The notes under the pieces were generated by a model that had not been told where the DNA came from, ran no database searches, and was given only the letters and a program-made list of their open reading frames with translations. The position numbers and the translations under genes are program-made. Below, piece after piece: positions 1 to 64,000 of a stretch of 64,000 nucleotides of DNA; within the stretch, counting starts at the first letter, position 1, and the number at the start of each line of letters is the position of its first letter. This stretch comes from Massilia sp. METH4. GTDB lineage: Bacteria; Pseudomonadota; Gammaproteobacteria; Burkholderiales; Burkholderiaceae_D. The stretch is from positions 1,922,001 to 1,986,000 of the forward strand of contig NZ_CP146614.1 of the NCBI RefSeq assembly GCF_037094685.1. Reading direction: 5' to 3'.

Positions 1-456
1 GAAACCATCTACCTCTTCGGCAAGGCAGTGCGGCAGCCGCGGCTTTCGGCCTGGTACGGCGAAGCCAGCTACACCTATTCCGGCCGCACCTTCCATCCCC
101 TGCCGTTCACGCCGCTGCTGCTGGACATCAAGCGCGCCGTCGAGGATGCGACCGGCGCGCGCTTCAACAGCGTATTGCTGAACCTTTACCGCAACGAGCG
201 CGACAGCATGGGTTTCCACAGCGACGACGAGCCCGAGCTGGGCCCCGAGCCGACCATCGCCTCGGTCACGTTCGGCGACGCGCGCACCTTCATCCTCAAG
301 CACAAGAAGCGGGGCACGACCATCAAGCTGGACCTGACGGATGGCAGCCTGCTGCTGATGGCCGGCACGCTGCAACGGCACTGGCGCCATGGCATCAACA
401 AGGAAACCAGGCCACGCGGCGCCCGCGTGAACCTCACCTTCCGGTGGATTCGCTGA
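1..456 (+). CDS. AlkB-like 2OG-Fe(II) dioxygenase, 5' end outside window
   Basis: Probable oxidative dealkylation repair enzyme that removes methyl lesions from DNA or RNA with Fe(II) and 2-oxoglutarate. The reading frame is open to the first base and continues upstream (visible residues begin ETIYLFGKA), so the gene is truncated by the window; a GTG at 28 is internal and not a convincing start. The ALKBH2/3-type motif N-x-Y-x4-D-x-MGFHSDDE supplies the HxD iron ligands (codons near 217-225). The distal histidine lies in WRHGI, and the 2-oxoglutarate arginine in the terminal NLTFRW. This layout resembles the short bacterial AlkB proteins of about 200 residues, so roughly 50 N-terminal residues are missing. 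Substrate is inferred from the family. Confidence 0.9.
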   Translation, partial: ETIYLFGKAVRQPRLSAWYGEASYTYSGRTFHPLPFTPLLLDIKRAVEDATGARFNSVLLNLYRNERDSMGFHSDDEPELGPEPTIASVTFGDARTFILKHKKRGTTIKLDLTDGSLLLMAGTLQRHWRHGINKETRPRGARVNLTFRWIR

Positions 457-679
457 AGACTTGCCGCGACAACACTTTATTAGGGTTTCTTAAGCAAACG
501 CCGACAGTTTGGGGGCCTCAGCGCCATTTCAATGGCCATTACATCTGCTAACAATTATTACGGAAATGGACCTTTTATAAATGAGCTCCGGTGTTATCTT
601 GGTTCCATCGCGGTTCCAACCACACTGAACAGCGATCCCGCAGCACTGTAACGACAACCATTTTGCTGAGAGATCAACC

Positions 680-1264
680 ATGAAAAACACCATTCTTGCC
701 CTTGTTGCTTCCGCTGCTGCCTTTGGCGCGGTATCCGCTCACGCAGCCGACGGCCGGCCGTACGTCGGTATCGGTGGCGTCGTTTCCGAACATCGCTACG
801 AGAACCTGACCGGCGACACCGGCGGCGACCACAGCAAGCACGAATATGGCGGCAAGTTCTTCGCCGGCTACCAGATCAACCCGACCTGGGCCGTTGAAGC
901 CGGGTACACCGACTTCGGCAAGTCCAACTACGCTTACTCGCAAGCCGGCATCAATGGCCGTGCCCAAGCCGATTCCAAGTCCTACTATGTGGCCGGCAAG
1001 GCCAGCTACCCGGTAGCGGAAAAGGTCAATGTGTTCGGCAAGCTGGGCGTCGCGCATAACAAGAACGACGTGAACCTGTCCGGCCTGGCCGGCTCGTACA
1101 GCGGCGAGAGCAGCCGCAATTCCGCCTACGCCGCGCTGGGCGCCGAGTACGCGGTGAACGAGCAGGTCGCGCTGTCGCTGGAGTATGAACACTACGGCAA
1201 GAACGAAGTGGACTTCGGCCGCAGCAAGGGCGCCGTGTCGCTGAACGCCAAGTACAGCTTCTAA
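680..1264 (+). CDS. Small outer-membrane beta-barrel protein (OmpA-like/porin family)
   Basis: A 194-residue protein with a clear Sec signal peptide (MKNTILALVASAAAFGAVSA, cleavage after AHA). A series of amphipathic strands follows, with alternating aromatic and polar residues, and the chain ends in YSF, a C-terminal aromatic typical of BAM-recognised barrels. The GIGGVVSEHRYEN and GYQINPTWAVEAGYTDFG segments resemble the N-terminal eight-stranded barrel of OmpA or OprF-type porins. There is no C-terminal peptidoglycan-binding domain, so this is a stand-alone barrel. The ATG at 680 is preceded by a purine-rich AGAGATCAACC. It is monocistronic, ending before the shared terminator at 1371. Exact function unknown. 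Confidence 0.8.
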   Translation: MKNTILALVASAAAFGAVSAHAADGRPYVGIGGVVSEHRYENLTGDTGGDHSKHEYGGKFFAGYQINPTWAVEAGYTDFGKSNYAYSQAGINGRAQADSKSYYVAGKASYPVAEKVNVFGKLGVAHNKNDVNLSGLAGSYSGESSRNSAYAALGAEYAVNEQVALSLEYEHYGKNEVDFGRSKGAVSLNAKYSF

Positions 1265-1370
1265 CGGAGCTGGCGCACCGATCGAGGCCGGGCGCGACAG
1301 CCGGCCGGGATTCCGGCCCAATGTCCCTGCGCCCGCCTCACCGGAAAAGTTCTTCGTGAGAGAAGAAAAA

Positions 1371-1396
1371 ACGGACTCCAGTGGAGTCCGTTTTTG
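1371..1396. terminator. Bidirectional terminator between the barrel gene and ettA
   Basis: A 9-bp stem (ACGGACTCC paired with GGAGTCCGT, 1371-1379 and 1383-1391) with a 3-nt loop is preceded by a run of A and followed by TTTTT. It can stop transcription from both convergent genes. Confidence 0.85.
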
Positions 1397-1409
1397 TTTC
1401 CGACGCAGC

Positions 1410-3077
<1,668 letters not shown>

Positions 3078-3144
3078 TAAGAAATTCTCGAATGAGTGAT
3101 GAGACTTTAAAGAAGGTCAACAAGGATACGCCAAACGCGCGCCG

Positions 3145-4056
3145 CTAGCCAGCGGCCGCCGTTCGGCGCGACATCCAGAACCCCTCCGCCATGTACAGCG
3201 CCAGCGCGCTCCAGATCACGATGAAACCGGCCAGCCGTGCCTTCGAGAACGTTTCATGGAAGACGAGCAGCCCCAGGATCATCTGGATCGTGGGGGCGAT
3301 ATATTGCAGCATGCCCAGCACCGACAGGGGGATCTTGCGTGCCCCGGCGGCGAACAGCAGCAGCGGGATCGCCGTGATCGGCCCGGCGGCGACCAGCAGC
3401 GCGCGCGTGACGTCGTTCGGCGTGTTCACGAAGGTGTTGGCGCCATGGACCGTCAGCCACAGCACATAGCCGCCGGCCAGCGGGAACAGCAGCAGCGTCT
3501 CGAACGACAGCCCCTCCAGCGCGGCCAGCGTGGCGGTCTTGCGCAGCAGGCCGTAGGCGCCGAAGGTGGCGGCCAGCAGCAGCGCAATCCAGGGCAGGGC
3601 GCCGGCCTGCCAGGTGAGCCAGGCCACGCCGGTGGCCGCCACGCCGATGGCCAGCCATTGGCCGGCGCGCAGCCGTTCCTTCAGTACGAACAGCCCGAGC
3701 AGCACGTTGAGCAGCGGCGTGATGAAGTAACCCAGGCTGGCGTCGATCACGTGGCCGTTGTTGACGGCCCAGATATAGATGAACCAGTTGGCCGACAACA
3801 GCAGCGCGCTGGCCGCGAAGGTGGCCACGGTCTTCGGCTGCCGCAGCACGGCAGGCAGCCATTTCCATTGCTGGCGCCAGGTGAGCACGATGCACAGGAA
3901 CAGCAGCGACCACACCATGCGGTGGGCCAGGATCTCCACCGGCGGCACCTCGCCGATCGCATGGAAGTACAGCGGAAACAGACCCCAGAGCAGGAAGGCG
4001 GACGTGGCGTTCAGCACGCCCGCGCTGTGCCGTTGCTCGCTGTGATGTTCCTTCAT
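3145..4056 (-). CDS. rarD: EamA/DMT-family transporter RarD
   Basis: A 303-residue inner-membrane protein of the drug/metabolite transporter superfamily with about ten hydrophobic segments and two EamA repeats. Family-typical elements include the GLFPLYFHAIGEVPPVEILAHRMVWSL opening (quoted in part: LLWGLFPLYF), the NWFIYIWAVNNGHVIDASLG stretch and the LQYIAPTIQM segment near the C-terminus. These are RarD hallmarks (chloramphenicol-sensitivity protein RarD; substrate not established). A longer upstream frame exists, but the start at 4056 overlaps the preceding acetyltransferase stop as ATGA, indicating translational coupling in a two-gene operon. Confidence 0.9.
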   Translation of the reverse strand: MKEHHSEQRHSAGVLNATSAFLLWGLFPLYFHAIGEVPPVEILAHRMVWSLLFLCIVLTWRQQWKWLPAVLRQPKTVATFAASALLLSANWFIYIWAVNNGHVIDASLGYFITPLLNVLLGLFVLKERLRAGQWLAIGVAATGVAWLTWQAGALPWIALLLAATFGAYGLLRKTATLAALEGLSFETLLLFPLAGGYVLWLTVHGANTFVNTPNDVTRALLVAAGPITAIPLLLFAAGARKIPLSVLGMLQYIAPTIQMILGLLVFHETFSKARLAGFIVIWSALALYMAEGFWMSRRTAAAG

Positions 4057-4493
4057 GCCAGCTCCAGGTGCAATATCGGGTAGGGATTGCCGAACGGGTC
4101 GCGCGCCGAGCGGCCCACCTGGACAAACCCCATGCGCGCATAGAAGCCGGCAGCCTGGGCGTTCTGCTCGTTGACGTCCACCTTCGTGGCGCCCAGCGTG
4201 CCGATGGCGAAGGCGGTGAGCGCGCGGCCGGCGCGGCGTCCGCGGTGGTCCGGATGCACGAACAGCATCTCGATATTGCCGTCGGCCACGCCGATGAAGG
4301 CATAGGGTGCGCCGGCGGCGTCGCGCAGGCAGTACAGTGGAGCAAACGAGCCCAGCAGGTCGCGCACCACGGGTACCAGGGCGGCAATGGCTGCTACGTC
4401 GAGGAAATCGTGCGTGGCGCGCACGGCGGCTTCCCAGACCTCGAACAGGCGGGGAACATCGGCGGCGTTCGCCTTGTCGATGGGGGTAATCAT
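4053..4493 (-). CDS. GNAT-family N-acetyltransferase, YjaB-like
   Basis: A 146-residue GCN5-related acetyltransferase. It aligns by eye with E. coli YjaB: THDFLD near the N-terminus, the acetyl-CoA P-loop HPDHRGRRAGRAL, the VDVNEQNAQAAGFYARMGF block, and a C-terminal GNPYPILHLELA like YjaB's GKPYPLLNL. Substrate unknown. Its stop overlaps the rarD start by four bases (ATGA), so the two are probably co-translated. The ATG at 4493 lies behind AAGAAAGGATGCAGTA, a good ribosome-binding site. Confidence 0.85.
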   Translation of the reverse strand: MITPIDKANAADVPRLFEVWEAAVRATHDFLDVAAIAALVPVVRDLLGSFAPLYCLRDAAGAPYAFIGVADGNIEMLFVHPDHRGRRAGRALTAFAIGTLGATKVDVNEQNAQAAGFYARMGFVQVGRSARDPFGNPYPILHLELA

Positions 4494-4619
4494 TACTGCA
4501 TCCTTTCTTGAGCCGCGACCTTAACACAACGGCGCAGCAGGCGCTGGCGGGCCCGGCCTTGCTTTTCACAGGCGATTGGCCTATTGTGCAGTGCGCAAAA
4601 TTTTAACTCGGGTGCAATT

Positions 4620-6491
4620 TTGACAAACAAGAATAACAGCCTGGCCGCGCTCACGCTGGCGGCGGTCGGCATCGTCTATGGCGACATCGGTACCAGTCCC
4701 CTCTATACCCTGAAAACCATTTTCGACCCGGAGCACGGGCTGGCGCTTTCCGAGGCAAACCTGCTGGGCGTCGTGTCGCTGATCTTCTGGGGCCTGACCA
4801 TCGTCGTCTCCTTGAAGTACGTGACGCTGGTGCTGCGCGCCGACAACCGCGGCGAGGGCGGCATCATGGCCCTGATGGCGCTGGCGCTTAATTCGGTCTC
4901 GAAGCGCTCGGGCTGGCATTTCCCGCTGCTGGCACTGGGCGTGCTGGGTGCCACCATGTTCTACGGCGACAGCGTGGTAACCCCGGCCATCTCCGTGCTT
5001 GGCGCGGTGGAAGGGCTGAAAGTGGCCACTCCCGCCCTGGAGCCCTATGTGGTGCCGCTGGCCATCGTCATCCTCGTGACGCTGTATTCCGTGCAGCGCC
5101 ACGGCACCGCCGGCATCGGCCGCTTCTTCGGGCCCGTGATGGTGCTCTGGTTTCTTGCACTGGCGGCGATGGGCATCGTCAACATCGTCGAGCGGCCCGA
5201 CATCCTGCGCGCGCTGAACCCCCTGCACGCCGTGCACTTCATGATCGACAACGGCTTCATCGCCTTCGTCGCCCTGGGCGCCGTGGTGCTGGCCATGACC
5301 GGTGCGGAGGCCCTCTATGCCGACATGGGCCACTTCGGCAAGAAGCCGATCCGCGTGGCCTGGTTCGCCGTCGCCTTTCCCGCGCTGGCATTGAACTACT
5401 TCGGCCAGGGCGCGCTGCTGCTGCACTCGCCGGAGGCGATCACGAATCCCTTCTTCCAGCAGCTGGGCAGCTGGAGCGTGTATCCGCTCGTCGTGCTGTC
5501 CACCATGGCGGCCGTCATCGCATCGCAAGCCACCATTTCCGGCACGTTCTCGATGACCAAGCAGGCCATCGCCCTGGGCCTCTTGCCGCGCATGCGCGTG
5601 ATGCACACGTCCGAACACCAGATCGGCCAGATCTATATCCCGGCCGTCAACTGGCTCCAGCTGATCGTGGTGCTGATCGCGGTGGTGGGCTTCGGATCGT
5701 CCGACGAACTGGCCGGCGCCTACGGCATCGCCGTGACGGCCACCATGCTGTGCACCACCATCCTCACGTTCTTCGTGATCCGCTACCGCTGGCACCTGCC
5801 GCTGGCGGTCTGCGTCGCCGCGACCGGCTTCTTCCTCGTGATCGACGTGCTGCTGCTGTCTTCCTGCACGCTGAAGCTGTTCCACGGCGGCTGGATGCCG
5901 CTGCTGCTCGGCGCCACGCTGTTTACGATCATGCTCACCTGGCGCACCGGCCGCCACCTGGTGTTCAACAACCTGCAAAAGCACGCGATTCCCCTCGATG
6001 CCTTCCTCGATTCGCTGTTCGTGGCACCGCCGGCGCGGGTGCCCGGCACCGCCGTGTTCCTGCGCGGCGAAAGCGATGGCGTGCCGCACGCGATGCTGCA
6101 TAACCTGTCGCACAACAAGGTGCTGCACGAACGCGTAGTCTTCCTCACCGTGCATATCCTGGAAGAGCCCTACGTGGCGCGCGAGGAACAGGTGCGCATT
6201 ACCGACCTGGGGCACCAGTGCTTCCAGGTCAACGTGAATTATGGCTTCAAGGACGAGCCGGACATCCCGGGCATCCTCGACCTGTGCGGCGAGCATGGCC
6301 TGCCGTTCGAGATGATGGAAACCTCGTTCTTCATCGCGCGCCAGACCGTGATCTCGGCGCCGGGCCAGGGCATGGCGCCGTGGCGCGAACACCTGTTCGT
6401 GGCCATGTCGCGCAATGCGCGGGCGGCGGCCGACTATTACCAGATCCCGCCGAACCGGGTGATCGAACTGGGCACGCAAGTCGAAATCTAG
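4620..6491 (+). CDS. kup: Low-affinity K+ uptake protein Kup
   Basis: A KUP/HAK/KT-family potassium transporter with proton symport, about twelve transmembrane segments and a C-terminal cytoplasmic domain. Signature parts are LAALTLAAVGIVYGDIGTSP at the N-terminus, the GDSVVTPAISVLGAVEGL region and the GAEALYADMGHFG motif. The frame is open from TTG 4584, but the TTG at 4620 gives MTNKNNSLAALT, aligning with the E. coli Kup start and giving 623 residues against 622 there. I prefer 4620, although no strong Shine-Dalgarno is visible for either. A monocistronic gene, divergent from the rarD operon. A long antisense frame across it is a codon-bias shadow. Confidence 0.93.
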   Translation: MTNKNNSLAALTLAAVGIVYGDIGTSPLYTLKTIFDPEHGLALSEANLLGVVSLIFWGLTIVVSLKYVTLVLRADNRGEGGIMALMALALNSVSKRSGWHFPLLALGVLGATMFYGDSVVTPAISVLGAVEGLKVATPALEPYVVPLAIVILVTLYSVQRHGTAGIGRFFGPVMVLWFLALAAMGIVNIVERPDILRALNPLHAVHFMIDNGFIAFVALGAVVLAMTGAEALYADMGHFGKKPIRVAWFAVAFPALALNYFGQGALLLHSPEAITNPFFQQLGSWSVYPLVVLSTMAAVIASQATISGTFSMTKQAIALGLLPRMRVMHTSEHQIGQIYIPAVNWLQLIVVLIAVVGFGSSDELAGAYGIAVTATMLCTTILTFFVIRYRWHLPLAVCVAATGFFLVIDVLLLSSCTLKLFHGGWMPLLLGATLFTIMLTWRTGRHLVFNNLQKHAIPLDAFLDSLFVAPPARVPGTAVFLRGESDGVPHAMLHNLSHNKVLHERVVFLTVHILEEPYVAREEQVRITDLGHQCFQVNVNYGFKDEPDIPGILDLCGEHGLPFEMMETSFFIARQTVISAPGQGMAPWREHLFVAMSRNARAAADYYQIPPNRVIELGTQVEI

Positions 6492-6615
6492 TGCACATTT
6501 TTTTGTAAGGAAATGTTGTCGGTGGAGAGCCGGGATGGCACTCTGTTAAACTTTCGCTCCACCGGCAGCATGGCCACCGTTCTCAACCTTTAAGAAACCA
6601 GTCAAGAGTGACCTT

Positions 6616-7056
6616 ATGAAATCGATCTTCAACATTCTCGCCTCGCTGGCTTGCGCGCTGGCCTTCACCGCATGCGGCGGCAACGACGACGCGCCCGTCA
6701 CCACCCCGGCACCGGAAGTCGTGACGAAAGTGGACTTGGCCGTGGGCACGGGCATCGAGGCGATCACCGGCGATAACGTGACCGTCACCTACACCGGCTG
6801 GCTGTACGACGAGACCAAGACCGAGAACAAGGGTACGCAATTCGATCAGCGCACCGCGGAAAGCCCGTACACTTTCCCTCTCGGCAAGGGTGCCGTCATT
6901 GCTGGCTGGGACCAGGGCGTGGTCGGCATGCGCCAGGGCGGCAAGCGCCGCCTGGTCGTCCCGGCAAGCCTGGGATATGGCGCCACCGCGAGCGAAAAGA
7001 TTCCCGCCAATTCCAAGCTGGTGTTCGAGATCGAAATGCTGGCGATCAAGCGCTGA
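6616..7056 (+). CDS. FKBP-type peptidyl-prolyl cis-trans isomerase, lipoprotein
   Basis: A 146-residue single-domain FKBP preceded by a lipoprotein signal peptide (lipobox LAFTAC, modified Cys near residue 20) and a short Asp/Pro/Thr linker. The catalytic domain shows VTVTYTGWLYD, FDQR, the FPLGKGAVIAGWDQGVVGMRQGGKRRLVVPA block (key elements GAVIAGWDQG and GGKRRL) and YGATASEKIPANSKLVFEIEML (key: LVFEIEML). All FK506-pocket positions appear present, so it should be an active prolyl isomerase. The signal for outer-membrane sorting (no Asp directly after Cys) suggests a periplasm-facing outer-membrane lipoprotein; that is inference. Confidence 0.92.
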   Translation: MKSIFNILASLACALAFTACGGNDDAPVTTPAPEVVTKVDLAVGTGIEAITGDNVTVTYTGWLYDETKTENKGTQFDQRTAESPYTFPLGKGAVIAGWDQGVVGMRQGGKRRLVVPASLGYGATASEKIPANSKLVFEIEMLAIKR

Positions 7057-7076
7057 TCGTCGATTACTCGAACAAG

Positions 7077-7106
7077 AATGGCGGCCCATGGGCCGCCATT
7101 TTCGTT
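7077..7106. terminator. Bidirectional terminator between the FKBP and permease genes
   Basis: A perfect inverted repeat, AATGGCGGCC CATG GGCCGCCATT (7077-7100), is followed by TTCGTTT. It separates two convergent genes. Confidence 0.85.
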
Positions 7107-7119
7107 TGGATGCGCCGTG

Positions 7120-9510
7120 TCAGTCTCGCAGCGCGCCCGCCGGCGGCAGCCGCAGCGCCGCCACTGCATGGCGGGCGGTAGCCAGCAGTGCCACCAGGGC
7201 GGCCAGCAGCGTGGCCAGCACGAGCGGCCACTGGCCCAGCGGCGCGCGTTCCACGAAACCGGCCAGGTAGCGTTCGATCGCCAGCCAGGCCAGCGGCAAG
7301 CCCACCAGTGCCCCCGCCGCCAGCAGCGCGGCGAATTCACGCCCCAGCAATCGGGCGATCGCCCCCTTGCCGGCGCCATACAGCTTGCGCAGCACGATCT
7401 GGCGGCGGTTGCGCTGCACGCTGTAGGCGGCCAGCACATAGATGCCGAACGCGGCCAGGCCTACCGCCAGCACGCTGGCCATGCCCAGCATGCCGGCCAG
7501 CCGGGCGTCTGCCTGGTAAGACTGCGCGAACAGGCCGGCCGCCGGCTGCACGGTCATGATGCGGTCAGGGAAATAGCGCTGCCACAGCGGTGCCAGCGCG
7601 CGCTCTACCTCATCCATGCTCGCCCCGGTGCGCAACGTCAGCACACCGTAATCGGGCCGCAGCAGGTAGACGACCGCTTCGGTCTGCCGGCGCAGGTCGT
7701 TGTGGCGGATATCCGGGGCGATGCCAACCACGGTGCCGTTCTGCGCGAATGGCGCCTGCCCGACCGTGCCTTGCGGATTGCCGTAGCCCAGGGTCCTGGC
7801 GGCGGCCGCGTTCAGCACCAGCGCATCGCCGGCGGCCCGGTCGGTGCCGGCCGTGAACAGCCGGCCGAACAGGGCCCGCACGCCATACACCTCGAAGTAC
7901 TCCGGCGACACCGGCTTGATTTCCATGCGCAGGTCGCGCCCATCGCGCGTGCGAAAGCTCTGCACGATCTTGTAGCCGTCGCGGCCGACCGCCTCGGAAG
8001 ACAGCGCCACCCCACCCGCCATCGGCAGGTGCCGCACGGCTTGCGCGAAGGCCTGCATCGCCGGCGCTTTCGCATCCACCGGCAAGTCCACCGTCACCAG
8101 CTGCTCCGGATCGAAGCCGGGGTCGGCATGGGTGGCGAAGCGCGTTTGCCAGGCGACGGCGATCGCCATCGCGCCCAGTGCGATGGCCGTGGCGAATTGC
8201 AGCACCGTCAAGGCGCGGCGCAGCCACAGGCCGCCGGCCGTTTCGCTGTTGTCGCGCCCCGCCAGCGCCGCCGCCGGCCGCACGCGCAAGGCCACCAGTG
8301 CCGGCCAGCCGCCGGCCACCACCCCGGTCAGCAGCGCGGCCAGCAGGGCGAGGGCGATGCGCGCGGGGCTGAAGAATCCCTCCAGGGTGCGGTCGACCAG
8401 GCCGGCGAACGTGGGCAGCAGCAGCCACGCCAGCGCCACGCCCAGCACGGCGGCGAGCAGGGCGACGAGGACTGCTTCGGCGATGAACTGCCCGGCCATG
8501 CGCGGCGCGCTGGCGCCGAGCAGCTTGCGCAGACCCGACTCGCGCTGGCGCTGCTGGGCGCGCACCGTGGCCAGGTTCACGTAGTTCGTCACGGCCAGCA
8601 GCAGGATCAGCAGCGCTATGCCTGCCAGGCCCAGCACGGTTGCGCGCTTGCCGTGGTCGGCGCCGGCGCGGCTGGCCGCCAGGTCCGGGTCGAAGTAGGC
8701 ATCCGGCAGCGGCAGCAGCTTCACCTCGGTGGCGGGACCTTGCAGCGTCTTGCCCATGGGGCTGGCGCGCACGCGCTGTTCCATCGGCGACCCGTCGACG
8801 GCCTTCTGCAACTGGGCTTCGAGCTGCGCGGCGCTGGCGCCGGCTTTCAACTTCACGAAGACCCCGCCGCGTTTCCAGTCCGGAACCGCCGTGCGGTCGG
8901 CAGCGGGGCGGGCGCGGCTCAAGGGACCGGTGAGCGCATCCCAGGTGGTGGTGGCATTGGCCGGAACGTCGGGCAGCAGGGCCGTCACCTGCAGCGTTTC
9001 GCCGTTCACCTGCACGGTGCGGCCCAGTATGCCCTCGGCACTGCCGAACAGGCGGCGCGCGGCCGCCCGCGTGACGGCCAGCGCCTCCGGCCGCGTCAAT
9101 GCCGCCTGCAAGTCGCCCGCCAGCGGTACAAGGCCGAAGATGCCGGCGAAGGCGGGATCCACCGCCACCACGGTCATTTCGTGCAGGTGGGCCCCGGCCC
9201 GCACGGCCTCGCGCATGCGCACGGCGATGCTGGCCTGTTCGGCCAGGCCGCTGTCCAGGGCGGCCCGGGCCAGCGGCAGCAGGGACCGGGTATCCCACTC
9301 GGGCCGCGGGAAGACGTTGATGCGCTGTTTTACGACTGCCACGCGCGCGGCGTCGGGCACATGGCTGTCGTAGGTGAAGCAGTAGCGCACATAGCCGAGC
9401 AGCAGGAAACAGGCGGCGCAGGCCAGTGCCAGCCCGAGCACGGTCACCAGCGAAAAACCGGGCTCGCGCAGCAGCAGGCGCCAGCCGATACGAAAGTCGC
9501 GTAAGGTCAT
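7120..9510 (-). CDS. ABC transporter permease, MacB/FtsX type with two permease cores
   Basis: A 796-residue inner-membrane permease. It has an N-terminal membrane segment (RDFRIGWRLLLREPGFSL then a hydrophobic run), a periplasmic MacB-like domain and three membrane segments. A second periplasmic domain and three C-terminal segments with FtsX-type GIYVLAAYSVQRNRRQIVLRKLYGA follow. The upstream-extended frame is rejected: ATG 9510 has GAGGATGAGAAG just before it. It is last in an operon with the ATPase (9628-10308) and adaptor (10338-11627). The double-core form with a separate ATPase resembles exporters of peptides, lipids or antimicrobials; the substrate cannot be read from sequence. The divergent two-component system is its probable regulator. 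Confidence 0.87.
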   Translation of the reverse strand: MTLRDFRIGWRLLLREPGFSLVTVLGLALACAACFLLLGYVRYCFTYDSHVPDAARVAVVKQRINVFPRPEWDTRSLLPLARAALDSGLAEQASIAVRMREAVRAGAHLHEMTVVAVDPAFAGIFGLVPLAGDLQAALTRPEALAVTRAAARRLFGSAEGILGRTVQVNGETLQVTALLPDVPANATTTWDALTGPLSRARPAADRTAVPDWKRGGVFVKLKAGASAAQLEAQLQKAVDGSPMEQRVRASPMGKTLQGPATEVKLLPLPDAYFDPDLAASRAGADHGKRATVLGLAGIALLILLLAVTNYVNLATVRAQQRQRESGLRKLLGASAPRMAGQFIAEAVLVALLAAVLGVALAWLLLPTFAGLVDRTLEGFFSPARIALALLAALLTGVVAGGWPALVALRVRPAAALAGRDNSETAGGLWLRRALTVLQFATAIALGAMAIAVAWQTRFATHADPGFDPEQLVTVDLPVDAKAPAMQAFAQAVRHLPMAGGVALSSEAVGRDGYKIVQSFRTRDGRDLRMEIKPVSPEYFEVYGVRALFGRLFTAGTDRAAGDALVLNAAAARTLGYGNPQGTVGQAPFAQNGTVVGIAPDIRHNDLRRQTEAVVYLLRPDYGVLTLRTGASMDEVERALAPLWQRYFPDRIMTVQPAAGLFAQSYQADARLAGMLGMASVLAVGLAAFGIYVLAAYSVQRNRRQIVLRKLYGAGKGAIARLLGREFAALLAAGALVGLPLAWLAIERYLAGFVERAPLGQWPLVLATLLAALVALLATARHAVAALRLPPAGALRD

Positions 9511-9514
9511 CTTC

Positions 9515-9631
9515 TCATCCTCGCAGGACCGCTGCCCGCGCGGTGCGCGGGCAGCCCGGGATCGAAATGCCGGTCGTGCATGCCGGCGCCGCATCGGCCA
9601 GCTGGCCCCAGGCGAGGCGCAGGGATTTCAT
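9515..9631 (-). CDS. Short coupled ORF, possible remnant of a permease N-terminus
   Basis: A 38-codon frame begins MKSLRLAWGQLADAAPAC and ends within the ribosome-binding region of the permease. Its ATG overlaps the ATPase stop as ATGA, so ribosomes finishing the ATPase could enter it directly. The opening MKSLRLAWGQL looks like the cytoplasmic start of FtsX-type permeases, but there is no following membrane segment. Alternatives are a coupling peptide or chance. It fills the whole gap between the two genes. Confidence 0.35.
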   Translation of the reverse strand: MKSLRLAWGQLADAAPACTTGISIPGCPRTARAAVLRG

Positions 9632-10308
9632 GCGGCACGCAGGGCGTCGACGATGATGCGGCCGTCGAGCAGGTTCAGCGTGCGCGAAGCCTGCGCCGCG
9701 TGGGCCGGCGAGTGCGTCACCATCACGACCGTGGTGCCCTCGGCATTGATGGTGCGCAGGAGGCGCATCACGTCGTCGCCGTGCGCCGTATCGAGGTTGC
9801 CGGTCGGTTCGTCGGCCAGCAGGATCGCCGGGCCTGCCACGAGCGCGCGGGCGATCGCCACGCGCTGCTGCTGGCCGCCGGAGAGCTGGGACGGCCGGTG
9901 CTTCGCGCGGTGCGCCACGCCCAGCTTTTCCAGCATGGCCGCCACCTTGGTCTTGCGCTCGCGCGCCGGCATGCCGGTGTATTCGAGCGCCAGTTCCACG
10001 TTCTCGAATACGGACAATTCCTCGATCAGGTTGAAGCTCTGGAAGATGAAGCCGATGCGCCCGCGCCGCAATTCGTTCAGCCGTGATTCGCTCCAGCCCG
10101 AGACGTTGCGGCCTTCGAACCAGTAATCGCCGCTGGTGGGCACGTCCAGCAAACCCAGGACCGACAGCAGCGTGGACTTGCCGCAGCCGGAAGGGCCGGT
10201 GATGGCCACGTATTCGCCGGCGTCGATCTCGAGGTCGATGCGGTCGAGGGCGGTGGTCTGCACTTCCCCGGCCACGTGGATCTTGCTGACGCCTGACAGT
10301 TTGAGCAT
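9628..10308 (-). CDS. ABC transporter ATP-binding protein, LolD/MacB type
   Basis: A 226-residue ATPase that energises the neighbouring permease. It has Walker A GPSGCGKST, a Q-loop (FIFQSFNLIEELSVFENVEL, key FQSFNL), signature LSGGQQQRVAIARAL, Walker B ILLADEPTGNLD and a switch histidine in VMVTHSP. The ADEPTGNLD form is characteristic of the LolD/MacB/FtsE subfamily, which works with FtsX-fold permeases in mechanotransmission rather than classic transport. ATG 10308 is preceded by AAAAGGAACCACC, so the longer open frame reaching 10509 is not used. It lies 29 bp downstream of the adaptor gene. Confidence 0.92.
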   Translation of the reverse strand: MLKLSGVSKIHVAGEVQTTALDRIDLEIDAGEYVAITGPSGCGKSTLLSVLGLLDVPTSGDYWFEGRNVSGWSESRLNELRRGRIGFIFQSFNLIEELSVFENVELALEYTGMPARERKTKVAAMLEKLGVAHRAKHRPSQLSGGQQQRVAIARALVAGPAILLADEPTGNLDTAHGDDVMRLLRTINAEGTTVVMVTHSPAHAAQASRTLNLLDGRIIVDALRAA

Positions 10309-10337
10309 GGTGGTTCCTTTTGGAGAGTATGGAAAGT

Positions 10338-11627
10338 TTATGGCGAAACCTGCAGCCGGGTCGAGTTGCCGAAAGCGGCATAGCCCGAGACGATGACGCG
10401 CTCGCCGGGCGCGAGGCCGGACAGCACCTCGATCTGCGCGTTGTTGCGCCGGCCCGTGCGGATGGCCCGGCGTTGTGCGTGCGTGGCATCGGTGAACACG
10501 TACACCCACGCACCGCCCGAGTCGGCCACGAACGCGCCGTTCGGCAGCAGCAGGGCCGGCGCCGGTTCGCCCAGCGTGATCTGCGCGTCCAGGCTCTGGC
10601 CGGGACTGAGCGCCGGCTGGCCGGCGGTGAACAGCAGCTCGGCGGTAAAGCGGCCTTCCTTGATCTGCGGGTAGACGGTGCCGACCTTGACGGGGTAGCG
10701 GCGGCCGTCCTGCGTGACCACGCCGAGGCGCCCGACGGACACGCGGTTCAGGTAGTACTCGTCCACCAGGGCGGCGAGCTTGAAGCGTTGCGGATCGTCG
10801 ATGCGGCCCACGCGCTTGCCTGTGACGATCGACTCGCCCACCTGCAGCCGAAAGTCCGTGAGCCGGCCCGCGACCGGGGCGCGCACGGCCAGCGCATCGA
10901 CGGTCTGCTCGACGAGCCGCAGCCCGGTGGCCAGGCCCAGGATGGTTTCCTCCAGGCGGCCCAGCGCGTTGCCGCGCACCTTGTCCTCGGCGGCGTTGCT
11001 TTCCTGTTCCAGCGCCACCGCGCGCCGGGCCTTGTCGCGCTTGTCCCGCGCCTCTTCCAGTGCCACGGCCGAGACGAAACCCTGCGCGGCCAGCCGCGCC
11101 GTGCGCGCATGGGTCTTCTCGGCCTGCTCCAGCGCGAACGACAGGTCGTCCAGCCGGCGCTGGCGCTCGGTGCGGTTGCTCTGCTCGGCCACCCGCAGCG
11201 TGGACAGGTTCGAGATCTGCTGTGCGTATTCCGACTGGCGCGCCAGCAGTTCCAGGTTGCGCTGCGGGTTCGAGATACGGAACAGCAGCTGCCCCTTTTC
11301 AACCAGGTCGCCGTCGCGCGCATACACCTCTTCGATGCGGCCCGATTCCACCGAATCGAGCATCACCGCGGTCAGCGGTTCGGCGTTGGCGCGCACGGCG
11401 ATATCGTCGCGGAAGATGCCCCGTTCCACGGTGGCCACGCGCAAGTCGGCGGCCGCCACCTGCAGGCCGCGCGGCATCCAGTGCCAGATCGCGAAGCCGG
11501 CGGCGCAGAGCGCCAGCAGGGCGGCGCCGGCCAGCGCGATGGCGCGGCCGCGGCGGCGCGGAACGATCGTGTCCATGGCCGCGCCGCTCGCCGGCCGATG
11601 GTGGGAAGAGGGAGGCATGATGTGCAT
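10338..11627 (-). CDS. HlyD/MacA-family periplasmic adaptor subunit
   Basis: A membrane-fusion protein of about 429 residues linking the inner-membrane ABC complex to the periplasm or an outer-membrane channel. One N-terminal membrane anchor (GRAIALAGAALLALCAAGFA) is followed by a lipoyl-like half (VMLDSVESGRIEEVYARDGD) and a helical hairpin of heptad-like sequence (residues about 110-210). The second lipoyl half (VRAPVAGRLTDFRLQVGE) and a beta-barrel region come next. Three ATGs are possible; 11627 has AGGAAGG five bases upstream and is preferred, while ATG 11576 lacks a convincing site. First gene of the export operon. Confidence 0.88.
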   Translation of the reverse strand: MHIMPPSSHHRPASGAAMDTIVPRRRGRAIALAGAALLALCAAGFAIWHWMPRGLQVAAADLRVATVERGIFRDDIAVRANAEPLTAVMLDSVESGRIEEVYARDGDLVEKGQLLFRISNPQRNLELLARQSEYAQQISNLSTLRVAEQSNRTERQRRLDDLSFALEQAEKTHARTARLAAQGFVSAVALEEARDKRDKARRAVALEQESNAAEDKVRGNALGRLEETILGLATGLRLVEQTVDALAVRAPVAGRLTDFRLQVGESIVTGKRVGRIDDPQRFKLAALVDEYYLNRVSVGRLGVVTQDGRRYPVKVGTVYPQIKEGRFTAELLFTAGQPALSPGQSLDAQITLGEPAPALLLPNGAFVADSGGAWVYVFTDATHAQRRAIRTGRRNNAQIEVLSGLAPGERVIVSGYAAFGNSTRLQVSP

Positions 11628-11800
11628 GGCCTTCCTGTTGCAAACCATGTGCCAAGGCGTTTTCGGGGGCTTTCGGGGGGTGTTTGTCCAGAAGCGGACA
11701 AGGCGGGGTGTCCGGTTCCGGACACCGGCGCGAAAGCGCTATTCGCTGCGCGGATGGCACTGCTAGAATGCCCCGATCGCAACTGCGGGTTGACCATTCC

Positions 11801-13156
11801 ATGCTTGACTCAGTGCTCCATTCAGCCGCCCGGATCCTGATCCTCGACGACGATGCCGACGTGGCCTGCGCGGCGCGCATGCTGCTGCGCCGCCGCCACG
11901 GCGAGGTCGCGGTGCTGCACGATCCGGGGCAGCTCGAAGGCGTGCTGGCGCGCGGCGTGCCCGACGTGGTGCTGCTGGACTTTAACTTCACGCCCGGCCG
12001 CACCGACGGCGCGGAAGGCCTGGCCGCGCTGGACGTGTTGCGCCGCCAGCCGCATCCGCCGGCCGTGATCGCGTTGACCGCGTATGCCGACGTGCCGCTG
12101 GCGGTGGAGGCATTGAAGCGCGGCGCCGCCGATTTCATTACCAAGCCCTGGGATAACGCCCGGCTCGTGGCGGCTGTCGATGCGGCCCTGGCGCGGCGCC
12201 GGCCGGTGGCGGAGCACGGCGCTTCGGCGCTGATGGGCGACTCGGCACCGATGCAGGCGGTGCGCGCAATGATCGCCGGCGTGGCGCCCACCGAGGCCAA
12301 TGTGATGGTGCTGGGCGAGAACGGCGTGGGCAAGGAACTGGTGGCGCGCGCGCTGCACGCGCAGTCGCGGCGCGCCGGCGGCACTTTCCTGTCGGTGGAC
12401 ATGGGCGCACTGCCGGAATCCACGTTCGAGAGCGAGTTGTTCGGGCATCGCAAGGGCTCGTTCACCGATGCGAAGGCCGACCGGGCCGGCCGCTTCCAGG
12501 CCGCGCGCAGCGGCACGCTGTTCCTCGACGAGATCGGCAACATGCCGCTGGCCGCGCAGGCCAAGCTGCTGACGGCGCTGGAGCGGCGCGAGGTGACGCC
12601 GATCGGCGCCGACCGGCCGGAGAGCGTGGACGTGCGCATCGTCAGCGCCACGAACCTGGATGAAGCGCGGCTGTTCGATGCCGCCGTGTTCCGCGCCGAC
12701 CTGCTGTTCCGGTTGAACACCATCGTGATCCGCGTGCCGCCGCTGCGCGAGCGGCCGGGCGACGTGCCGCTGCTGCTGCGGCATTACCTGGCGCTGTACG
12801 AGAAGCAGTATGGACGGCCGGCGCGCGCGGTGGCGCCGGCGGCGCTCGAGGCGCTGTGCGCGCATCCGTGGCCCGGCAATGTGCGGGCGTTGCGGCACGC
12901 CTGCGAACGGGCCGTGATCCTGGGCGCCCGTGCCGATTACGGCATCGAGGACTTCGGGCTGGCCAGCATCGGCGCGCCGGCGGCCGCGCCGGCTTTGCCG
13001 GTGCAGTTGCGCGAAGAAGCCACGCTGTCGTCGCTCGAGCGCGATGCCATCGCCGCCGCGCTGGCGCAGGCGCAGGGGAACATCAGCCATGCGGCGCGCA
13101 TGCTGGGCGTTTCGCGCGCCGCGCTGTACCGCAAGCTGGACAAGCATGGCATCTGA
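11801..13156 (+). CDS. Sigma-54-type response regulator (receiver, AAA+, Fis HTH), GSFTDA variant
   Basis: A 451-residue NtrC-like regulator. The receiver starts at RILILDDDADV with phospho-acceptor Asp60 (VVLLDFNF). The AAA+ domain has Walker A GENGVGKE (172-179), and the L1 loop reads GSFTDA (219-224) instead of the usual GAFTGA, keeping the Phe and Thr that contact sigma-54. The C-terminal Fis helix-turn-helix is GNISHAARMLGVSRAALYRK. ATG 11801 places the receiver at the expected distance; ATG 11768 is an alternative. It overlaps the kinase gene by 11 bp and is divergent from the ABC export operon, which it probably controls. Confidence 0.9.
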   Translation: MLDSVLHSAARILILDDDADVACAARMLLRRRHGEVAVLHDPGQLEGVLARGVPDVVLLDFNFTPGRTDGAEGLAALDVLRRQPHPPAVIALTAYADVPLAVEALKRGAADFITKPWDNARLVAAVDAALARRRPVAEHGASALMGDSAPMQAVRAMIAGVAPTEANVMVLGENGVGKELVARALHAQSRRAGGTFLSVDMGALPESTFESELFGHRKGSFTDAKADRAGRFQAARSGTLFLDEIGNMPLAAQAKLLTALERREVTPIGADRPESVDVRIVSATNLDEARLFDAAVFRADLLFRLNTIVIRVPPLRERPGDVPLLLRHYLALYEKQYGRPARAVAPAALEALCAHPWPGNVRALRHACERAVILGARADYGIEDFGLASIGAPAAAPALPVQLREEATLSSLERDAIAAALAQAQGNISHAARMLGVSRAALYRKLDKHGI

Positions 13157-14369
13157 GCGGGGCCTGCGGCTCGGCGTGGTGGTGGCCAGCGGCGCGCTTG
13201 CCGCGCTGGCGGCGTGCGCCGCGTCGGTGACGGATTCGCCGCGCCTGCAGGTGCTGTGCGGGCTTGGTGCCATGGCGGCGGCGGCCATGCTGTGGCGTTG
13301 CCTGGGCAGGCTGCAGTTGCCACCGGTGCGGCCCGAAATGCCGGCCTCGCCGGGGCCGTGGCCTGCCTCGGCGTCCGTGCTGGCGCTGGAAGCGCGGCTC
13401 GAACATGCGCCGATCGCCCTGTTTCGCATCGATGGCCTGTCCGGCGCGGGCACCACCACGCCGGTGAATGCGAACGCGCGGCGGCTCGTCGCCCCCGGCC
13501 GCGCCAGCGACCCGGAGGCGCTGTACACGCTTCTTGCCGCGCAACCGCCGGACGAGCGCCGCCTCGTCAGCTTCGATACCGAGCGCGGGCTGGAACGGGC
13601 CATGGTGGCCGTCTCCACGCTGTCCGTGCAGGGCGAGGGCCAGCGGCTGGTGGCGCTGATGCCGGTGGAAAGCCAGCTCGAAGCCGAAGCGCTCAATGCC
13701 TGGCGCCAGCTGGTGCACGTGCTCACGCACGAGATCATGAATTCGCTGACGCCGGTGGCGTCGCTGTCCCGCACCGCGCACGACCTGCTGGGCGAATTGT
13801 CGGCCGACTTGCCGGCAGATGCATCGGAAGACCTGGCCACCGCGCTCGATGCCATCGCGCGGCGGGCGGCCAGTCTGGTCGACTTCGTGTCGAGCTACCG
13901 CAGCCTGTCGACCCTGCCGCAGGCCCAGCCCGAGCGCGTCCACCTGGGGCGGCTGTTCGCCCGGCTGGCGGCCCTTGTTGGCCCGGACTGGCAGACCCGC
14001 GGCGGCAGCGCCGAGTTCTCCGTCGAACCGGCCTCGCTGGAAGTGATGGTCGATCCCGGCCAGCTGGAACAGGCGCTGATCAACCTGCTGAAGAACGCCT
14101 GCGAGGCGACCGCGCAAGTCGCCGCGCCGCGCGCCAGCGTCACCGCCCGGCTGGGCCGCGGCGGCCGGCTGCGCATCGAAGTCGCCGACAACGGCCCCGG
14201 CGTGCCCACCGACCTCGCGCCGCACATCTTCACGCCCTTCTTCTCCACGAAAAAACAGGGCCGCGGCATCGGCCTCGCCATGGTGCGCCAACTCGTGCAC
14301 GGCAACGGCGGCACCGTCCGCTACGCCCGCTCCGTCACCACCGGCGCCCGCTTCATCGTCAGTTTCTGA
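13146..14369 (+). CDS. Sensor histidine kinase of the ABC-exporter locus
   Basis: A 407-residue kinase. Two short N-terminal hydrophobic segments (residues about 9-26 and 35-50) with almost no periplasmic loop suggest intramembrane sensing or sensing through the adjacent exporter. A PAS-like region follows. The phospho-acceptor is His195 in LTHEIMNSLTPVASL, with N-box NLLKNACEA, G1 DNGPGVP, F-box FTPFFSTK and G2 GRGIGLAM. This kinase class (HEIMNSLTP) is regularly paired with NtrC-type regulators beside MacAB-like exporters. ATG 13146 lies within the end of the regulator gene, implying translational coupling. Confidence 0.9.
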   Translation: MASERGLRLGVVVASGALAALAACAASVTDSPRLQVLCGLGAMAAAAMLWRCLGRLQLPPVRPEMPASPGPWPASASVLALEARLEHAPIALFRIDGLSGAGTTTPVNANARRLVAPGRASDPEALYTLLAAQPPDERRLVSFDTERGLERAMVAVSTLSVQGEGQRLVALMPVESQLEAEALNAWRQLVHVLTHEIMNSLTPVASLSRTAHDLLGELSADLPADASEDLATALDAIARRAASLVDFVSSYRSLSTLPQAQPERVHLGRLFARLAALVGPDWQTRGGSAEFSVEPASLEVMVDPGQLEQALINLLKNACEATAQVAAPRASVTARLGRGGRLRIEVADNGPGVPTDLAPHIFTPFFSTKKQGRGIGLAMVRQLVHGNGGTVRYARSVTTGARFIVSF

Positions 14370-14373
14370 CAAC

Positions 14374-14421
14374 GGGGACAGTCCCCATTGTTGTTGTTGT
14401 AAAAAATCGGGGACAGTCCCC
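14374..14421. repeat. Two copies of a 13-nt palindrome downstream of the kinase gene
   Basis: GGGGACAGTCCCC occurs at 14374-14386 and again at 14409-14421, each followed by a GTTGTTGT-type run. The hairpins lie between the convergent kinase and ElaA-like genes and could serve as terminators. The doubled unit suggests a small repeat family. Confidence 0.7.
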
Positions 14422-14463
14422 GTTGTTGTCCCGTTGTTGGGATGCCACACGATATGCGCGCTG

Positions 14464-14916
14464 TCAGTGCAGCATGTCGATGTGGGGGATGCCGTCTTCG
14501 TCGTACGGCGCGCTGATGGTGGTGAAGCCGAAGCTTTGGTAGAACTTCTCGAGGCGGTGCTGGGCGCCGATGCGGATGCGGTGGCCGGGGTGCTGCTGTT
14601 CGGCGCGGCGGATGCCTTCGGCGACGAGCTGGCGGCCGATGCCGGTGCCGCGCGCGATGGCGGGCGTGAGGATGCGGCCCAGGGACATTTCGGTGTACTT
14701 CGCACCGGGTGCGAGGCAGCGCAGGTAGGCGACCAGGCGGCGTTCGCCGTCGATCGTCTGCCAGGCCATCAGGTGGTGGGCGGCTTCGTCGTAGCCGTCC
14801 AGGTCGGGATACAGGCAGGTCTGCTCCAGCACGAATACTTCCTGCCGCTGGCGCAGCACTTCGTACAGGTCCCTGCGGGGGATGCTTTCAAACTCCAGCC
14901 ACTGCCATTCGATCAT
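14464..14916 (-). CDS. elaA: ElaA-like GNAT acetyltransferase
   Basis: A 150-residue acetyltransferase closely resembling E. coli ElaA. Shared blocks are MIEWQWLEFESI at the start, RQEVFVLEQTCLYPDLDGYD (key VFVLEQ and YPDLDG), the acetyl-CoA loop ARGTGIGRQLVAEGIR, IGAQHRLEKFYQSFGF and the terminal DEDGIPHIDM. The natural acceptor is not established for the family. The gene appears to stand alone between a repeat-bearing gap and ohr. Confidence 0.9.
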   Translation of the reverse strand: MIEWQWLEFESIPRRDLYEVLRQRQEVFVLEQTCLYPDLDGYDEAAHHLMAWQTIDGERRLVAYLRCLAPGAKYTEMSLGRILTPAIARGTGIGRQLVAEGIRRAEQQHPGHRIRIGAQHRLEKFYQSFGFTTISAPYDEDGIPHIDMLH

Positions 14917-14985
14917 GTCGACGCCCGGTATATAACCCTATATAAAACGAGCATTGTATGGCAGCGGCCGGAGCCGCCCAACTAT

Positions 14986-15411
14986 TTAAACGATCGTCAG
15001 CGTGACGTCGATATTGCCGCGGGTGGCGTTGGAGTACGGGCAGACGATGTGGGCAGCCTGCACCAGCTTCTCGGCCGTTTCACGGTCCAGGCCCGGCAGC
15101 GAGATCTTCAGTTCCACTTCGATGCCGAAGCCGGTCGGGATCGGGCCGATGCCCACGCTGGCGTCGATCGAGGTGTCCGCCGGCACGGCGATCTTGTCGC
15201 GGCCGCCCACGAATTTCAGCGCGCCGATGAAGCAGGCCGAGTAACCGGCAGCGAACAGCTGTTCCGGGTTGGTGCCTTCGGCACCGTTGCCGCCCAGTTC
15301 CTTCGGCGTGGTCAGCTTCACATCCAGCACGCCATCGCTGGAGACGGAACGGCCTTCGCGGCCACCGGTGGATTTGGCATTGGCACGGTACAGGACTTTT
15401 TCGATCGACAT
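14986..15411 (-). CDS. ohr: Organic hydroperoxide resistance protein Ohr (OsmC family)
   Basis: A 141-residue thiol peroxidase that reduces fatty-acid and other organic hydroperoxides, using lipoylated partners. The two redox cysteines are present: the peroxidatic Cys60 in [10 protein letters not shown] and the resolving Cys124 in [10 protein letters not shown]. The N-terminal [22 protein letters not shown] (key TGGREG) is typical of Ohr rather than OsmC. It has its own sigma-70-like promoter at 15523-15551. No ohrR gene is seen next to it in this window. Confidence 0.95.
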
Positions 15412-15522
15412 GATGCTTTCCTTTCAGTTAGGTAACGTTCGATTCAATAGCGCACTAGTTTTGGTTTGCGCATCGACTTGCTGCTTACTGCCTGGGACGC
15501 TGTTCGCGTCGTCCATGTGCCC

Positions 15523-15551
15523 ACTATACATAGCGCGCGATCCAATTGCAA
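15523..15551 (-). promoter_or_regulatory. Promoter of ohr with a palindrome overlapping the -35
   Basis: Read on the minus strand: -35 TTGCAA (15546-15551), a 17-nt spacer and -10 TATAGT (15523-15528). The -35 overlaps the palindromic core TTGCAATTGGA, an AT-rich site of the kind bound by MarR-family repressors such as OhrR. Operator identity is inferred. Confidence 0.6.
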
Positions 15552-15579
15552 GCGATATTTTTTGTCGATACCAGCACGG

Positions 15580-16623
15580 CTATAGTGCGGTCTCGAACCC
15601 TTCCAGCACGTTGACGATATTCGTTCCAAGCTCGCGCAGCGGACTGCCGCCCTCGAATACGAAGCAGGTCGGCAGGTTCAGCCACGCCAGCCGCTCGCCC
15701 AATCGCAGGTAATCGCCGCCCGCCAGGCCGAAGCCCCCATGCGCCTCGCCCTGGAACGTATTGGCGCCCAAGGCAACCACCAGCGCCTCCGGCCGGTACA
15801 TCGACAGCCGCACGCAAGCCGTTTCCAGCGCCGCGAACCATGCCTGGGCGGCGGTCCCGGCCGGCAACGGCAGGTTGACGTTGTAGCCGTGTCCCGCGCC
15901 GGCGCCCGTTTCATCGGCATGCCCGCTGAAGAAGGGATAGGCGCTGCGCGGTTCGGCGTGGATCGACAGGCACAGCACATCGGGCCGCTCGTAGAAGATC
16001 CCCTGCGTGCCGCTGCCGTGGTAATAGTCGACGTCCAGCACGGCCACGCGTTGCAGGCCGTCGTCGAGCAGGTGCTGGGCGGCGAGCGCCGCATTGTTCA
16101 GGTAGCAGCCGCCGCCGAAGAAGTCGGTGCCGGCATGGTGACCGGGCGGCCGCGTCAGCGCGAAGCTGCCGCGCTCGCCCACGCGCAGCGCATGCGCCGC
16201 GTTGACGGCACAGTCGGCGCCCGTTTTCGCGGCCACCCACGTGCCCGAGGTCAGCGGCGTGGTGGTATCGATCGAGTACAGGCCGAGGCGGGCGCCAAGA
16301 TCGTCCGGCTCGATGTCGGCGCGCAGCGTGCGCACCGGCCATTGGGATGCGAAGGCATCGCGACCGGCATGGGCGGGCGACTGGGCCGCCCATTCGTTCC
16401 AGGCATTGCGCAGGAAGTGCAGGTAACGGGGCGCATGCACGCGCTCGAGCGACATCAGCGGCACGCCGTGCGGCGTGACGATCCGCCCCAGCCCGCGGCG
16501 CCCCAGCTCGGCGAGGATGCCGTCGACGCGCTCCGGCGTATCACGCGTGGGCGTGGCATGCCCCTGCACGAGTTCGTGCCGTGGGCGCAGCTGGCCGTGC
16601 TGTTCGTTGTAGAAGGTCAGCAC
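15580..16623 (-). CDS. Histone deacetylase-like amidohydrolase
   Basis: A 347-residue zinc-dependent deacetylase-fold protein, probably acting on acetylpolyamines or other small acetamides. Diagnostic parts are RPPGHHAGTDFFGGGCYLNN with the active-site His pair, and LDVDYYHGSGTQGIFY with zinc ligands Asp and His. LSIHAEPRSAYPFFSG and the later ALGANTF (where the third ligand Asp normally lies near the DxxxxDP element) follow. In this last segment the family Asp (GLDxHxxDP) seems replaced by GANTFQGE, as in some bacterial class II members; this should be checked by alignment. It lies upstream of ohr on the same strand, with ohr's own promoter between them. Confidence 0.85.
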   Translation of the reverse strand: MLTFYNEQHGQLRPRHELVQGHATPTRDTPERVDGILAELGRRGLGRIVTPHGVPLMSLERVHAPRYLHFLRNAWNEWAAQSPAHAGRDAFASQWPVRTLRADIEPDDLGARLGLYSIDTTTPLTSGTWVAAKTGADCAVNAAHALRVGERGSFALTRPPGHHAGTDFFGGGCYLNNAALAAQHLLDDGLQRVAVLDVDYYHGSGTQGIFYERPDVLCLSIHAEPRSAYPFFSGHADETGAGAGHGYNVNLPLPAGTAAQAWFAALETACVRLSMYRPEALVVALGANTFQGEAHGGFGLAGGDYLRLGERLAWLNLPTCFVFEGGSPLRELGTNIVNVLEGFETAL

Positions 16624-16636
16624 GCCCAGGCCCGCG

Positions 16637-18232
16637 TCAGGGGTGGTTGGGGCAAAGGTTGCTGGCGCGGTAGGCTTTCACGTAGTCGTCGAAGCTGCCC
16701 GTCTGCGTGCGCTCCAGTTCGGCCTGCTCGGTCATGGATTTTTCCGCCAGGTCGCTGAAATACGCTTCCTGTTCCGCGCTGGGCGGATGAGCCCGGAAGA
16801 AGGCGGCGTGCTTCCGGCTTTGCGCCAGGCCGAAGGCGGCGAACGAATTGCCATGTTGCGCCAGTTCGCGCAGCACGGCGGCCGACGGCGTGCGGTCCGG
16901 ATCGGCCAGCTTCGGGGCCTGCTGCGCCAGCGCATCGGCATGCTGGGTGTCGCCGCGCAGGGCATCGAGCAGTTCGGCGGCAGGGCGGATCTTTTCCAGC
17001 AGTTCCTCGCCCCACGCACGCAGGGCGATTTCCTGGCCGTCGCGGGTCAGCGTCAGGCCCGGGCGGCGGCCTTCCTTCACGGTGCGGGCGAAGTTGCGGG
17101 CAAGGATCTCGCCTTCCTCTTCCGAGATGGGCGGGCTCTCCTCGAGCGCGCAGTACAGCAGGAAGGCGTCGAGGAAGCGGCCGGTCGTGAGGGCGACGCC
17201 GACCGGTTCGAACGGATCGACGTCCAGGCAGCGCACCTCGATGTATTGCACGCCGCGGTTGCACAGCGCCTGGATCGGCCGCTCGCCCGTGCGGATCACG
17301 CGCTTGGGCCGTATCGTGGAGTAGTACTCGTTCTCGATCTGGATCACGTTCGTCGAGAGCTGGATCCATTCGCCGTTCGCATCGCGCGTGCCGATCTTCT
17401 GGTACGGCTCGTACGGCTGGTTGACCGCGCGGGTCAAGGTGGCCACGTAGCTGTCCAGGCTGTTCTCATGCGGGCGCAGGCCCGATTGCGCATCGTTCTG
17501 GTAGCCCAGGTCGCTCATGCGCAGGCTGGTGGCATGGGGCAGGTAGAGCGTGTCGGCCGACAGGGTTTCCAGCTTGTGCGGGCGGCCGCGCAGGAAGCTG
17601 CTGTTCAGTGCCGGCGACGTGCCGAACAGGTACATCAGCAGCCAGCTGTTGCGGCGGAAATTGCGGATCAGCGACAGGTAGGCTTCGGACTGGTAAGCCG
17701 TCGGCGACAGGGCCGTCCCGGCCGGCTCGTTGTCGGCCAGGATGCGCCAGAGTTGTTCATCCAGCGAGTAGTTGTAGTGGATGCCGGCGATGCATTGCAT
17801 GGCCTTGCCGTAGCGTACCGCCAGGCCGCGGCGATACACGTGCTTGAGCATGCCCAGGTTCGACTTGCCGTACCAGGCGATCTGGATATCCTCTTCGGCC
17901 GGCAACTGGCAGGGCATCGATTCGCTCCACAGCAGCTCGTCGCCCAGCTTGCTGTAGGCGAAGCGGTGGATGCCGTCCAGCTTGTCCAGCGTGGTGGCGA
18001 TATCATGCTCGGCCGGCGTAATGAACTCGGCGAGGGTTTCCGCGTAATCGGTGGTGATCTCCGGATGCGTCAGCGCCGAGCCCCAGCCGGCCGGGTGGGG
18101 CGTGCGCGCGAGGTGGCCGTCCGGCTGCACCCGCAGGGTTTCCCGTTCGATGCCTCGCAAGCCGCCCCGCAGCACGTCGCGGTGCCGGTCGTCGGCCAGC
18201 AGGGCCAGGCGGCGCGTCAGTAGATTGGACAA
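16637..18232 (-). CDS. gshA: Glutamate-cysteine ligase (GshA, proteobacterial type)
   Basis: ATP-dependent ligase for the first step of glutathione synthesis, gamma-glutamylcysteine. The protein resembles E. coli GshA throughout: [11 protein letters not shown] near the N-terminus, [18 protein letters not shown] (key TTDYAE), [25 protein letters not shown] and [14 protein letters not shown]. The frame stays open upstream. TTG 18232 has AGAAAGGAAAG at ideal distance and yields 531 residues, near the usual 518. ATG 18253 (MHRKESQL) has no ribosome-binding site, so TTG is chosen. It sits between the HDAC-like gene and prmC, all on the minus strand. Confidence 0.92.
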
Positions 18233-18372
18233 TTGGCTTTCCTTTCTGTGCATCAGACCAAAATTGGTGCGAGAGTAACCGAAATTGCAAAGTCGCGTAT
18301 GCCGACGCTCCAAAGCGCCCCGATCGGCGGATTCTAGCAAAGCGCTACCGCCCGTTCGGGGCGCTGGCTAAC

Positions 18373-19200
18373 TCAGGACAGGCGGCCGCCGGTGACGCGG
18401 GCGATGCCGGCCAGGTCGTGCCAGCTTTGCACCTCGGTGTAACTTCGGGATGACAGCAGCGCCTGCACGGCAGCCGACTGGTCGTAGCCATGTTCCATCA
18501 ACAGCCAGCCGCCCGGCGCCAGGTGCGCGGGGGCGCCGGCAACGATCGTGCGCAGCGCGGACAGGCCGTCCGCATGATCGGTCAGCGCGCCGGCCGGCTC
18601 GAAGCGCAGGTCGCCCTCGGCCAGGTGGCGGTCCCCGGCCGCGATGTACGGCGGGTTGGAGACGATCAGGTCGAATCCTTCGCCCGCAATGGCGGTGAAC
18701 CAGTCGCTGTGCAGGAAGCGGACCTTGGCGCCGTTCAGTTCCGCATTGCGCCGGGCGATTGCCAGGGCATCGGGACTGACATCGAGCGCCGTAACCTGTG
18801 CATCGGGCCGTGCATGGGCGATGGCAACGGCAATCGCGCCGCTGCCGGTGCCCATGTCCAGCACGCGGCCGCGCGGCGGCAGGCGCTCTAGCGCCAGTTC
18901 CACCAGCAATTCCGTTTCCGGCCGGGGAATCAGCACGCCGGGGCCGACCGAGAAATCGAGGCCGTAGAACTCGCGCCGGCCCACGATGTAGGCGACCGGT
19001 TCGCCGCCCAGCCGGCGCTGCAGCAGGGCGGACACGCGGGCCGCTTCATCCTCGGTCAGCGCGCGGTCCGATTGCGTGATGAGGCCAGTGCGGCTGATGC
19101 CCAGCGCGTGGCACAGCAGGATGCGCTGGTCGACGGGATCGAGCAGCGGCGCGCGTTGCAGCGCCATCAGCGTGATGCCGGGAGCGACCAGCATGGTCAT
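18373..19200 (-). CDS. prmC: Release-factor glutamine methyltransferase PrmC
   Basis: SAM-dependent N5-methylation of the glutamine in the GGQ motif of release factors RF1 and RF2. The 275-residue protein has an N-terminal helical RF-binding domain and YIVGRREFYGLDFSVGPGVLIPRPETE (key LIPRPETE). The SAM site is VLDMGTGSGAIAVAIA and the catalytic motif SNPPYIAA. ATG 19200 overlaps the dsbB stop as ATGA, so an apparent longer open frame is ignored. It is part of a cluster with its substrate gene prfA. Confidence 0.95.
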   Translation of the reverse strand: MTMLVAPGITLMALQRAPLLDPVDQRILLCHALGISRTGLITQSDRALTEDEAARVSALLQRRLGGEPVAYIVGRREFYGLDFSVGPGVLIPRPETELLVELALERLPPRGRVLDMGTGSGAIAVAIAHARPDAQVTALDVSPDALAIARRNAELNGAKVRFLHSDWFTAIAGEGFDLIVSNPPYIAAGDRHLAEGDLRFEPAGALTDHADGLSALRTIVAGAPAHLAPGGWLLMEHGYDQSAAVQALLSSRSYTEVQSWHDLAGIARVTGGRLS

Positions 19201-19670
19201 GCGCGGCGGCGAACGAGCAGCCAGATCATCGTGGCCGTGAGGATCGCGAACCAGACGGCGGACCATTGCGGCACCGTCAGGCCCATGAAGATCTCGGCCT
19301 TTTCGCACAGGCCGTCGGCCTCGAACAGCCACGGCAGGTAGGTGGCGGTAGGGAACTTGTTGAGCGCGGTGGTCATCGGGTCGATGCCGCACGAGAAGCC
19401 GGGATTGGCGAGCACATATAAATGCTTGCCTGCCACGCCGAGGCCACCCAGCGCCGCCGCAAGGCCCACGGCCGCGCCCACCTTCGGCTTGCGCCCGAAA
19501 GCACCGATCAGGCAGCCGATCGCCACGGCCAGGAACAGGTAGCGCTGGATCACGCACAGGGGGCAGGGCAGCATGTCCTTCACGTGCTGCAGGTACAGCG
19601 CCACGGCGACCAGCAGCAGGCAGGCGGCGGCGGCGGAGAGGAGAACGGTGCGCGGGCTCGGCGAATTCAT
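19197..19670 (-). CDS. dsbB: Disulfide bond formation protein B
   Basis: An inner-membrane quinone reductase that reoxidises DsbA. The 157-residue protein has four hydrophobic segments. The first redox pair is C36-PL-C39 in MLPCPLCVIQRY, and the second is Cys94 (NPGFSCGID) with Cys122 (DGLCEKAE), matching the two periplasmic loops of DsbB. ATG 19670 gives the expected short N-terminus; a longer open frame upstream lacks hydrophobic or conserved character. It is inserted between prfA and prmC and coupled to prmC by ATGA. Confidence 0.93.
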   Translation of the reverse strand: MNSPSPRTVLLSAAAACLLLVAVALYLQHVKDMLPCPLCVIQRYLFLAVAIGCLIGAFGRKPKVGAAVGLAAALGGLGVAGKHLYVLANPGFSCGIDPMTTALNKFPTATYLPWLFEADGLCEKAEIFMGLTVPQWSAVWFAILTATMIWLLVRRRA

Positions 19671-19786
19671 TGTCGATAACGTTGCTCGAATGTGAAGGCG
19701 CCAATTCTCGCATAAACCGGCAGCCGCGACCTGCCGCGGCGATCGGCAGCAACTGCTGGGCCCGTGTCCCTCGGTGCCTGGAAGGA

Positions 19787-19838
19787 GCGATGCCTTGCAA
19801 GGCATCGCCGCTACGCAGGCGCAGAGCAGTGCTCTGCG
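19787..19838. repeat. Pair of palindromic units upstream of dsbB (REP-like family)
   Basis: A perfect 22-nt palindrome at 19787-19808 (half-site GCGATGCCTTG) is followed by a 19-nt palindrome at 19820-19838 (half-site CGCAGAGCA). The second sits in the context GCAGGCGC ... GCGAA, shared with the units at 23951-23973. They occupy the gap between prfA and dsbB. Confidence 0.75.
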
Positions 19839-19886
19839 AAACCCCTGCTATGCCACCATCGAGACACGGGCTCAGCCGTAGAGGGC

Positions 19887-20963
19887 TTAGTCGCCCAGCG
19901 CCGCCAGCTGTTCCGCCTGGTGCTCCGCGGACAGCGCATTGGTCAGCTCGGTCAGGTCGCCGTCCATGATCATGTCCAGCTTGTACAGCGTGAGGTTGAT
20001 GCGGTGGTCGGTCATGCGCCCCTGCGGGAAGTTGTAGGTGCGGATGCGCTCGCTGCGGTCGCCGCTGCCGATCAGGCTCTTGCGGGTGGCCGCTTCCTTC
20101 GATTGCTGTTCGCGCAGCTGCACGTCCTTGATGCGCGCGGCCAGCACCTTCATGGCCGAAGCCTTGTTCTTGTGCTGCGAGCGGTCGTCCTGGCATTCGA
20201 CGACGATGCCGGTCGGCAGGTGCGTGATGCGCACCGCGGAGTCGGTCTTGTTGATGTGCTGGCCGCCGGCGCCGGAGGCGCGGTAGGTGTCGATGCGCAG
20301 GTCGGCGGGGTTGATGTGCACGTCTTCCACTTCGTCCGCCTCCGGCATCACGGCCACCGTGCAGGCCGAGGTATGGATGCGGCCCTGCGTTTCCGTAGCC
20401 GGAACGCGCTGCACGCGATGGCCGCCCGACTCGAACTTCAGCTTCGAATAGGCGCCGTTGCCGACGATGCGGGCGATGACCTCGCGGTAGCCGCCCAGGT
20501 CGCTCTCCGACGCGGACACGATTTCCACCTGCCAGCGGCTGCGCTCGGCAAAGCGCGTGTACATGCGCAGCAGGTCGCCGGCGAACAGGGCCGATTCGTC
20601 GCCGCCGGTGCCGGCGCGGATTTCGAGGAAGATGTTGCGCTCGTCGTTGGCATCCTTCGGCAGCAGCATCTTCTGCAGTTCGAGCTCCAGCTCCGCCAGC
20701 CGGGCCTTGCCGGATTCGATCTCTTCCTGGGCGAAATCCTTCATGTCCGGGTCGGCCAGCATCTGCTGCGCCTCGGCGATGTCCGCCTGCGCCTGCTGGT
20801 AATTCCTGTACAGCGCCACCAGCGGGCCCAGTTCCGCATGTTCGCGGGTCATCTTGCGGTAGCTGTCCATATTGGCGGTGGCGCCTTCGGACATCAGCAA
20901 TTCGTCCAGCTCCACGAGGCGGTTCGCGAGTTGGTCCAGCTTGGCCAGCATTGATGGTTTCAT
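19887..20963 (-). CDS. prfA: Peptide chain release factor 1
   Basis: Recognises UAA and UAG stop codons and triggers peptidyl-tRNA hydrolysis. The 358-residue length is standard. The stop-codon tripeptide PAT is at 188-190 ([10 protein letters not shown]), and the catalytic GGQ at 233-235 ([11 protein letters not shown]) is the target of PrmC methylation. The SGAGGQHIN form and absence of a RF2-type SPF motif identify RF1. It lies downstream of hemA with about 70 bp between, the common hemA-prfA-prmC arrangement, here interrupted by dsbB. Confidence 0.97.
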
Positions 20964-21032
20964 GGTCTCGTTCTTGTATGGATGGTCATCGCGCCCGACA
21001 GGGCGCGGCAGCGTGATGGGGCGGGAGGGCCG

Positions 21033-22307
21033 CTAACGGCGGCCGCGGAACAGCTGGGGCAGCAGTTCGGCGAGCTGGGCGCGCTCGTCGCCCTGGGCGC
21101 GGTGCAGCGCCTGCTGCGGCCCGTGCATGAACTTGGCGGTGAGGCCCTTCGACAGCGCTTCGAGCACGACGTCCACGTCCTCGCCCTTGGCCAGCAGCTT
21201 GCGGGCGCGTTCGAGTTCGGCCAGGCGGATCGCCTCGCCGCTTTCCTGCAAGCCCTGGATGACCGGCACCACGGCGCGGTCGTCCACCCAGTGCATGAAC
21301 GATTGCACGCGCGTTTCGATGATCGCCTCGGCCTGCGCCACGGCGGCCTGGCGGTTCTCGATGCCGGCCTGCACGACCTTGCCCAGGTCGTCCACGGTGT
21401 ACAGGAACACGTCGTTGAGGCGGGCCACTTCCGGTTCGATATCGCGCGGCACGGCCAGGTCGACCATGAACATGGGCTTGTGGCGCCGCGCCTTGATCGC
21501 GCGCTCGACCATGCCCAGCCCGATCAGGGGCAGCGACGAGGCGGTCGACGAGATCAGGATGTCGTACTGGTGCAGCTGCGTCTGCAGGTCGGCCAGGCGC
21601 ATCGCCTTGCCGTTGAAGCGGTGCGCCAGCAGTTCGCCGCGCTCGAGCGTGCGGTTGGCCACCGTGATCGATTTCGGATTCTGCGCCGCGAAGTGCGTGG
21701 CGCACAGCTCGATCATTTCGCCGGCGCCGATGAACAGCACGTTCTGTTCGGGCAGCTTGTCGAAAATGCGTTGCGACAGCCGCACGGCGGCGGCGGCCAT
21801 CGACACGCTGTGCGCGCCGATCTCGGTGGTGCTGCGCACTTCCTTGGCCACCGAGAAGCTGCGCTGGAACAGCTGGTGCAGGTACGTTCCCAGGCCGCCC
21901 GCCTCGTCGGCGGTCCGGATGGCATCCTTGATCTGGCCGAGGATCTGCGTTTCGCCCAGCACCATCGAATCGAGGCCGGAGGCGACGCGGAAGGTGTGGC
22001 GCACCGCCTCGTGCTGCGGCAGCATGTACAGGTGCGGGCGCAGCTCGGAATAGTTCAGCTGGTGGAAATCGGCGAGGAAATGCGCGCCGGCGTCGAGCGG
22101 ATTGGCGGCGCAGCTGGCCGCATACAGCTCGGTGCGGTTGCAGGTCGACAGGATCGCCGCCTCATCACTGCCGCGGCCGCCCGTGCGCTGGAACCAGTTC
22201 CGTGCCGCGCGCACGGCCGCGCCCAGCTGGTCAGGCGCGAACGCCAGCCGTTCGCGCAGGGCGACCGGAGCTGTGGTGTGGTTGAGGCCGACGGCTAGGA
22301 GTTGCAT
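21033..22307 (-). CDS. hemA: Glutamyl-tRNA reductase
   Basis: NADPH-dependent reduction of Glu-tRNA(Glu) to glutamate-1-semialdehyde, the first step of C5-pathway haem synthesis. The 424-residue protein shows [17 protein letters not shown] at the N-terminus and the catalytic Cys56 in [11 protein letters not shown]. The [17 protein letters not shown] stretch (key MVLGETQI), the NADPH-binding [12 protein letters not shown] and the C-terminal dimerisation helix follow. ATG 22307 is chosen over the upstream extension because [10 protein letters not shown] is the conserved start. The 183-bp region before it should contain its promoter, but I see no strong -35/-10 pair. Confidence 0.96.
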
Positions 22308-22490
22308 TTCCAGAAAAATCAACGACGTAGGCAATCATTATAGCCTGATGTACGGCAATCGGCTGTGCCCTGCCGAGCCGGCGAAGTGGAGGCAAAGCGG
22401 GACAAATCGTCCCAGCTGCCTTATTGGCAAGGAAGCCGCTGTCGCGGAAGCATTGATTGATATTATCCGCCAGCAATAAACAAGGGCCTT

Positions 22491-23180
22491 CTAATTGCCG
22501 AGTTTCTCCAGGCGATAGCCATAGCTGTACACAGGTACCAGGCGGAAACCGTTTTCCGGTTTCAGCTGGAGTTTATTGCGTACGCGCGACACGTGGGTAT
22601 CCATCGTGCGCGACGGAACATCGGTTTCGCGTATCCAGACGGCTTCATGGATATAGGCGCGCGACAGGGGCCGGCCGATGTTGCGGAAAAACAGCAGAGC
22701 CAGGTAAAACTCCTTGTGCGTCACGTCCAGCACATGCCCATCCATCAACAGGCGGCCCGGGCGGGTTTCAAACACGTATTGCCCGAACGTCAGCTGTTCC
22801 GCACCGTTCTGCGCGGGGAAGGCCCGGCGCAGCAGTGCCTGTACCCTGGCCACCATCTCGCTGCGGCGCAGCGGCTTGATCATGTAGTCGTCGGCCCCGG
22901 CATCCAGGCCGGAGACGATATCGTCCTCGCCCGAACTGGTCGTCAGGAACATGACCGGCGCATTGTCGTTGAGCCTTTCGCGCGCCTTGCGCATCAGCTC
23001 CGCGCCCCCCATATCGGTCACCTGCCAGTCGAAGATCAGCATGTCGTACGTGTCCTTGCGCAGCTGGCCGAGCAGTTCCTTGCCGGTCTGGAAGGCATGG
23101 CAGACGTGACCGGCGGACGTCAGCACCTGGGAGATCAGGTCGCCCTGGCTGCGGTCGTTATCAAGGACTACGATTCTCAT
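22491..23180 (-). CDS. OmpR-type response regulator, orphan
   Basis: A 229-residue transcription regulator with an N-terminal receiver (acidic pocket LDNDRSQ, phospho-acceptor Asp51 in LIFDWQVTD, conserved Lys in IKPLRR). Its C-terminal winged helix-turn-helix contains DVTHKEFYLALLFFRNIGRPLSR (key THKEF) and TMDTHVSRVRNKL, followed by the terminal YSYGYRLE hairpin. No kinase is adjacent. It is divergent from the DUF697-like gene across a 200-bp gap. The true start is ATG 23180, behind AGATAAG; the upstream open frame is not protein-like. Target genes unknown. Confidence 0.9.
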   Translation of the reverse strand: MRIVVLDNDRSQGDLISQVLTSAGHVCHAFQTGKELLGQLRKDTYDMLIFDWQVTDMGGAELMRKARERLNDNAPVMFLTTSSGEDDIVSGLDAGADDYMIKPLRRSEMVARVQALLRRAFPAQNGAEQLTFGQYVFETRPGRLLMDGHVLDVTHKEFYLALLFFRNIGRPLSRAYIHEAVWIRETDVPSRTMDTHVSRVRNKLQLKPENGFRLVPVYSYGYRLEKLGN

Positions 23181-23380
23181 CTTATCTGTGGTTAAAGCGC
23201 GGAGGTAAGGCTTGGTCACTACGAATATTACAGGAATTACTAGAGTAGTTACCAATCTGACCAAGAAATTCTGGCCGGATATGCCATCCGGATCGTGGGG
23301 AACGGCCAGTACACGGTACACTGCCTCACCGCCCTTTTCAATGAACTTTTTTGTTTGGCAACTTTTTAGGAGACAGATTC

Positions 23381-23875
23381 GTGGATAGCGGCTGGGAACT
23401 GTTGCCTTCTTCTTCCGGGGATATTGCCGAGGTGCGCGAGCGCTGCCGCCGCCTCGTGCGGCGCCGTGCCGTGGTCGCCGCGGGGGTCTCGGCGGTACCG
23501 ATCCCTGGCGTCGATATCGTGTCGGACCTGAAGCTGTTTACCGAGCTGATCCAGGAAGTCAATGCGGCTTTTGGGCTAACCCCCGAACAGATCGAGCGCC
23601 TGCAGCCCCAGTACCGGATGATTGCCTACGAAGCCGCCGTAACGGTCGGCGGCATGCTGGTGGGCAAGCTCGTCACGCGCGACCTGGTCATGAAACTGGT
23701 GGCGAAGAGCGGCAAGAAACTGGTGGTCAAGCAGGCGTCGAAAATCGTGCCTCTGGCAGGGCAGGTGGCGTCGGCGGCGATCGGGTTCTTTGCCTTCCGG
23801 CAGATCGGCTACCAGCACGTCGATGCGTGCGCGAAGGTGGTAGAGGAATTGCTAGCGGCGAAGAGTAAGAACTAG
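23381..23875 (+). CDS. DUF697-like small membrane-associated protein
   Basis: A 164-residue protein of unknown function. The block RRRAVVAAGVSAVPIPGVDIVSDLKLF (key PIPGVDIV) resembles the C-terminal membrane-associated region of DUF697/YcjF-type proteins, here without any GTPase domain. It is followed by an amphipathic helix, a glycine-rich stretch (VTVGGMLVGKLV) and a hydrophobic segment (PLAGQVASAAIGFFAF). GTG 23381 is chosen because AGGAGA lies seven bases upstream; the TTG-started extension to 23351 includes the ribosome-binding site itself. Divergent from the orphan response regulator. Confidence 0.7.
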   Translation: MDSGWELLPSSSGDIAEVRERCRRLVRRRAVVAAGVSAVPIPGVDIVSDLKLFTELIQEVNAAFGLTPEQIERLQPQYRMIAYEAAVTVGGMLVGKLVTRDLVMKLVAKSGKKLVVKQASKIVPLAGQVASAAIGFFAFRQIGYQHVDACAKVVEELLAAKSKN

Positions 23876-23921
23876 CCGCCTGTCGTGATAACCCAACGGC
23901 GCAAGCCAGGGTCAGGGAGAA

Positions 23922-24045
23922 GTGCCAGCCTGCAGGCTGGCACTATTTGCAGGCGCGGAGCATGCTCCGCGAACACCCGGCACAGCCGGGGTTTCAGGAG
24001 CAATGCTCCTTGCCGGCGCAGCGGTACCGGCCCGCAGGCCGGTAC
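23922..24045. repeat. Cluster of five palindromes in the DUF697/minE convergent gap
   Basis: Successive inverted repeats: 23922-23943 (half-site GTGCCAGCCTG, perfect), 23955-23970 (GCGGAGCATGCTCCGC, perfect), 23976-23990 (CCCGGC/GCCGGG), 23996-24010 (AGGAGCA/TGCTCCT) and 24024-24045 (GTACCGGCC/GGCCGGTAC). The second has the same flanks as the unit at 19820. They lie between converging genes and may act as terminators or as REP-like elements. Confidence 0.75.
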
Positions 24046-24081
24046 GCCTTTCCGGCGCCTGACCTTGTATCGGGGTTGCCT

Positions 24082-24333
24082 TCAAGCGTCCGGCAGCACC
24101 ACGTTCACGTCGAGAACTTCCAGGTTGCCCTGGCGGTCCAGCGAGATCTTGATGTCGTCGGCATTCACTTTCGTGTACTTCGAGATCACCTCGATCAGTT
24201 CCTTGTGCAGCGCGGGCAGGAAATCCGGGCCGCTGCGGCCATTGCGTTCGCGCGCGATGATGATCTGCAACCGTTCCTTGGCTGCGTTGGCCGTCTTGGG
24301 CTTGCTGGGGAACAGGAAGGATAGCAGTGCCAT
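24082..24333 (-). CDS. minE: Cell division topological specificity factor MinE
   Basis: An 83-residue activator of MinD ATPase that makes the Min system oscillate and restricts division to midcell. The N-terminal amphipathic [20 protein letters not shown] matches the membrane-targeting and MinD-contact region ([13 protein letters not shown]). The C-terminal half ([15 protein letters not shown]) is the dimerisation domain. It starts one base after the minD stop and is last of minCDE. Confidence 0.96.
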
Positions 24334-25149
24334 TTACTTTCCTCCAAAAATGCGCTTGAACAAGCCCGGCTTTTCATAGTCTGTGAAGCGCAGTGGCCGT
24401 GTTTCGCCCAGGAAGCGGGCGATGACGTCTTCATAGGCTTCGGCCACGTCCGTGCCCTTGAAGTGGATCGCAGGATTGCCCTGGTTCGATGCATGCAGCA
24501 CCTGTTCCGATTCCGGAACGATGCCCAGCAGCGGAATGCGCAGGATTTCCTGCACATCCGTGTAGGAGAGCATTTCGCCCGCTTCCACGCGTTTCGGCGA
24601 GTAGCGGGTGATCAGCAGGTGTTCCTTGACCGGCTCGCCGCCGGATTGCGCACGGCGCGACTTGGCCTGCAGGATACCGAGGATGCGGTCCGAATCGCGC
24701 ACCGACGACACTTCGGGGTTGGTGACTACGATCGCTTCGTCGGCGAACGTCAGCGCCATCAGCGCACCGTGCTCGATGCCGGCCGGCGAATCGCAGACGA
24801 TGTACTCGAACCCCATCTCGATCAGCTCGGCCAGCACGCGCTCCACGCCGTCTTCGGACAGCGCATCCTTGTCGCGCGTCTGCGAGGCCGGCAGGATGAA
24901 CAGGTTGTCGCAGTGCTTGTCCTTGATCAGCGCCTGCGGCAGCGACGCTTCCTTGTTGATCACATTGATCAGGTCATACACGACGCGGCGTTCGCAACCC
25001 ATGATCAGGTCCAGGTTGCGCAGGCCCACGTCGAAGTCGATCACCGCGGTCTTGTGGCCGCGCATGGCGAGGCCGGTGGAAAAGCTGGCGCTGGAAGTCG
25101 TCTTGCCGACACCGCCCTTGCCGGACGTTACAACAATAATTCTTGCCAC
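24334..25149 (-). CDS. minD: Septum site-determining ATPase MinD
   Basis: A 271-residue ParA/MinD-type ATPase that recruits MinC to the membrane. The deviant Walker A is SGKGGVGKTTSS with the signature lysine at residue 11, switch I lies at DFDVGLRNLD, Walker B at YIVCDSPAGIEHGA, and the C-terminal amphipathic membrane-targeting helix is GLFKRIFGGK. It is the middle gene of minCDE, with 63 bp to minC and one base to minE. Confidence 0.97.
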   Translation of the reverse strand: MARIIVVTSGKGGVGKTTSSASFSTGLAMRGHKTAVIDFDVGLRNLDLIMGCERRVVYDLINVINKEASLPQALIKDKHCDNLFILPASQTRDKDALSEDGVERVLAELIEMGFEYIVCDSPAGIEHGALMALTFADEAIVVTNPEVSSVRDSDRILGILQAKSRRAQSGGEPVKEHLLITRYSPKRVEAGEMLSYTDVQEILRIPLLGIVPESEQVLHASNQGNPAIHFKGTDVAEAYEDVIARFLGETRPLRFTDYEKPGLFKRIFGGK

Positions 25150-25212
25150 GAATAATCCTTTTATGTGAAAGCTCAGGCGCGGGGGCGCGGACGCGCGGCC
25201 TGTTGAATTGCC

Positions 25213-25953
25213 TTAATTGACAGATTGTATATCCAGTTTGTCGCCGCTGAGCCTGATTTGTGCGGGCTGCTTGGCCTGCGCGGCGGGGAAACCGTCTTCA
25301 AACGTGCGGTAAACCCCTGCGATCGACACCAGTTCTGGCGACATCGACAGAGCGAAGATACGCGCGCTCGCGTCGCCGGAAGCGCCGGCCAGCGCGCGGC
25401 CGTTCAGGGTGTTGTAGACGTGGATGCTGCCGTCCGCGATGATCTCGGCGCCATTGTTGACGACGGCCATCACGATCAGGTCGCCGCCGCGCGCATAGAT
25501 GCGCTGGCCGGCGCGGACCGGCGTATCGATGATGATGGTGCCCGTATTGGCGGGCGCGGCAGGAGCAGCAGCCGGCGCGGGCGCCGGTGCGGGCACCTGG
25601 GCGGTGGCGGGTGCGGAGTCGCCTTCGTCGCGCTTGCCGGTATCGATGGACAGGCCCAGGGCCTGGATTTCTTCCACCATGTCGGGCCGGGGGTTGCGCA
25701 CGGCGACGGGATTGAGGCGGTATTTCTTCAGCAGCGCGATGGTGGCGGCCCAGTCGATGCGTTCGCAACCCGGAGCCAGGTTGCCGACGTCGATGACGGC
25801 AAGGTCGCCTTCAAAAAAGTCGGACACGCCGCCCGTCATGCCCTGCAGGGCGGCATCGAGGGCGATGCGGTCGGAGGTGTGCAGGATGGCGGAAACGGCG
25901 ACAACAGTGGAAATCTTGATTTCGATGGGCTTCTGGAACGGGCTTTTGGACAT
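25213..25953 (-). CDS. minC: Septum site-determining protein MinC
   Basis: A 246-residue inhibitor of FtsZ polymerisation. The N-terminal FtsZ-binding domain (to about residue 105) is joined by an Ala/Pro linker to a C-terminal beta-helix. That domain contains [41 protein letters not shown]; key elements are VRAGQ, GGDLIV and [13 protein letters not shown] ADGSIHVYN. The domain dimerises and binds MinD. ATG 25953 ([13 protein letters not shown]) is preferred over the open upstream frame. First gene of minCDE. Confidence 0.95.
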
Positions 25954-26060
25954 GACGACAGTAAAAAGTTCGGGCTGGCCCGGGCCCGAGCATTTTACTG
26001 TCAAAGAACAATTATTTGTAAGGCATTTTCACGTAACGGATCAGCCCTCCAGCCCTGCGT

Positions 26061-28379
26061 TCATGCGGCTTCCAGGGGTTTGCGGCTGTTCGCCTCGCGC
26101 CGCATCTGGTGCGCCGCCGCGACCATGTTGCGCAGCGCGCTTTCGGTTTCGTCCCAGCCGCGCGTCTTCAGCCCGCAATCGGGGTTGACCCACAGTTGCT
26201 CCGCCGGGATCACGGCCCGTGCACGGCGCAGCAGCGCGAGCATGTCCTCGCGGCCCGGCACGCGCGGCGAGTGGATGTCGTACACCCCTGGGCCGATATC
26301 GTTCGGGTAGCGGAAGTCGCCGAAGCCGTCGAGCAGCGCCATGGCCGAGCGGCTCGTCTCGATCGTGATCACGTCCGCGTCGAGGGCGGCGATCTGCGGC
26401 AGGATGTCGTTGAACTCGGCGTAGCACATATGGGTGTGGACCTGCGTGGCGTCGCGCGCCACCGCGGCCGTCAGGCGGAATGCGCGCACCGCCCGGTCCA
26501 GGTAGCCCGCCTGGCGCGATTGGCGCAGCGGCAAGCCCTCGCGCAAGGCCGGCTCGTCGATCTGCACGATGGCGATGCCGGCGCGCTGCAGGTCGTCCAC
26601 CTCGTCGCGCATCGCCAGCGCGATCTGGTCGGCGGTGTCGAGGCGCGGCTGGTCGTCGCGCACGAACGACCATTGCAGGATCGTGACGGGCCCGGTCAGC
26701 ATGCCTTTCACGGGCTTTTCCGTCAGCCCCTGGGCGTAGCGGGCCCAGTCGACCGTGATCGGCGCCGGGCGCGAGACATCGCCCCAGATCACGGGCGGCT
26801 TCACGCAGCGCGAACCGTAGGACTGCACCCAGCCGTGCCGGGTGAACGCGAAGCCGGCCAGGTGCTCGCCGAAGTATTCGACCATGTCGTTGCGCTCGGC
26901 TTCGCCGTGCACCAGCACGTCCAGCCCCAGTGCTTCCTGGCGGCGGATCGCCTGCGCGATCTCGGCGCGCATCGCCGCCTCGTAGGCCGCGCTGTCGAGG
27001 GCACCGCGCCGGAACGCGGCGCGCGCCGCACGGATGTCCGGCGTTTGCGGGAACGAGCCGATCGTGGTGGTGGGGAAGGGGGGCAGGTTGAGCATCGCCC
27101 CCTGCAGCAAGCGCCGTTCCGCAAAAGGCGACTTGCGCTGCGCCGCGTCGGCGGGGAGGGCGGCGAGGCGGGCCCGCACGGCGGCGTCGCGCACGCGCGG
27201 GCTGGCGCGGCGGCTCGCCAGCGCCGCGCGGGTAGCGGCCAGCGCCGGGGCGGCCGACCCGGGCGCTTCGATGGCCGTCTTCAGCAGCGCCAGTTCGGCC
27301 AGCTTTTCATGGGCAAAGGCGAGCCACGACTCCACCTCGGCGTCGAGCGCGGTTTCGGCCGCCAGGCTGTACGGCACGTGCAGTAGCGAGCACGACGTGG
27401 ACAGCCACAGCCGGCCGCCGCGCTTGTCGAGCACCGGTGCCAGCGTGGCCAGCACCGCGTCCAGGTCGGTGCGCCAGATATTGCGGCCGTCGACGACGCC
27501 GGCCGACAGCACCTTGTGCACCGGCAGCCAGTCGGCCACGCTGACCAGTTCGTGGGCGGCGCGCACGCCGTCGACGTGCAGGCCCGCCACGGGCAGGCGG
27601 CAGGCCAGCGACAGGTTTTCTTCCAGCGGCGAGAAGTAGGTGGCCAGCAGCAATTGCGCGCCGGCCTGGTTCAGCTGCCAGTACGCCGTTTCGAACGCGC
27701 TGCGCCAGGCCTGCGGCAGGTCGAGACCCAGGATCGGTTCCTCGATCTGTACCCAGGCCACGCCCTGTTCCTTCAGGCGCGCCAGCACCTCGCCATAGAC
27801 GGGCAGCAGCCGGTCCAGCAAGTCGAGGCGGCACGAGCCGTCGGTGGCCTTGGCCAGCCACAGGAAGGTGAGCGGGCCGATCAGCGTGGCCTTCACGGCA
27901 TGGCCCAGTGCCTGGGCTTCGGCCACCTCGTCGAACAGGCGGGTCGACGCCAGCGCGAACCGCGTGTCCGCGTCCAGCTCGGGCACGAGGTAGTGGTAGT
28001 TGGTGTCGAACCATTTCGTCATCTCCAGCGCGGCACCTTCCTGGCCGCAGCCGCACCGCTCGCCGCCGGAGCGGCCGCGGGCCAGCGTGAAGTACCGTGC
28101 CAGCGCCGGCTCGTCGCGGAAGTGGAAGCGGGCCGGTTCGCAGCCGAACAGCTGGATATGGTTGGCCACATGGTCGTAGAACGCGAAGTCGCCCACGGTG
28201 ACGAAGTCCAGGCCGGCGTCGCGCTGGGCGGCCCAATGGCGCGAGCGCAGCGTGCGGCCCACCTCCGCCAGTTCTTCCGCCGTGGATTCGCCGCGCCAAT
28301 GGCGCTCCAGCGCCGTTTTCAGTTCGCGTTGGGCGCCGATGCGCGGGAAGCCGGGAATGTGCGTATGGATCTTTTTCAT
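26061..28379 (-). CDS. metE: Cobalamin-independent methionine synthase MetE
   Basis: Transfers a methyl group from 5-methyltetrahydropteroyltriglutamate to homocysteine. The 772-residue protein has the two-barrel layout: an N-terminal folate-binding barrel ([15 protein letters not shown] at the start) and a C-terminal catalytic barrel. The latter carries [12 protein letters not shown], the [10 protein letters not shown] zinc site and the second zinc cysteine in [11 protein letters not shown]. It diverges from the LysR-type gene across about 100 bp carrying a MetR-type box, as in many proteobacteria. Confidence 0.97.
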
Positions 28380-28460
28380 GTCACGGGAATTAAATATTGG
28401 TGAAGTAGAGTGTGCGACAATGCTTTACATAAGCCAAACGAAACTTTTTGCGGTTCAACA

Positions 28461-28473
28461 TGAAAATCATTCA
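28461..28473. promoter_or_regulatory. MetR-type box in the metE-metR intergenic region
   Basis: TGAAAATCATTCA fits the MetR consensus TGAA-N5-TTCA exactly. It lies 7 bp before the LysR-type start and 81 bp before metE, suitable for autoregulation and for metE activation with homocysteine. Confidence 0.65.
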
Positions 28474-28479
28474 TTAACC

Positions 28480-29388
28480 ATGCTGGAAATCCGTCATCTG
28501 CGCACCCTTGCCGCGTTGCGCTCCGCCGGCAGTCTCGTACGCGCGGCCCAGTTGCTGAACCTCACGCAATCGGCGCTGTCCCACCAGATCAAGCTGCTGG
28601 AAGACCGCTACGGCGGCCCCCTGTTCGAGCGCAAGTCGGTCCCCATCGGCTTCACCGCCACCGGCGCGCGCCTGCTGCGCCTGGCCGACGTGCTGCTGCC
28701 GGAGATCGAACAGGCCGAGCGCGACGTGGCGCGGCTGATGCAGGGCGACCAGGGGCAATTGCGCGTGGCGCTCGAGTGCCACACGTGCTTCGACTGGCTG
28801 ATGCCCGTGATGGATGCGTTCCGCAAGCGCTGGCCGGAAGTGGAGATCGACCTGGTGTCGGGCTTCCACAGCGAACCGGTCGAGTTGCTACGCTCCGGCA
28901 ATGCCGATCTCGTGATCGGGTCCGACTACGGTGCCCAGTACGCGACCTTCCCCCTGTTCCGCTTCGAGATCCTGACCGTGATGGCGCAAAAGCACCGGCT
29001 GGCCGGCCAGCGCCGGCTGGCCGCCGCCGACTTCGAAGGCGAGACGCTGATCACCTACCCGGTGCCGGAAGAGCGCATCGACCTGATCCGCGAAGTGCTG
29101 CGGCCGGCCGGCGTGCAGTTCGGGCGCCGCACGGCCGAGCTGACGGTCGCCATCCTGCAGCTCGTGGCGAGCCGCCGCGGCATCGCCGCGCTGCCGAACT
29201 GGGCGATCAAGAACTACGTCGACTACGACTACGTGATCGCGCGGCCGGTCGGGGACAGCGGGCTGTGGAGCGACCTGTACGTGTCGGTGCCGGAAGCATT
29301 GCGGCAAAAAGCCTACGTGGCCGACTTCGTGAAGGTGATCCGCGAACAATGCGCGGCGTCGCTCGATGGAATCAAATTGCTGTCGTGA
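28480..29388 (+). CDS. metR: LysR-type regulator of methionine synthesis, MetR-like
   Basis: A 302-residue LysR regulator. The N-terminal winged helix-turn-helix reads MLEIRHLRTLAALRSAGSLV, then AAQLLNLTQSALSHQIKLLE, followed by an effector domain of periplasmic-binding-protein fold. MetR proteins typically begin MIEIRHLKTL, have LSHQ and contain a Cys-rich CHTCFDWL-like segment, seen here as LECHTCFDWLMP. The chromosomal position, divergent from metE with a MetR box between, supports activation of metE in response to homocysteine. Confidence 0.93.
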   Translation: MLEIRHLRTLAALRSAGSLVRAAQLLNLTQSALSHQIKLLEDRYGGPLFERKSVPIGFTATGARLLRLADVLLPEIEQAERDVARLMQGDQGQLRVALECHTCFDWLMPVMDAFRKRWPEVEIDLVSGFHSEPVELLRSGNADLVIGSDYGAQYATFPLFRFEILTVMAQKHRLAGQRRLAAADFEGETLITYPVPEERIDLIREVLRPAGVQFGRRTAELTVAILQLVASRRGIAALPNWAIKNYVDYDYVIARPVGDSGLWSDLYVSVPEALRQKAYVADFVKVIREQCAASLDGIKLLS

Positions 29389-29392
29389 CAGA

Positions 29393-29436
29393 GTTTGATA
29401 TATATCAAACAATAGTTCACAGCTGAGAATTAGCAT
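29393..29436 (+). promoter_or_regulatory. FNR/ANR-type box with a -10 at class II spacing, upstream of the phasin gene
   Basis: An 18-nt perfect palindrome GTTTGATATATATCAAAC (29393-29410) contains TTGAT-N4-ATCAA, the FNR-family consensus. Its centre (29401.5) is 41.5 bp before the expected start of transcription (about 29443) if TAGCAT at 29431-29436 is the -10. That is the class II activation distance. No gene lies between it and the phasin gene at 29609. Confidence 0.65.
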
Positions 29437-29504
29437 GAAAGCCTTTGCGATTGCTCAGTCGTAAAGAGCCCAGCCAGATGCAGTTCAGCCGCACGCCGTG
29501 CACC

Positions 29505-29537
29505 GCAGTGGCCCCGCAGTGGCCCCGCAGTGGCCCC
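29505..29537 (+). repeat. Three tandem copies of an 11-bp unit in the phasin leader
   Basis: GCAGTGGCCCC is repeated exactly at 29505-29515, 29516-29526 and 29527-29537, with a degenerate fourth unit. It lies in the predicted 5' leader between the FNR-type box and the phasin start. Confidence 0.85.
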
Positions 29538-29608
29538 GCGGTGCCCGTCACGCAGTCCGGCCGTGCCTGCCAGCCGTATCCGTTCAGCCGATTTTCGAAA
29601 GGACACCC

Positions 29609-29989
29609 ATGTTCATGCCGCCCAATCTGTATCCCGCCGCGCTGCCGGCGGAATTCGTCAACGCCACGCGCAACCTGGCCGAATCGCAGTGGGCGGGGTG
29701 CAACGCCCTGATGCGGGCGGCATTCGAAAGCAGCGCCAGCCTGATCGACGTGAACGTGCATGCCACTCGCGACCAGATCGCGGCCGCCAACACCGCCTCG
29801 AACCAGTTGCTGTTCGTGCGCGACGTGCGCGACCTGGTGTGCCTGACGGCCTCGCAATCGCAGCAGGCGCTGGAGCGAGCTCAACGCTATGGCCGGCAGA
29901 TGGCCGGCGTGGCCAGCGCGGCGCACGATCGCTTAGGCGAGCTCAGCCGCGACTTCGCTGGTAGCTTGCCCCGCAACCCGATAGAATGA
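29609..29989 (+). CDS. Phasin-family protein
   Basis: A 126-residue amphipathic helical protein expected to coat polyhydroxybutyrate granules. It shows the phasin pattern of long Ala/Ser/Gln-rich helices: LPAEFVNATRNLAESQWAG, FESSASLIDVNVHATRDQI and a final helix to LSRDFAG. ATG 29609 is preceded by CGAAAGGACACCC. The longer frames begin in the tandem repeat and are rejected. Shorter than most phasins (about 180 residues). It lies just upstream of phaA and phaB, which supports the assignment. Confidence 0.75.
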   Translation: MFMPPNLYPAALPAEFVNATRNLAESQWAGCNALMRAAFESSASLIDVNVHATRDQIAAANTASNQLLFVRDVRDLVCLTASQSQQALERAQRYGRQMAGVASAAHDRLGELSRDFAGSLPRNPIE

Positions 29990-30050
29990 AAAGTAGTAGC
30001 GCTTCGACAACCCTGCTGGCTTTAACCTGCTAGTGAACTGGAGAAAGTAA

Positions 30051-31229
30051 ATGGATGATGTAGTCATCGTTGCCGCGGCGCGTACCGCGGTCGGCAAATT
30101 CGGCGGCAGCCTGGCAAAGATCCCCGCAGCCGACTTGGGCGCGCACGTGATCAAGGGCCTGCTGGCGCAGACCGGCATCGACCCCAACCTGATCAGCGAA
30201 GTGATCCTGGGGCAGGTGCTCACCGCCGGCGTGGGCCAGAACCCGGCCCGCCAGGCGGTGATCAAGTCCGGCCTGCCGAACGCGATTCCCGGCTACACGA
30301 TCAACAAGGTGTGCGGCAGCGGCCTGAAGGCCACGCACCTGGCCGCACAGGCGATCAAGTGCGGCGACGCCGACATCATCATCGCCGGCGGCCAGGAAAA
30401 CATGAGCGCCGCGCCACACGTGCTGAACGGCTCGCGCGACGGTTTCCGCATGGGCGACGCCAAGCTGACGGACACGATGATCGTCGACGGCCTGTGGGAC
30501 GTCTACAACCAGTACCACATGGGCATCACCGCCGAGAACGTGGCGAAGAAGTATGAAATCTCCCGTACCCAACAGGACGAATTCGCGCTGCAATCGCAGC
30601 TGAAGGCCGAAGCGGCGCAGAAGGAAGGCAAGTTCAAGGACGAGATCCTGCCGCTCGAGATCCCGCAGAAGAAGGGCACGATCGTGTTCGACAGCGACGA
30701 ATACATCAAGGCCGGCTCCACCATCGAAGGGCTGCAGAGCCTGCGCCCCGCGTTCAACAAGGAAGGCAGCGTCACGGCCGGTAACGCATCGGGCATCAAC
30801 GACGGCGCGGCCGCCGTGGTCATGATGTCGGCCTCGAAGGCGAAGGAACTGGGCCTGAAGCCGCTGGCGCGCATCAAGGCCTATGCCTCGTCCGGCCTGG
30901 ATCCGGCCTATATGGGCATGGGCCCGGTACCGGCCAGCAAGCTGGCGCTGAAGAAGGCCGGCTGGACGCCGCAAGACCTGGACCTGCTGGAAATTAACGA
31001 AGCCTTCGCCGCGCAAGCCTGCGCCGTGAACCAGGAAATGGGCTGGGATACCAGCAAGATCAACGTGAACGGCGGCGCCATCGCGATCGGCCACCCGATC
31101 GGCGCTTCCGGCTGCCGCATCCTGGTCACGCTCCTGCACGAGATGGTGCGCCGCGATGCCAAGAAAGGCCTGGCCTCGCTGTGCATCGGCGGCGGCATGG
31201 GCGTGGCGCTGGCGGTCGAACGCGAATAA
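30051..31229 (+). CDS. phaA: Acetyl-CoA acetyltransferase (beta-ketothiolase PhaA)
   Basis: Condenses two acetyl-CoA to acetoacetyl-CoA, the first step of polyhydroxybutyrate synthesis. The 392-residue thiolase has nucleophile Cys88 ([12 protein letters not shown]), the NEAFAAQA loop, the catalytic His in [14 protein letters not shown], and the second Cys in LCIGGGMG. Start ATG 30051 follows GGAGAAAGTAA. It is followed by phaB after a hairpin, so both genes of precursor supply are here; the synthase phaC is elsewhere. Confidence 0.95.
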
Positions 31230-31240
31230 GGGTAGTGAGG

Positions 31241-31269
31241 GGGCCACATACGCAGTGGCCCTTGTTTTA
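31241..31269 (+). terminator. Hairpin between phaA and phaB
   Basis: GGGCCAC (31241-31247) pairs with GTGGCCC (31255-31261), followed by TTGTTTTAT. It could reduce read-through and set the phaA:phaB ratio. Confidence 0.6.
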
Positions 31270-31302
31270 TGTGTGGAGTACGCTAACTAGAGGGGATGTC
31301 AT

Positions 31303-32043
31303 ATGGCACGAGTTGCATTGGTAACGGGCGGCATGGGTGGTCTGGGCGAAGCGATCTGCATCAAGCTGGTTGCACTGGGCTACAAGGTGGTAACCACGTA
31401 TTCCCCGAACAATACGAAGTACCAGGGCTGGCTGGACGAAATGAAGGAACAGGGTTACAACTTCGCCGCCTATCCTTGCGACGTGGCCGACTACGAGTCG
31501 GCCCAGGCATGCGTGGCCGCGATCACCCGCGACATCGGCCCGGTGGACGTGCTGGTCAACAATGCGGGCATCACCCGCGACATGACCTTCAAGAAGATGG
31601 ACAAGGTGAACTGGGATGCCGTGCTGCGCACGAACCTGGATTCCGTGTTCAACATGACGAAACCGGTCGCCGATGGCATGGTCGAGCGCGGCTGGGGCCG
31701 CATCATCAATATCTCGTCCGTCAACGGCCAGAAGGGCGCGTTCGGCCAGACCAACTATTCGGCCGCCAAGGCCGGCGTGCACGGCTTCACGAAGGCGCTG
31801 GCGCTGGAAGTGGCGCGCAAGGGCGTGACCGTGAACACCATCTCGCCGGGCTATATCGGCACCAAGATGGTCACCGAGATCCCGCAGGACGTGCTGGAAT
31901 CGAAGATCCTGCCGCAAATCCCGATGGGCCGCCTGGGCAAGCCGGACGAAGTGGCCGGCCTGGTCGCCTACCTCTCTTCGGATGAAGCCGCCTTCGTGAC
32001 CGGCGCCAATATCGCCATCAACGGCGGCCAGCACATGTCATAA
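31303..32043 (+). CDS. phaB: Acetoacetyl-CoA reductase PhaB
   Basis: NADPH-dependent reduction of acetoacetyl-CoA to (R)-3-hydroxybutyryl-CoA. The 246-residue SDR enzyme shows the cofactor site VTGGMGGLGEAI, NNAGITRD, and the catalytic triad Ser139/Tyr152/Lys156 (NISSVNGQKG and NYSAAKAG). It also has the GQTNYSAAK and TEIPQDVL features of PhaB rather than FabG. It follows phaA by 73 bp. Confidence 0.95.
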   Translation: MARVALVTGGMGGLGEAICIKLVALGYKVVTTYSPNNTKYQGWLDEMKEQGYNFAAYPCDVADYESAQACVAAITRDIGPVDVLVNNAGITRDMTFKKMDKVNWDAVLRTNLDSVFNMTKPVADGMVERGWGRIINISSVNGQKGAFGQTNYSAAKAGVHGFTKALALEVARKGVTVNTISPGYIGTKMVTEIPQDVLESKILPQIPMGRLGKPDEVAGLVAYLSSDEAAFVTGANIAINGGQHMS

Positions 32044-32069
32044 GCTGTCGCCGAGCTGCACGGCAAAGC

Positions 32070-32120
32070 AGGGACAGGTATTCTTCCGGGTTGCGGCCCG
32101 GAAGGGGCCTGTCCCTTTTT
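32070..32120 (+). terminator. Strong terminator after phaB
   Basis: A nested stem of AGGGACAGG (32070-32078) with CCTGTCCCT (32108-32116), and CTTCCGGG (32083-32090) with CCCGGAAG (32097-32104), is followed by TTTTTCTTTT. Confidence 0.9.
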
Positions 32121-32163
32121 CTTTTGTTCCCGGCCCGATGTTCGGGGTCGATGTCTGGAGACG

Positions 32164-33465
32164 ATGACGATGATCCTGCCCGACGGTGGCCTGCACCTGG
32201 ACGCGCTTGAAGAACAAGCCCTGCAACCCGGTACCAAGGGATTGCCGATCACCGAGCCGCTGCGCCAGCACATGGTGGGTGTGCAGCACTGGAACGTGCT
32301 TGCCGCCGACACGAGCTTTCCCGTGGCGGTGCTGAAGACGTCGAGTCTCCTGCACAACCTGGACTGGATGCGCCGCTTCTGCGCGCGCTACGACGTGGCG
32401 CTGGCGCCGCATGGCAAGACGACGATGAGCCCGCAGCTGTTCGGCGCCCAGCTGGCCAATGGCGCCTGGGGCATCACGCTCGCCACGGCCGCGCAGGTGC
32501 TGGCCGCGGCACGCCATGGCGTGCGCCGCGTGGTGCTGGCCAACGAGCTGGTGGCCCCGGCCGACATCCGCTCACTGCTCGCACTGCTGGAGGACGATCC
32601 CGGCTTCGAACTGTTCGTGCTGGCCGACTCCGCCGAGGGCGTGCGGCGCCTCTCGGAAGCCGCCGCCGCGCTTGGCCGGCCGTTGCCCGTGCTGGTGGAG
32701 CTGGGCATCGCCGGCAAACGCACCGGTTGCCGGACCCTGGACGAGGCCGTAGCACTGGCGCGCACGATCGCCGCGTCGGCCGGGCTGGAACTGGCGGGCA
32801 TCGAGGGTTACGAGGGCTTGCTGGTCAGCGAAGACCGGGCCGCCGACATCGAACGGGTCGATGCCTTCCTTGCCCAGGTAACGGACCTGGCGCGCCGGCT
32901 CGATGCGGAAGGCTTGTTCCGCGGGCCGCGGATCCTGCTCTCGGCCGGCGGCTCATCGTACTTCGACCGGGTGGCGCGCGCCTTCGGCGCCGTGCACGGA
33001 CTGACGCGCCCGGTATTGCCCGTGCTGCGCAGCGGCTGCTACCTGACCAGCGACCACGGCCATTACCTGGACATGACGGCCGAACTGGATGCGCGCGAAG
33101 GCGTGCGCGAGGGCCTGCGCCCGGCGCTCGAGGTATGGAGCATCGTGCTGTCACGGCCGGAGCCGGGCCTGGCGATCCTGTCCATGGGCAAGCGCGACGC
33201 CTCGTACGACATGGAGCTGCCGCGCGCGCTGGTCACGCACCGGCCGGGCGCGGCAGGGCCGGTGCCGTTGCCGGAAGGCGCCGGCATCGACAAGATGAAC
33301 GACCAGCACGCCTACCTGCGGCTGCCGGAGGGCGTGGACGTGCGCGTGGGCGACCTGGTCGGCTGCGGCATTTCGCACCCGTGCACCACCTTCGACAAGT
33401 GGCCGGTGCTGCTGCTCGTCGACGACGATTACAATGTGCAGCGTGCCATCAACACGCTTTTTTAG
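32164..33465 (+). CDS. D-threonine-aldolase/D-serine-dehydratase-like PLP enzyme
   Basis: A 433-residue fold-type III PLP enzyme of the alanine racemase N-terminal family, close to metal-activated D-threonine aldolases and bacterial amino acid deaminases. The PLP lysine is Lys85 in LAPHGKTTMSPQL. The C-terminal metal-binding motif GCGISHPCTTFDKW supplies His and Cys ligands. The family acts on D-threonine, D-serine or related D-amino acids; the actual substrate is unknown. Several in-frame ATGs occur at the start; ATG 32164 is taken. It is 13 bp from the aminopeptidase, so probably the two form an operon. Confidence 0.82.
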   Translation: MTMILPDGGLHLDALEEQALQPGTKGLPITEPLRQHMVGVQHWNVLAADTSFPVAVLKTSSLLHNLDWMRRFCARYDVALAPHGKTTMSPQLFGAQLANGAWGITLATAAQVLAAARHGVRRVVLANELVAPADIRSLLALLEDDPGFELFVLADSAEGVRRLSEAAAALGRPLPVLVELGIAGKRTGCRTLDEAVALARTIAASAGLELAGIEGYEGLLVSEDRAADIERVDAFLAQVTDLARRLDAEGLFRGPRILLSAGGSSYFDRVARAFGAVHGLTRPVLPVLRSGCYLTSDHGHYLDMTAELDAREGVREGLRPALEVWSIVLSRPEPGLAILSMGKRDASYDMELPRALVTHRPGAAGPVPLPEGAGIDKMNDQHAYLRLPEGVDVRVGDLVGCGISHPCTTFDKWPVLLLVDDDYNVQRAINTLF

Positions 33466-33476
33466 AAAGAACGCCC

Positions 33477-34430
33477 ATGCCCGATCCATCCCCCTACCTG
33501 TTCCCGCCCGTCAGCCCGCTGCGCACCGGCATGCTGCAGGTCGACGCGCTGCACACGATCTACTGGGAAGAGGTGGGCAATCCACAGGGCATCCCCGTGA
33601 TCTTCCTGCATGGCGGGCCGGGGGCCGGGCTGTCGCCGCAGCACCGGCGCTTCTTCGACTCGCGCCACTACCGCGTGATCCTGTTCGACCAGCGCGGCGC
33701 CGGCAAGTCGACGCCGCTGGGCGAAACGCGCGAGAACACGACGCAGCTGCTGGTGCAGGACATGGAACGGTTGCGCGAGCTGATGGGCATCGACCAATGG
33801 CTGGTGTTCGGCGGCTCCTGGGGCTCCACGCTGGCGCTGGCCTACGGCGAAACCCACCCCGAACGCTGCCTGGGCTTCGTGCTGCGCGGCATCTTCCTGT
33901 GCACGGCAGCGGAGATCGACTGGTTCATCGACGGCGCCAGGTGGTTCCACCCCGAGATCCACGCCGAATTCGCCGCGGCCATTCCCGAAGCGGAGCGCGG
34001 CGACTTGCTGCAGGCTTACTACCGGCGCATCACGCATGCCGATCCGGACGTGTACTGGCCCGCCGTGCGCGCCTGGAGCCGTTTCGAGGGGCGGCGCGTG
34101 TTCCTGATGCCGCAGCCGGAAGAACCATCGTGCGACACGCTCGACCTGGGCCTGGGCCGGCTGGAAGCGCACTACATGGCGAACCTGGGCTTTTTCGAGG
34201 ACGGGCAGCTGCTGAAGAACGTGGGGCGCATCGCCCACCTGCCGGCCGTGATCGTGCAGGGGCGCTACGACGTGATCTGCCCGCCGCTGACGGCCTGGCA
34301 CCTGCACCAGGCATGGCCGGGATCGGTGGTGAAGATGGTGCCCGACGCAGGCCATGGGGCGATGGAAGCGGGCATCAGCCGCGAGCTGGTGGCGGCCACC
34401 GAGGCATTCCGGCGTTTCGGCAGGTTTTGA
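33477..34430 (+). CDS. pip: Prolyl aminopeptidase (proline iminopeptidase)
   Basis: A 317-residue alpha/beta hydrolase that releases N-terminal proline from peptides. It carries the oxyanion HGGPGAGLS, the signature FDQRGAGKSTP, the nucleophile Ser114 in FGGSWGSTLALAYGE (key GGSWGS), and the acid and base in GRYDVICPP and DAGHGAM. Peptidase family S33, cytosolic, no signal peptide. ATG 33477 begins MPDPSPYLFPP, the family-typical start; the longer frame is a shadow of the preceding gene. Confidence 0.95.
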   Translation: MPDPSPYLFPPVSPLRTGMLQVDALHTIYWEEVGNPQGIPVIFLHGGPGAGLSPQHRRFFDSRHYRVILFDQRGAGKSTPLGETRENTTQLLVQDMERLRELMGIDQWLVFGGSWGSTLALAYGETHPERCLGFVLRGIFLCTAAEIDWFIDGARWFHPEIHAEFAAAIPEAERGDLLQAYYRRITHADPDVYWPAVRAWSRFEGRRVFLMPQPEEPSCDTLDLGLGRLEAHYMANLGFFEDGQLLKNVGRIAHLPAVIVQGRYDVICPPLTAWHLHQAWPGSVVKMVPDAGHGAMEAGISRELVAATEAFRRFGRF

Positions 34431-34580
34431 GGCAGCGCCGGGGCCAGGATTGCCGTCATGAACCGGTCAGCCCTTCCATAAGCAAGTCCCATCAGCTTCA
34501 TCGGCGTCGCCGCCGTGCGGCGGCCCTGCTACACTTGCGCCTGGAGCGGGCGCGTCGTCCCGCGGAGCAAGCATAATAAT

Positions 34581-35051
34581 ATGGCAATGAACATCCAGCT
34601 GGGCGATATCGGCCACATCATTCAATTGGCAATCGCACCGGTATTCCTGCTGAACGGTGTCTGCACCGCCCTGATGGTGCTGATCAACCGCCTGGCACGC
34701 ATCATCGACCGCTCGCGCGTGCTCGAAGACCGCCTCGACATTGCCTACAACGACAATTACATCACCGAGCTGGACGTGCTGTACCGCCGCTCGCATTACA
34801 TCAACATGGCGATCACGCTGTCCACCTTGTGCGGCCTGTTCGTGGGTATCGTGATCGCCCTGCTGTTCGTGGGCGATACCACCGACGTCACGCTCGACAA
34901 GTACATCGCCGGCCTGTTCGGCGCGGCGGTGGCCAGCCTGATCGCCAGCTTCGGCGCCCTGCTGCGCGAGATCTTCATTGCATCGGCGGCCATGCGTGCC
35001 ATGCGGCATGTGCGCCGCGCACCCAAAACCCCCGAGCAAGTCACCAAATAA
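34581..35051 (+). CDS. DUF2721-family membrane protein
   Basis: A 156-residue inner-membrane protein with three hydrophobic segments: LAIAPVFLLNGVCTALMVLI, then ITLSTLCGLFVGIVIALLFV, and IAGLFGAAVASLIASFGALL, each trimmed here to its core. The conserved NRLARIIDR motif follows the first segment, characteristic of DUF2721. Function unknown. A unit with the next gene, 5 bp away. Confidence 0.8.
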   Translation: MAMNIQLGDIGHIIQLAIAPVFLLNGVCTALMVLINRLARIIDRSRVLEDRLDIAYNDNYITELDVLYRRSHYINMAITLSTLCGLFVGIVIALLFVGDTTDVTLDKYIAGLFGAAVASLIASFGALLREIFIASAAMRAMRHVRRAPKTPEQVTK

Positions 35052-35056
35052 ACGCC

Positions 35057-35509
35057 ATGCACGATTACCAACGCCCCCCGACCCTGCACCGCTACGGCCC
35101 TCAAGATGAACTCGACCAGGCGCTGCGCCAGGGCCAGTTCGTGCTGCGGCCCAGTGCCGGCTTCCTCACGCTCTCGTTCTCGCAGGCGTGGGACCGCGAC
35201 CTGTTCGATCATTTCGGGGCCGACGCCTGCCTCGTCATCCACAACACCGAGGAATTCGGTGAACGCGTGCACCGCGCCGTGCAGCGTACCTTGCCCAACT
35301 GGGCGGGGATCGACGGCGCCGTGGAATACGGCAGCCGGGCGCGCCTGGGCTCGGCCTTCACGATGGCGGCGCAGGATGCGGCGGAACGGGAATGGAAATT
35401 CGCCTGGCGGCCGATGCACGCGCAATCGAGCCTGAACCCGGTGGTGATCCGCATCGGCAGCCTGGAAAACTTCGCCGAAGTGCGCACGCGCGACCAGTAC
35501 CCGGCCTGA
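35057..35509 (+). CDS. Conserved hypothetical protein of 150 residues
   Basis: I do not recognise a named family. The protein is soluble, about 150 residues, with no signal peptide or membrane segment and a mixed alpha/beta pattern. It opens MHDYQRPPTLHRYGPQ and has RQGQFVLRPSAGFLTLSFSQ (key LRPSAGFLT), a central IHNTEEFGERVHRAV and the tail VIRIGSLENFAEVRTR. Codon use is like its neighbours. It follows the DUF2721 gene by 5 bp and probably shares its transcript, so the two may work together. Confidence 0.65.
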   Translation: MHDYQRPPTLHRYGPQDELDQALRQGQFVLRPSAGFLTLSFSQAWDRDLFDHFGADACLVIHNTEEFGERVHRAVQRTLPNWAGIDGAVEYGSRARLGSAFTMAAQDAAEREWKFAWRPMHAQSSLNPVVIRIGSLENFAEVRTRDQYPA

Positions 35510-35520
35510 CCCGGCGTGGG

Positions 35521-36165
35521 TCAGCGCGGCGCCGGCAGGGCGGCCGCGCCGGTGCGGGCGATGTCCGTGCCGGCCGAGGGCAGCGCGCGCGGCGCGATGC
35601 CCTTGTCCAGGCGCGCCAGCACTGCGCCCATCATCCGTTCGATATCGCCGCGGATGATGTTGGTGCCGAGGATGCCGGGCACATAGAAGCCGGGCATCAT
35701 GCGCCCGGAATAGACGATCTTCGTGCCGCCCGTTTCCGGCACCGGCACCAGTTCCCAGCGCGATTCATAGTGCTTCATGTCGCCCGAGATGAGGTCGATG
35801 TCGATCGACGACATCGGCTGTTCGGTGGCGCGCACGATCAGGTGGATCGAGCGCGACATGAACAGGAAGCGGGCGTTGCCGAACTGCTCGATGATCACCT
35901 CGTTGCCGTTGCGCGAGAGCACGCGGCACGACACCAGGTCCGGCACGAATTCCTCCATGCGGTCGTAGCCGGTCAGGATGCGCCACACGACCGGCAATGG
36001 CGCCTGCACGGTCCCGGTCGCATCGATCTCGTACATGTGCAGGGCATCCTGCGTGACGCGCTTGACCGTTACCTGGAGCTTGGGCGTGTCGGTACGCGCG
36101 CCCTCCGCGAGCACCAGCGCGGGCACGGCACACCCTAACAACAATAACAGCAATAGTTGCCTCAT
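35521..36165 (-). CDS. Exported SRPBCC/START-like protein
   Basis: A 214-residue protein with a signal peptide (RQLLLLLLLGCAVPALVLAE) and a polyketide-cyclase/START-type hydrophobic-pocket domain. Supporting motifs are DATGTVQAPLPVVWRILTGYDRMEEFVPDLVSCRVL (key VVWRILTGYDRM), the SIDIDLISGDMKHYESRWEL strand pair and the terminal helix DIERMMGAVLARL. This fold binds lipids or other hydrophobic molecules; ligand unknown. The C-terminal 30 residues are low-complexity. It starts 104 bp left of the IS110 insertion. Confidence 0.75.
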   Translation of the reverse strand: MRQLLLLLLLGCAVPALVLAEGARTDTPKLQVTVKRVTQDALHMYEIDATGTVQAPLPVVWRILTGYDRMEEFVPDLVSCRVLSRNGNEVIIEQFGNARFLFMSRSIHLIVRATEQPMSSIDIDLISGDMKHYESRWELVPVPETGGTKIVYSGRMMPGFYVPGILGTNIIRGDIERMMGAVLARLDKGIAPRALPSAGTDIARTGAAALPAPR

Positions 36166-36269
36166 GATCTCAGCCTACGGTAACCGGCGGGGGAACACAA
36201 GCGCGCTCGCCGGCGTACCGTTAGCTGGCGCACGGAGCGGGCGGCACTGTCCAGCACGTGCCAAGGTGC

Positions 36270-37520
36270 CTGACCCCGTGACACGGGCTGATGCATGCTA
36301 ACGGCCGAGCCCGTCTCAAGGTGCCTCGTATGATGATCCCGTCGGATCTTTGGCAAAATTACCGCTGAAGGAAACGGCCAGGCAGAGTGATGTCGATGGT
36401 GTCTAAGGCCAAGAGCCTGTGGGTCAGATTGGCGCCTCTGCCTGTTTTTCATTGTTAAGTCCGGACGGTATCTTAGGCTTCGAGCCTGCATACGAGGGTG
36501 GTCAACAAATGAATTTCGTAGGCACGCCAGTAGTAGGAATTGATGTCAGCAAAAGCAAACTGGATATAGCGTTGCTGAAGAATGGGAAGCTCAAGAGCAA
36601 AGTGCTTCCGAACAACAGGGACGGTTACGCAGAGCTGATAAAGTGGTTGAAGAATCAGGATGTTACGCTCGATGCGGTCCATATTTGCATGGAATCGACA
36701 GGCGTGTACAGCGAGCCTGTTGCCCTGGCATTGAGCGACATGGGCATGAAGGTCAGCGTCGTCAATCCTGCCAGCATCAAAGGATTTGGCCAGAGTCTAA
36801 TCATCCGAAACAAAAACGACAAAGCTGATGCAGCTCTCATTGCGCGATACTGCGCAGCGATGAGCCCAGCGCTTTGGCAGGCCCCTTCGCACGAGCAGCG
36901 GCAATTGAGGGCTTGGAACGAGCATCTGGCATCGTTGAAAGACATTCGACAGCAACAGGCCAATCGTATCGAAGCACTTGAGTTTGCAAACCAGACCGAG
37001 GTGGCAGCTCACGCCAAGACGCACTTGGATTGGCTGGACAAACAAATCAAGCAGCTGGAGAACGATATCGATGATCACATCGATCGGCATCCGGATCTCC
37101 GGCACGATGCTGAGCTGATTGAGTCGATCCCAGGCCTTGGCCGCGGGACCGCGGCCAAGGTACTTGGTCGTGTGGGGAACCTGCGGCGCTTCGGCAGCGC
37201 CAAGGAACTGGCGGCCTACATTGGGGTGACGCCACGCCAGAGGCAATCAGGCAGCTCGGTGAGGGGTAGGACTACCATTACCAGAATGGGCTGTCGCGAC
37301 CTGCGGGCAGCCCTATACATGCCAGCACTTACAGCGATCAGAAAGAACCCGCTGTTAAGGGAATTTGCAAACCGGCTGCAGTCAACAGGCATGGCTAAGA
37401 TGGCTGTCATCGCTGCCGTCATGCGCAAGCTCGTGCACCAGATGTACGGCGTCGTCCGCTCAGGAAAGCCATTTGACCCGAATCACATGGGCAAAAGGCT
37501 TGCGGGTGAACACGGTATCT
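36270..37520 (+). mobile_element. IS110-family insertion sequence
   Basis: About 1.25 kb, clearly lower in GC than the flanks, with one transposase gene, a 237-bp 5' non-coding end and almost no 3' non-coding sequence. There are no terminal inverted repeats. A near-identical 20-bp sequence (CTGACCCC then G or A, TGACACGGGCT) occurs at both ends, 36270-36289 and 37519-37538, so the exact crossover is ambiguous from this copy alone. The guide pairing of the predicted bridge RNA favours the CT at 36270-36271 and 37519-37520 as core dinucleotide. IS110 elements are DEDD transposases that insert at short specific sequences. Confidence 0.8.
36330..36510 (+). ncRNA. Predicted bridge RNA of the IS110 element
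   Basis: Folded by eye. A 5' hairpin GATCC-CGTC-GGATC (36335-36348). A target-binding loop closed by CAGGCAGAG (36379-36387) with CTCTGCCTG (36436-36444), with inner hairpin AGGC/GCCT (36406-36418). Its 5' side has GGTGTCT (36398-36404), matching target GGTGCCT with one G-U wobble, and its 3' side has GGGTCAG (36421-36427), complementary to target CTGACCC. A donor-binding loop closed by TTGTT/AACAA (36452-36456, 36504-36508), with inner hairpin AGGCT-TCG-AGCCT. Its 5' side ACGGTATCT (36465-36473) is identical to the right end 37512-37520, and GGTCA (36500-36504) is complementary to the left end. Ends of the RNA are approximate. Confidence 0.65.
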
Positions 37521-37522
37521 GA
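36509..37522 (+). CDS. IS110-family transposase
   Basis: A 337-residue RNA-guided recombinase. The RuvC-like DEDD domain shows Asp12 (VVGIDVSKSKLD), Glu62 (HICMESTGVYSE) and Asp104/Asp107 (NKNDKADAALIARY). A coiled-coil region (residues about 150-210) and a C-terminal transposase_20 domain with IPGLGRGTAAK, YIGVTPRQRQSGSS and the conserved Ser/Gly stretch follow. ATG 36509 has GAGGGTGG upstream and directly follows the predicted bridge RNA. Under the preferred boundaries, the stop codon TGA is formed by the T of the core plus GA from the target. The gene looks intact. Confidence 0.93.
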   Translation: MNFVGTPVVGIDVSKSKLDIALLKNGKLKSKVLPNNRDGYAELIKWLKNQDVTLDAVHICMESTGVYSEPVALALSDMGMKVSVVNPASIKGFGQSLIIRNKNDKADAALIARYCAAMSPALWQAPSHEQRQLRAWNEHLASLKDIRQQQANRIEALEFANQTEVAAHAKTHLDWLDKQIKQLENDIDDHIDRHPDLRHDAELIESIPGLGRGTAAKVLGRVGNLRRFGSAKELAAYIGVTPRQRQSGSSVRGRTTITRMGCRDLRAALYMPALTAIRKNPLLREFANRLQSTGMAKMAVIAAVMRKLVHQMYGVVRSGKPFDPNHMGKRLAGEHGI

Positions 37523-37551
37523 CCCCATGACACGGGCTCGGCCATGGCGGG

Positions 37552-39261
37552 TCAGTGCCCGGCGTTCGCGGGCTCCTTGAATGTGTCGAGCACGTAGTGG
37601 CTCATATTGTCGGCCAGCACCTGTTCGCCGATGAAGATCTTGCCGGCCTGTTCCTGGCGCAGCAGGTCGGCCTCCTCTTCGCTGTGGGTGCGCACGACGG
37701 TGCGGATATCGGGATTGAGGGTGCGCGCCGTTTCGATCATCGCGCGGACGTGGAACGTATCCGCCGTGGCGATGACGAGCATGCGCGCATGGGCGATGTG
37801 GGCCTGGATCAGCACGGCCGGCTCGCCCGCGTTGCCCGCCACGGCGGGGATGCCGTCGCGCCGCAGTTCGTCGACGAGCTCGCGGTTCTGTTCCGCCACG
37901 ATGTAGTGGATGCCATGCTCGTTGAGCGTGCGGGCAATGTGGCGGCCGACGCGGCCATAGCCCACTAGCACTACCTGGCCGGACAGCTTGGTGCGCGCCG
38001 TGGTGGTAGGCAATTCCGCGAGCGGGTCGGCCGGCCGGTCGAATTTCGCCGCCAGCCGCGCGTTGCGGCCGAGCCAGCGCTCCAGCGGGCCGGTGGCCGC
38101 GAACACGAGCGGGTTCAGGGCGATCGAGATGATGGCGCCTGCCAGCAGCAGGCTCTGGCCCGCTTGCGGCATGAGCTTCAGCGAAATGCCCAGCGCGGCC
38201 AGGATGAACGAGAATTCGCCGATCTGTGCCAGGCTGGCCGAGACCATCAGCGCCGTCTTGGCCGGGTAGCGCAGCAGCACCACCAGCAGGAAGGCCGCCA
38301 GCGACTTGCCGAAGATGATGATGGCCACCACGGCCAGCAGTTGCAGCGGCTGCTCCAGGATGATGCCCGGTTCGAACAGCATGCCGACGGAGACGAAGAA
38401 CAGCACCGCGAACGCGTCGCGCAGCGGCAGCGATTCCTGCGCCGCGCGGTGCGCCAGCGCCGATTCGCGCAGCACCATGCCGGCAAAGAAGGCGCCCAGC
38501 GCGAAGGAGATGCCGAACAGCTTGGTGGCGCCGTACGCGATGCCGACGGCGGCGGCGATCACGCACAGCGTAAACAGCTCACGCGAGCCGGTGCGCGCTA
38601 CCTGCCACAGGATCCATGGAAACAGCTTGCGCCCCACCACCAGCATGAAGGCGACGAACACGGCCACCTTGCCCAGCGTGAGGGCCAGCGTCGTCCAGAG
38701 GTTCGCGCCGGGATCGACGCCGGCGGCCTCGCCGCCCAGCGAGGGCGCCAGCGCCGGCAGCAGCACCAGCACGATCACGGTGACGAGGTCTTCGACGACG
38801 AGCCAGCCGACGGCGATGCGGCCGTTGAAGGTGTCGAGGATGCCCCGCTCCTCCAGCGCGCGCAGCAGCACCACGGTGCTGGCGACGGATAGCGCCAGGC
38901 CGAACACGAGCCCGCCGCCGACCGGCCAGCCCCACCAGTGGGCCAGGCCCATGCCCATCGCGGTGGCGGCGGCGATCTGCAGCACGGCGCCGGGCAGCGC
39001 CACCTTGCGCACTTCCCACAGGTCATCCAGCGAGAAATGCAGCCCCACGCCGAACATCATCAGCATCACGCCGATCTCGGCAAGCTGGCCAGCCAGGGCG
39101 GCATCGGCAACGAAGCCGGGCGTGGCGGGACCGAGGAGGATGCCGGCGGCGAGATAGCCGACGAGGGCGGGGAGCTTGAGGCGGGCGGCGATGAAGCCGA
39201 GAACGAGGCCGAAGCCGAGGGCGGCGGCGATGGTGGTGATCAGGCTGACGTCATGGGGCAT
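37552..39261 (-). CDS. ybaL: Monovalent cation:proton antiporter, YbaL/KefB type
   Basis: A 569-residue CPA2-family protein. The N-terminal exchanger domain has about twelve membrane segments (LVGYLAAGILLGPATPGF, and LRESALAHRAAQESLPLRDAFAVLFFVSVGM, key FAVLFFVSVGM). The C-terminal cytosolic RCK/TrkA-N domain has the nucleotide site VVLVGYGRVGRHIARTL. Length and order match YbaL better than glutathione-gated KefB/C, but the gating ligand is uncertain. ATG 39261 gives MPHDVSLITTIAAALGFGL, close to YbaL; the frame upstream is not conserved. Its stop lies only about 30 bp beyond the IS110 right end, so the insertion just misses the gene. Confidence 0.87.
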   Translation of the reverse strand: MPHDVSLITTIAAALGFGLVLGFIAARLKLPALVGYLAAGILLGPATPGFVADAALAGQLAEIGVMLMMFGVGLHFSLDDLWEVRKVALPGAVLQIAAATAMGMGLAHWWGWPVGGGLVFGLALSVASTVVLLRALEERGILDTFNGRIAVGWLVVEDLVTVIVLVLLPALAPSLGGEAAGVDPGANLWTTLALTLGKVAVFVAFMLVVGRKLFPWILWQVARTGSRELFTLCVIAAAVGIAYGATKLFGISFALGAFFAGMVLRESALAHRAAQESLPLRDAFAVLFFVSVGMLFEPGIILEQPLQLLAVVAIIIFGKSLAAFLLVVLLRYPAKTALMVSASLAQIGEFSFILAALGISLKLMPQAGQSLLLAGAIISIALNPLVFAATGPLERWLGRNARLAAKFDRPADPLAELPTTTARTKLSGQVVLVGYGRVGRHIARTLNEHGIHYIVAEQNRELVDELRRDGIPAVAGNAGEPAVLIQAHIAHARMLVIATADTFHVRAMIETARTLNPDIRTVVRTHSEEEADLLRQEQAGKIFIGEQVLADNMSHYVLDTFKEPANAGH

Positions 39262-39370
39262 GCAAGCGGGGTTCCTTTCGGTGGAGTGCGAGGCGGCACA
39301 TGCCGCCCCTTGCCGAAAGTATAAACGCGAGCCGCCCCGGGCCCGCGCCGTTTTTCCCGCTATTTGTCTT

Positions 39371-40498
39371 TTACACCTTGCGCACGACCACGCTGCCGAT
39401 CGAGTAGCCGGCACCGAACGAGCAGATCACGCCATACGCGCCCGCCGGCAGGTCGTCCTGGTACTTGTGGAAGGCGATGATCGAACCGGCGGACGATGTA
39501 TTGGCATACGTGTCCAGCACCACCGGCGCTTCTTCCGCCGTGGCATCGCGGCCGAGGATCAGGCGGGCGATCAGCTGGTTCATGTTCAGGTTGGCCTGGT
39601 GCAGCCAGTAGCGGCCGATCTGTTCGACCTGCAGGCCGGCGCTGGCGATCGAGTTCTTGATCATCTCGGCGGCCATCGGGCACACGTCCTTGAACACCTT
39701 GCGGCCCTGCTGCTTGAACAGCTTGTCGGGCTGGCCCACGCCGGCTTCGTCGAAGCGGTTCATGAAGCCGAAGTTGTTGCGGATATTGTTCGAGAACGAC
39801 GTCTTGAGCTTCATGTCCACGATCTCGAACTGATGTTCCGACACGGCGGTATCGCGCGGCTCGATCACCATCGCCGTGCAGGCATCGCCAAAGATGAAAT
39901 GGCTGTCGCGGTCGCGGTAGTCCAGGTGCCCGCTGGTGATTTCCGGATTGAGCACGAGCACGGCGCGCGCCTGGCCCGTCTGCACGGCCGTCGCGCCGGT
40001 CTGGATGCCGAAGGTGGCGGACGAGCAGGCCACGTTCATGTCGAAGCCGAAGCCGTCGATGCCCAGCGCCTGCTGCACCTCGATCGCCATGGCCGGGTAG
40101 GCGCGCTGCATGTTCGAGCAGGCCACGATCACCATGTCGATGTCCGACGGCTGGCGCTGCGCGCGTGCCAGCGCTTCCCTGGCGGCGGCGACGCAGATTT
40201 CCGCCTGCAGCGACAGTTCCTCGTTGGCGCGCTCGGGAATGCGCGGCGCCATCCGCGTCGGATCGAGGATGCCTTCCTTGTCCATTACATAGCGCGACTT
40301 GATGCCCGAGGCCTTTTCGATGAAGGCGGTGGACGAGGGCTCGAGCGCCGTGACGGTGCCGGCCTCGATGGCGGCCGCATGCTCGGCGTTGAACAGCTCC
40401 ACGTAGGCGTTAAAGGCTTGCACCAGTTCTTCGTTCGAGATCGCGTGCGGCGGCGTGAACAGCCCGGTACCGCTGATAACGGCTTGTTTCATAAGCAA
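39371..40498 (-). CDS. 3-oxoacyl-ACP synthase III family protein (375 residues)
   Basis: A KASIII-fold condensing enzyme starting fatty-acid or related chains from acyl-CoA and malonyl-ACP. The catalytic triad is present: Cys158 ([12 protein letters not shown]), His ([11 protein letters not shown]) and Asn ([11 protein letters not shown]). At 375 residues it is longer than E. coli FabH (317), with an extra segment after [11 protein letters not shown]. This fits the separate group of longer KASIII proteins found in betaproteobacteria and others. It is not in a fab operon, so a role in housekeeping initiation is uncertain. Confidence 0.85.
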
Positions 40499-40585
40499 AC
40501 TTTCGAATTCGTTAAGGGCGCAAGCGCCGCTGAGGCGCAGATTCTACCTGAGAAATAACATGGAAAACCGCATCGAAAATTGACG

Positions 40586-40613
40586 CAAAAAAACGACGCC
40601 CGTGGACGTCGTT
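40586..40613 (-). terminator. Terminator of the CtpA-type protease gene
   Basis: AACGACG (40592-40598) and CGTCGTT (40607-40613) form the stem; the A run at 40586-40593 becomes a U run on the minus-strand transcript. It lies 24 bp past the stop codon. Confidence 0.8.
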
Positions 40614-40636
40614 GCGGTGCCGGCACATGGCCGCGG

Positions 40637-42058
40637 TCACTTCGCGGCCGCCTGCACGATTGCCGATTCCGGCTTGGCCGTCTGCACCGGCAAGCCTTTC
40701 AGGTGGTTCAGCGCCTGGGCCAGCTGGAAGTCCCCCGTGCCGCCGTACTCGAGCGGCTTGCGCTTTTTCTCCAGCGCCAGGATGCGCGCCTGTTCCTCCA
40801 GCTCGTCGCGGCGCTCCTTCGCGGCTTCTTCCTCGCGATCGTTGGCCAGGTGGCGCGTCAGGTCGGCTTCGCGCATGCGCAGCGCGTTCAGCCCGTCGCC
40901 ATCGGGGTATTCGTTCACCAGCAGGTCGGGCACGATGCCCTTGGCCTGGATCGCGCGGCCGTGCGGCGTGTAGTAGCGCGCCGTGGTCAGCTTGAGCGCA
41001 GTGTCGGCCGTCAGCTGGCGGATCGTCTGCACCGAACCCTTGCCGAAGGTTTGCGTGCCGATGATCGTGGCGCGCTTGTAATCCTGCAGCGCGCCGGCCA
41101 CGATCTCCGAGGCGGAGGCAGACCCGGTATTGACCAGCACGGCCAGCGGCACGCGCCGGACCGCTTCGGGCAGGCGCGCCAGCGGGTCGCTGTCGCTGCG
41201 CAGCGAGTAGTACTCGGCGCGGGCATAGTAAATCTGTTTCGAGTCCGGCAGCTGGCCGTTGGTGGACACCACCGGCGTATCCTTCGGGAGGAAGGCCGCG
41301 GCCACGCCGATCGCCCCCTGCAGCACGCCACCGGGATCGTTGCGCAGGTCGAGCACCATGCCCTTCAGGTTCGGTTCTTGCCGGTACAGCTCGGTGATCT
41401 TGGCGGCCAGGTCATCGACCGTGGGTTCCTGGAACTGGGCCACGCGCAGCCATGCATAGCCGGGCTCGACGATCTTGCCCTTCACGCTCTTCTGCAAGAT
41501 TTCCTCGCGCACGAGGCTGAACGTGAGCGGCTGCGGCTCGTCCTCGCGCAGCACCGTCAGCGTGACCTTGCTGTGCGGTTCGCCGCGCATCTTCTTCACC
41601 GATTCGTCCAGCGACAGACCCTTCAGCGGCATCGAATCGAGGCGCGTGATGAGGTCGCCGGCCTTGATGCCGGCGCGGTAGGCGGGCGAGTCTTCGATGG
41701 GGGCCACGATACGGATATAGCCTTCATCGCTCTGGGCGATCTCGATGCCCAGGCCCACGAAGCGGCCTTGCGAGCCTTCGCGTAACTCGGCATAGGCTTT
41801 CTTGTCGAGGTAGGCCGAGTGCGGATCGAGCGAGGCGACCATGCCCGAGATGGCTTCGGTGAGCAGCTTCTTGTCCTCGACCTGTTCGACATAATCGGAC
41901 TTGATCAGGCCATACACGTCGGCCAGCTGGCGCAACTCTTCCAGCGGCAGGGCAGGCTCCGCGGCGCGCTGCGCCATCGCCGAAAATTGCAGCGAGACGG
42001 CAATGCCGGCCACCACGCCAACGCCGACGAGGCCGGCGCTCTTCAGTTTCTTACCCAT
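40637..42058 (-). CDS. ctpA: C-terminal processing serine protease (S41, CtpA)
   Basis: A 473-residue periplasmic tail-specific protease. An N-terminal signal/anchor segment (LKSAGLVGVGVVAGIAVSL) precedes the PDZ domain (VGLGIEIAQSDEGYIRIVAP then IKAGDLITRLDSMPLKG, trimmed) and the protease domain. The latter has the catalytic Ser in VNTGSASASEIVAGAL and Lys in GTQTFGKGSVQT. Members trim or turn over envelope proteins and cell-wall hydrolases, usually with a lipoprotein partner; none is seen nearby. It has its own terminator. Confidence 0.93.
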   Translation of the reverse strand: MGKKLKSAGLVGVGVVAGIAVSLQFSAMAQRAAEPALPLEELRQLADVYGLIKSDYVEQVEDKKLLTEAISGMVASLDPHSAYLDKKAYAELREGSQGRFVGLGIEIAQSDEGYIRIVAPIEDSPAYRAGIKAGDLITRLDSMPLKGLSLDESVKKMRGEPHSKVTLTVLREDEPQPLTFSLVREEILQKSVKGKIVEPGYAWLRVAQFQEPTVDDLAAKITELYRQEPNLKGMVLDLRNDPGGVLQGAIGVAAAFLPKDTPVVSTNGQLPDSKQIYYARAEYYSLRSDSDPLARLPEAVRRVPLAVLVNTGSASASEIVAGALQDYKRATIIGTQTFGKGSVQTIRQLTADTALKLTTARYYTPHGRAIQAKGIVPDLLVNEYPDGDGLNALRMREADLTRHLANDREEEAAKERRDELEEQARILALEKKRKPLEYGGTGDFQLAQALNHLKGLPVQTAKPESAIVQAAAK

Positions 42059-42378
42059 GTGATCGCCCTTCCTGACACGCAGCGGTCACTCGACGGCTGC
42101 CGGTCCAGTATAAACCCGATTTCCGCGGAATGTGGCGGCGGGTACGGCGGGGCGCGCATCGTTTGCGGGATTTTCAGCCCGGCTTGCCGGAACCGTTATC
42201 GCGCCGCCAACGTCGTGCCCGCCGAGGACTTGTACGGCCGCGTTAATGTGAGTTACCAATTGTAAGAATGCCGGAAAGCCATGAAATCGCGACCTACACT
42301 GGGCCCGTATTTCTCTCTACCCTGAAGTGGTTTTGGCCTGCGCCTCCAAGCGCAGGCTTTTTTTTGCACGGAGCATTC
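42059..42378 (+). promoter_or_regulatory. 320-bp divergent region with an attenuator or sRNA terminator
   Basis: No protein gene. A perfect intrinsic terminator, GCCTGCGC (42336-42343) paired with GCGCAGGC (42350-42357) then eight T, stops 13 bp before the next start codon. No gene upstream on this strand needs terminating, so it suggests either attenuation of the downstream gene or the 3' end of a small RNA. GTTAC-N5-GTAAG at 42252-42266 vaguely resembles an envelope-stress (CpxR-like) direct repeat. Confidence 0.5.
42336..42365 (+). terminator. Intrinsic terminator just before a start codon
   Basis: An 8-bp G/C-rich stem (42336-42343 with 42350-42357), a 6-nt loop and eight consecutive T (42358-42365). 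The following ATG is at 42379. Confidence 0.85.
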
Positions 42379-42927
42379 ATGAATATGTGGAAGAAGGGCG
42401 CGGCCGCGCTGGCCGCCGCGCTGCTGGTGACGGGCACGGCAAGCGCGCTGCCGATGATGGAGATGCGTGCGCAGGACCTGCTGATGATGGCGCCCGCGCT
42501 GAAGGAGTCGCTGAAGCTTAATGCGAACCAGCAGACCTTGTGGCAGCAGACCGAAGGCAAGACGCGCACGCTGTTGCGCGAGCGGCAGTCGCGCACCGAG
42601 AGGATGCAGGCCGGCACCTTGCAGGTTCTGCAAGGCAAGGACGTCGAATTGCGCGACCTGGCGGGCGCGCTCGATGCGGAGAACGCCCTCCAGCAAGCCG
42701 AGGAAAAGCAGTTGCGCGAATGGTGGCTGACGGTGAACGACGCGCTCGACGAGACGCAGCGCCGCGCGGTGGCCGTGTTCCTCGCCGAGCAGTTGCAGCG
42801 CAAGCCGGAAGGGCCGGGCGGCGGCAATGGCGGGCCCCCGCGCGGCGAGGGCGGCGGTGGGGGACACCGCGGCGGCCCCGGCGGCATGGGTGGTGGTGCA
42901 GGCGGCGGGATCAGCATCGGCCGCTGA
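42379..42927 (+). CDS. Spy/CpxP-like periplasmic protein with a glycine-rich tail
   Basis: A 182-residue exported protein. The signal peptide (WKKGAAALAAALLVTGTASA) is followed by a helical domain with LKESLKLNANQQTLWQQ and TRTLLRERQSRTERMQ, resembling the LTxxQ repeats of Spy and CpxP. These are envelope chaperones or stress-response modulators. After residue 145 the chain becomes Gly/Pro/Arg-rich (GEGGGGGHRGGPGG), probably disordered. ATG 42379 has GGAGCATTC before it. The immediately preceding terminator suggests controlled read-through. Function is inferred from weak similarity. Confidence 0.6.
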   Translation: MNMWKKGAAALAAALLVTGTASALPMMEMRAQDLLMMAPALKESLKLNANQQTLWQQTEGKTRTLLRERQSRTERMQAGTLQVLQGKDVELRDLAGALDAENALQQAEEKQLREWWLTVNDALDETQRRAVAVFLAEQLQRKPEGPGGGNGGPPRGEGGGGGHRGGPGGMGGGAGGGISIGR

Positions 42928-43073
42928 CCTTCGGCGGCTACGAGAGTGCGCCGGCCGGCAACCTCGTGTACGCTAACGGATGAGGTCACGCGACACCGCG
43001 CGTGGCCCGAATCCAAGAGTCAACCCGGGACCGGCCCCCACGAAGGATCGCTCCCTTTTCCGAAAGCGGCCAC

Positions 43074-45122
43074 GTGAAACGACACCTCCTTTCCACCCTC
43101 ATCCTCGCCCTGTGCGGCGGCGCGGCCATCGCCGCCACCGCCGTGCCATCCTCCGGCATCGACACACAGTACATCGACCATGGCGTGCGCGTGCAAGACG
43201 ATTTCTTCGAACACCTCAATGGCGGCTGGCTGAAGACGGCCGAGATCCCGGCCGACAAGGCGAGCTGGGGCTCGTTCATGAAGCTGCGCGACGACACGCT
43301 GCCTCAGCTGCGCGGCATCATCGAAGACCTGGCGAAGCAGAAGGGCTTGCAGGGCGACGAGCGGAAGATCGCCGACCTGTATGCCAGCTACATGGACGAG
43401 AAAAAGCTCGATGCGCTGGGGATCAAGCCGCTGCAGGCTGAGCTGGCGCGCATCGCCGCCGTGAAGGACAAGGCCGCCATTCCCGCGCTGGTCGCGCACC
43501 TGAACCGCCTCGGCGTGGTGACGCCGTACGCCGTGCGCGTCTCGCAGGATGCCCGGGAATCGTCGCGCTACGCCGTCTACGTGGCGCAAAGCGGCCTGGG
43601 CCTGCCGGACCGCGACTACTACCTGAAGAAGGACGACGCCAAGCTGGCCGACGCGCTCGCCAAGTACGAGCTGCACATCGCGAAGGTGCTGGCCTTGGCT
43701 GGACACAAGGATGCCGCGGCCCAGGCAAAGCACATCGTGGCGCTGGAAACGGCGCTGGCGCAGGCGCAGTGGACCAAGGTGGAAAACCGCGATCCCGTGA
43801 AGCGCCACAACAAGGTGCCGATCGACCAGCTGGCCGCGCTCGCACCCGGCTACGACTGGCAGGGCACGCTCGCCGCCGGCGGCATCGGCACCAGGACGGC
43901 TCAGTCTCCCGCTCAGTTTCCCAATTACGTCATCGTCATGCAGCCCAGCTACCTGCAAGGCTTTGCCAAGACGCTGAACGATACCGACCTGGCCACCTGG
44001 AAGTCGTACTTCACCTGGCAACTGCTGCGCGACGCGTCGCCATACCTGTCGAAGCCGTTCGCGGACGCGCACTTCGCCTTCTACGGCACGGTGCTGACGG
44101 GCGTGACGGAACAGCCGCCGCGCTGGAAGCGGGGCGTGGGCGTGGTCGAGGGCGCGATCGGCGAAGGGCTGGGCAAGCTGTACGTGGCGCAGTACTTCCC
44201 GCCGGAGCGCAAGGAAAGGATGGAAAAGCTCGTCGCAAACCTGCTGGTGGCATACCGGCAGAGCATCGACACGCTGGACTGGATGGGCCCGGAGACCAAG
44301 AAAGAAGCGCAAGCCAAGCTGGCCAAGTTCACCCCGAAGATCGGTTACCCGGACAAGTGGCGCGACTACGCGAAATTCAAGACCGTGAAGGGCGACCTGG
44401 TGGGCAACCTGCGCCGCGCCGCCGAATTCGACTACGACCGCAATATCGCCAAGCTGGGCCAGCCGATCGACCGCACCGAATGGGGCATGACGCCGCAGAC
44501 GGTGAACGCCTACTACCGCTCCACGACGAACGAGATCGTGTTCCCGGCCGCGATCCTGCAACCGCCGTTCTTCGATGCGAAGGCCGACGACGCGGTGAAC
44601 TACGGCGCAATCGGCGCCGTGATCGGCCACGAGATCAGCCACGGCTTCGACGATTCGGGCAGCCAGTCCGACGGCGACGGCAACCTGCGCAACTGGTGGA
44701 CCGACCAGGACCGCGCCAACTTCAAGGCCAAGACCGACCGGCTGGTGGCGCAGTACGATGGCTACAGCCCGCTGCCCGGCTACAACGTGAACGGCAAGCT
44801 GACCCTGGGCGAGAATATCGCCGACAACTCGGGCCTGGCGATCGCCTACAAGGCCTACAAGCTGTCGCTGAACGGCCAGAGCGCGCCGGTGATCGACGGC
44901 CTGACCGGCGAGCAGCGCTTCTACATGGGCTTCGGCCAGGTCTGGCGTTCGAAGATGCGCGAGGCGCAGCAGATCGTGCAGGTGAAGACCGACCCGCATT
45001 CGCCGGGCCGCTTCCGGGCCAACGGCACCGTGGTCAACCAGCCTGGCTTCTACGAGGCGTTCGGCGTGAAGGAAGGCGACAAGCTGTATCTGAAGCCGGA
45101 AGAGCGTGTGATCATCTGGTAA
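43074..45122 (+). CDS. M13-family zinc metallopeptidase (first of two)
   Basis: A 682-residue exported neprilysin/PepO-type oligopeptidase. The signal peptide (KRHLLSTLILALCGG) lies before the M13 N-terminal domain (VQDDFFEHLNGGWLKTAEIPADK, key FEHLNGGWL). The catalytic site is His519-Glu520-x2-His523 (IGHEISHGFDD), with the third ligand in LTLGENIADNSGL and substrate residues NAYYRSTTNEIVFPAAILQPPFF (key NEIVFPA). It ends in the conserved PEERVIIW. GTG 43074 is the start because the paralogue begins identically at KRHLLS. Likely periplasmic peptide degradation. Confidence 0.92.
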   Translation: MKRHLLSTLILALCGGAAIAATAVPSSGIDTQYIDHGVRVQDDFFEHLNGGWLKTAEIPADKASWGSFMKLRDDTLPQLRGIIEDLAKQKGLQGDERKIADLYASYMDEKKLDALGIKPLQAELARIAAVKDKAAIPALVAHLNRLGVVTPYAVRVSQDARESSRYAVYVAQSGLGLPDRDYYLKKDDAKLADALAKYELHIAKVLALAGHKDAAAQAKHIVALETALAQAQWTKVENRDPVKRHNKVPIDQLAALAPGYDWQGTLAAGGIGTRTAQSPAQFPNYVIVMQPSYLQGFAKTLNDTDLATWKSYFTWQLLRDASPYLSKPFADAHFAFYGTVLTGVTEQPPRWKRGVGVVEGAIGEGLGKLYVAQYFPPERKERMEKLVANLLVAYRQSIDTLDWMGPETKKEAQAKLAKFTPKIGYPDKWRDYAKFKTVKGDLVGNLRRAAEFDYDRNIAKLGQPIDRTEWGMTPQTVNAYYRSTTNEIVFPAAILQPPFFDAKADDAVNYGAIGAVIGHEISHGFDDSGSQSDGDGNLRNWWTDQDRANFKAKTDRLVAQYDGYSPLPGYNVNGKLTLGENIADNSGLAIAYKAYKLSLNGQSAPVIDGLTGEQRFYMGFGQVWRSKMREAQQIVQVKTDPHSPGRFRANGTVVNQPGFYEAFGVKEGDKLYLKPEERVIIW

Positions 45123-45166
45123 CGAGCATCTGGTAATGAGCATCCGGTAAGTCCACGCTGTACTCC

Positions 45167-45198
45167 GCAAAAAGACCACATGCCCGTGGTCTTTTTGC
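45167..45198 (+). terminator. Terminator between the two M13 peptidase genes
   Basis: GCAAAAAGACCAC (45167-45179) pairs with GTGGTCTTTTTGC (45186-45198), ending in a T run. The two paralogues are therefore likely separate transcripts. Confidence 0.85.
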
Positions 45199-45280
45199 AT
45201 TCATGGCAAACCGGTATGGTATTGTCGATCGACCGGCATCCGTCCGGACAATACATCGTCTTCTACAAGAGGGAAATACC

Positions 45281-47323
45281 TTGAAACGACACCTGTTAAG
45301 TGCATTGACGCTGAGCCTCCTGGCCGGCGTGTGCGGCTTCGCAAACGCGGCCGACCAGGCCCCGGCCGGCAAGGCGGCATCGGGCATCGCCATCGAATAC
45401 ATCGACCCATCCGTGCGCGCCCAGGACGATTTCTTCGTCCATACCAACGGCAAGTGGCTGGCCACCACCGAGATCCCGGCCGACAAAGCGAGCTGGGGCT
45501 CGTTCCACAAGCTGCACGAGGATACCCAGCCGCAGCTGCGCAAGATCATCGAGGATGCCGCGGCCGGCGCCAAGGATGCCGACCAGCAGCGCATCGGCGA
45601 CTTTTACGCCAGCTTCATGGATGAAGCCCGCGTCGAGCAACTGGGCGCCACGCCGATCAAGGGCGAGTTGAGCAAGATTGCCGCCATTGCAGACAAGAAG
45701 GCGCTGCCGCAACTGTTCGCGCACTTCAACCGCTTCGGCGTAACGGCGCCGATCAACCTGACGATCCACCAGGACAACAAGGATTCGACCAAGTACGTGG
45801 TCGACTTCTTCCAGGATGGCCTGGGTTTGCCCGACCGCGATTATTACCTGAAGAAGGACGATGCCAAGCTGGCCGATGCGCTGGCCAAGTACGAAGTCCA
45901 CGTGGCGAAGATGCTGACCCTGGCCGGCGATGCGAATGCCGCCGCCAATGCCAAGGCCATCGTGGCCTTCGAGACCGAGATCGCCAATATCCAGTGGAGC
46001 AAGGTGGAATTGCGCGACCCGGTGAAGGCGTACAACAAGTACGACATCGCCAAGGTCGGCGAACTGATGCCGGGCTTCGACTGGCAGGCCTACCTGGCAG
46101 CGACCGGCGTGCAGGGCAAGGTTTCGTATGTGATCGTCAGCCAGCCGACCTACCTGCAGGCGCTGGACAAGGTGCTGGCGAACACCCCGCTGGAGACGGT
46201 CAAAGCGTATGCGCAGTGGCAGCTCGTGCATGACGCGGCGCCCTACCTGTCGAAGGCCTTCGTCGACGAGAACTTCGCCTTCTACGGCACCACGCTGTCC
46301 GGCGCGACCGAGAACCGGCCGCGCTGGAAGCGCGCCGTGAGTTCCACCGAAGCCGCGTTGGGCGAGGCGATCGGCAAGGTCTACGTGCAGCAGCATTTCC
46401 CGGCCGAATACAAGGCACGCATGGAAGTGCTGGTGAAGAACCTCCTGACGGCGTTCAAGCAGAGCATCAATACGCTGGACTGGATGACGCCGGCGACCAA
46501 GAAGGAAGCGCAGGCCAAGCTGGCCAAGTTCACGACCAAGATCGGCTACCCGAACAAGTGGCGCGATTACTCCGCGCTGACGGTGAAGCGCGACGACCTG
46601 CTGGGTAACGTGATGCGCGGGAACGAGTTCAACTACAACAAGGAGTTGAACAAGCTGGGCAAGCCGATCGACCGCGACGAGTGGCTGATGACGCCGCAGA
46701 CGGTGAACGCCTACTACAACCCGGAAATGAACGAGATCGTGTTCCCGGCCTCGATACTGCAGCCGCCGTTCTTCGATCCGAAAGCCGACGATGCCGTGAA
46801 CTACGGCGCGATCGGCGGCGTGATCGGCCACGAGATCAGCCACGGCTTCGACGACCAGGGCGCCCAGTACGATGGCGACGGCAACCTGCGCGACTGGTGG
46901 AGCCCGGCCGACCACAAGAACTTCAAGGCCAAGACGAGCCAGCTGGTGGCGCAATACGGCGCCTACAGCCCGCTGCCCGGCTATAACGTGAACGGCGAGC
47001 TGACGCTCGGCGAGAACATCGGCGACAACTCCGGCCTGGCCGTGGCCTACAAGGCCTACAAGCTGTCGCTGAAGGGCAAGAAGGCACCGGTGATCGACGG
47101 CCTGACGGGCGACCAGCGCTTCTACATGGGCTGGGCGCAGGTGTGGCGCATGAAGATGCGCGAACCGGCGCAGATCGTGCAGATCAAGACCGACCCGCAC
47201 GCCCCGGGCCAGTTCCGCGCCAACGGCACCATGCGCAACCAGCCGGGCTTCTACGAGGCCTTCAAGGTGAAGCAGGGCGACAAGATGTACCTGCCGCCGA
47301 AGGAGCGCGTGATCATCTGGTAA
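45281..47323 (+). CDS. M13-family zinc metallopeptidase (second of two)
   Basis: A 680-residue paralogue of the preceding gene, from a tandem duplication. The signal peptide is KRHLLSALTLSLLAGVCGFA. The domain order is the same, with the HEISH site at His517-Glu518-x2-His521, ENIGDNSGLAVAYKAYKL and the terminal PKERVIIW. The middle domain around residues 130-220 differs most between copies, which could give different peptide preferences. Start TTG 45281 is behind AAGAGGGAAATACC and aligns with the paralogue; the ATG-less extension upstream is rejected. Confidence 0.92.
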   Translation: MKRHLLSALTLSLLAGVCGFANAADQAPAGKAASGIAIEYIDPSVRAQDDFFVHTNGKWLATTEIPADKASWGSFHKLHEDTQPQLRKIIEDAAAGAKDADQQRIGDFYASFMDEARVEQLGATPIKGELSKIAAIADKKALPQLFAHFNRFGVTAPINLTIHQDNKDSTKYVVDFFQDGLGLPDRDYYLKKDDAKLADALAKYEVHVAKMLTLAGDANAAANAKAIVAFETEIANIQWSKVELRDPVKAYNKYDIAKVGELMPGFDWQAYLAATGVQGKVSYVIVSQPTYLQALDKVLANTPLETVKAYAQWQLVHDAAPYLSKAFVDENFAFYGTTLSGATENRPRWKRAVSSTEAALGEAIGKVYVQQHFPAEYKARMEVLVKNLLTAFKQSINTLDWMTPATKKEAQAKLAKFTTKIGYPNKWRDYSALTVKRDDLLGNVMRGNEFNYNKELNKLGKPIDRDEWLMTPQTVNAYYNPEMNEIVFPASILQPPFFDPKADDAVNYGAIGGVIGHEISHGFDDQGAQYDGDGNLRDWWSPADHKNFKAKTSQLVAQYGAYSPLPGYNVNGELTLGENIGDNSGLAVAYKAYKLSLKGKKAPVIDGLTGDQRFYMGWAQVWRMKMREPAQIVQIKTDPHAPGQFRANGTMRNQPGFYEAFKVKQGDKMYLPPKERVIIW

Positions 47324-47335
47324 GGTGGTCGCATG

Positions 47336-47371
47336 AACGAAAAGGCCGCCCGGTTGGGCGGCCTTTTCGTT
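47336..47371. terminator. Bidirectional terminator between M13 peptidase and cytochrome genes
   Basis: A 16-bp inverted repeat (47336-47351 with 47356-47371; inner stem AAAAGGCCGCCC/GGGCGGCCTTTT) with a GGTT loop separates converging genes. Confidence 0.9.
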
Positions 47372-47394
47372 TGGTGCTGCGTGCGCGTCGCCGA

Positions 47395-47985
47395 TCAACC
47401 CTTCGGCGGTTGCGCCGCTTCTGCGGCGGCCGGCGCATCGGCTGCGGGTGCGGCGCCTGCCGGTGCCGCGGCTGCCGCCGGTGCTTCCGGTTCCTTGAAC
47501 TTGGCGCCGGACTGGTTGGCCATGTACACGACGGCGCGTGCGACTTCCACATCGTCGAGCTCGGGATTGCCGCCCTTGGCCGGCATGGCCCGCAAGCCTT
47601 CGATGGCGTGCTTCACGACCGTGTCGTAGCCCTGCGCGATGCGCGCGGCCCACTGGCCGGCATCGCCCGTCTTCGGCGCACCGGCGATCCCGGCGCCATG
47701 GCAGGCCTGGCAAGTGGACGTGTACACGGCCTCGGCGGTCTGCAGCACCTTCGGCGCGTTGGCATCCTTGAAGGTAAAGCCTTCGTCGGCGACCGGCTTC
47801 AGGCGGGCGGCGATGGCTTCCGGCGACATGGCGTCGGAACCGGCGCCGGCGAGTTTTTGCTGAGTGACGAACTGGACCAGCAGGATGATGCCGAAAATGG
47901 TGACGACGAAGAATGCGATGACCGCTGCAGCGAGTTGCTTCGGGGTCCGGATGAAGGATTGATGCTCGTGGTGTGCGTCGCTCAT
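47395..47985 (-). CDS. Membrane-anchored class I cytochrome c (c5-like)
   Basis: A 196-residue electron carrier. The N-terminal cytosolic stub is His-rich (MSDAHHEHQSF). One membrane anchor (AAAVIAFFVVTIFGIILLVQ) precedes a single haem domain with CxxCH at Cys92-Cys95-His96 (TCQACHGAGIAGAPKTG) and axial Met133 (GLRAMPAKGG). It ends in an Ala/Pro-rich tail. Cytochrome c5-type proteins deliver electrons to terminal oxidases. ATG 47985 lies behind AGGAAATC; the very long frame upstream runs through tRNA antisense sequence and is not used. Confidence 0.9.
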   Translation of the reverse strand: MSDAHHEHQSFIRTPKQLAAAVIAFFVVTIFGIILLVQFVTQQKLAGAGSDAMSPEAIAARLKPVADEGFTFKDANAPKVLQTAEAVYTSTCQACHGAGIAGAPKTGDAGQWAARIAQGYDTVVKHAIEGLRAMPAKGGNPELDDVEVARAVVYMANQSGAKFKEPEAPAAAAAPAGAAPAADAPAAAEAAQPPKG

Positions 47986-48198
47986 GATTTCCTTAGTACA
48001 AGAGGCTGGTGGGCCAGCGTTAATGTTGTCAACATCAGGGTACTTGGGTATGGCAGACTTCTCGCCGAGAAACTGGCCGATTATAGTCCTTAAATGATGG
48101 GTCGGGAAACAAACCCGGCCGTGCGGGAACATGCGGCGCATTCGGCCATTCCGGGAAAGCGGCTCGATCCCCGAGAGCAAAATACTTGTGCTTTCGGA

Positions 48199-48227
48199 TA
48201 GACGCCGGGCGCGAAAGCCGGTATCCT
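48199..48227 (+). promoter_or_regulatory. Promoter-like sequence of tRNA-Arg
   Basis: TAGACG (48199-48204), a 17-nt spacer, then TATCCT (48222-48227), placing transcription start near 48234, just before the tRNA. Confidence 0.45.
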
Positions 48228-48239
48228 TCGGTTCTCCGT

Positions 48240-48315
48240 GCGGCTGTAGCTCAGTGGATAGAGTATTGGCCTCCGAAGCCAAGGGTCGCTGGTTCGATCC
48301 CAGCCAGCCGCACCA
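48240..48315 (+). tRNA. tRNA-Arg (anticodon CCG)
   Basis: A 76-nt cloverleaf with CCA encoded. Acceptor stem GCGGCTG (48240-48246) pairs with CAGCCGC (48305-48311), the D-arm region is AGCTCAGTGGATAGAGT, and the anticodon arm TTGGC-CTCCGAA-GCCAA places CCG at positions 34-36. The T-arm contains GGTTCGATCCC. It decodes CGG, common in this high-GC genome. Confidence 0.97.
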
Positions 48316-48346
48316 CCTGCATTGCTTGTCCCCCCGCAGTTCTTCA

Positions 48347-48412
48347 ACTGCTCATCGACTGCTCATCGACTGCTCATCGACTGCTCATCGACTGCTCATC
48401 GACTGCTCATCG
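48347..48412 (+). repeat. Six tandem copies of an 11-bp unit 3' of tRNA-Arg
   Basis: ACTGCTCATCG is repeated six times without a mismatch (48347-48412), beginning 31 bp after the tRNA. The flanks are unrelated. No spacer variation, so it is not a CRISPR array. Confidence 0.95.
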
Positions 48413-48681
48413 ACCGTTCCCCTATTGGCCGTCAGTATGTCCATCGGCGGTGACCAGCTATACATCACAAGGCGACGTCCTTGGATCTGTCGCCGGATTT
48501 CCGCACTTTCTTCCGCACGCGCCGGACCCCGAGCGTGGGTATGCTGCTTTTTGCGGCTTGCTTAGTCCAGATCACTTCCTCTCAATTCAGGCCTTGGTCG
48601 CTCTGTCGGAAAACTTTACAGTCAATTTGCGCCAAGACAAGCCTTGGCTGTAAGTGGTTGATTTTCTTCACTATCAGAAAC

Positions 48682-48697
48682 TGGCACGGTCCATGCT
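48682..48697 (+). promoter_or_regulatory. Sigma-54 (-24/-12) promoter of the PEP-CTERM gene
   Basis: TGGCACGGTCCATGCT matches the RpoN consensus TGGCACG-N4-TTGCW in all but one base, with GG (48683) and GC (48695) exactly 12 bp apart. It lies 45 bp before the start codon. PrsR in this window is a GAFTGA-type enhancer-binding protein, the expected activator. Confidence 0.75.
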
Positions 48698-48742
48698 TAT
48701 TATCGTCCAGGCAAGACCAACCGCTTATTTCCAGGAGATATC

Positions 48743-49693
48743 ATGAAGATTAAAACGCTGCTCGCCGCAGTCGCCCTGACCGTCGCCGGCGTCACCCCAG
48801 CCTTCGCAGGCGTGGCGGGCATGGCCGACCTGTCCATTTCCCAGTTGCTGGTGGTTGATCCGGTGACCGGCAACCCAAGCCCGATCGCGCCCTCGATCCA
48901 GATCACGAGTGACTCGCGGACCGGTACCGCCGATTCGAACTACAACGGTGTCGTCGGCACCGGTGCCGGTGCGGGCAGTATCACGGACATCCGTACCGAT
49001 GGTACCCCTGCTGCGGTGGACGTTGCCTATCGTTGCGCCGGCCCGTCGTGCGGGAACATCAATACCATCTATCCGGGCGGCGCCGAGAACAATGCCGGGA
49101 CCAACTTCCTGACGAACCAGGGCAACTACGCGCTGGGCGACATGAACATCCAGGGCAATGCACTGGTGGGCGGCGCGAGCGGCTTGACCCGCGGCGATAC
49201 GTCGGCGGACTTTGCCGATGCCATCGGCGGCGCGAACGCGACGATTTTGAACGGCGTGTCGGTCGTGACCAACTTCACCGCCGGCGCGACGGCCAGCCTG
49301 GCCTTTGCACTGGACTACGACGCCTTCGTGCGCGTGTTCGTCGACCCGCTGCTGCCGGCGGGCTACGATACCCTGGCCTCGGCCGGCATCACCTTCAGCC
49401 TGACCCTGCGCAACACGACCACCGGCACGACCTTGCTGCAATGGACGCCGGACGAACTGAACCGCGGTCTGCTGGCCGAAAACGCCTCCCAGAACGCCGT
49501 CCACGACTTCGAAGGTACGATCACCTCCGACGCGTTCACCGTTATCGGTGGCAATACCTACAGCCTGGTCATCTCGCAGGCATCCAACTCGGCCATCCAG
49601 CTGAACGCCGTGCCGGAACCGGAATCGCTGCTGCTGGTCGGCCTGGGCCTGCTGGCCATGGGTGTGACCGTCCGCCGCAAACGTCTGCAATAA
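48743..49693 (+). CDS. PEP-CTERM sorting-signal protein (exosortase substrate)
   Basis: A 316-residue exported protein. Its N-terminal signal peptide is KIKTLLAAVALTVAGVTPAFA. The middle is rich in Gly/Ala/Thr/Asn with beta-strand character. At the C-terminus is a textbook PEP-CTERM tripartite signal: the motif VPEPESLL, one hydrophobic segment and an Arg/Lys cluster (VRRKR). In the family, exosortase XrtA cleaves at the motif and links the protein to the envelope or secretes it with exopolysaccharide. Its function is unknown. Transcription is predicted from the sigma-54 promoter at 48682. Confidence 0.88.
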   Translation: MKIKTLLAAVALTVAGVTPAFAGVAGMADLSISQLLVVDPVTGNPSPIAPSIQITSDSRTGTADSNYNGVVGTGAGAGSITDIRTDGTPAAVDVAYRCAGPSCGNINTIYPGGAENNAGTNFLTNQGNYALGDMNIQGNALVGGASGLTRGDTSADFADAIGGANATILNGVSVVTNFTAGATASLAFALDYDAFVRVFVDPLLPAGYDTLASAGITFSLTLRNTTTGTTLLQWTPDELNRGLLAENASQNAVHDFEGTITSDAFTVIGGNTYSLVISQASNSAIQLNAVPEPESLLLVGLGLLAMGVTVRRKRLQ

Positions 49694-49715
49694 TTACCGG
49701 GGCTTTCCCTCGACA

Positions 49716-49739
49716 AGCCCGGGCATGCCCGGGCTTTTT
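49716..49739 (+). terminator. Terminator after the PEP-CTERM gene
   Basis: AGCCCGGGC (49716-49724) pairs with GCCCGGGCT (49727-49735), then TTTTT. Confidence 0.9.
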
Positions 49740-49753
49740 CCTTTGTACGTGCC

Positions 49754-51292
49754 ATGCCAAGACAGACCGCCGATACAACAAATGTGACCGGGCTGGCCCA
49801 AGCGGGCGGACGGGTGTTGCGACCGCGCACCACCGCGCAGGTGCAACGCATCGTGCGGCTCGCCAACCGCGCCGGCTGGACGATCAACCCGGTCTCGACG
49901 GGGCTCAACTTCGGCTACGGCGGGGCGTCGCCCGCCCGGGCGACCGATATCCAGCTCGACCTGGGCAGGATGACGTCGATCCGCAATGCCGCCGAGATTT
50001 CGCGCAGCCATCCGGTCGCCGTGATCGAGCCGGGCGTGACCCAGCAGGCCCTGCATGCGTGGCTGCAGCGTCACCACCCGGACCTGTCCTTCAACGTTAC
50101 GGGCTCGGCCAGGGAAACCAGCATCATCGGCAATGCGCTGGACCGTGGCGTCGGCTATTTCGGCCCGCGCAAGGAAGACTTGTTCGGCTTGGAGGTCGTC
50201 ACCGGCAGCGGCGAACTGATACAGACCGGTTTTCGCCGGCTCGGCGAAGCGTCGCCACTGGCGCACAGCCATCCTTATGGCCTGGGCCCCATCCTCGATG
50301 GTCTGTTTTTCCAGGGAAACTGCGGCATCGTGACGAGCGCCTGCTTCCGCCTGGTGCCCAAGCGGCCCAAGGCCGTGGCCGTCTCGCTGGGATTGCGCGA
50401 TGGCGCGCAGCTGGGCCAGTTCATCGACCGGCTCGCCGAGCTGAAGCGGGAAGGGGTGATGGAGTCGGTCACGCACATCGCCAATCGCCAGCGCAGCTAT
50501 GCATCGCTGATGTACGGCATTTCCACCTATCTCGAAGAACAATGCGGGCGCACGCCCGAGGCGGCCGCGGAGGAAGCAAGGCAAGCCCTGGCGCTGATCG
50601 CGAAAGGCGAATGGACGAGCCTGGGTGCCATCACCGGCTCGGAGGCGCAGGTGCGCGCGAATCTGGCCGAGGTGCGCGCCCGCGTCGGCGCGATCGCGAC
50701 CGTGCGGGTACTGACGGAAGAAAAGCTGGCGGGCGGCTACCGGGTCATGCATGCGCTGCGCTTCCTGCGCGGTGCGCGGGCCAACGCCGCGGCCATTGCC
50801 GCGATCCGGCCCCTGCACGTGCTGGCCCTCGGCCAGCCCACCGATGCCGCGATCGACAACCTGTTGTGGCGGTTTGGCCACAGCGACCTGCCGGCCACGC
50901 AGCTGGACCGGACGAACTGCGGACTGATCTTCATCAACCCCGCGTTGCCGATGGATGGCGGGCTCGTCGCGAGAATCGTGCGCGAACTCGAAGACGTGGC
51001 ACGGCCATTCGAGCTGTACATGACGATCAATATCGAAACGGCCACGTCCCTGGTGGCCGTCATCAATCTATTGTTCGACCGGAGCAATCCCGCCGAGGCC
51101 GCCGCCGCGCGGGCGAAGGCCGATGCGCTGCATGCGCATCTGCGCGCCAACCGGCTCGAGGTTTATCGTGCCCGCGCCGACATGATGAAGGACGTGGTCG
51201 ACCCGGCCGATCCGTACTGGCAGGTGGTGGGCGCCATCAAGCGGGCGCTCGACCCGAACGGCGTCATTGCGCCCGGCCGCTACAGTCCCTGA
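49754..51292 (+). CDS. FAD-linked oxidase (vanillyl-alcohol oxidase/FAD_binding_4 fold)
   Basis: A 512-residue flavoprotein. The PCMH-type FAD domain is visible: VLRPRTTAQVQRIVRLANRAG, then PVSTGLNFGYGG, LDLGRMTSI, VAVIEPGVTQQALHAWL, TGSARETSIIGNALDRGVGYFGPR and GILFFQGNCGIVTSA-type segment. Glycolate/D-lactate dehydrogenases and 4-cresol or vanillyl-alcohol oxidases use this fold; I cannot assign the substrate. No signal peptide. It starts 15 bp past the terminator and shows no obvious link to polysaccharide production. Confidence 0.78.
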   Translation: MPRQTADTTNVTGLAQAGGRVLRPRTTAQVQRIVRLANRAGWTINPVSTGLNFGYGGASPARATDIQLDLGRMTSIRNAAEISRSHPVAVIEPGVTQQALHAWLQRHHPDLSFNVTGSARETSIIGNALDRGVGYFGPRKEDLFGLEVVTGSGELIQTGFRRLGEASPLAHSHPYGLGPILDGLFFQGNCGIVTSACFRLVPKRPKAVAVSLGLRDGAQLGQFIDRLAELKREGVMESVTHIANRQRSYASLMYGISTYLEEQCGRTPEAAAEEARQALALIAKGEWTSLGAITGSEAQVRANLAEVRARVGAIATVRVLTEEKLAGGYRVMHALRFLRGARANAAAIAAIRPLHVLALGQPTDAAIDNLLWRFGHSDLPATQLDRTNCGLIFINPALPMDGGLVARIVRELEDVARPFELYMTINIETATSLVAVINLLFDRSNPAEAAAARAKADALHAHLRANRLEVYRARADMMKDVVDPADPYWQVVGAIKRALDPNGVIAPGRYSP

Positions 51293-51319
51293 GCGCGACC
51301 GCCGGCAGCCGGCCGCGGA

Positions 51320-54085
51320 TCACAGCTGTTTCAGCAGGGCGCGCGCCTGCTCGGCCTGCGCCACATCGTCCTTGCGGGACAGCAGGGTTTCCAGTTCCTT
51401 GCGGGCCGATGCCTTGTCGTTGTTCTTTGCAAGCGCGGCCGCCAGGTGATAGCGGATGTCGGCCGCGTTGGGCTCGGCGGCGATGGCCTGTTTCAACAGG
51501 GGCAAGCCCCGGCCGAGGTTGCCTTGCTCGACCAGCATCCAGCCGAGCGTATCCATCACGGCGCCGCTTTGCGGCAGTGCCTTCAGGGCCCGCTCCGCCG
51601 TTTCCACGGCGCGCGGGTCGTTCACGGCCGCGTAGGCCAGCGCCAGATTGTTGAGGATTATGCCATTGTCCGGCACTTCCTTCAGCAAGCCCGTGAAGGT
51701 GTCGATCGCGGCCTGGTACTTCTTGTGTGCGAAGTACCGTTCGCCGAGGTACACGGCGATCGCCCTGTCCTTCGGACTTTCCGCGCGCCAGCGCTGGACC
51801 AGCTTCAACGCTTCTTCGGGATCACCCGCGTGCACGTATGCATTGGCCAGCTTGAGCCGCAGGGGGGAAGACTTCTTGTCCAGGTCCAGGGCGCGCTGAT
51901 AGACCGGGATGGCGAGCTCGGGCTTGCGCTGGGCTTCGCGGATTTCCGCCTCCACGATCAGTGCGGGGATGCGGTTGGGCATGCGTCCCTGCGCATCACG
52001 GGCGAACATGACCGCCTGGTCGTAATTGCCGCGGCGGGTTTCCACGGCGGCGCGGGCCAGGACCAGCGAGACATCGTCCGGGCGCTCGGCGCTCGCCTTG
52101 CGCAGGATCTCGGCCGCCAGGCCGCGCTCGCCCAGTTCCTCGTAGGCAGCCGCCAGGCGGGCGGTCATGCCCGTCGTGCGCGGTTGCAGGGCCGCGAGGC
52201 GCCCGTAGGCTTCCAGCGCCGCCGCCTTGTTGTCGTTTGCCGCCTGGACGCGGCCGAGCATGTCGAGCAACTGCGGATCGTCCGGGCTTTCAACCTGCAT
52301 CGCGGAGATTAGTGCCAGGGCCTTGCGCTTTTCGCCGGCGGCCAGGTATTGCTGTGTCAGCCGAAGGCCCGGTCCCGCCACTTTCGGGCTTGCCGCATGG
52401 GCCTGTTCGAGCCACTTGATCGCGTCCGCCGGCTTCTTGTCGATGATCGCGATGTCGGCCAGGGCGAGCATTGCCTGCGCACTGCCGGGATTCTTGTCGA
52501 GGAAGGCCTGGTAGTGCTGGCGCGCCGGTTCCAGTTTCTTGTCCGCCAGCTCCATCCGCGCCAGGTTATCCGCGGCGGTGAAGAACGAGGGCTGCGCCTG
52601 CAGCGATTTCTGGAATGCCGCGCGGGCCGCCGCGCGGTCGCCCTTGCCCAACTGTGCACCGCCGGCGAGATTGAGCAGCACGGCGTTGTCCGGCGCACGC
52701 TTGAGCATCTGGTCGAGCACCGCCACGGCCGCGTCATTCTGCTTCAGGCGCAGGTGCGTGGTGGCCAGCACGATGCCGGCATCGATCGCCGTCGGCGGGC
52801 TCAGTTCCACACCCTTGCGCATGGCGGCCACTGCGCCGTCGGCATCCCCCATGCTCATCCTGGCCAGGCCCAGGCCGATATGGGACTGGGCGTGCGTGGG
52901 CTGCAGCTCGATGGCACGACGATAGGTCGCGGTGGCCTTGTCGTATTGCTTCAGGTTCAGGTAGGCGCGGCCACCGATGTTGATCAGGGCGGGATCGGTC
53001 GAGGTGTCGAGGAATGGCGCCAGTTGCGCGAGCGCTTCGCGCGGCTGGCTGGAGCCGAGGTAGACCGAGGCTAGCATCTTGCGCGCCTGCACATTGCGCG
53101 GATCCGACTCGACATACTTTTTCAGGTGCTGTTCGGCCTGCGGGAGCGAGCCCAGGGCGAAGTGGGTTGCGCCGGCCAGCAATTGGCTGGGAAGGTGCTC
53201 GGGCGCGACCTTCAGTACGACCTGGACGCTGTCCAGTGCCTGCTTGTACTTTCCTTCCGCAAACGCGAGCTGTGCCTGCGCATGGTAGGCAAGGATGTTC
53301 TGTGGCGCCAGCTTCTTCAATGCCGCGAGGTCGGCGCGGGCATCGTCGTACTTGCGCTGGCCGATGTCGATGTAGGCTTTTTGCAGATAGGCTGCCGCGG
53401 TGTCCGGCGCGACCTTCAAGGCCTTGTCGTACACCGCCCGGGCCGCGTCGAGTTGCCCCATCGCCTTGTCGAGATCGGCACGGAACAACAGCGTGTCGAC
53501 ATCGGCCGGATGGTGCGCTACCGCCTGGTCCGCCAAACGCACCACCTCGGCAGCGTCGTTCTTCAACATGGCGTGGCGCGCGAGCCCCCTCAGCGCCTCG
53601 CTGTTGTTCGGCTCCAGTTTCAGCGCGCTTTCGAACGCCTGGCGCGAGTCGTCCACCTTCTGCAGCGCGAGCAAGGCGTCCCCGCGCAGGCTCAGCAGCG
53701 ATGCGGTAGGCGGCAAGGAAGCGATCTCATCCAATACGGCTTGCGGCTTGTTCTGCAACAGCAGTGCTTTGGCCAGCAGCGGCAACGCTTCCGTCCGGTT
53801 GCTGCCGAGCTTGATGGCTCGCTGCAATTCCTTCTCCGCGGAGACGGCGTCGCCGGTCTTCAGGTACAGGCGCCCCAGGGCGAAGCGGGCGGCGGCATCG
53901 TCGGGCGCCGCCTGCAGGGCGTTCTTCAGCTGGATGATCGCCGCCTTGCTGTCGCCCTTGCTCTCATACTGTTTTGCCTGGGCGATCAACTGTTCGGGCG
54001 ACTCGTCCTTGGAGCACCCGGTGATGGCCGCGAAGACCAACGCGAGGGCCGCGGCCATCCGCTTGTTTCTCATGCTGTAATGCAT
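51320..54085 (-). CDS. prsT: PEP-CTERM system TPR lipoprotein (PrsT)
   Basis: A 921-residue lipoprotein made almost wholly of tetratricopeptide repeats. The lipoprotein signal (LALVFAAITGCSKD, modified Cys near residue 24) precedes at least twenty TPR units of about 34 residues, e.g. AAIIQLKNALQAAPDDAAAR. TPR proteins of this length beside PrsK/PrsR are known as PrsT in exosortase/exopolysaccharide clusters, where they probably scaffold envelope polymer export. It is divergent from tviB over a 583-bp low-GC region. ATG 54085 (MHYSMRNKRM) is taken; ATG 54073 is possible. Confidence 0.88.
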   Translation of the reverse strand: MHYSMRNKRMAAALALVFAAITGCSKDESPEQLIAQAKQYESKGDSKAAIIQLKNALQAAPDDAAARFALGRLYLKTGDAVSAEKELQRAIKLGSNRTEALPLLAKALLLQNKPQAVLDEIASLPPTASLLSLRGDALLALQKVDDSRQAFESALKLEPNNSEALRGLARHAMLKNDAAEVVRLADQAVAHHPADVDTLLFRADLDKAMGQLDAARAVYDKALKVAPDTAAAYLQKAYIDIGQRKYDDARADLAALKKLAPQNILAYHAQAQLAFAEGKYKQALDSVQVVLKVAPEHLPSQLLAGATHFALGSLPQAEQHLKKYVESDPRNVQARKMLASVYLGSSQPREALAQLAPFLDTSTDPALINIGGRAYLNLKQYDKATATYRRAIELQPTHAQSHIGLGLARMSMGDADGAVAAMRKGVELSPPTAIDAGIVLATTHLRLKQNDAAVAVLDQMLKRAPDNAVLLNLAGGAQLGKGDRAAARAAFQKSLQAQPSFFTAADNLARMELADKKLEPARQHYQAFLDKNPGSAQAMLALADIAIIDKKPADAIKWLEQAHAASPKVAGPGLRLTQQYLAAGEKRKALALISAMQVESPDDPQLLDMLGRVQAANDNKAAALEAYGRLAALQPRTTGMTARLAAAYEELGERGLAAEILRKASAERPDDVSLVLARAAVETRRGNYDQAVMFARDAQGRMPNRIPALIVEAEIREAQRKPELAIPVYQRALDLDKKSSPLRLKLANAYVHAGDPEEALKLVQRWRAESPKDRAIAVYLGERYFAHKKYQAAIDTFTGLLKEVPDNGIILNNLALAYAAVNDPRAVETAERALKALPQSGAVMDTLGWMLVEQGNLGRGLPLLKQAIAAEPNAADIRYHLAAALAKNNDKASARKELETLLSRKDDVAQAEQARALLKQL

Positions 54086-54668
54086 AGGTCATCCCTGTCA
54101 AAAGCACTGTCGAGCGCTGCGTCGATGCGCCGCCACCAAAGATCATATACCGGCGAAATCGAAACCTGTTAACAAAACTAAATTTAATTTTTGCAACTCG
54201 TAGCCACATGTTGTCTTGCGGTTACGGTGACATCGTGCTTGACAGGCAGTCACGCTGATAAGTTTCCTTTGTGCATGAACCGCCGATGCGCGAGCACAAC
54301 GTTTCGACTTTTTTCCTGCGAGTTCGACAATTTCCTTACATTTTGTGTTGTCAATAAGGTTATGCTTTCTGGCATTGCTTTGTTTCATCGAATTGCCGGC
54401 CAAAGTGCCTAAAGGTTGCGTTATCGCTGCTGCATGGTCGAGGTTGCGTTGTAAAATGAGGTCGTATCTTTTCTGCAATTTCTGGTAGACAATGACGGCC
54501 GGACGGCTTCCGCGCTTGCGCGGGCGGCGGACGGATGGCTGATCGTTGCGGTCGACTGCTGGGTTAATTCGTTCGCCAACGGAATTTCTGGTATTGCTAG
54601 TGCCGTAATTAACTTTTTGATATATAGTTGGCATAAACACAAATTGTAATTCTCGAACGGAACCCGAT
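54086..54668. promoter_or_regulatory. 583-bp low-GC divergent control region between prsT and tviB
   Basis: Much lower in GC than its flanks and without a convincing protein gene; the frames inside are random-like. It contains a direct repeat AGGTTGCGTT (54413-54422 and 54441-54450) and a sigma-54-like element TGGTATTGCTAGTGCC (54589-54604, GG and GC 12 bp apart but -24 half weak), 65 bp before tviB. On the other strand TGGCTACGAGTTGCA (54192-54206) is one base short of sigma-54 spacing for prsT. Probably the main switch for the polysaccharide genes. Confidence 0.5.
54589..54604 (+). promoter_or_regulatory. Possible sigma-54 promoter of tviB
   Basis: TGGTATTGCTAGTGCC has the GG/GC spacing of RpoN promoters and TGC at the -12 side but deviates at two -24 bases. 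Consistent with PrsR control; weak by itself. Confidence 0.35.
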
Positions 54669-55958
54669 ATGGAAAACGATCAAATCGTTGCAGTAGTGGG
54701 ACTGGGCTATGTGGGTTTGCCCCTGGCAGTGGAGTTCGGCAAGAAGCGTGCAACTATCGGTTTTGACCTATCGGAGGCCAAGGTCGAGAATTACAAGCGA
54801 TTCGTCGATCCCACCGGCGAAGTCTCGACGGATGACCTGAAAGCGGCGCGCCACCTGACGGTGACCACCGACCCGGCGGCGCTGGCGCAGGCCGACTACA
54901 TCGTGGTCGCCGTGCCGACCCCGGTCGACATTGCGCACAATCCCGATTTCGGCCCCCTGGTCGGCGCATCCACCAGCGTCGGCAAGCACATGAAGCGCGG
55001 TGCCATCGTGGTCTACGAATCGACCGTGTATCCCGGCGCCACCGAGGAAGTCTGCATTCCGATCCTGGAGAAGCAATCCGGCCTCAAGTGGAAAGAGGAT
55101 TTCCATGTCGGCTTCTCGCCGGAACGCATTAACCCGGGCGACAAGCAGCACACACTGACCACCATCCTGAAGGTCGTCTCCGGCGACGACGCGGCCACGC
55201 TCGAAGCGGTCGCGCAACTGTACGAGTCGATCATCACCGCCGGCGTATACCGCGCCTCGAGCGTGAAGGTGGCCGAGGCGGCGAAAGTGATCGAGAATAC
55301 CCAGCGCGACCTGAACATCGCGCTGATGAATGAACTGGCCATCATCTTCGACAAGATTGGCATCGACACGCTCGAAGTGCTGCAGGCCGCCGGCACCAAG
55401 TGGAACTTCCTGCCGTTCCGGCCGGGCCTGGTGGGCGGCCACTGCATCGGCGTCGATCCCTATTACCTGACGCACAAGGCCGAGATGATCGGCTATCACC
55501 CGCAGGTGATCCTGGCGGGCCGCCGCATCAACGACGGCATGGCGAAGTTCGTTGCCGAAAAAACGGTGAAGGAAATGATCGCCACCGGCTGCCACGTGAA
55601 GGGCGCCAAGGTGAACGTGCTGGGGCTGACCTTCAAGGAAAACTGCCCGGACCTGCGCAACTCGAAGGTGGCCGACGTGGTGGCCGAACTGCAATCGTAT
55701 GGGCTGGACGTGCACGTCTACGACCCGGTGGCCGACGCCGGCGAAGCCATGCACGAATACGGCATCAAGCTGGACAGCTGGGAAACGCTGCCCCGCGCCG
55801 ATGCCGTCGTGGCGGCGGTATCGCACAAGGAACTGCTGGCGCTGTCGCTGACCGACCTCGCAGCCAAGCTGAACGATGGTGGCTGCTTCATCGACGTGAA
55901 GTCGCAGTTCCCGTTGTCCGGCCTGCGCGAGGCGGGTTACGCCGTCTGGCGCCTGTAA
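54669..55958 (+). CDS. tviB: UDP-N-acetylhexosamine 6-dehydrogenase (TviB/WbpO type)
   Basis: A 429-residue NAD-dependent sugar-nucleotide dehydrogenase that oxidises UDP-GalNAc or UDP-GlcNAc to the uronate. It has Rossmann GLGYVG (11-16), the subfamily block [21 protein letters not shown] (key DPTGEVS), catalytic Cys259 in [16 protein letters not shown] and [15 protein letters not shown]. These TviB/WbpO features distinguish it from UDP-glucose dehydrogenases. With TviC downstream (19 bp) it should supply UDP-N-acetylgalactosaminuronate for the exopolysaccharide. Confidence 0.92.
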
Positions 55959-55977
55959 GCGTCGGGGCAGCGAAGGC

Positions 55978-57024
<1,047 letters not shown>

Positions 57025-57092
57025 AAGTGGTTCCACGAGCCGCGGTCGACGGCACGGGAATAAAAACTAGGTGTACGCCCTGGGGGGTAAAA

Positions 57093-58496
57093 ATGTTGAG
57101 AATCTCCAACCACTACATATCCAAGGTAGTGTTCAGCCTGTTGTTCCTGGAAGTCCTGATCCTCATCGGTTCTTTCTATGTGGGTGCCGGCCTGCGCATC
57201 TTCGACGGCGAAGAGTTCGTGCTGCCGAAGCTCGATCATTTCTTCATGTCCGCCTGCGTCTTCGCCGCCGCGATCGTGTTCTCGATGAGCGCACTGGGCA
57301 TGTACCAGGTCAAGGTCAGCGAAGGCTTGCGCAATCCGATCTTCATGCAGCTGATGCCATCGTTCGCGATGGGCTTCTGCATCCTTACGCTGGTGTTCTA
57401 CGTGGCGCCGGACCTGTATTTCGGCCGCGGCATCCTGGTGCTGGTGTTCTGCATTTCGGGCACCGGCATCGTGCTGGCGCGCATGGTGTTCCTGAAGACG
57501 GCCGAACTGTCGATCCTCGAGTCGCGCATCATCTTCGTCGGCTGCGGCAACCTGGCCAAGGAATGCGGTGAACTGGTCACCCGCAGCGGTAACTATCACA
57601 AGTACCACATTGCCGGCTATGTGCCGGTACCCGGCGAGGATGTGTCCGTGCCGCGCGACCGGCTGCTGGCGCTGGAGCCGGGCAAGCCCCTCGTGCAACT
57701 GGCCCAGCAGTATCGCGTCAGCGAGATCGTGGTGTCGGTGCAGAACCGGCGTGGCGGAACGTTCCCGATCAAGGAACTGCTCGACTGCAAGCTCTACGGC
57801 ATCAGCGTCACCGATTCCACCACGTTCTTCGAGCGCGAGACATGCCAGATCCGCGTCGATTCCGTGCAGCCGAGCTGGCTGGTATTCGGCGGCGGGTTCG
57901 ACCAGAGCTGGGTGCGCGCGTTCATGAAGCGCAGCTTCGACGTTGCCGCCAGCCTGTTGCTGCTGCTGGTGTCGCTGCCGGTGATGCTGGTCACGGCGCT
58001 TGCGATCTACATCGAGGACCGGGCACCGATCTTCTATTCGCAGGAGCGGGTGGGCATGGACGGCCACGTGTTCCGCGTGCTGAAATTCCGCAGCATGTTC
58101 ACCAACGCGGAACAGGGCGGCAAGCCGCAGTGGGCCGCGAAGAACGACCCGCGCATCACGCGCGTGGGCAACATCATCCGCAAGCTGCGGATCGACGAAC
58201 TGCCGCAGATCCTGAACGTGCTGAAAGGCGAGATGAGCTTCGTCGGCCCTCGCCCCGAGCGGCCGTACTTCGTCGAACAGTTGACCGAGCGCGTACCGTA
58301 TTACAACGTGCGGCACAGTATCAAGCCGGGCATCACCGGCTGGGCCCAGGTTCGCTATGGCTATGGCGACTCGGTCGATGACGCGGTGCAGAAGCTGCAG
58401 TACGACCTGTACTACGTGAAGAACAACAGCCTGCTCCTCGACGTGCTGGTGCTGATCGACACGTTCAAGGTCGTGATGTTCCGCGGAGGCCGCTGA
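57093..58496 (+). CDS. XrtA-system polyprenyl-phosphate sugar phosphotransferase (EpsB-like)
   Basis: A 467-residue initiating glycosyltransferase of the TIGR03013/bacterial sugar transferase type. Four N-terminal membrane segments (from VVFSLLFLEVLILIGSFYVG) are followed by a CoA-binding-like domain (IIFVGCGNLAKECGEL). After a fifth segment (SLLLLLVSLPVMLVTALAIY), the catalytic domain has QERVGMDGHVFRVLKFRSM, DELPQILNVLKGEMSFVGPRPERP and PGITGWAQVRYGYG, here trimmed to motif cores. It transfers the first sugar phosphate to undecaprenyl phosphate. ATG 57093 follows GGGGGGTAAAA; the long upstream frame is a tviC shadow. Confidence 0.92.
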   Translation: MLRISNHYISKVVFSLLFLEVLILIGSFYVGAGLRIFDGEEFVLPKLDHFFMSACVFAAAIVFSMSALGMYQVKVSEGLRNPIFMQLMPSFAMGFCILTLVFYVAPDLYFGRGILVLVFCISGTGIVLARMVFLKTAELSILESRIIFVGCGNLAKECGELVTRSGNYHKYHIAGYVPVPGEDVSVPRDRLLALEPGKPLVQLAQQYRVSEIVVSVQNRRGGTFPIKELLDCKLYGISVTDSTTFFERETCQIRVDSVQPSWLVFGGGFDQSWVRAFMKRSFDVAASLLLLLVSLPVMLVTALAIYIEDRAPIFYSQERVGMDGHVFRVLKFRSMFTNAEQGGKPQWAAKNDPRITRVGNIIRKLRIDELPQILNVLKGEMSFVGPRPERPYFVEQLTERVPYYNVRHSIKPGITGWAQVRYGYGDSVDDAVQKLQYDLYYVKNNSLLLDVLVLIDTFKVVMFRGGR

Positions 58497-58526
58497 GCGG
58501 CCCTGGAACGTACGCGAGAGTTTCCG

Positions 58527-60563
58527 ATGCCGGTCAGTACCGCATCCTTCAGTTACGCCAGCGCCGCGCTGGCGTTTGCCATTCTGTGCGGGCCGTTGCT
58601 GACGCGCTGGCGCGGCCGGCCGCACACGCGTCTGATCGCCATGGCATGCGGCGCGATGGTGCCGTGGAGCGCGGTGATGGTCGGGCTGGCGTACGGTGCG
58701 GTACCGCCGATCGCCGCCGAGCTGGCCGAACTGTTGCGCAACGCGGGCTGGACGGCGGTGCTGTTCGCGATGCTGGGCCAGTTGCGTCCGGCAGGCGGGG
58801 CGCGGCGGCGCAGCGGGGTCCTGAACGCCGCGCTGGCCCTGTACTTGTTGTTGGCGGCAGTAATTCTCGCGGGCGCGGCGCTGCCCGCGGGCCTGCTCTT
58901 CCGCGTGATGGCGATCGGCCACGTCGGCATGGCGGTGCTCGGCATGCTGCTGGTCGAGCAGCTGTACCGCAATGCCGGCACGCAGAGCCGCTGGGCCATG
59001 AAGTTCGCCTGCCTCGGGGTGGGTGGGATCTTCGCGTACGACTTCTACATGTACAGCGACATGCTGCTGTTCCGTGAACTGAGCCGGGAGCTATGGACGG
59101 CGCGCGGCATCGTCAACGCCCTGACCGTGCCGCTGCTGGCGCTGTCGCTGCTGCGCAGCGCTTCGTGGCACGGGCACCTGGCCGTCTCGCGCCGCATGCT
59201 GTTCCACTCCGCCGCACTGATCGGCTCGGCGATCTACTTGCTGGCGATGAGTTCGGCCGCGTATTACCTGCGTTTCGTCGGCGGCAGCTGGGGCTCGCTG
59301 ATGCAGCTGGTGTTCCTGTTCGGCGCGTCGCTGCTCTTGCTGGGCATCCTGTTTTCCGGGAGCTTCCGGGCCTGGCTGAAGGTCTTCATCAGCAAGCATT
59401 TTTACCGCTACAACTACGACTATCGCGAGGAGTGGCTGAGCTTCACCCGCACGCTGTCGCATCCGGGGCCCGGCCTGGGCGAGCGCACGATCCAGGCCCT
59501 GGCCGCGCTCGTGGAGAGTCCCGGCGGCGCGCTCTGGATCCGGCGCGATGGCAGGTGCGAGCCGGTGGCGTACTGGCAGACGACACCGAACGCGGTGGCC
59601 GAGCCGGCCGATTCGCCGTTCTGCCGCTTCATGGAACAAAAGCAGTGGGTGGTGGACCTGGGCGAACGGATCGCGGGCGAACCGGTGCTGCCCGAGTGGC
59701 TGCGGACCTTCCCCCGCGCATGGCTGGCGGTGCCGCTGATGCTGCATGGCCGGCTGCTCGGCTTCGTAGTGCTGCAACAGCCGCGCAGCCCGGTCGCCCT
59801 GAACTGGGAAGTGCTGGACCTGCTGAAAGTGGCCGGCACGCAGGCGGCCAGTTACGTGGCTCAGCAGGAGGCCGACAATGCGTTGATGCTGGCGCGCCAG
59901 TTCGACTCGTTCAACCGCCTGTCCACATTCGTGGTGCACGACTTGAAGAACCTGGTGGCCCAGCTGTCGCTGTTGACGGCCAATGCGGAAAAACATCGCG
60001 ACAATCCGGAATTCCAGCGCGACATGCAGGATACGGTAAGCTATTCCGTGCAAAAGATGAAACTGATGCTGCAAAAGCTCAGCCGCACCGCCACGCCGGA
60101 ACGGGCGCGGCCGCTTGCCGTCGACCAGCTGCTGGCGGGCGCCGTGGCGCTGAAGGCGGCGTTCGAGCCCAAGCCTGTGCTGGACGTGGCCCGGACCGGA
60201 CTCATGGTGCTGGCCGATGCCGAGCGGCTGGAACGGGTGCTGGGGCACCTGGTACAGAATGCGATCGAGGCCACGCCGCGCGACGGGCGGGTATGGGTAC
60301 GCGTCGACGGCAGCGGGGACACGATCACGATCGAGGTCGGCGACACGGGGCAAGGCATGAGCGACGAATTCGTGCGCGAGCGGCTGTTCAAGCCGTTCGA
60401 TTCCACGAAGTCCGCCGGCATGGGCATCGGCGCCTTCGAAAGCCGGGAATATATTCACGAGCTGGGCGGCCAGCTCGACGTGCGCAGCGCGCCGGGGCAA
60501 GGCACCACCTTCACGGTGCGCCTGCCGCTGTATCGCGCCGACGCGATCGGTGCCGCCGCCTGA
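58527..60563 (+). CDS. prsK: XrtA/PEP-CTERM system histidine kinase PrsK
   Basis: A 678-residue membrane kinase. About eight N-terminal hydrophobic segments (to residue 285) form a large sensor, followed by a GAF-like domain (residues about 310-455). The transmitter has His471 (FVVHDLKNLVAQLSLL), N-box LVQNAIEATP, G1 DTGQGM, F-box LFKPFDSTK and G2 GMGIGAFE. The HDLKN H-box and multi-TM sensor are the PrsK signature. It partners PrsR, 52 bp downstream, to control exosortase substrates and polysaccharide genes through RpoN. Confidence 0.93.
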   Translation: MPVSTASFSYASAALAFAILCGPLLTRWRGRPHTRLIAMACGAMVPWSAVMVGLAYGAVPPIAAELAELLRNAGWTAVLFAMLGQLRPAGGARRRSGVLNAALALYLLLAAVILAGAALPAGLLFRVMAIGHVGMAVLGMLLVEQLYRNAGTQSRWAMKFACLGVGGIFAYDFYMYSDMLLFRELSRELWTARGIVNALTVPLLALSLLRSASWHGHLAVSRRMLFHSAALIGSAIYLLAMSSAAYYLRFVGGSWGSLMQLVFLFGASLLLLGILFSGSFRAWLKVFISKHFYRYNYDYREEWLSFTRTLSHPGPGLGERTIQALAALVESPGGALWIRRDGRCEPVAYWQTTPNAVAEPADSPFCRFMEQKQWVVDLGERIAGEPVLPEWLRTFPRAWLAVPLMLHGRLLGFVVLQQPRSPVALNWEVLDLLKVAGTQAASYVAQQEADNALMLARQFDSFNRLSTFVVHDLKNLVAQLSLLTANAEKHRDNPEFQRDMQDTVSYSVQKMKLMLQKLSRTATPERARPLAVDQLLAGAVALKAAFEPKPVLDVARTGLMVLADAERLERVLGHLVQNAIEATPRDGRVWVRVDGSGDTITIEVGDTGQGMSDEFVRERLFKPFDSTKSAGMGIGAFESREYIHELGGQLDVRSAPGQGTTFTVRLPLYRADAIGAAA

Positions 60564-60615
60564 AGCTGACCCAATTGAGCAGCAATGAAGCCGGGCTTCC
60601 GGCAAGAGGACTGTT

Positions 60616-61986
60616 GTGACGCAAACCAAACCGAAGCTGTTGATCATCGAGGACGATCCGGGCCTGCAGAAGCAGCTGCGCTGGAGCCTGGACGCCTACG
60701 ACGTGGTGGTGGCAGGCGACCGCGAAGCGGCATTGGCGCAGTTGCGCCGCCACGAGCCGGCCGTGGTGACGATGGACCTGGGCCTGCCGCCCGATCCGGA
60801 TGGGGCCACCGAGGGCCTCGCGACCCTGGAACAGATCCTGGCGCTGGCACCGGACACCAAGGTGATCGTCCTGACCGGCAACCAGGATCGCGGCCATGCC
60901 GTGAAGGCAATCGCGATGGGCGCCTATGACTTTCACCAGAAACCGTGCGAACCCGATCTGCTGGGCCTGGTGATCCAGCGGGCGTTCGTGCTGCATGGCT
61001 TGCAGCAGGAGCACCGCCGGCTTCAGCAGGGCCAGGCCGACTCGCCCCTGTCCGGCGTCATCAGCCGCGATCCCGGCATGCTGAAGGTGTGCCGCAATAT
61101 CGAGAAAGTGGCGCCCAGTTCCGCCACCGTGATGGTGCTGGGCGAGAGCGGCACCGGCAAGGAAGTGCTGGCCCGCGCATTGCATCAGCTGTCGCCGCGG
61201 GCAAAGGAACGCTTCATGGCGATCAATTGCGCGGCGATTCCCGAAACACTGCTCGAATCGGAGCTGTTCGGCTACGAGAAGGGCGCATTCACGGGCGCGG
61301 TCAAGCAGACCAAGGGCAAGGTCGAACTGGCCAACGGCGGCACCTTCTTCCTCGACGAAGTGGGCGACCTGCCGATGGCGCTGCAGGCCAAGCTGCTGCG
61401 CTTCCTGCAGGAACGCGTCATCGAGCGCGTGGGCGGCCACGAGGAGATCCCGGTCGATGTGCGGATCATCTGCGCCACGCACCAGAACCTGAAGGCGCTG
61501 GCCGCCAGCGGCAAGTTCCGCGAAGACCTGTATTACCGCCTGTCGGAAATCGTGCTGACGATCCCGCCGCTACGCGACCGTAACGGCGACGCGGTCCTGC
61601 TGGCCCAGCATTTCAAGAACCGCTTCTGCGCCCAGGAAGGCCGCCCCGCGCTGCATTTCACCCCCGACGCACTGGCGCAGATCGCCCGCCACGACTGGCC
61701 CGGCAATGTGCGTGAAATGGAAAACTGCATCAAGCGGGCGGTGATCATGGCCGACGGTCCGGCCATCACGGCCGAAGACCTGGGCCTTGGCCTGGGCCCC
61801 GTCGAGGACGAGCCCCTGAACCTGCGCCAGGTACGCGACGAAGCCGAATACGGCGCGATCGTCAAGGCGCTGGCCCGGGTCGACGGCAATATCCTGAAGG
61901 CTGCCGAACTGCTCGGCGTCAGCCGGCCCACCCTGTACGACCTGATGGACCGCCACGCGATCCGGCCCACGGTGGCTTCGGCCTGA
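60616..61986 (+). CDS. prsR: XrtA/PEP-CTERM system sigma-54 response regulator PrsR
   Basis: A 456-residue NtrC-type regulator. The receiver has Asp54 (VTMDLGLPPDPDG), and the AAA+ domain has Walker A GESGTGKE and an intact GAFTGA loop (residues 223-228). Walker B-type FFLDEVGDLP and a Fis helix-turn-helix GNILKAAELLGVSRPTLYDL follow. GTG 60616 is preceded by AAGAGGA. It should activate -24/-12 promoters such as the one at 48682. Forms the end of the tviB-prsR run, followed by a VanZ gene 9 bp later. Confidence 0.94.
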   Translation: MTQTKPKLLIIEDDPGLQKQLRWSLDAYDVVVAGDREAALAQLRRHEPAVVTMDLGLPPDPDGATEGLATLEQILALAPDTKVIVLTGNQDRGHAVKAIAMGAYDFHQKPCEPDLLGLVIQRAFVLHGLQQEHRRLQQGQADSPLSGVISRDPGMLKVCRNIEKVAPSSATVMVLGESGTGKEVLARALHQLSPRAKERFMAINCAAIPETLLESELFGYEKGAFTGAVKQTKGKVELANGGTFFLDEVGDLPMALQAKLLRFLQERVIERVGGHEEIPVDVRIICATHQNLKALAASGKFREDLYYRLSEIVLTIPPLRDRNGDAVLLAQHFKNRFCAQEGRPALHFTPDALAQIARHDWPGNVREMENCIKRAVIMADGPAITAEDLGLGLGPVEDEPLNLRQVRDEAEYGAIVKALARVDGNILKAAELLGVSRPTLYDLMDRHAIRPTVASA

Positions 61987-61995
61987 CGGGCCGCC

Positions 61996-63210
61996 ATGGG
62001 GTTCCTGCTGCTGCTGTACGCCGCGTTGCTGGTCTACGGCAGCTGGTATCCGTTTGCCTGGGGCGATCCGCTGGCGCCACCGTTCACGTTCCTGCACACC
62101 CTGCCGACGTACCTGGACAAGGGGGATGTGATCCAGAACCTGCTCGTCTACATGCCGTTCGGCCTGCTGGTCGTCGCGTGGTGCAGCCGGCGCCTGCCGT
62201 TCGCCGCGGCGCTGCTGCTGGCCGCCGTGGCCGGCACGACGCTCAGCCTGGGGATCGAGATTGTCCAGCAATACTTGCCGTCGCGCGTGCCGTCGCTGGT
62301 GGACGTGGCGCTGAACTTCGGCGGCAGCGTCGTCGGTGGCCTGCTGGCGGCGCTGCTCAGCCGCCGTACCATGCCGGGCGCCAGATTGCTGCGCCTGCGC
62401 GACGACTGGGTTCGCCCGGGCGCGCTGGCCAGCACCGGCCTGGTCGTCATCGGCCTGTGGGTACTCTCCCAAACCAGCCCGCTCGTGCCCTCGCTCGATA
62501 TCGCCCAATTGCGCGGCAAGCTTGGTTACCTGTATCGCTCGGTGACGGAGCCCTATTGGTTCAACTGGAGCAGGCTCGCCACGCTGTGGTGCTACCAGGT
62601 CGGACTGGGAATCCTGCTGCGCACGCTGCTGCGGCCCGATCGTCCATTACTGCGGCCCTACCTGCTGCTGGCGGCTTGGGTCTGCGGCTGGAAGGTTCTG
62701 GTGGTCGGGCGCGTGCTGTCGCTCGAGCTGGTCGCGGCGGTGGCACTGGCGGTGCCAGCGCTCGCCGGCACGCGCGGGCTGCGGTCCGGCACGCTGGCGA
62801 TATCCGGCGTGGCCCTGCTCGCCGCCGGGCTGGCGGTCTACGAAATGATGCCCGGCGAGGCGGCGACCTACGGCAGCGCCTTCAACTGGATTCCTTTCGA
62901 GGGCCAGATGAACGACCTGTCCGGGCTGGAAAACATCCTCGAGTTCCTGTGGCCGCCGATGGCGATGGCGTGCCTGCTGCGCCAGGTGCTGCCGTTCCAC
63001 CGGCAGGATGCCGGCGCGATCGCGGGGGTGGCAATCCTTGCGCTGGGATTGTTCGTGCTCGAATGGTTGCAGCAGTCGGTGCCGGGACGCTATGGCGACA
63101 TCACCCAGGTGGTGCTGGCCTGCATCGGCTGGGTCATACCGTGGTGTGTGCGCAACCGCAGTGCCCGGCCTGCCGGGCCGGCCCGGCGCGCGGCGGCGGG
63201 CCAGCGGTAA
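61996..63210 (+). CDS. VanZ-family membrane protein
   Basis: A 404-residue membrane protein with about ten hydrophobic segments. The N-terminal third is a VanZ domain (LVYGSWYPF, KGDVIQNLLVYMPFGLL, EIVQQYLPSRVPSLVDVALNFGGSVVGG, trimmed to cores). The latter part carries the second VanZ-like set (FNWIPFEGQMNDLSGLENILE). VanZ proteins are often coded with exosortase and polysaccharide genes; function is unclear. It directly follows prsR. Confidence 0.85.
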   Translation: MGFLLLLYAALLVYGSWYPFAWGDPLAPPFTFLHTLPTYLDKGDVIQNLLVYMPFGLLVVAWCSRRLPFAAALLLAAVAGTTLSLGIEIVQQYLPSRVPSLVDVALNFGGSVVGGLLAALLSRRTMPGARLLRLRDDWVRPGALASTGLVVIGLWVLSQTSPLVPSLDIAQLRGKLGYLYRSVTEPYWFNWSRLATLWCYQVGLGILLRTLLRPDRPLLRPYLLLAAWVCGWKVLVVGRVLSLELVAAVALAVPALAGTRGLRSGTLAISGVALLAAGLAVYEMMPGEAATYGSAFNWIPFEGQMNDLSGLENILEFLWPPMAMACLLRQVLPFHRQDAGAIAGVAILALGLFVLEWLQQSVPGRYGDITQVVLACIGWVIPWCVRNRSARPAGPARRAAAGQR

Positions 63211-63216
63211 AGGGAT

Positions 63217-63270
63217 AACGGCGGAGTAACGGCGGAGTAAGGGGGAAATAACGGCGGGGCAACGGCGCAC
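63217..63270 (+). repeat. Imperfect short repeats in the VanZ-TPR convergent gap
   Basis: The unit TAACGGCGGAGT occurs at 63217-63240 in near-tandem, with degenerate copies near 63252-63267. They lie between converging genes and have no hairpin. Confidence 0.6.
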
Positions 63271-63302
63271 CGTCGGGCCGCGGGGCACCGGCGGCGGCCG
63301 GG

Positions 63303-64000
63303 TCAGCGTGCCGCGGTCTCCGGCTGTTCCTTCGGTGCGGCGTCTTCCTTATTGTCGCCCGCCCCTTCCTTGGCCGGCAGCGGGTCCACCTTGCCATCCC
63401 ACTTGCGCGCGCCCACCAGCATATTGCGCAGGCCGTCGAGCGGGAAGTCGTGCTGGTACGCGGCCTTGGCGTGCTTCACGGCGAGATCGTATTGCTTGGC
63501 GCGGAAATAGGCGATGCCGAGGTTGTAGTTCACCGACGCGTTGTCCGGCGCCATGTCGTAGGCCTTCTGCAGCATGGGCATGGCACGCTCCGCCTGCCCG
63601 ATCCCATACAGGTACTTGCCGTAGGCCCCCCAGGCCAGAGCGTCGTCCGGCTTGAAGCGCACGGCGCGTTCGAAGTAGCACTCGACGGGGTAATTGGCGC
63701 CTGCCAGCTTGTTGACCTTGCTGCGTGCCGCCACCGCCGCCATCGTCGTCAGCGCCTTGACATGGTTGGGGAATACCCGCAGCGTGTAATCGAGATCGCC
63801 GCCGATCGAGCCGGTATTGCCTTTCACGCCGGCCGCCACTTCTTCCGTGTAGTGGGCGTGTTCCACCATGTACAGCGAATTGTCGGGAGGATCGCGATAA
63901 TCGTACGGACCGAAGGCGTTCGTTATTTCGCCGCAGTACGGCTTCGCGCCGGCCGCCGCCGCGAGCAACAGCAGGGCGACCGGCGCAGCGATTTTGAGGG
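63303..64000 (-). CDS. TPR-containing exported protein, start outside window
   Basis: The 3' portion of a gene running off the right edge; frame open to base 64000. Visible N-terminal residues LKIAAPVALLLLAAAAGAKPYC look like a signal peptide, so only a few codons are missing. The body has three to four TPR-like units (ALAWGAYGKYLYGIGQAERA, AYDMAPDNASVNYNLGIAYF), a start region CGEITNAFGPYDYRDPPDN, and an acidic/Ala/Pro-rich tail. It converges with the VanZ gene and may be part of the polysaccharide locus. Not an identified family beyond TPR. Confidence 0.7.
   Translation of the reverse strand, partial: LKIAAPVALLLLAAAAGAKPYCGEITNAFGPYDYRDPPDNSLYMVEHAHYTEEVAAGVKGNTGSIGGDLDYTLRVFPNHVKALTTMAAVAARSKVNKLAGANYPVECYFERAVRFKPDDALAWGAYGKYLYGIGQAERAMPMLQKAYDMAPDNASVNYNLGIAYFRAKQYDLAVKHAKAAYQHDFPLDGLRNMLVGARKWDGKVDPLPAKEGAGDNKEDAAPKEQPETAAR

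Follow-up and report, generated by a model that had tools for sequence, protein, structure and literature searches.

An intact IS621-type IS110 element in Massilia sp. METH4 with a predicted bridge RNA that fits its REP-like target sites

Introduction

The genome of Massilia sp. METH4 holds a recombinase gene preceded by a long non-coding leader, which raises the question of whether this leader specifies an RNA that can be read against the DNA the element has entered and, if so, where the element begins and which of its bases act as guides. The window considered here is the whole 64,000-nucleotide stretch of DNA that was analysed. The element is an intact IS110-group insertion sequence of the IS621 type, spanning 36327-37520, and we regard it as highly probable that it has multiplied recently and that its bridge RNA guides a circular form into REP-like hairpins at a CT dinucleotide. 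It is new as an individual, IS621 already providing the known mechanism.

Copies and ends of the element

Eight full copies, 99-100% identical, are present in the single 6.88-Mb contig of this genome (G000), seven of 1194 bp and one of 1191 bp; a 3-base deletion lies inside the recombinase gene of copy L006. Comparison of their flanks showed identical ends in all eight and set the left junction, GGTGCCT/CGTATG, at 36326/36327 and the right junction, ACGGTATCT/GACCCC, at 37520/37521. The main parts are as follows.

36327-37520, + strand: IS110-group element of 1194 bp, including the right-end CT core (eight copies compared)
36509-37522, + strand: recombinase gene, 337 aa (PF01548, PF02371, NF033542, PDB 8wt6)
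36325-36332, + strand: core and right donor (RD), CTCGTATG; CTCGTAT or TTCGTAT is conserved in relatives
37512-37520, + strand: left donor (LD), which is the right end ACGGTATCT, with the CT core at 37519-37520

The original prediction had put the left end near 36270, but the eight genomic copies share sequence only from 36327, and the non-coding leader shrinks from the proposed 237 bp to 182 bp once this end is corrected. These 182 bp precede the ATG and no non-coding end follows the gene, which is the IS110 arrangement. In the IS1111 group the long non-coding end lies downstream of the gene. The assignment to IS110 made at the outset stands: the protein carries both Pfam domains, scores above the cut-off of NF033542 (the NCBIfam model of IS110 RNA-guided transposases) and has IS621 as its best solved homologue (PDB 8wt6, E 4.4e-76), followed by ISCro4 (PDB 9t56, E 1.7e-73). 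Residues D12, E62, D104, D107 and S247 align with the catalytic set of IS621, whose numbering was inferred with a +2 chain offset, and the recombinase combines the DEDD RuvC-like and Tnp domains that distinguish the IS110 group.

It is unlikely that the copies are relics that have lost their mobility. No transposition was seen here and L006 lacks three bases of its gene, but the near-identity of the copies argues against decay, as do the open frame without internal stop and the invariant set of guides found in all eight.

Bridge RNA and guides

The proposal of a bridge RNA upstream of the recombinase gene is supported. Covariance model R1 recovers eight bridge-RNA copies in G000 and gives the one in the window 133 bits, this copy being among the sequences used to build the model. 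Its predicted parts are the following.

36375-36504, + strand: bridge RNA core with the target- and donor-binding loops
36398-36404, + strand: left target guide (LTG), GGTGTCT
36421-36427, + strand: right target guide (RTG), GGGTCAG
36428-36429, + strand: putative handshake guide AU of the target loop, placed by analogy with IS621
36465-36473, + strand: left donor guide (LDG), ACGGTATCT, identical to the right end
36489-36496, + strand: right donor guide (RDG), CATACGAG, as corrected here, complement of CTCGTATG at 36325-36332
36497-36498, + strand: putative handshake guide GG of the donor loop, its first base compared with the target base that precedes the core

The two loops carry all four guides, each overlapping the core, as is characteristic of IS110 bridge RNAs. 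Three of them had been placed correctly, namely the LTG, the RTG and the LDG, the last being indeed identical to 37512-37520. The fourth had to be revised, since with the left end at 36327 the proposed RDG, GGTCA at 36500-36504, would pair with DNA outside the element and the right donor guide becomes CATACGAG; the claim that all guides meet on one CT had therefore misplaced the exact junction, both the left boundary and the RDG being wrong. Of 2000 dinucleotide shuffles of the leader (182 nt), none contained the 9-base donor match, 4 contained CATACGAG and 43 GGGTCAG, so that the donor guides stand above chance, the 7-base RTG being weaker when taken by itself. The handshake base of the donor loop can pair, wobble included, with the pre-core target base in 34 of 41 copies (A:T 15, G:C 12, G:T 7, others 6, one unread), a raw count with no null model; handshake pairing of this kind is described for IS621 in the available text of PMC11208158.

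The fold proposed for the leader owes its support to the relatives, the single sequence being weakly significant (z -1.72, with 11 of 200 shuffles folding equally well or better). In an alignment of 15 relatives 96.7% of the 449 helix cells hold standard pairs and 13 of the 30 pairs show double changes. Covariation of the helices across homologues, as had been anticipated, was found (0.382 against 0.214 when shuffled, 0/500, with slid controls at or below 0.170), the structure so assessed having been derived from the same alignment. The measure of further pair types was not above the shuffles (372/500), and helix 4, in which guide is paired with guide, is invariant. The conserved two-hairpin fold of IS110 bridge RNAs is present in this alignment. 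At gathering scores Rfam matched only a tRNA in the whole window. A weak R1 match at 32066-32150 of the window (12 bits, E 0.072) is probably due to chance.

Joining of the ends in a circle would bring together two candidate promoter boxes.

36329-36334, + strand: -10 box TATGAT of a putative circle-only promoter
37500-37505, + strand: -35-like TTGCGG at the right end, at a spacing of 17 from the -10 box in the circle

The pattern TTGnnn-17-TATnnT occurs at the same place in all 19 distinct circle junctions with 8-10 of 12 consensus bases, and the best promoter match of the inserted form reaches 6-9, equalling the circle once (L054). From this consensus match we infer a promoter restored in the circle, as in other IS110 elements.

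Guide-target covariation among relatives

Recombinase matches were obtained in 10 of 74 genomes of the genus (E<=1e-60), 16 of 392 of the family (1e-90) and 8 of 399 of the order (1e-80), the METH4 genome being included in each count. Plasmids yielded no DNA relatives by blastn, and their protein relatives all fall below 60% identity. The resulting 48 loci comprise 36 with both junctions, from 16 genomes, 5 with the left only and 7 with the right only, four distant loci from a scan of contigs being left out; the 41 with a left junction represent 19 guide types. LTGs were read by alignment, except that those of L032, L033 and L034 were moved one base by reference to the apical stem, after which their left match is 9/9. 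An automatic stem rule misread L130, L131, L132 and L135 and was not applied to these four.

Across the 19 types the LTGs matched their own left targets at 5.11 of 7 non-core positions, against 2.89 after permutation (0/20,000), and with the core at 6.22 of 9 against 3.91 (0/20,000); the RTGs of 15 types matched at 6.96 of 7 against 6.61 (86/20,000), all of these being tests that overstate independence because guide types share descent. Changes in the RTG point the same way: an element of G003, 90% identical to the one in the window, differs in one RTG base (GTGTCAG in place of GGGTCAG) and both of its copies lie at CTGACAC, and in L030 (G024) the RTG GTGACAG faces CTGTCAC.

Four of the 19 types fit poorly. 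They are those of G186/G219 (3.0/9, with wobble counted half), L049 (4.5), L132/L134 (4.8) and L130, which scores 6.0 and is outranked by sites of other types. The G186/G219 guide is ATTAGACTG; nine of its ten copies lie at (A/C/T)T(C/T)GACTCT, most commonly TTCGACTCT, and nine of ten match the LTG only one base out of register (L047, L056, L057, L060, L061, L063, L064, L127 and L128), L048 being the sole copy that fits in register, and that partly. For these two genomes a trans-acting orphan bridge RNA was considered and rejected, because the number of RNAs detected by R1 (4 and 6) is the same as that of the recombinase matches. Unoccupied TCGACTCTGACCC sites lie near several G186/G219 copies, and an element of G355, with guide AACGACTCG, is inserted in register at the same sequence. 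L134, which was kept in the count, is probably a tandem, as its left flank resembles the right end of a further copy.

Target sites and REP-like repeats

The occupied target and its neighbour in the window read as follows.

36320-36326, + strand: left target (LT) GGTGCCT, ending in the CT core at 36325-36326 (junction of eight copies)
37519-37525, + strand: core and right target (RT) CTGACCC, the hairpin arm running on to about 37545
36253-36291, + strand: unoccupied neighbouring target repeat unit with GGTGCCTGACCCC at 36265-36277, matching other genomic repeats

Six of the eight copies sit at GGTGCCT/GACCCC within a REP-like hairpin. The predicted target GGTG(C/T)CTGACCC holds for these six, which match GGTGCCTGACCCC, and is missed by one base in the other two, in the left half by L007 (GGGGTCT/GACCCC, one LTG mismatch) and in the right half by L008 (GGTGTCT/GACACC, one RTG mismatch). 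Genome-wide, CGTGTCNNGGTGCCTGACCCCNNGACACG with up to three mismatches has 18 occurrences, one palindromic place being counted on both strands, and its reversed control none. Unoccupied GGTGYCTGACCCC was found at 7 places, all GGTGCCT, and unoccupied GGKGTCTGACMCC at 70, 37 of them GGGGTCTGACCCC and 33 GGTGTCTGACACC. Copies occupy 6 of 13 GGTGCCTGACCCC sites versus 2 of 72 one-mismatch sites (Fisher p 9.4e-5, for classes chosen after the sites were seen). Pairing of the handshake G 36497 with the pre-core C could explain why GGTGCCT is preferred over GGTGTCT despite the LTG being GGTGTCT.

The target repeats are probably the REPs of a RAYT. One of the four Y1-transposase genes of the genome has GGGGTCTGACCC hairpins on both flanks; two of the others have no GGGGTCTGACCC-type motif in the flanks fetched and one has a single motif. 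This RAYT-like gene is L137 (G000:C1:620058-620384), and copy L007 sits in its array. Elsewhere, three tandem 55-bp REP-like units, all exact GGTGCCTGACCCC and all unoccupied, lie at G000:C1:2460204-2460342 (L123).

An orthologous locus with the identical site still empty was not found in the 74 genus genomes. The search covered 30 loci, 29 of them from other genomes; these 29 were all compared with the rejoined flanks, and 10 of them were inspected by motif. L069 was rejected as such, since in spite of two similar palindromes it carries GGGGTTGACCCC and is a related empty site only. L069, L071, L072, L073 and L074 occupy the same intergenic spot in relatives, with one to several hairpins whose outer arms are similar and whose inner sequences differ.

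The palindromic nature of the targets invites a reading in which recognition depends on the shape of the REP hairpin or on contacts with the recombinase protein, and in which the RNA matches the DNA only incidentally. Once the flanks are rejoined, seven of the eight own sites fold (RNA parameters) into a hairpin whose apex coincides with the core or lies close to it, L008 being the one that does not, and the site flanks of several relatives look palindromic too. Nevertheless, target loops vary together with targets over 19 guide types, the sites of L008, L028 and L038 lack a strong hairpin with the core at its centre, and the 70 palindromic GGKGTCTGACMCC sites carry no copy; we consider recognition by shape very improbable. 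A start of the element at 36270, with GGTGCCTGACCCC at 36265 as the left junction, is refuted by the eight-copy comparison and has next to no probability left. In its favour, CTGACCCCRTGACACGGGCT occurs at 36270 and again at 37519, but this direct repeat, which misled the first reading, is the repeated target, 36270-36300 is replaced by different DNA in the seven other copies, and the GGTGCCTGACCCC-type repeat is dispersed in the genome with 7 unoccupied exact sites, 36265 included. The left target is consequently not 36265-36271 but 36320-36326; the unoccupied unit is intact and precedes the occupied one by 55 bp, a spacing like that of the three-unit array at G000:C1:2460212/2460267/2460322.

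The stop codon of the recombinase gene

The stop TGA at 37520-37522 consists of the core T and the GA of the target. A T/GA stop after residue 337 is present in 35 of 36 complete elements and in all 7 with the right end only (42/43), and in L030, whose RTG and target are devoid of TCA/TGA, the frame continues for 61 codons. Once the ends are joined in the circle, the same frame stays open for a further 24-29 codons, reaching into the bridge-RNA region, and translation from the circle would yield a different protein. Annotated stops are listed together with the gene in five plasmid relatives. The right end was located in two of these, IS621 and one from Leptolyngbya, and in both the gene stops before it.

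Tentatively, and with more doubt than confidence, it can be proposed that genes of this subfamily have no stop of their own and that an RTG ending in TCAG selects CTGA targets, upon which insertion completes TGA; guide choice would then be coupled to gene integrity, the circle protein would be altered and the RTG would be kept while the LTG drifts. Against a functional coupling count the shared descent of the elements, the conservation of the RTG beyond the stop triplet, the retention of TCAG in L032-L034, whose right end was not located, and the persistence of L030. Stop codons within the insertion site are described for ISLxc2 and ISLxx4 of the IS481 family in the available text of PMC2516522. 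For IS110 we found no report of a target-supplied stop in the literature searched, which was largely without subscription papers: in the text available, the words 'stop codon' do not occur in PMC11187229 or PMC11208160 and were counted 0 times for PMC11208158 and PMC12045711, and 'termination codon' in PMC11187229 is a figure landmark only.

Discussion

The copies, their ends, the guides, the guide-target covariation and the conserved catalytic residues are, as we read them from the sequence, what supports an IS621-type element that moves under RNA guidance. The circle, its transcript, the strand exchange and the handshake pairing are inferred by analogy with IS621. The element would be excised as a circle whose joined ends form a promoter, from which a bridge RNA of ~165 nt would be transcribed. 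Its target loop would pair with both strands of GGTG(C/T)CT/GACCC and its donor loop with ACGGTAT-CT-CGTATG, whereupon the DEDD/serine recombinase would swap strands at the CT and the circle would be inserted at the apex of REP-like hairpins.

With a recombinase 42.5% identical, IS621 of E. coli (IS110 group) resembles this element in its catalytic residues, leader position, two-loop bridge RNA, CT core and right end (ACAGTATCT in IS621, ACGGTATCT here), as well as in its REP targets and circle-junction promoter (PMC11208160, available text). The two differ in the target, which is ATCAGGCCTAC in IS621; unlike IS621, the present element has a 7-base RTG and a gene that reaches the right end and takes its stop from the target, whereas the IS621 gene stops ~100 bp short. 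ISPpu9, ISPpu10 and other REP inserters likewise enter REPs, as far as the available text of PMC1525189 and PMC8450116 describes them, although their REPs differ from these. In the seekRNA study the RNA target matches of ISEc11 and ISXne4 shifted together with the target (PMC11187229, available text); those elements belong to the IS1111 group and have the guide order reversed, whereas here one guide base goes with one target base. IS110 insertion into REPs (PMC1525189) and guide-target covariation with natural re-direction (PMC11208160, PMC11187229) are thus already published in the portions of these papers available.

The METH4 element serves as a small natural experiment on bridge-RNA targeting, in which identical copies and a readable RNA coincide, occupied and empty sites can be counted within one genome, and a close relative has one guide base changed along with the matching target base. 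If the coupling of guide choice to the stop codon were functional, it would limit the targets that such an element can adopt, which would matter for the reprogramming of this branch.
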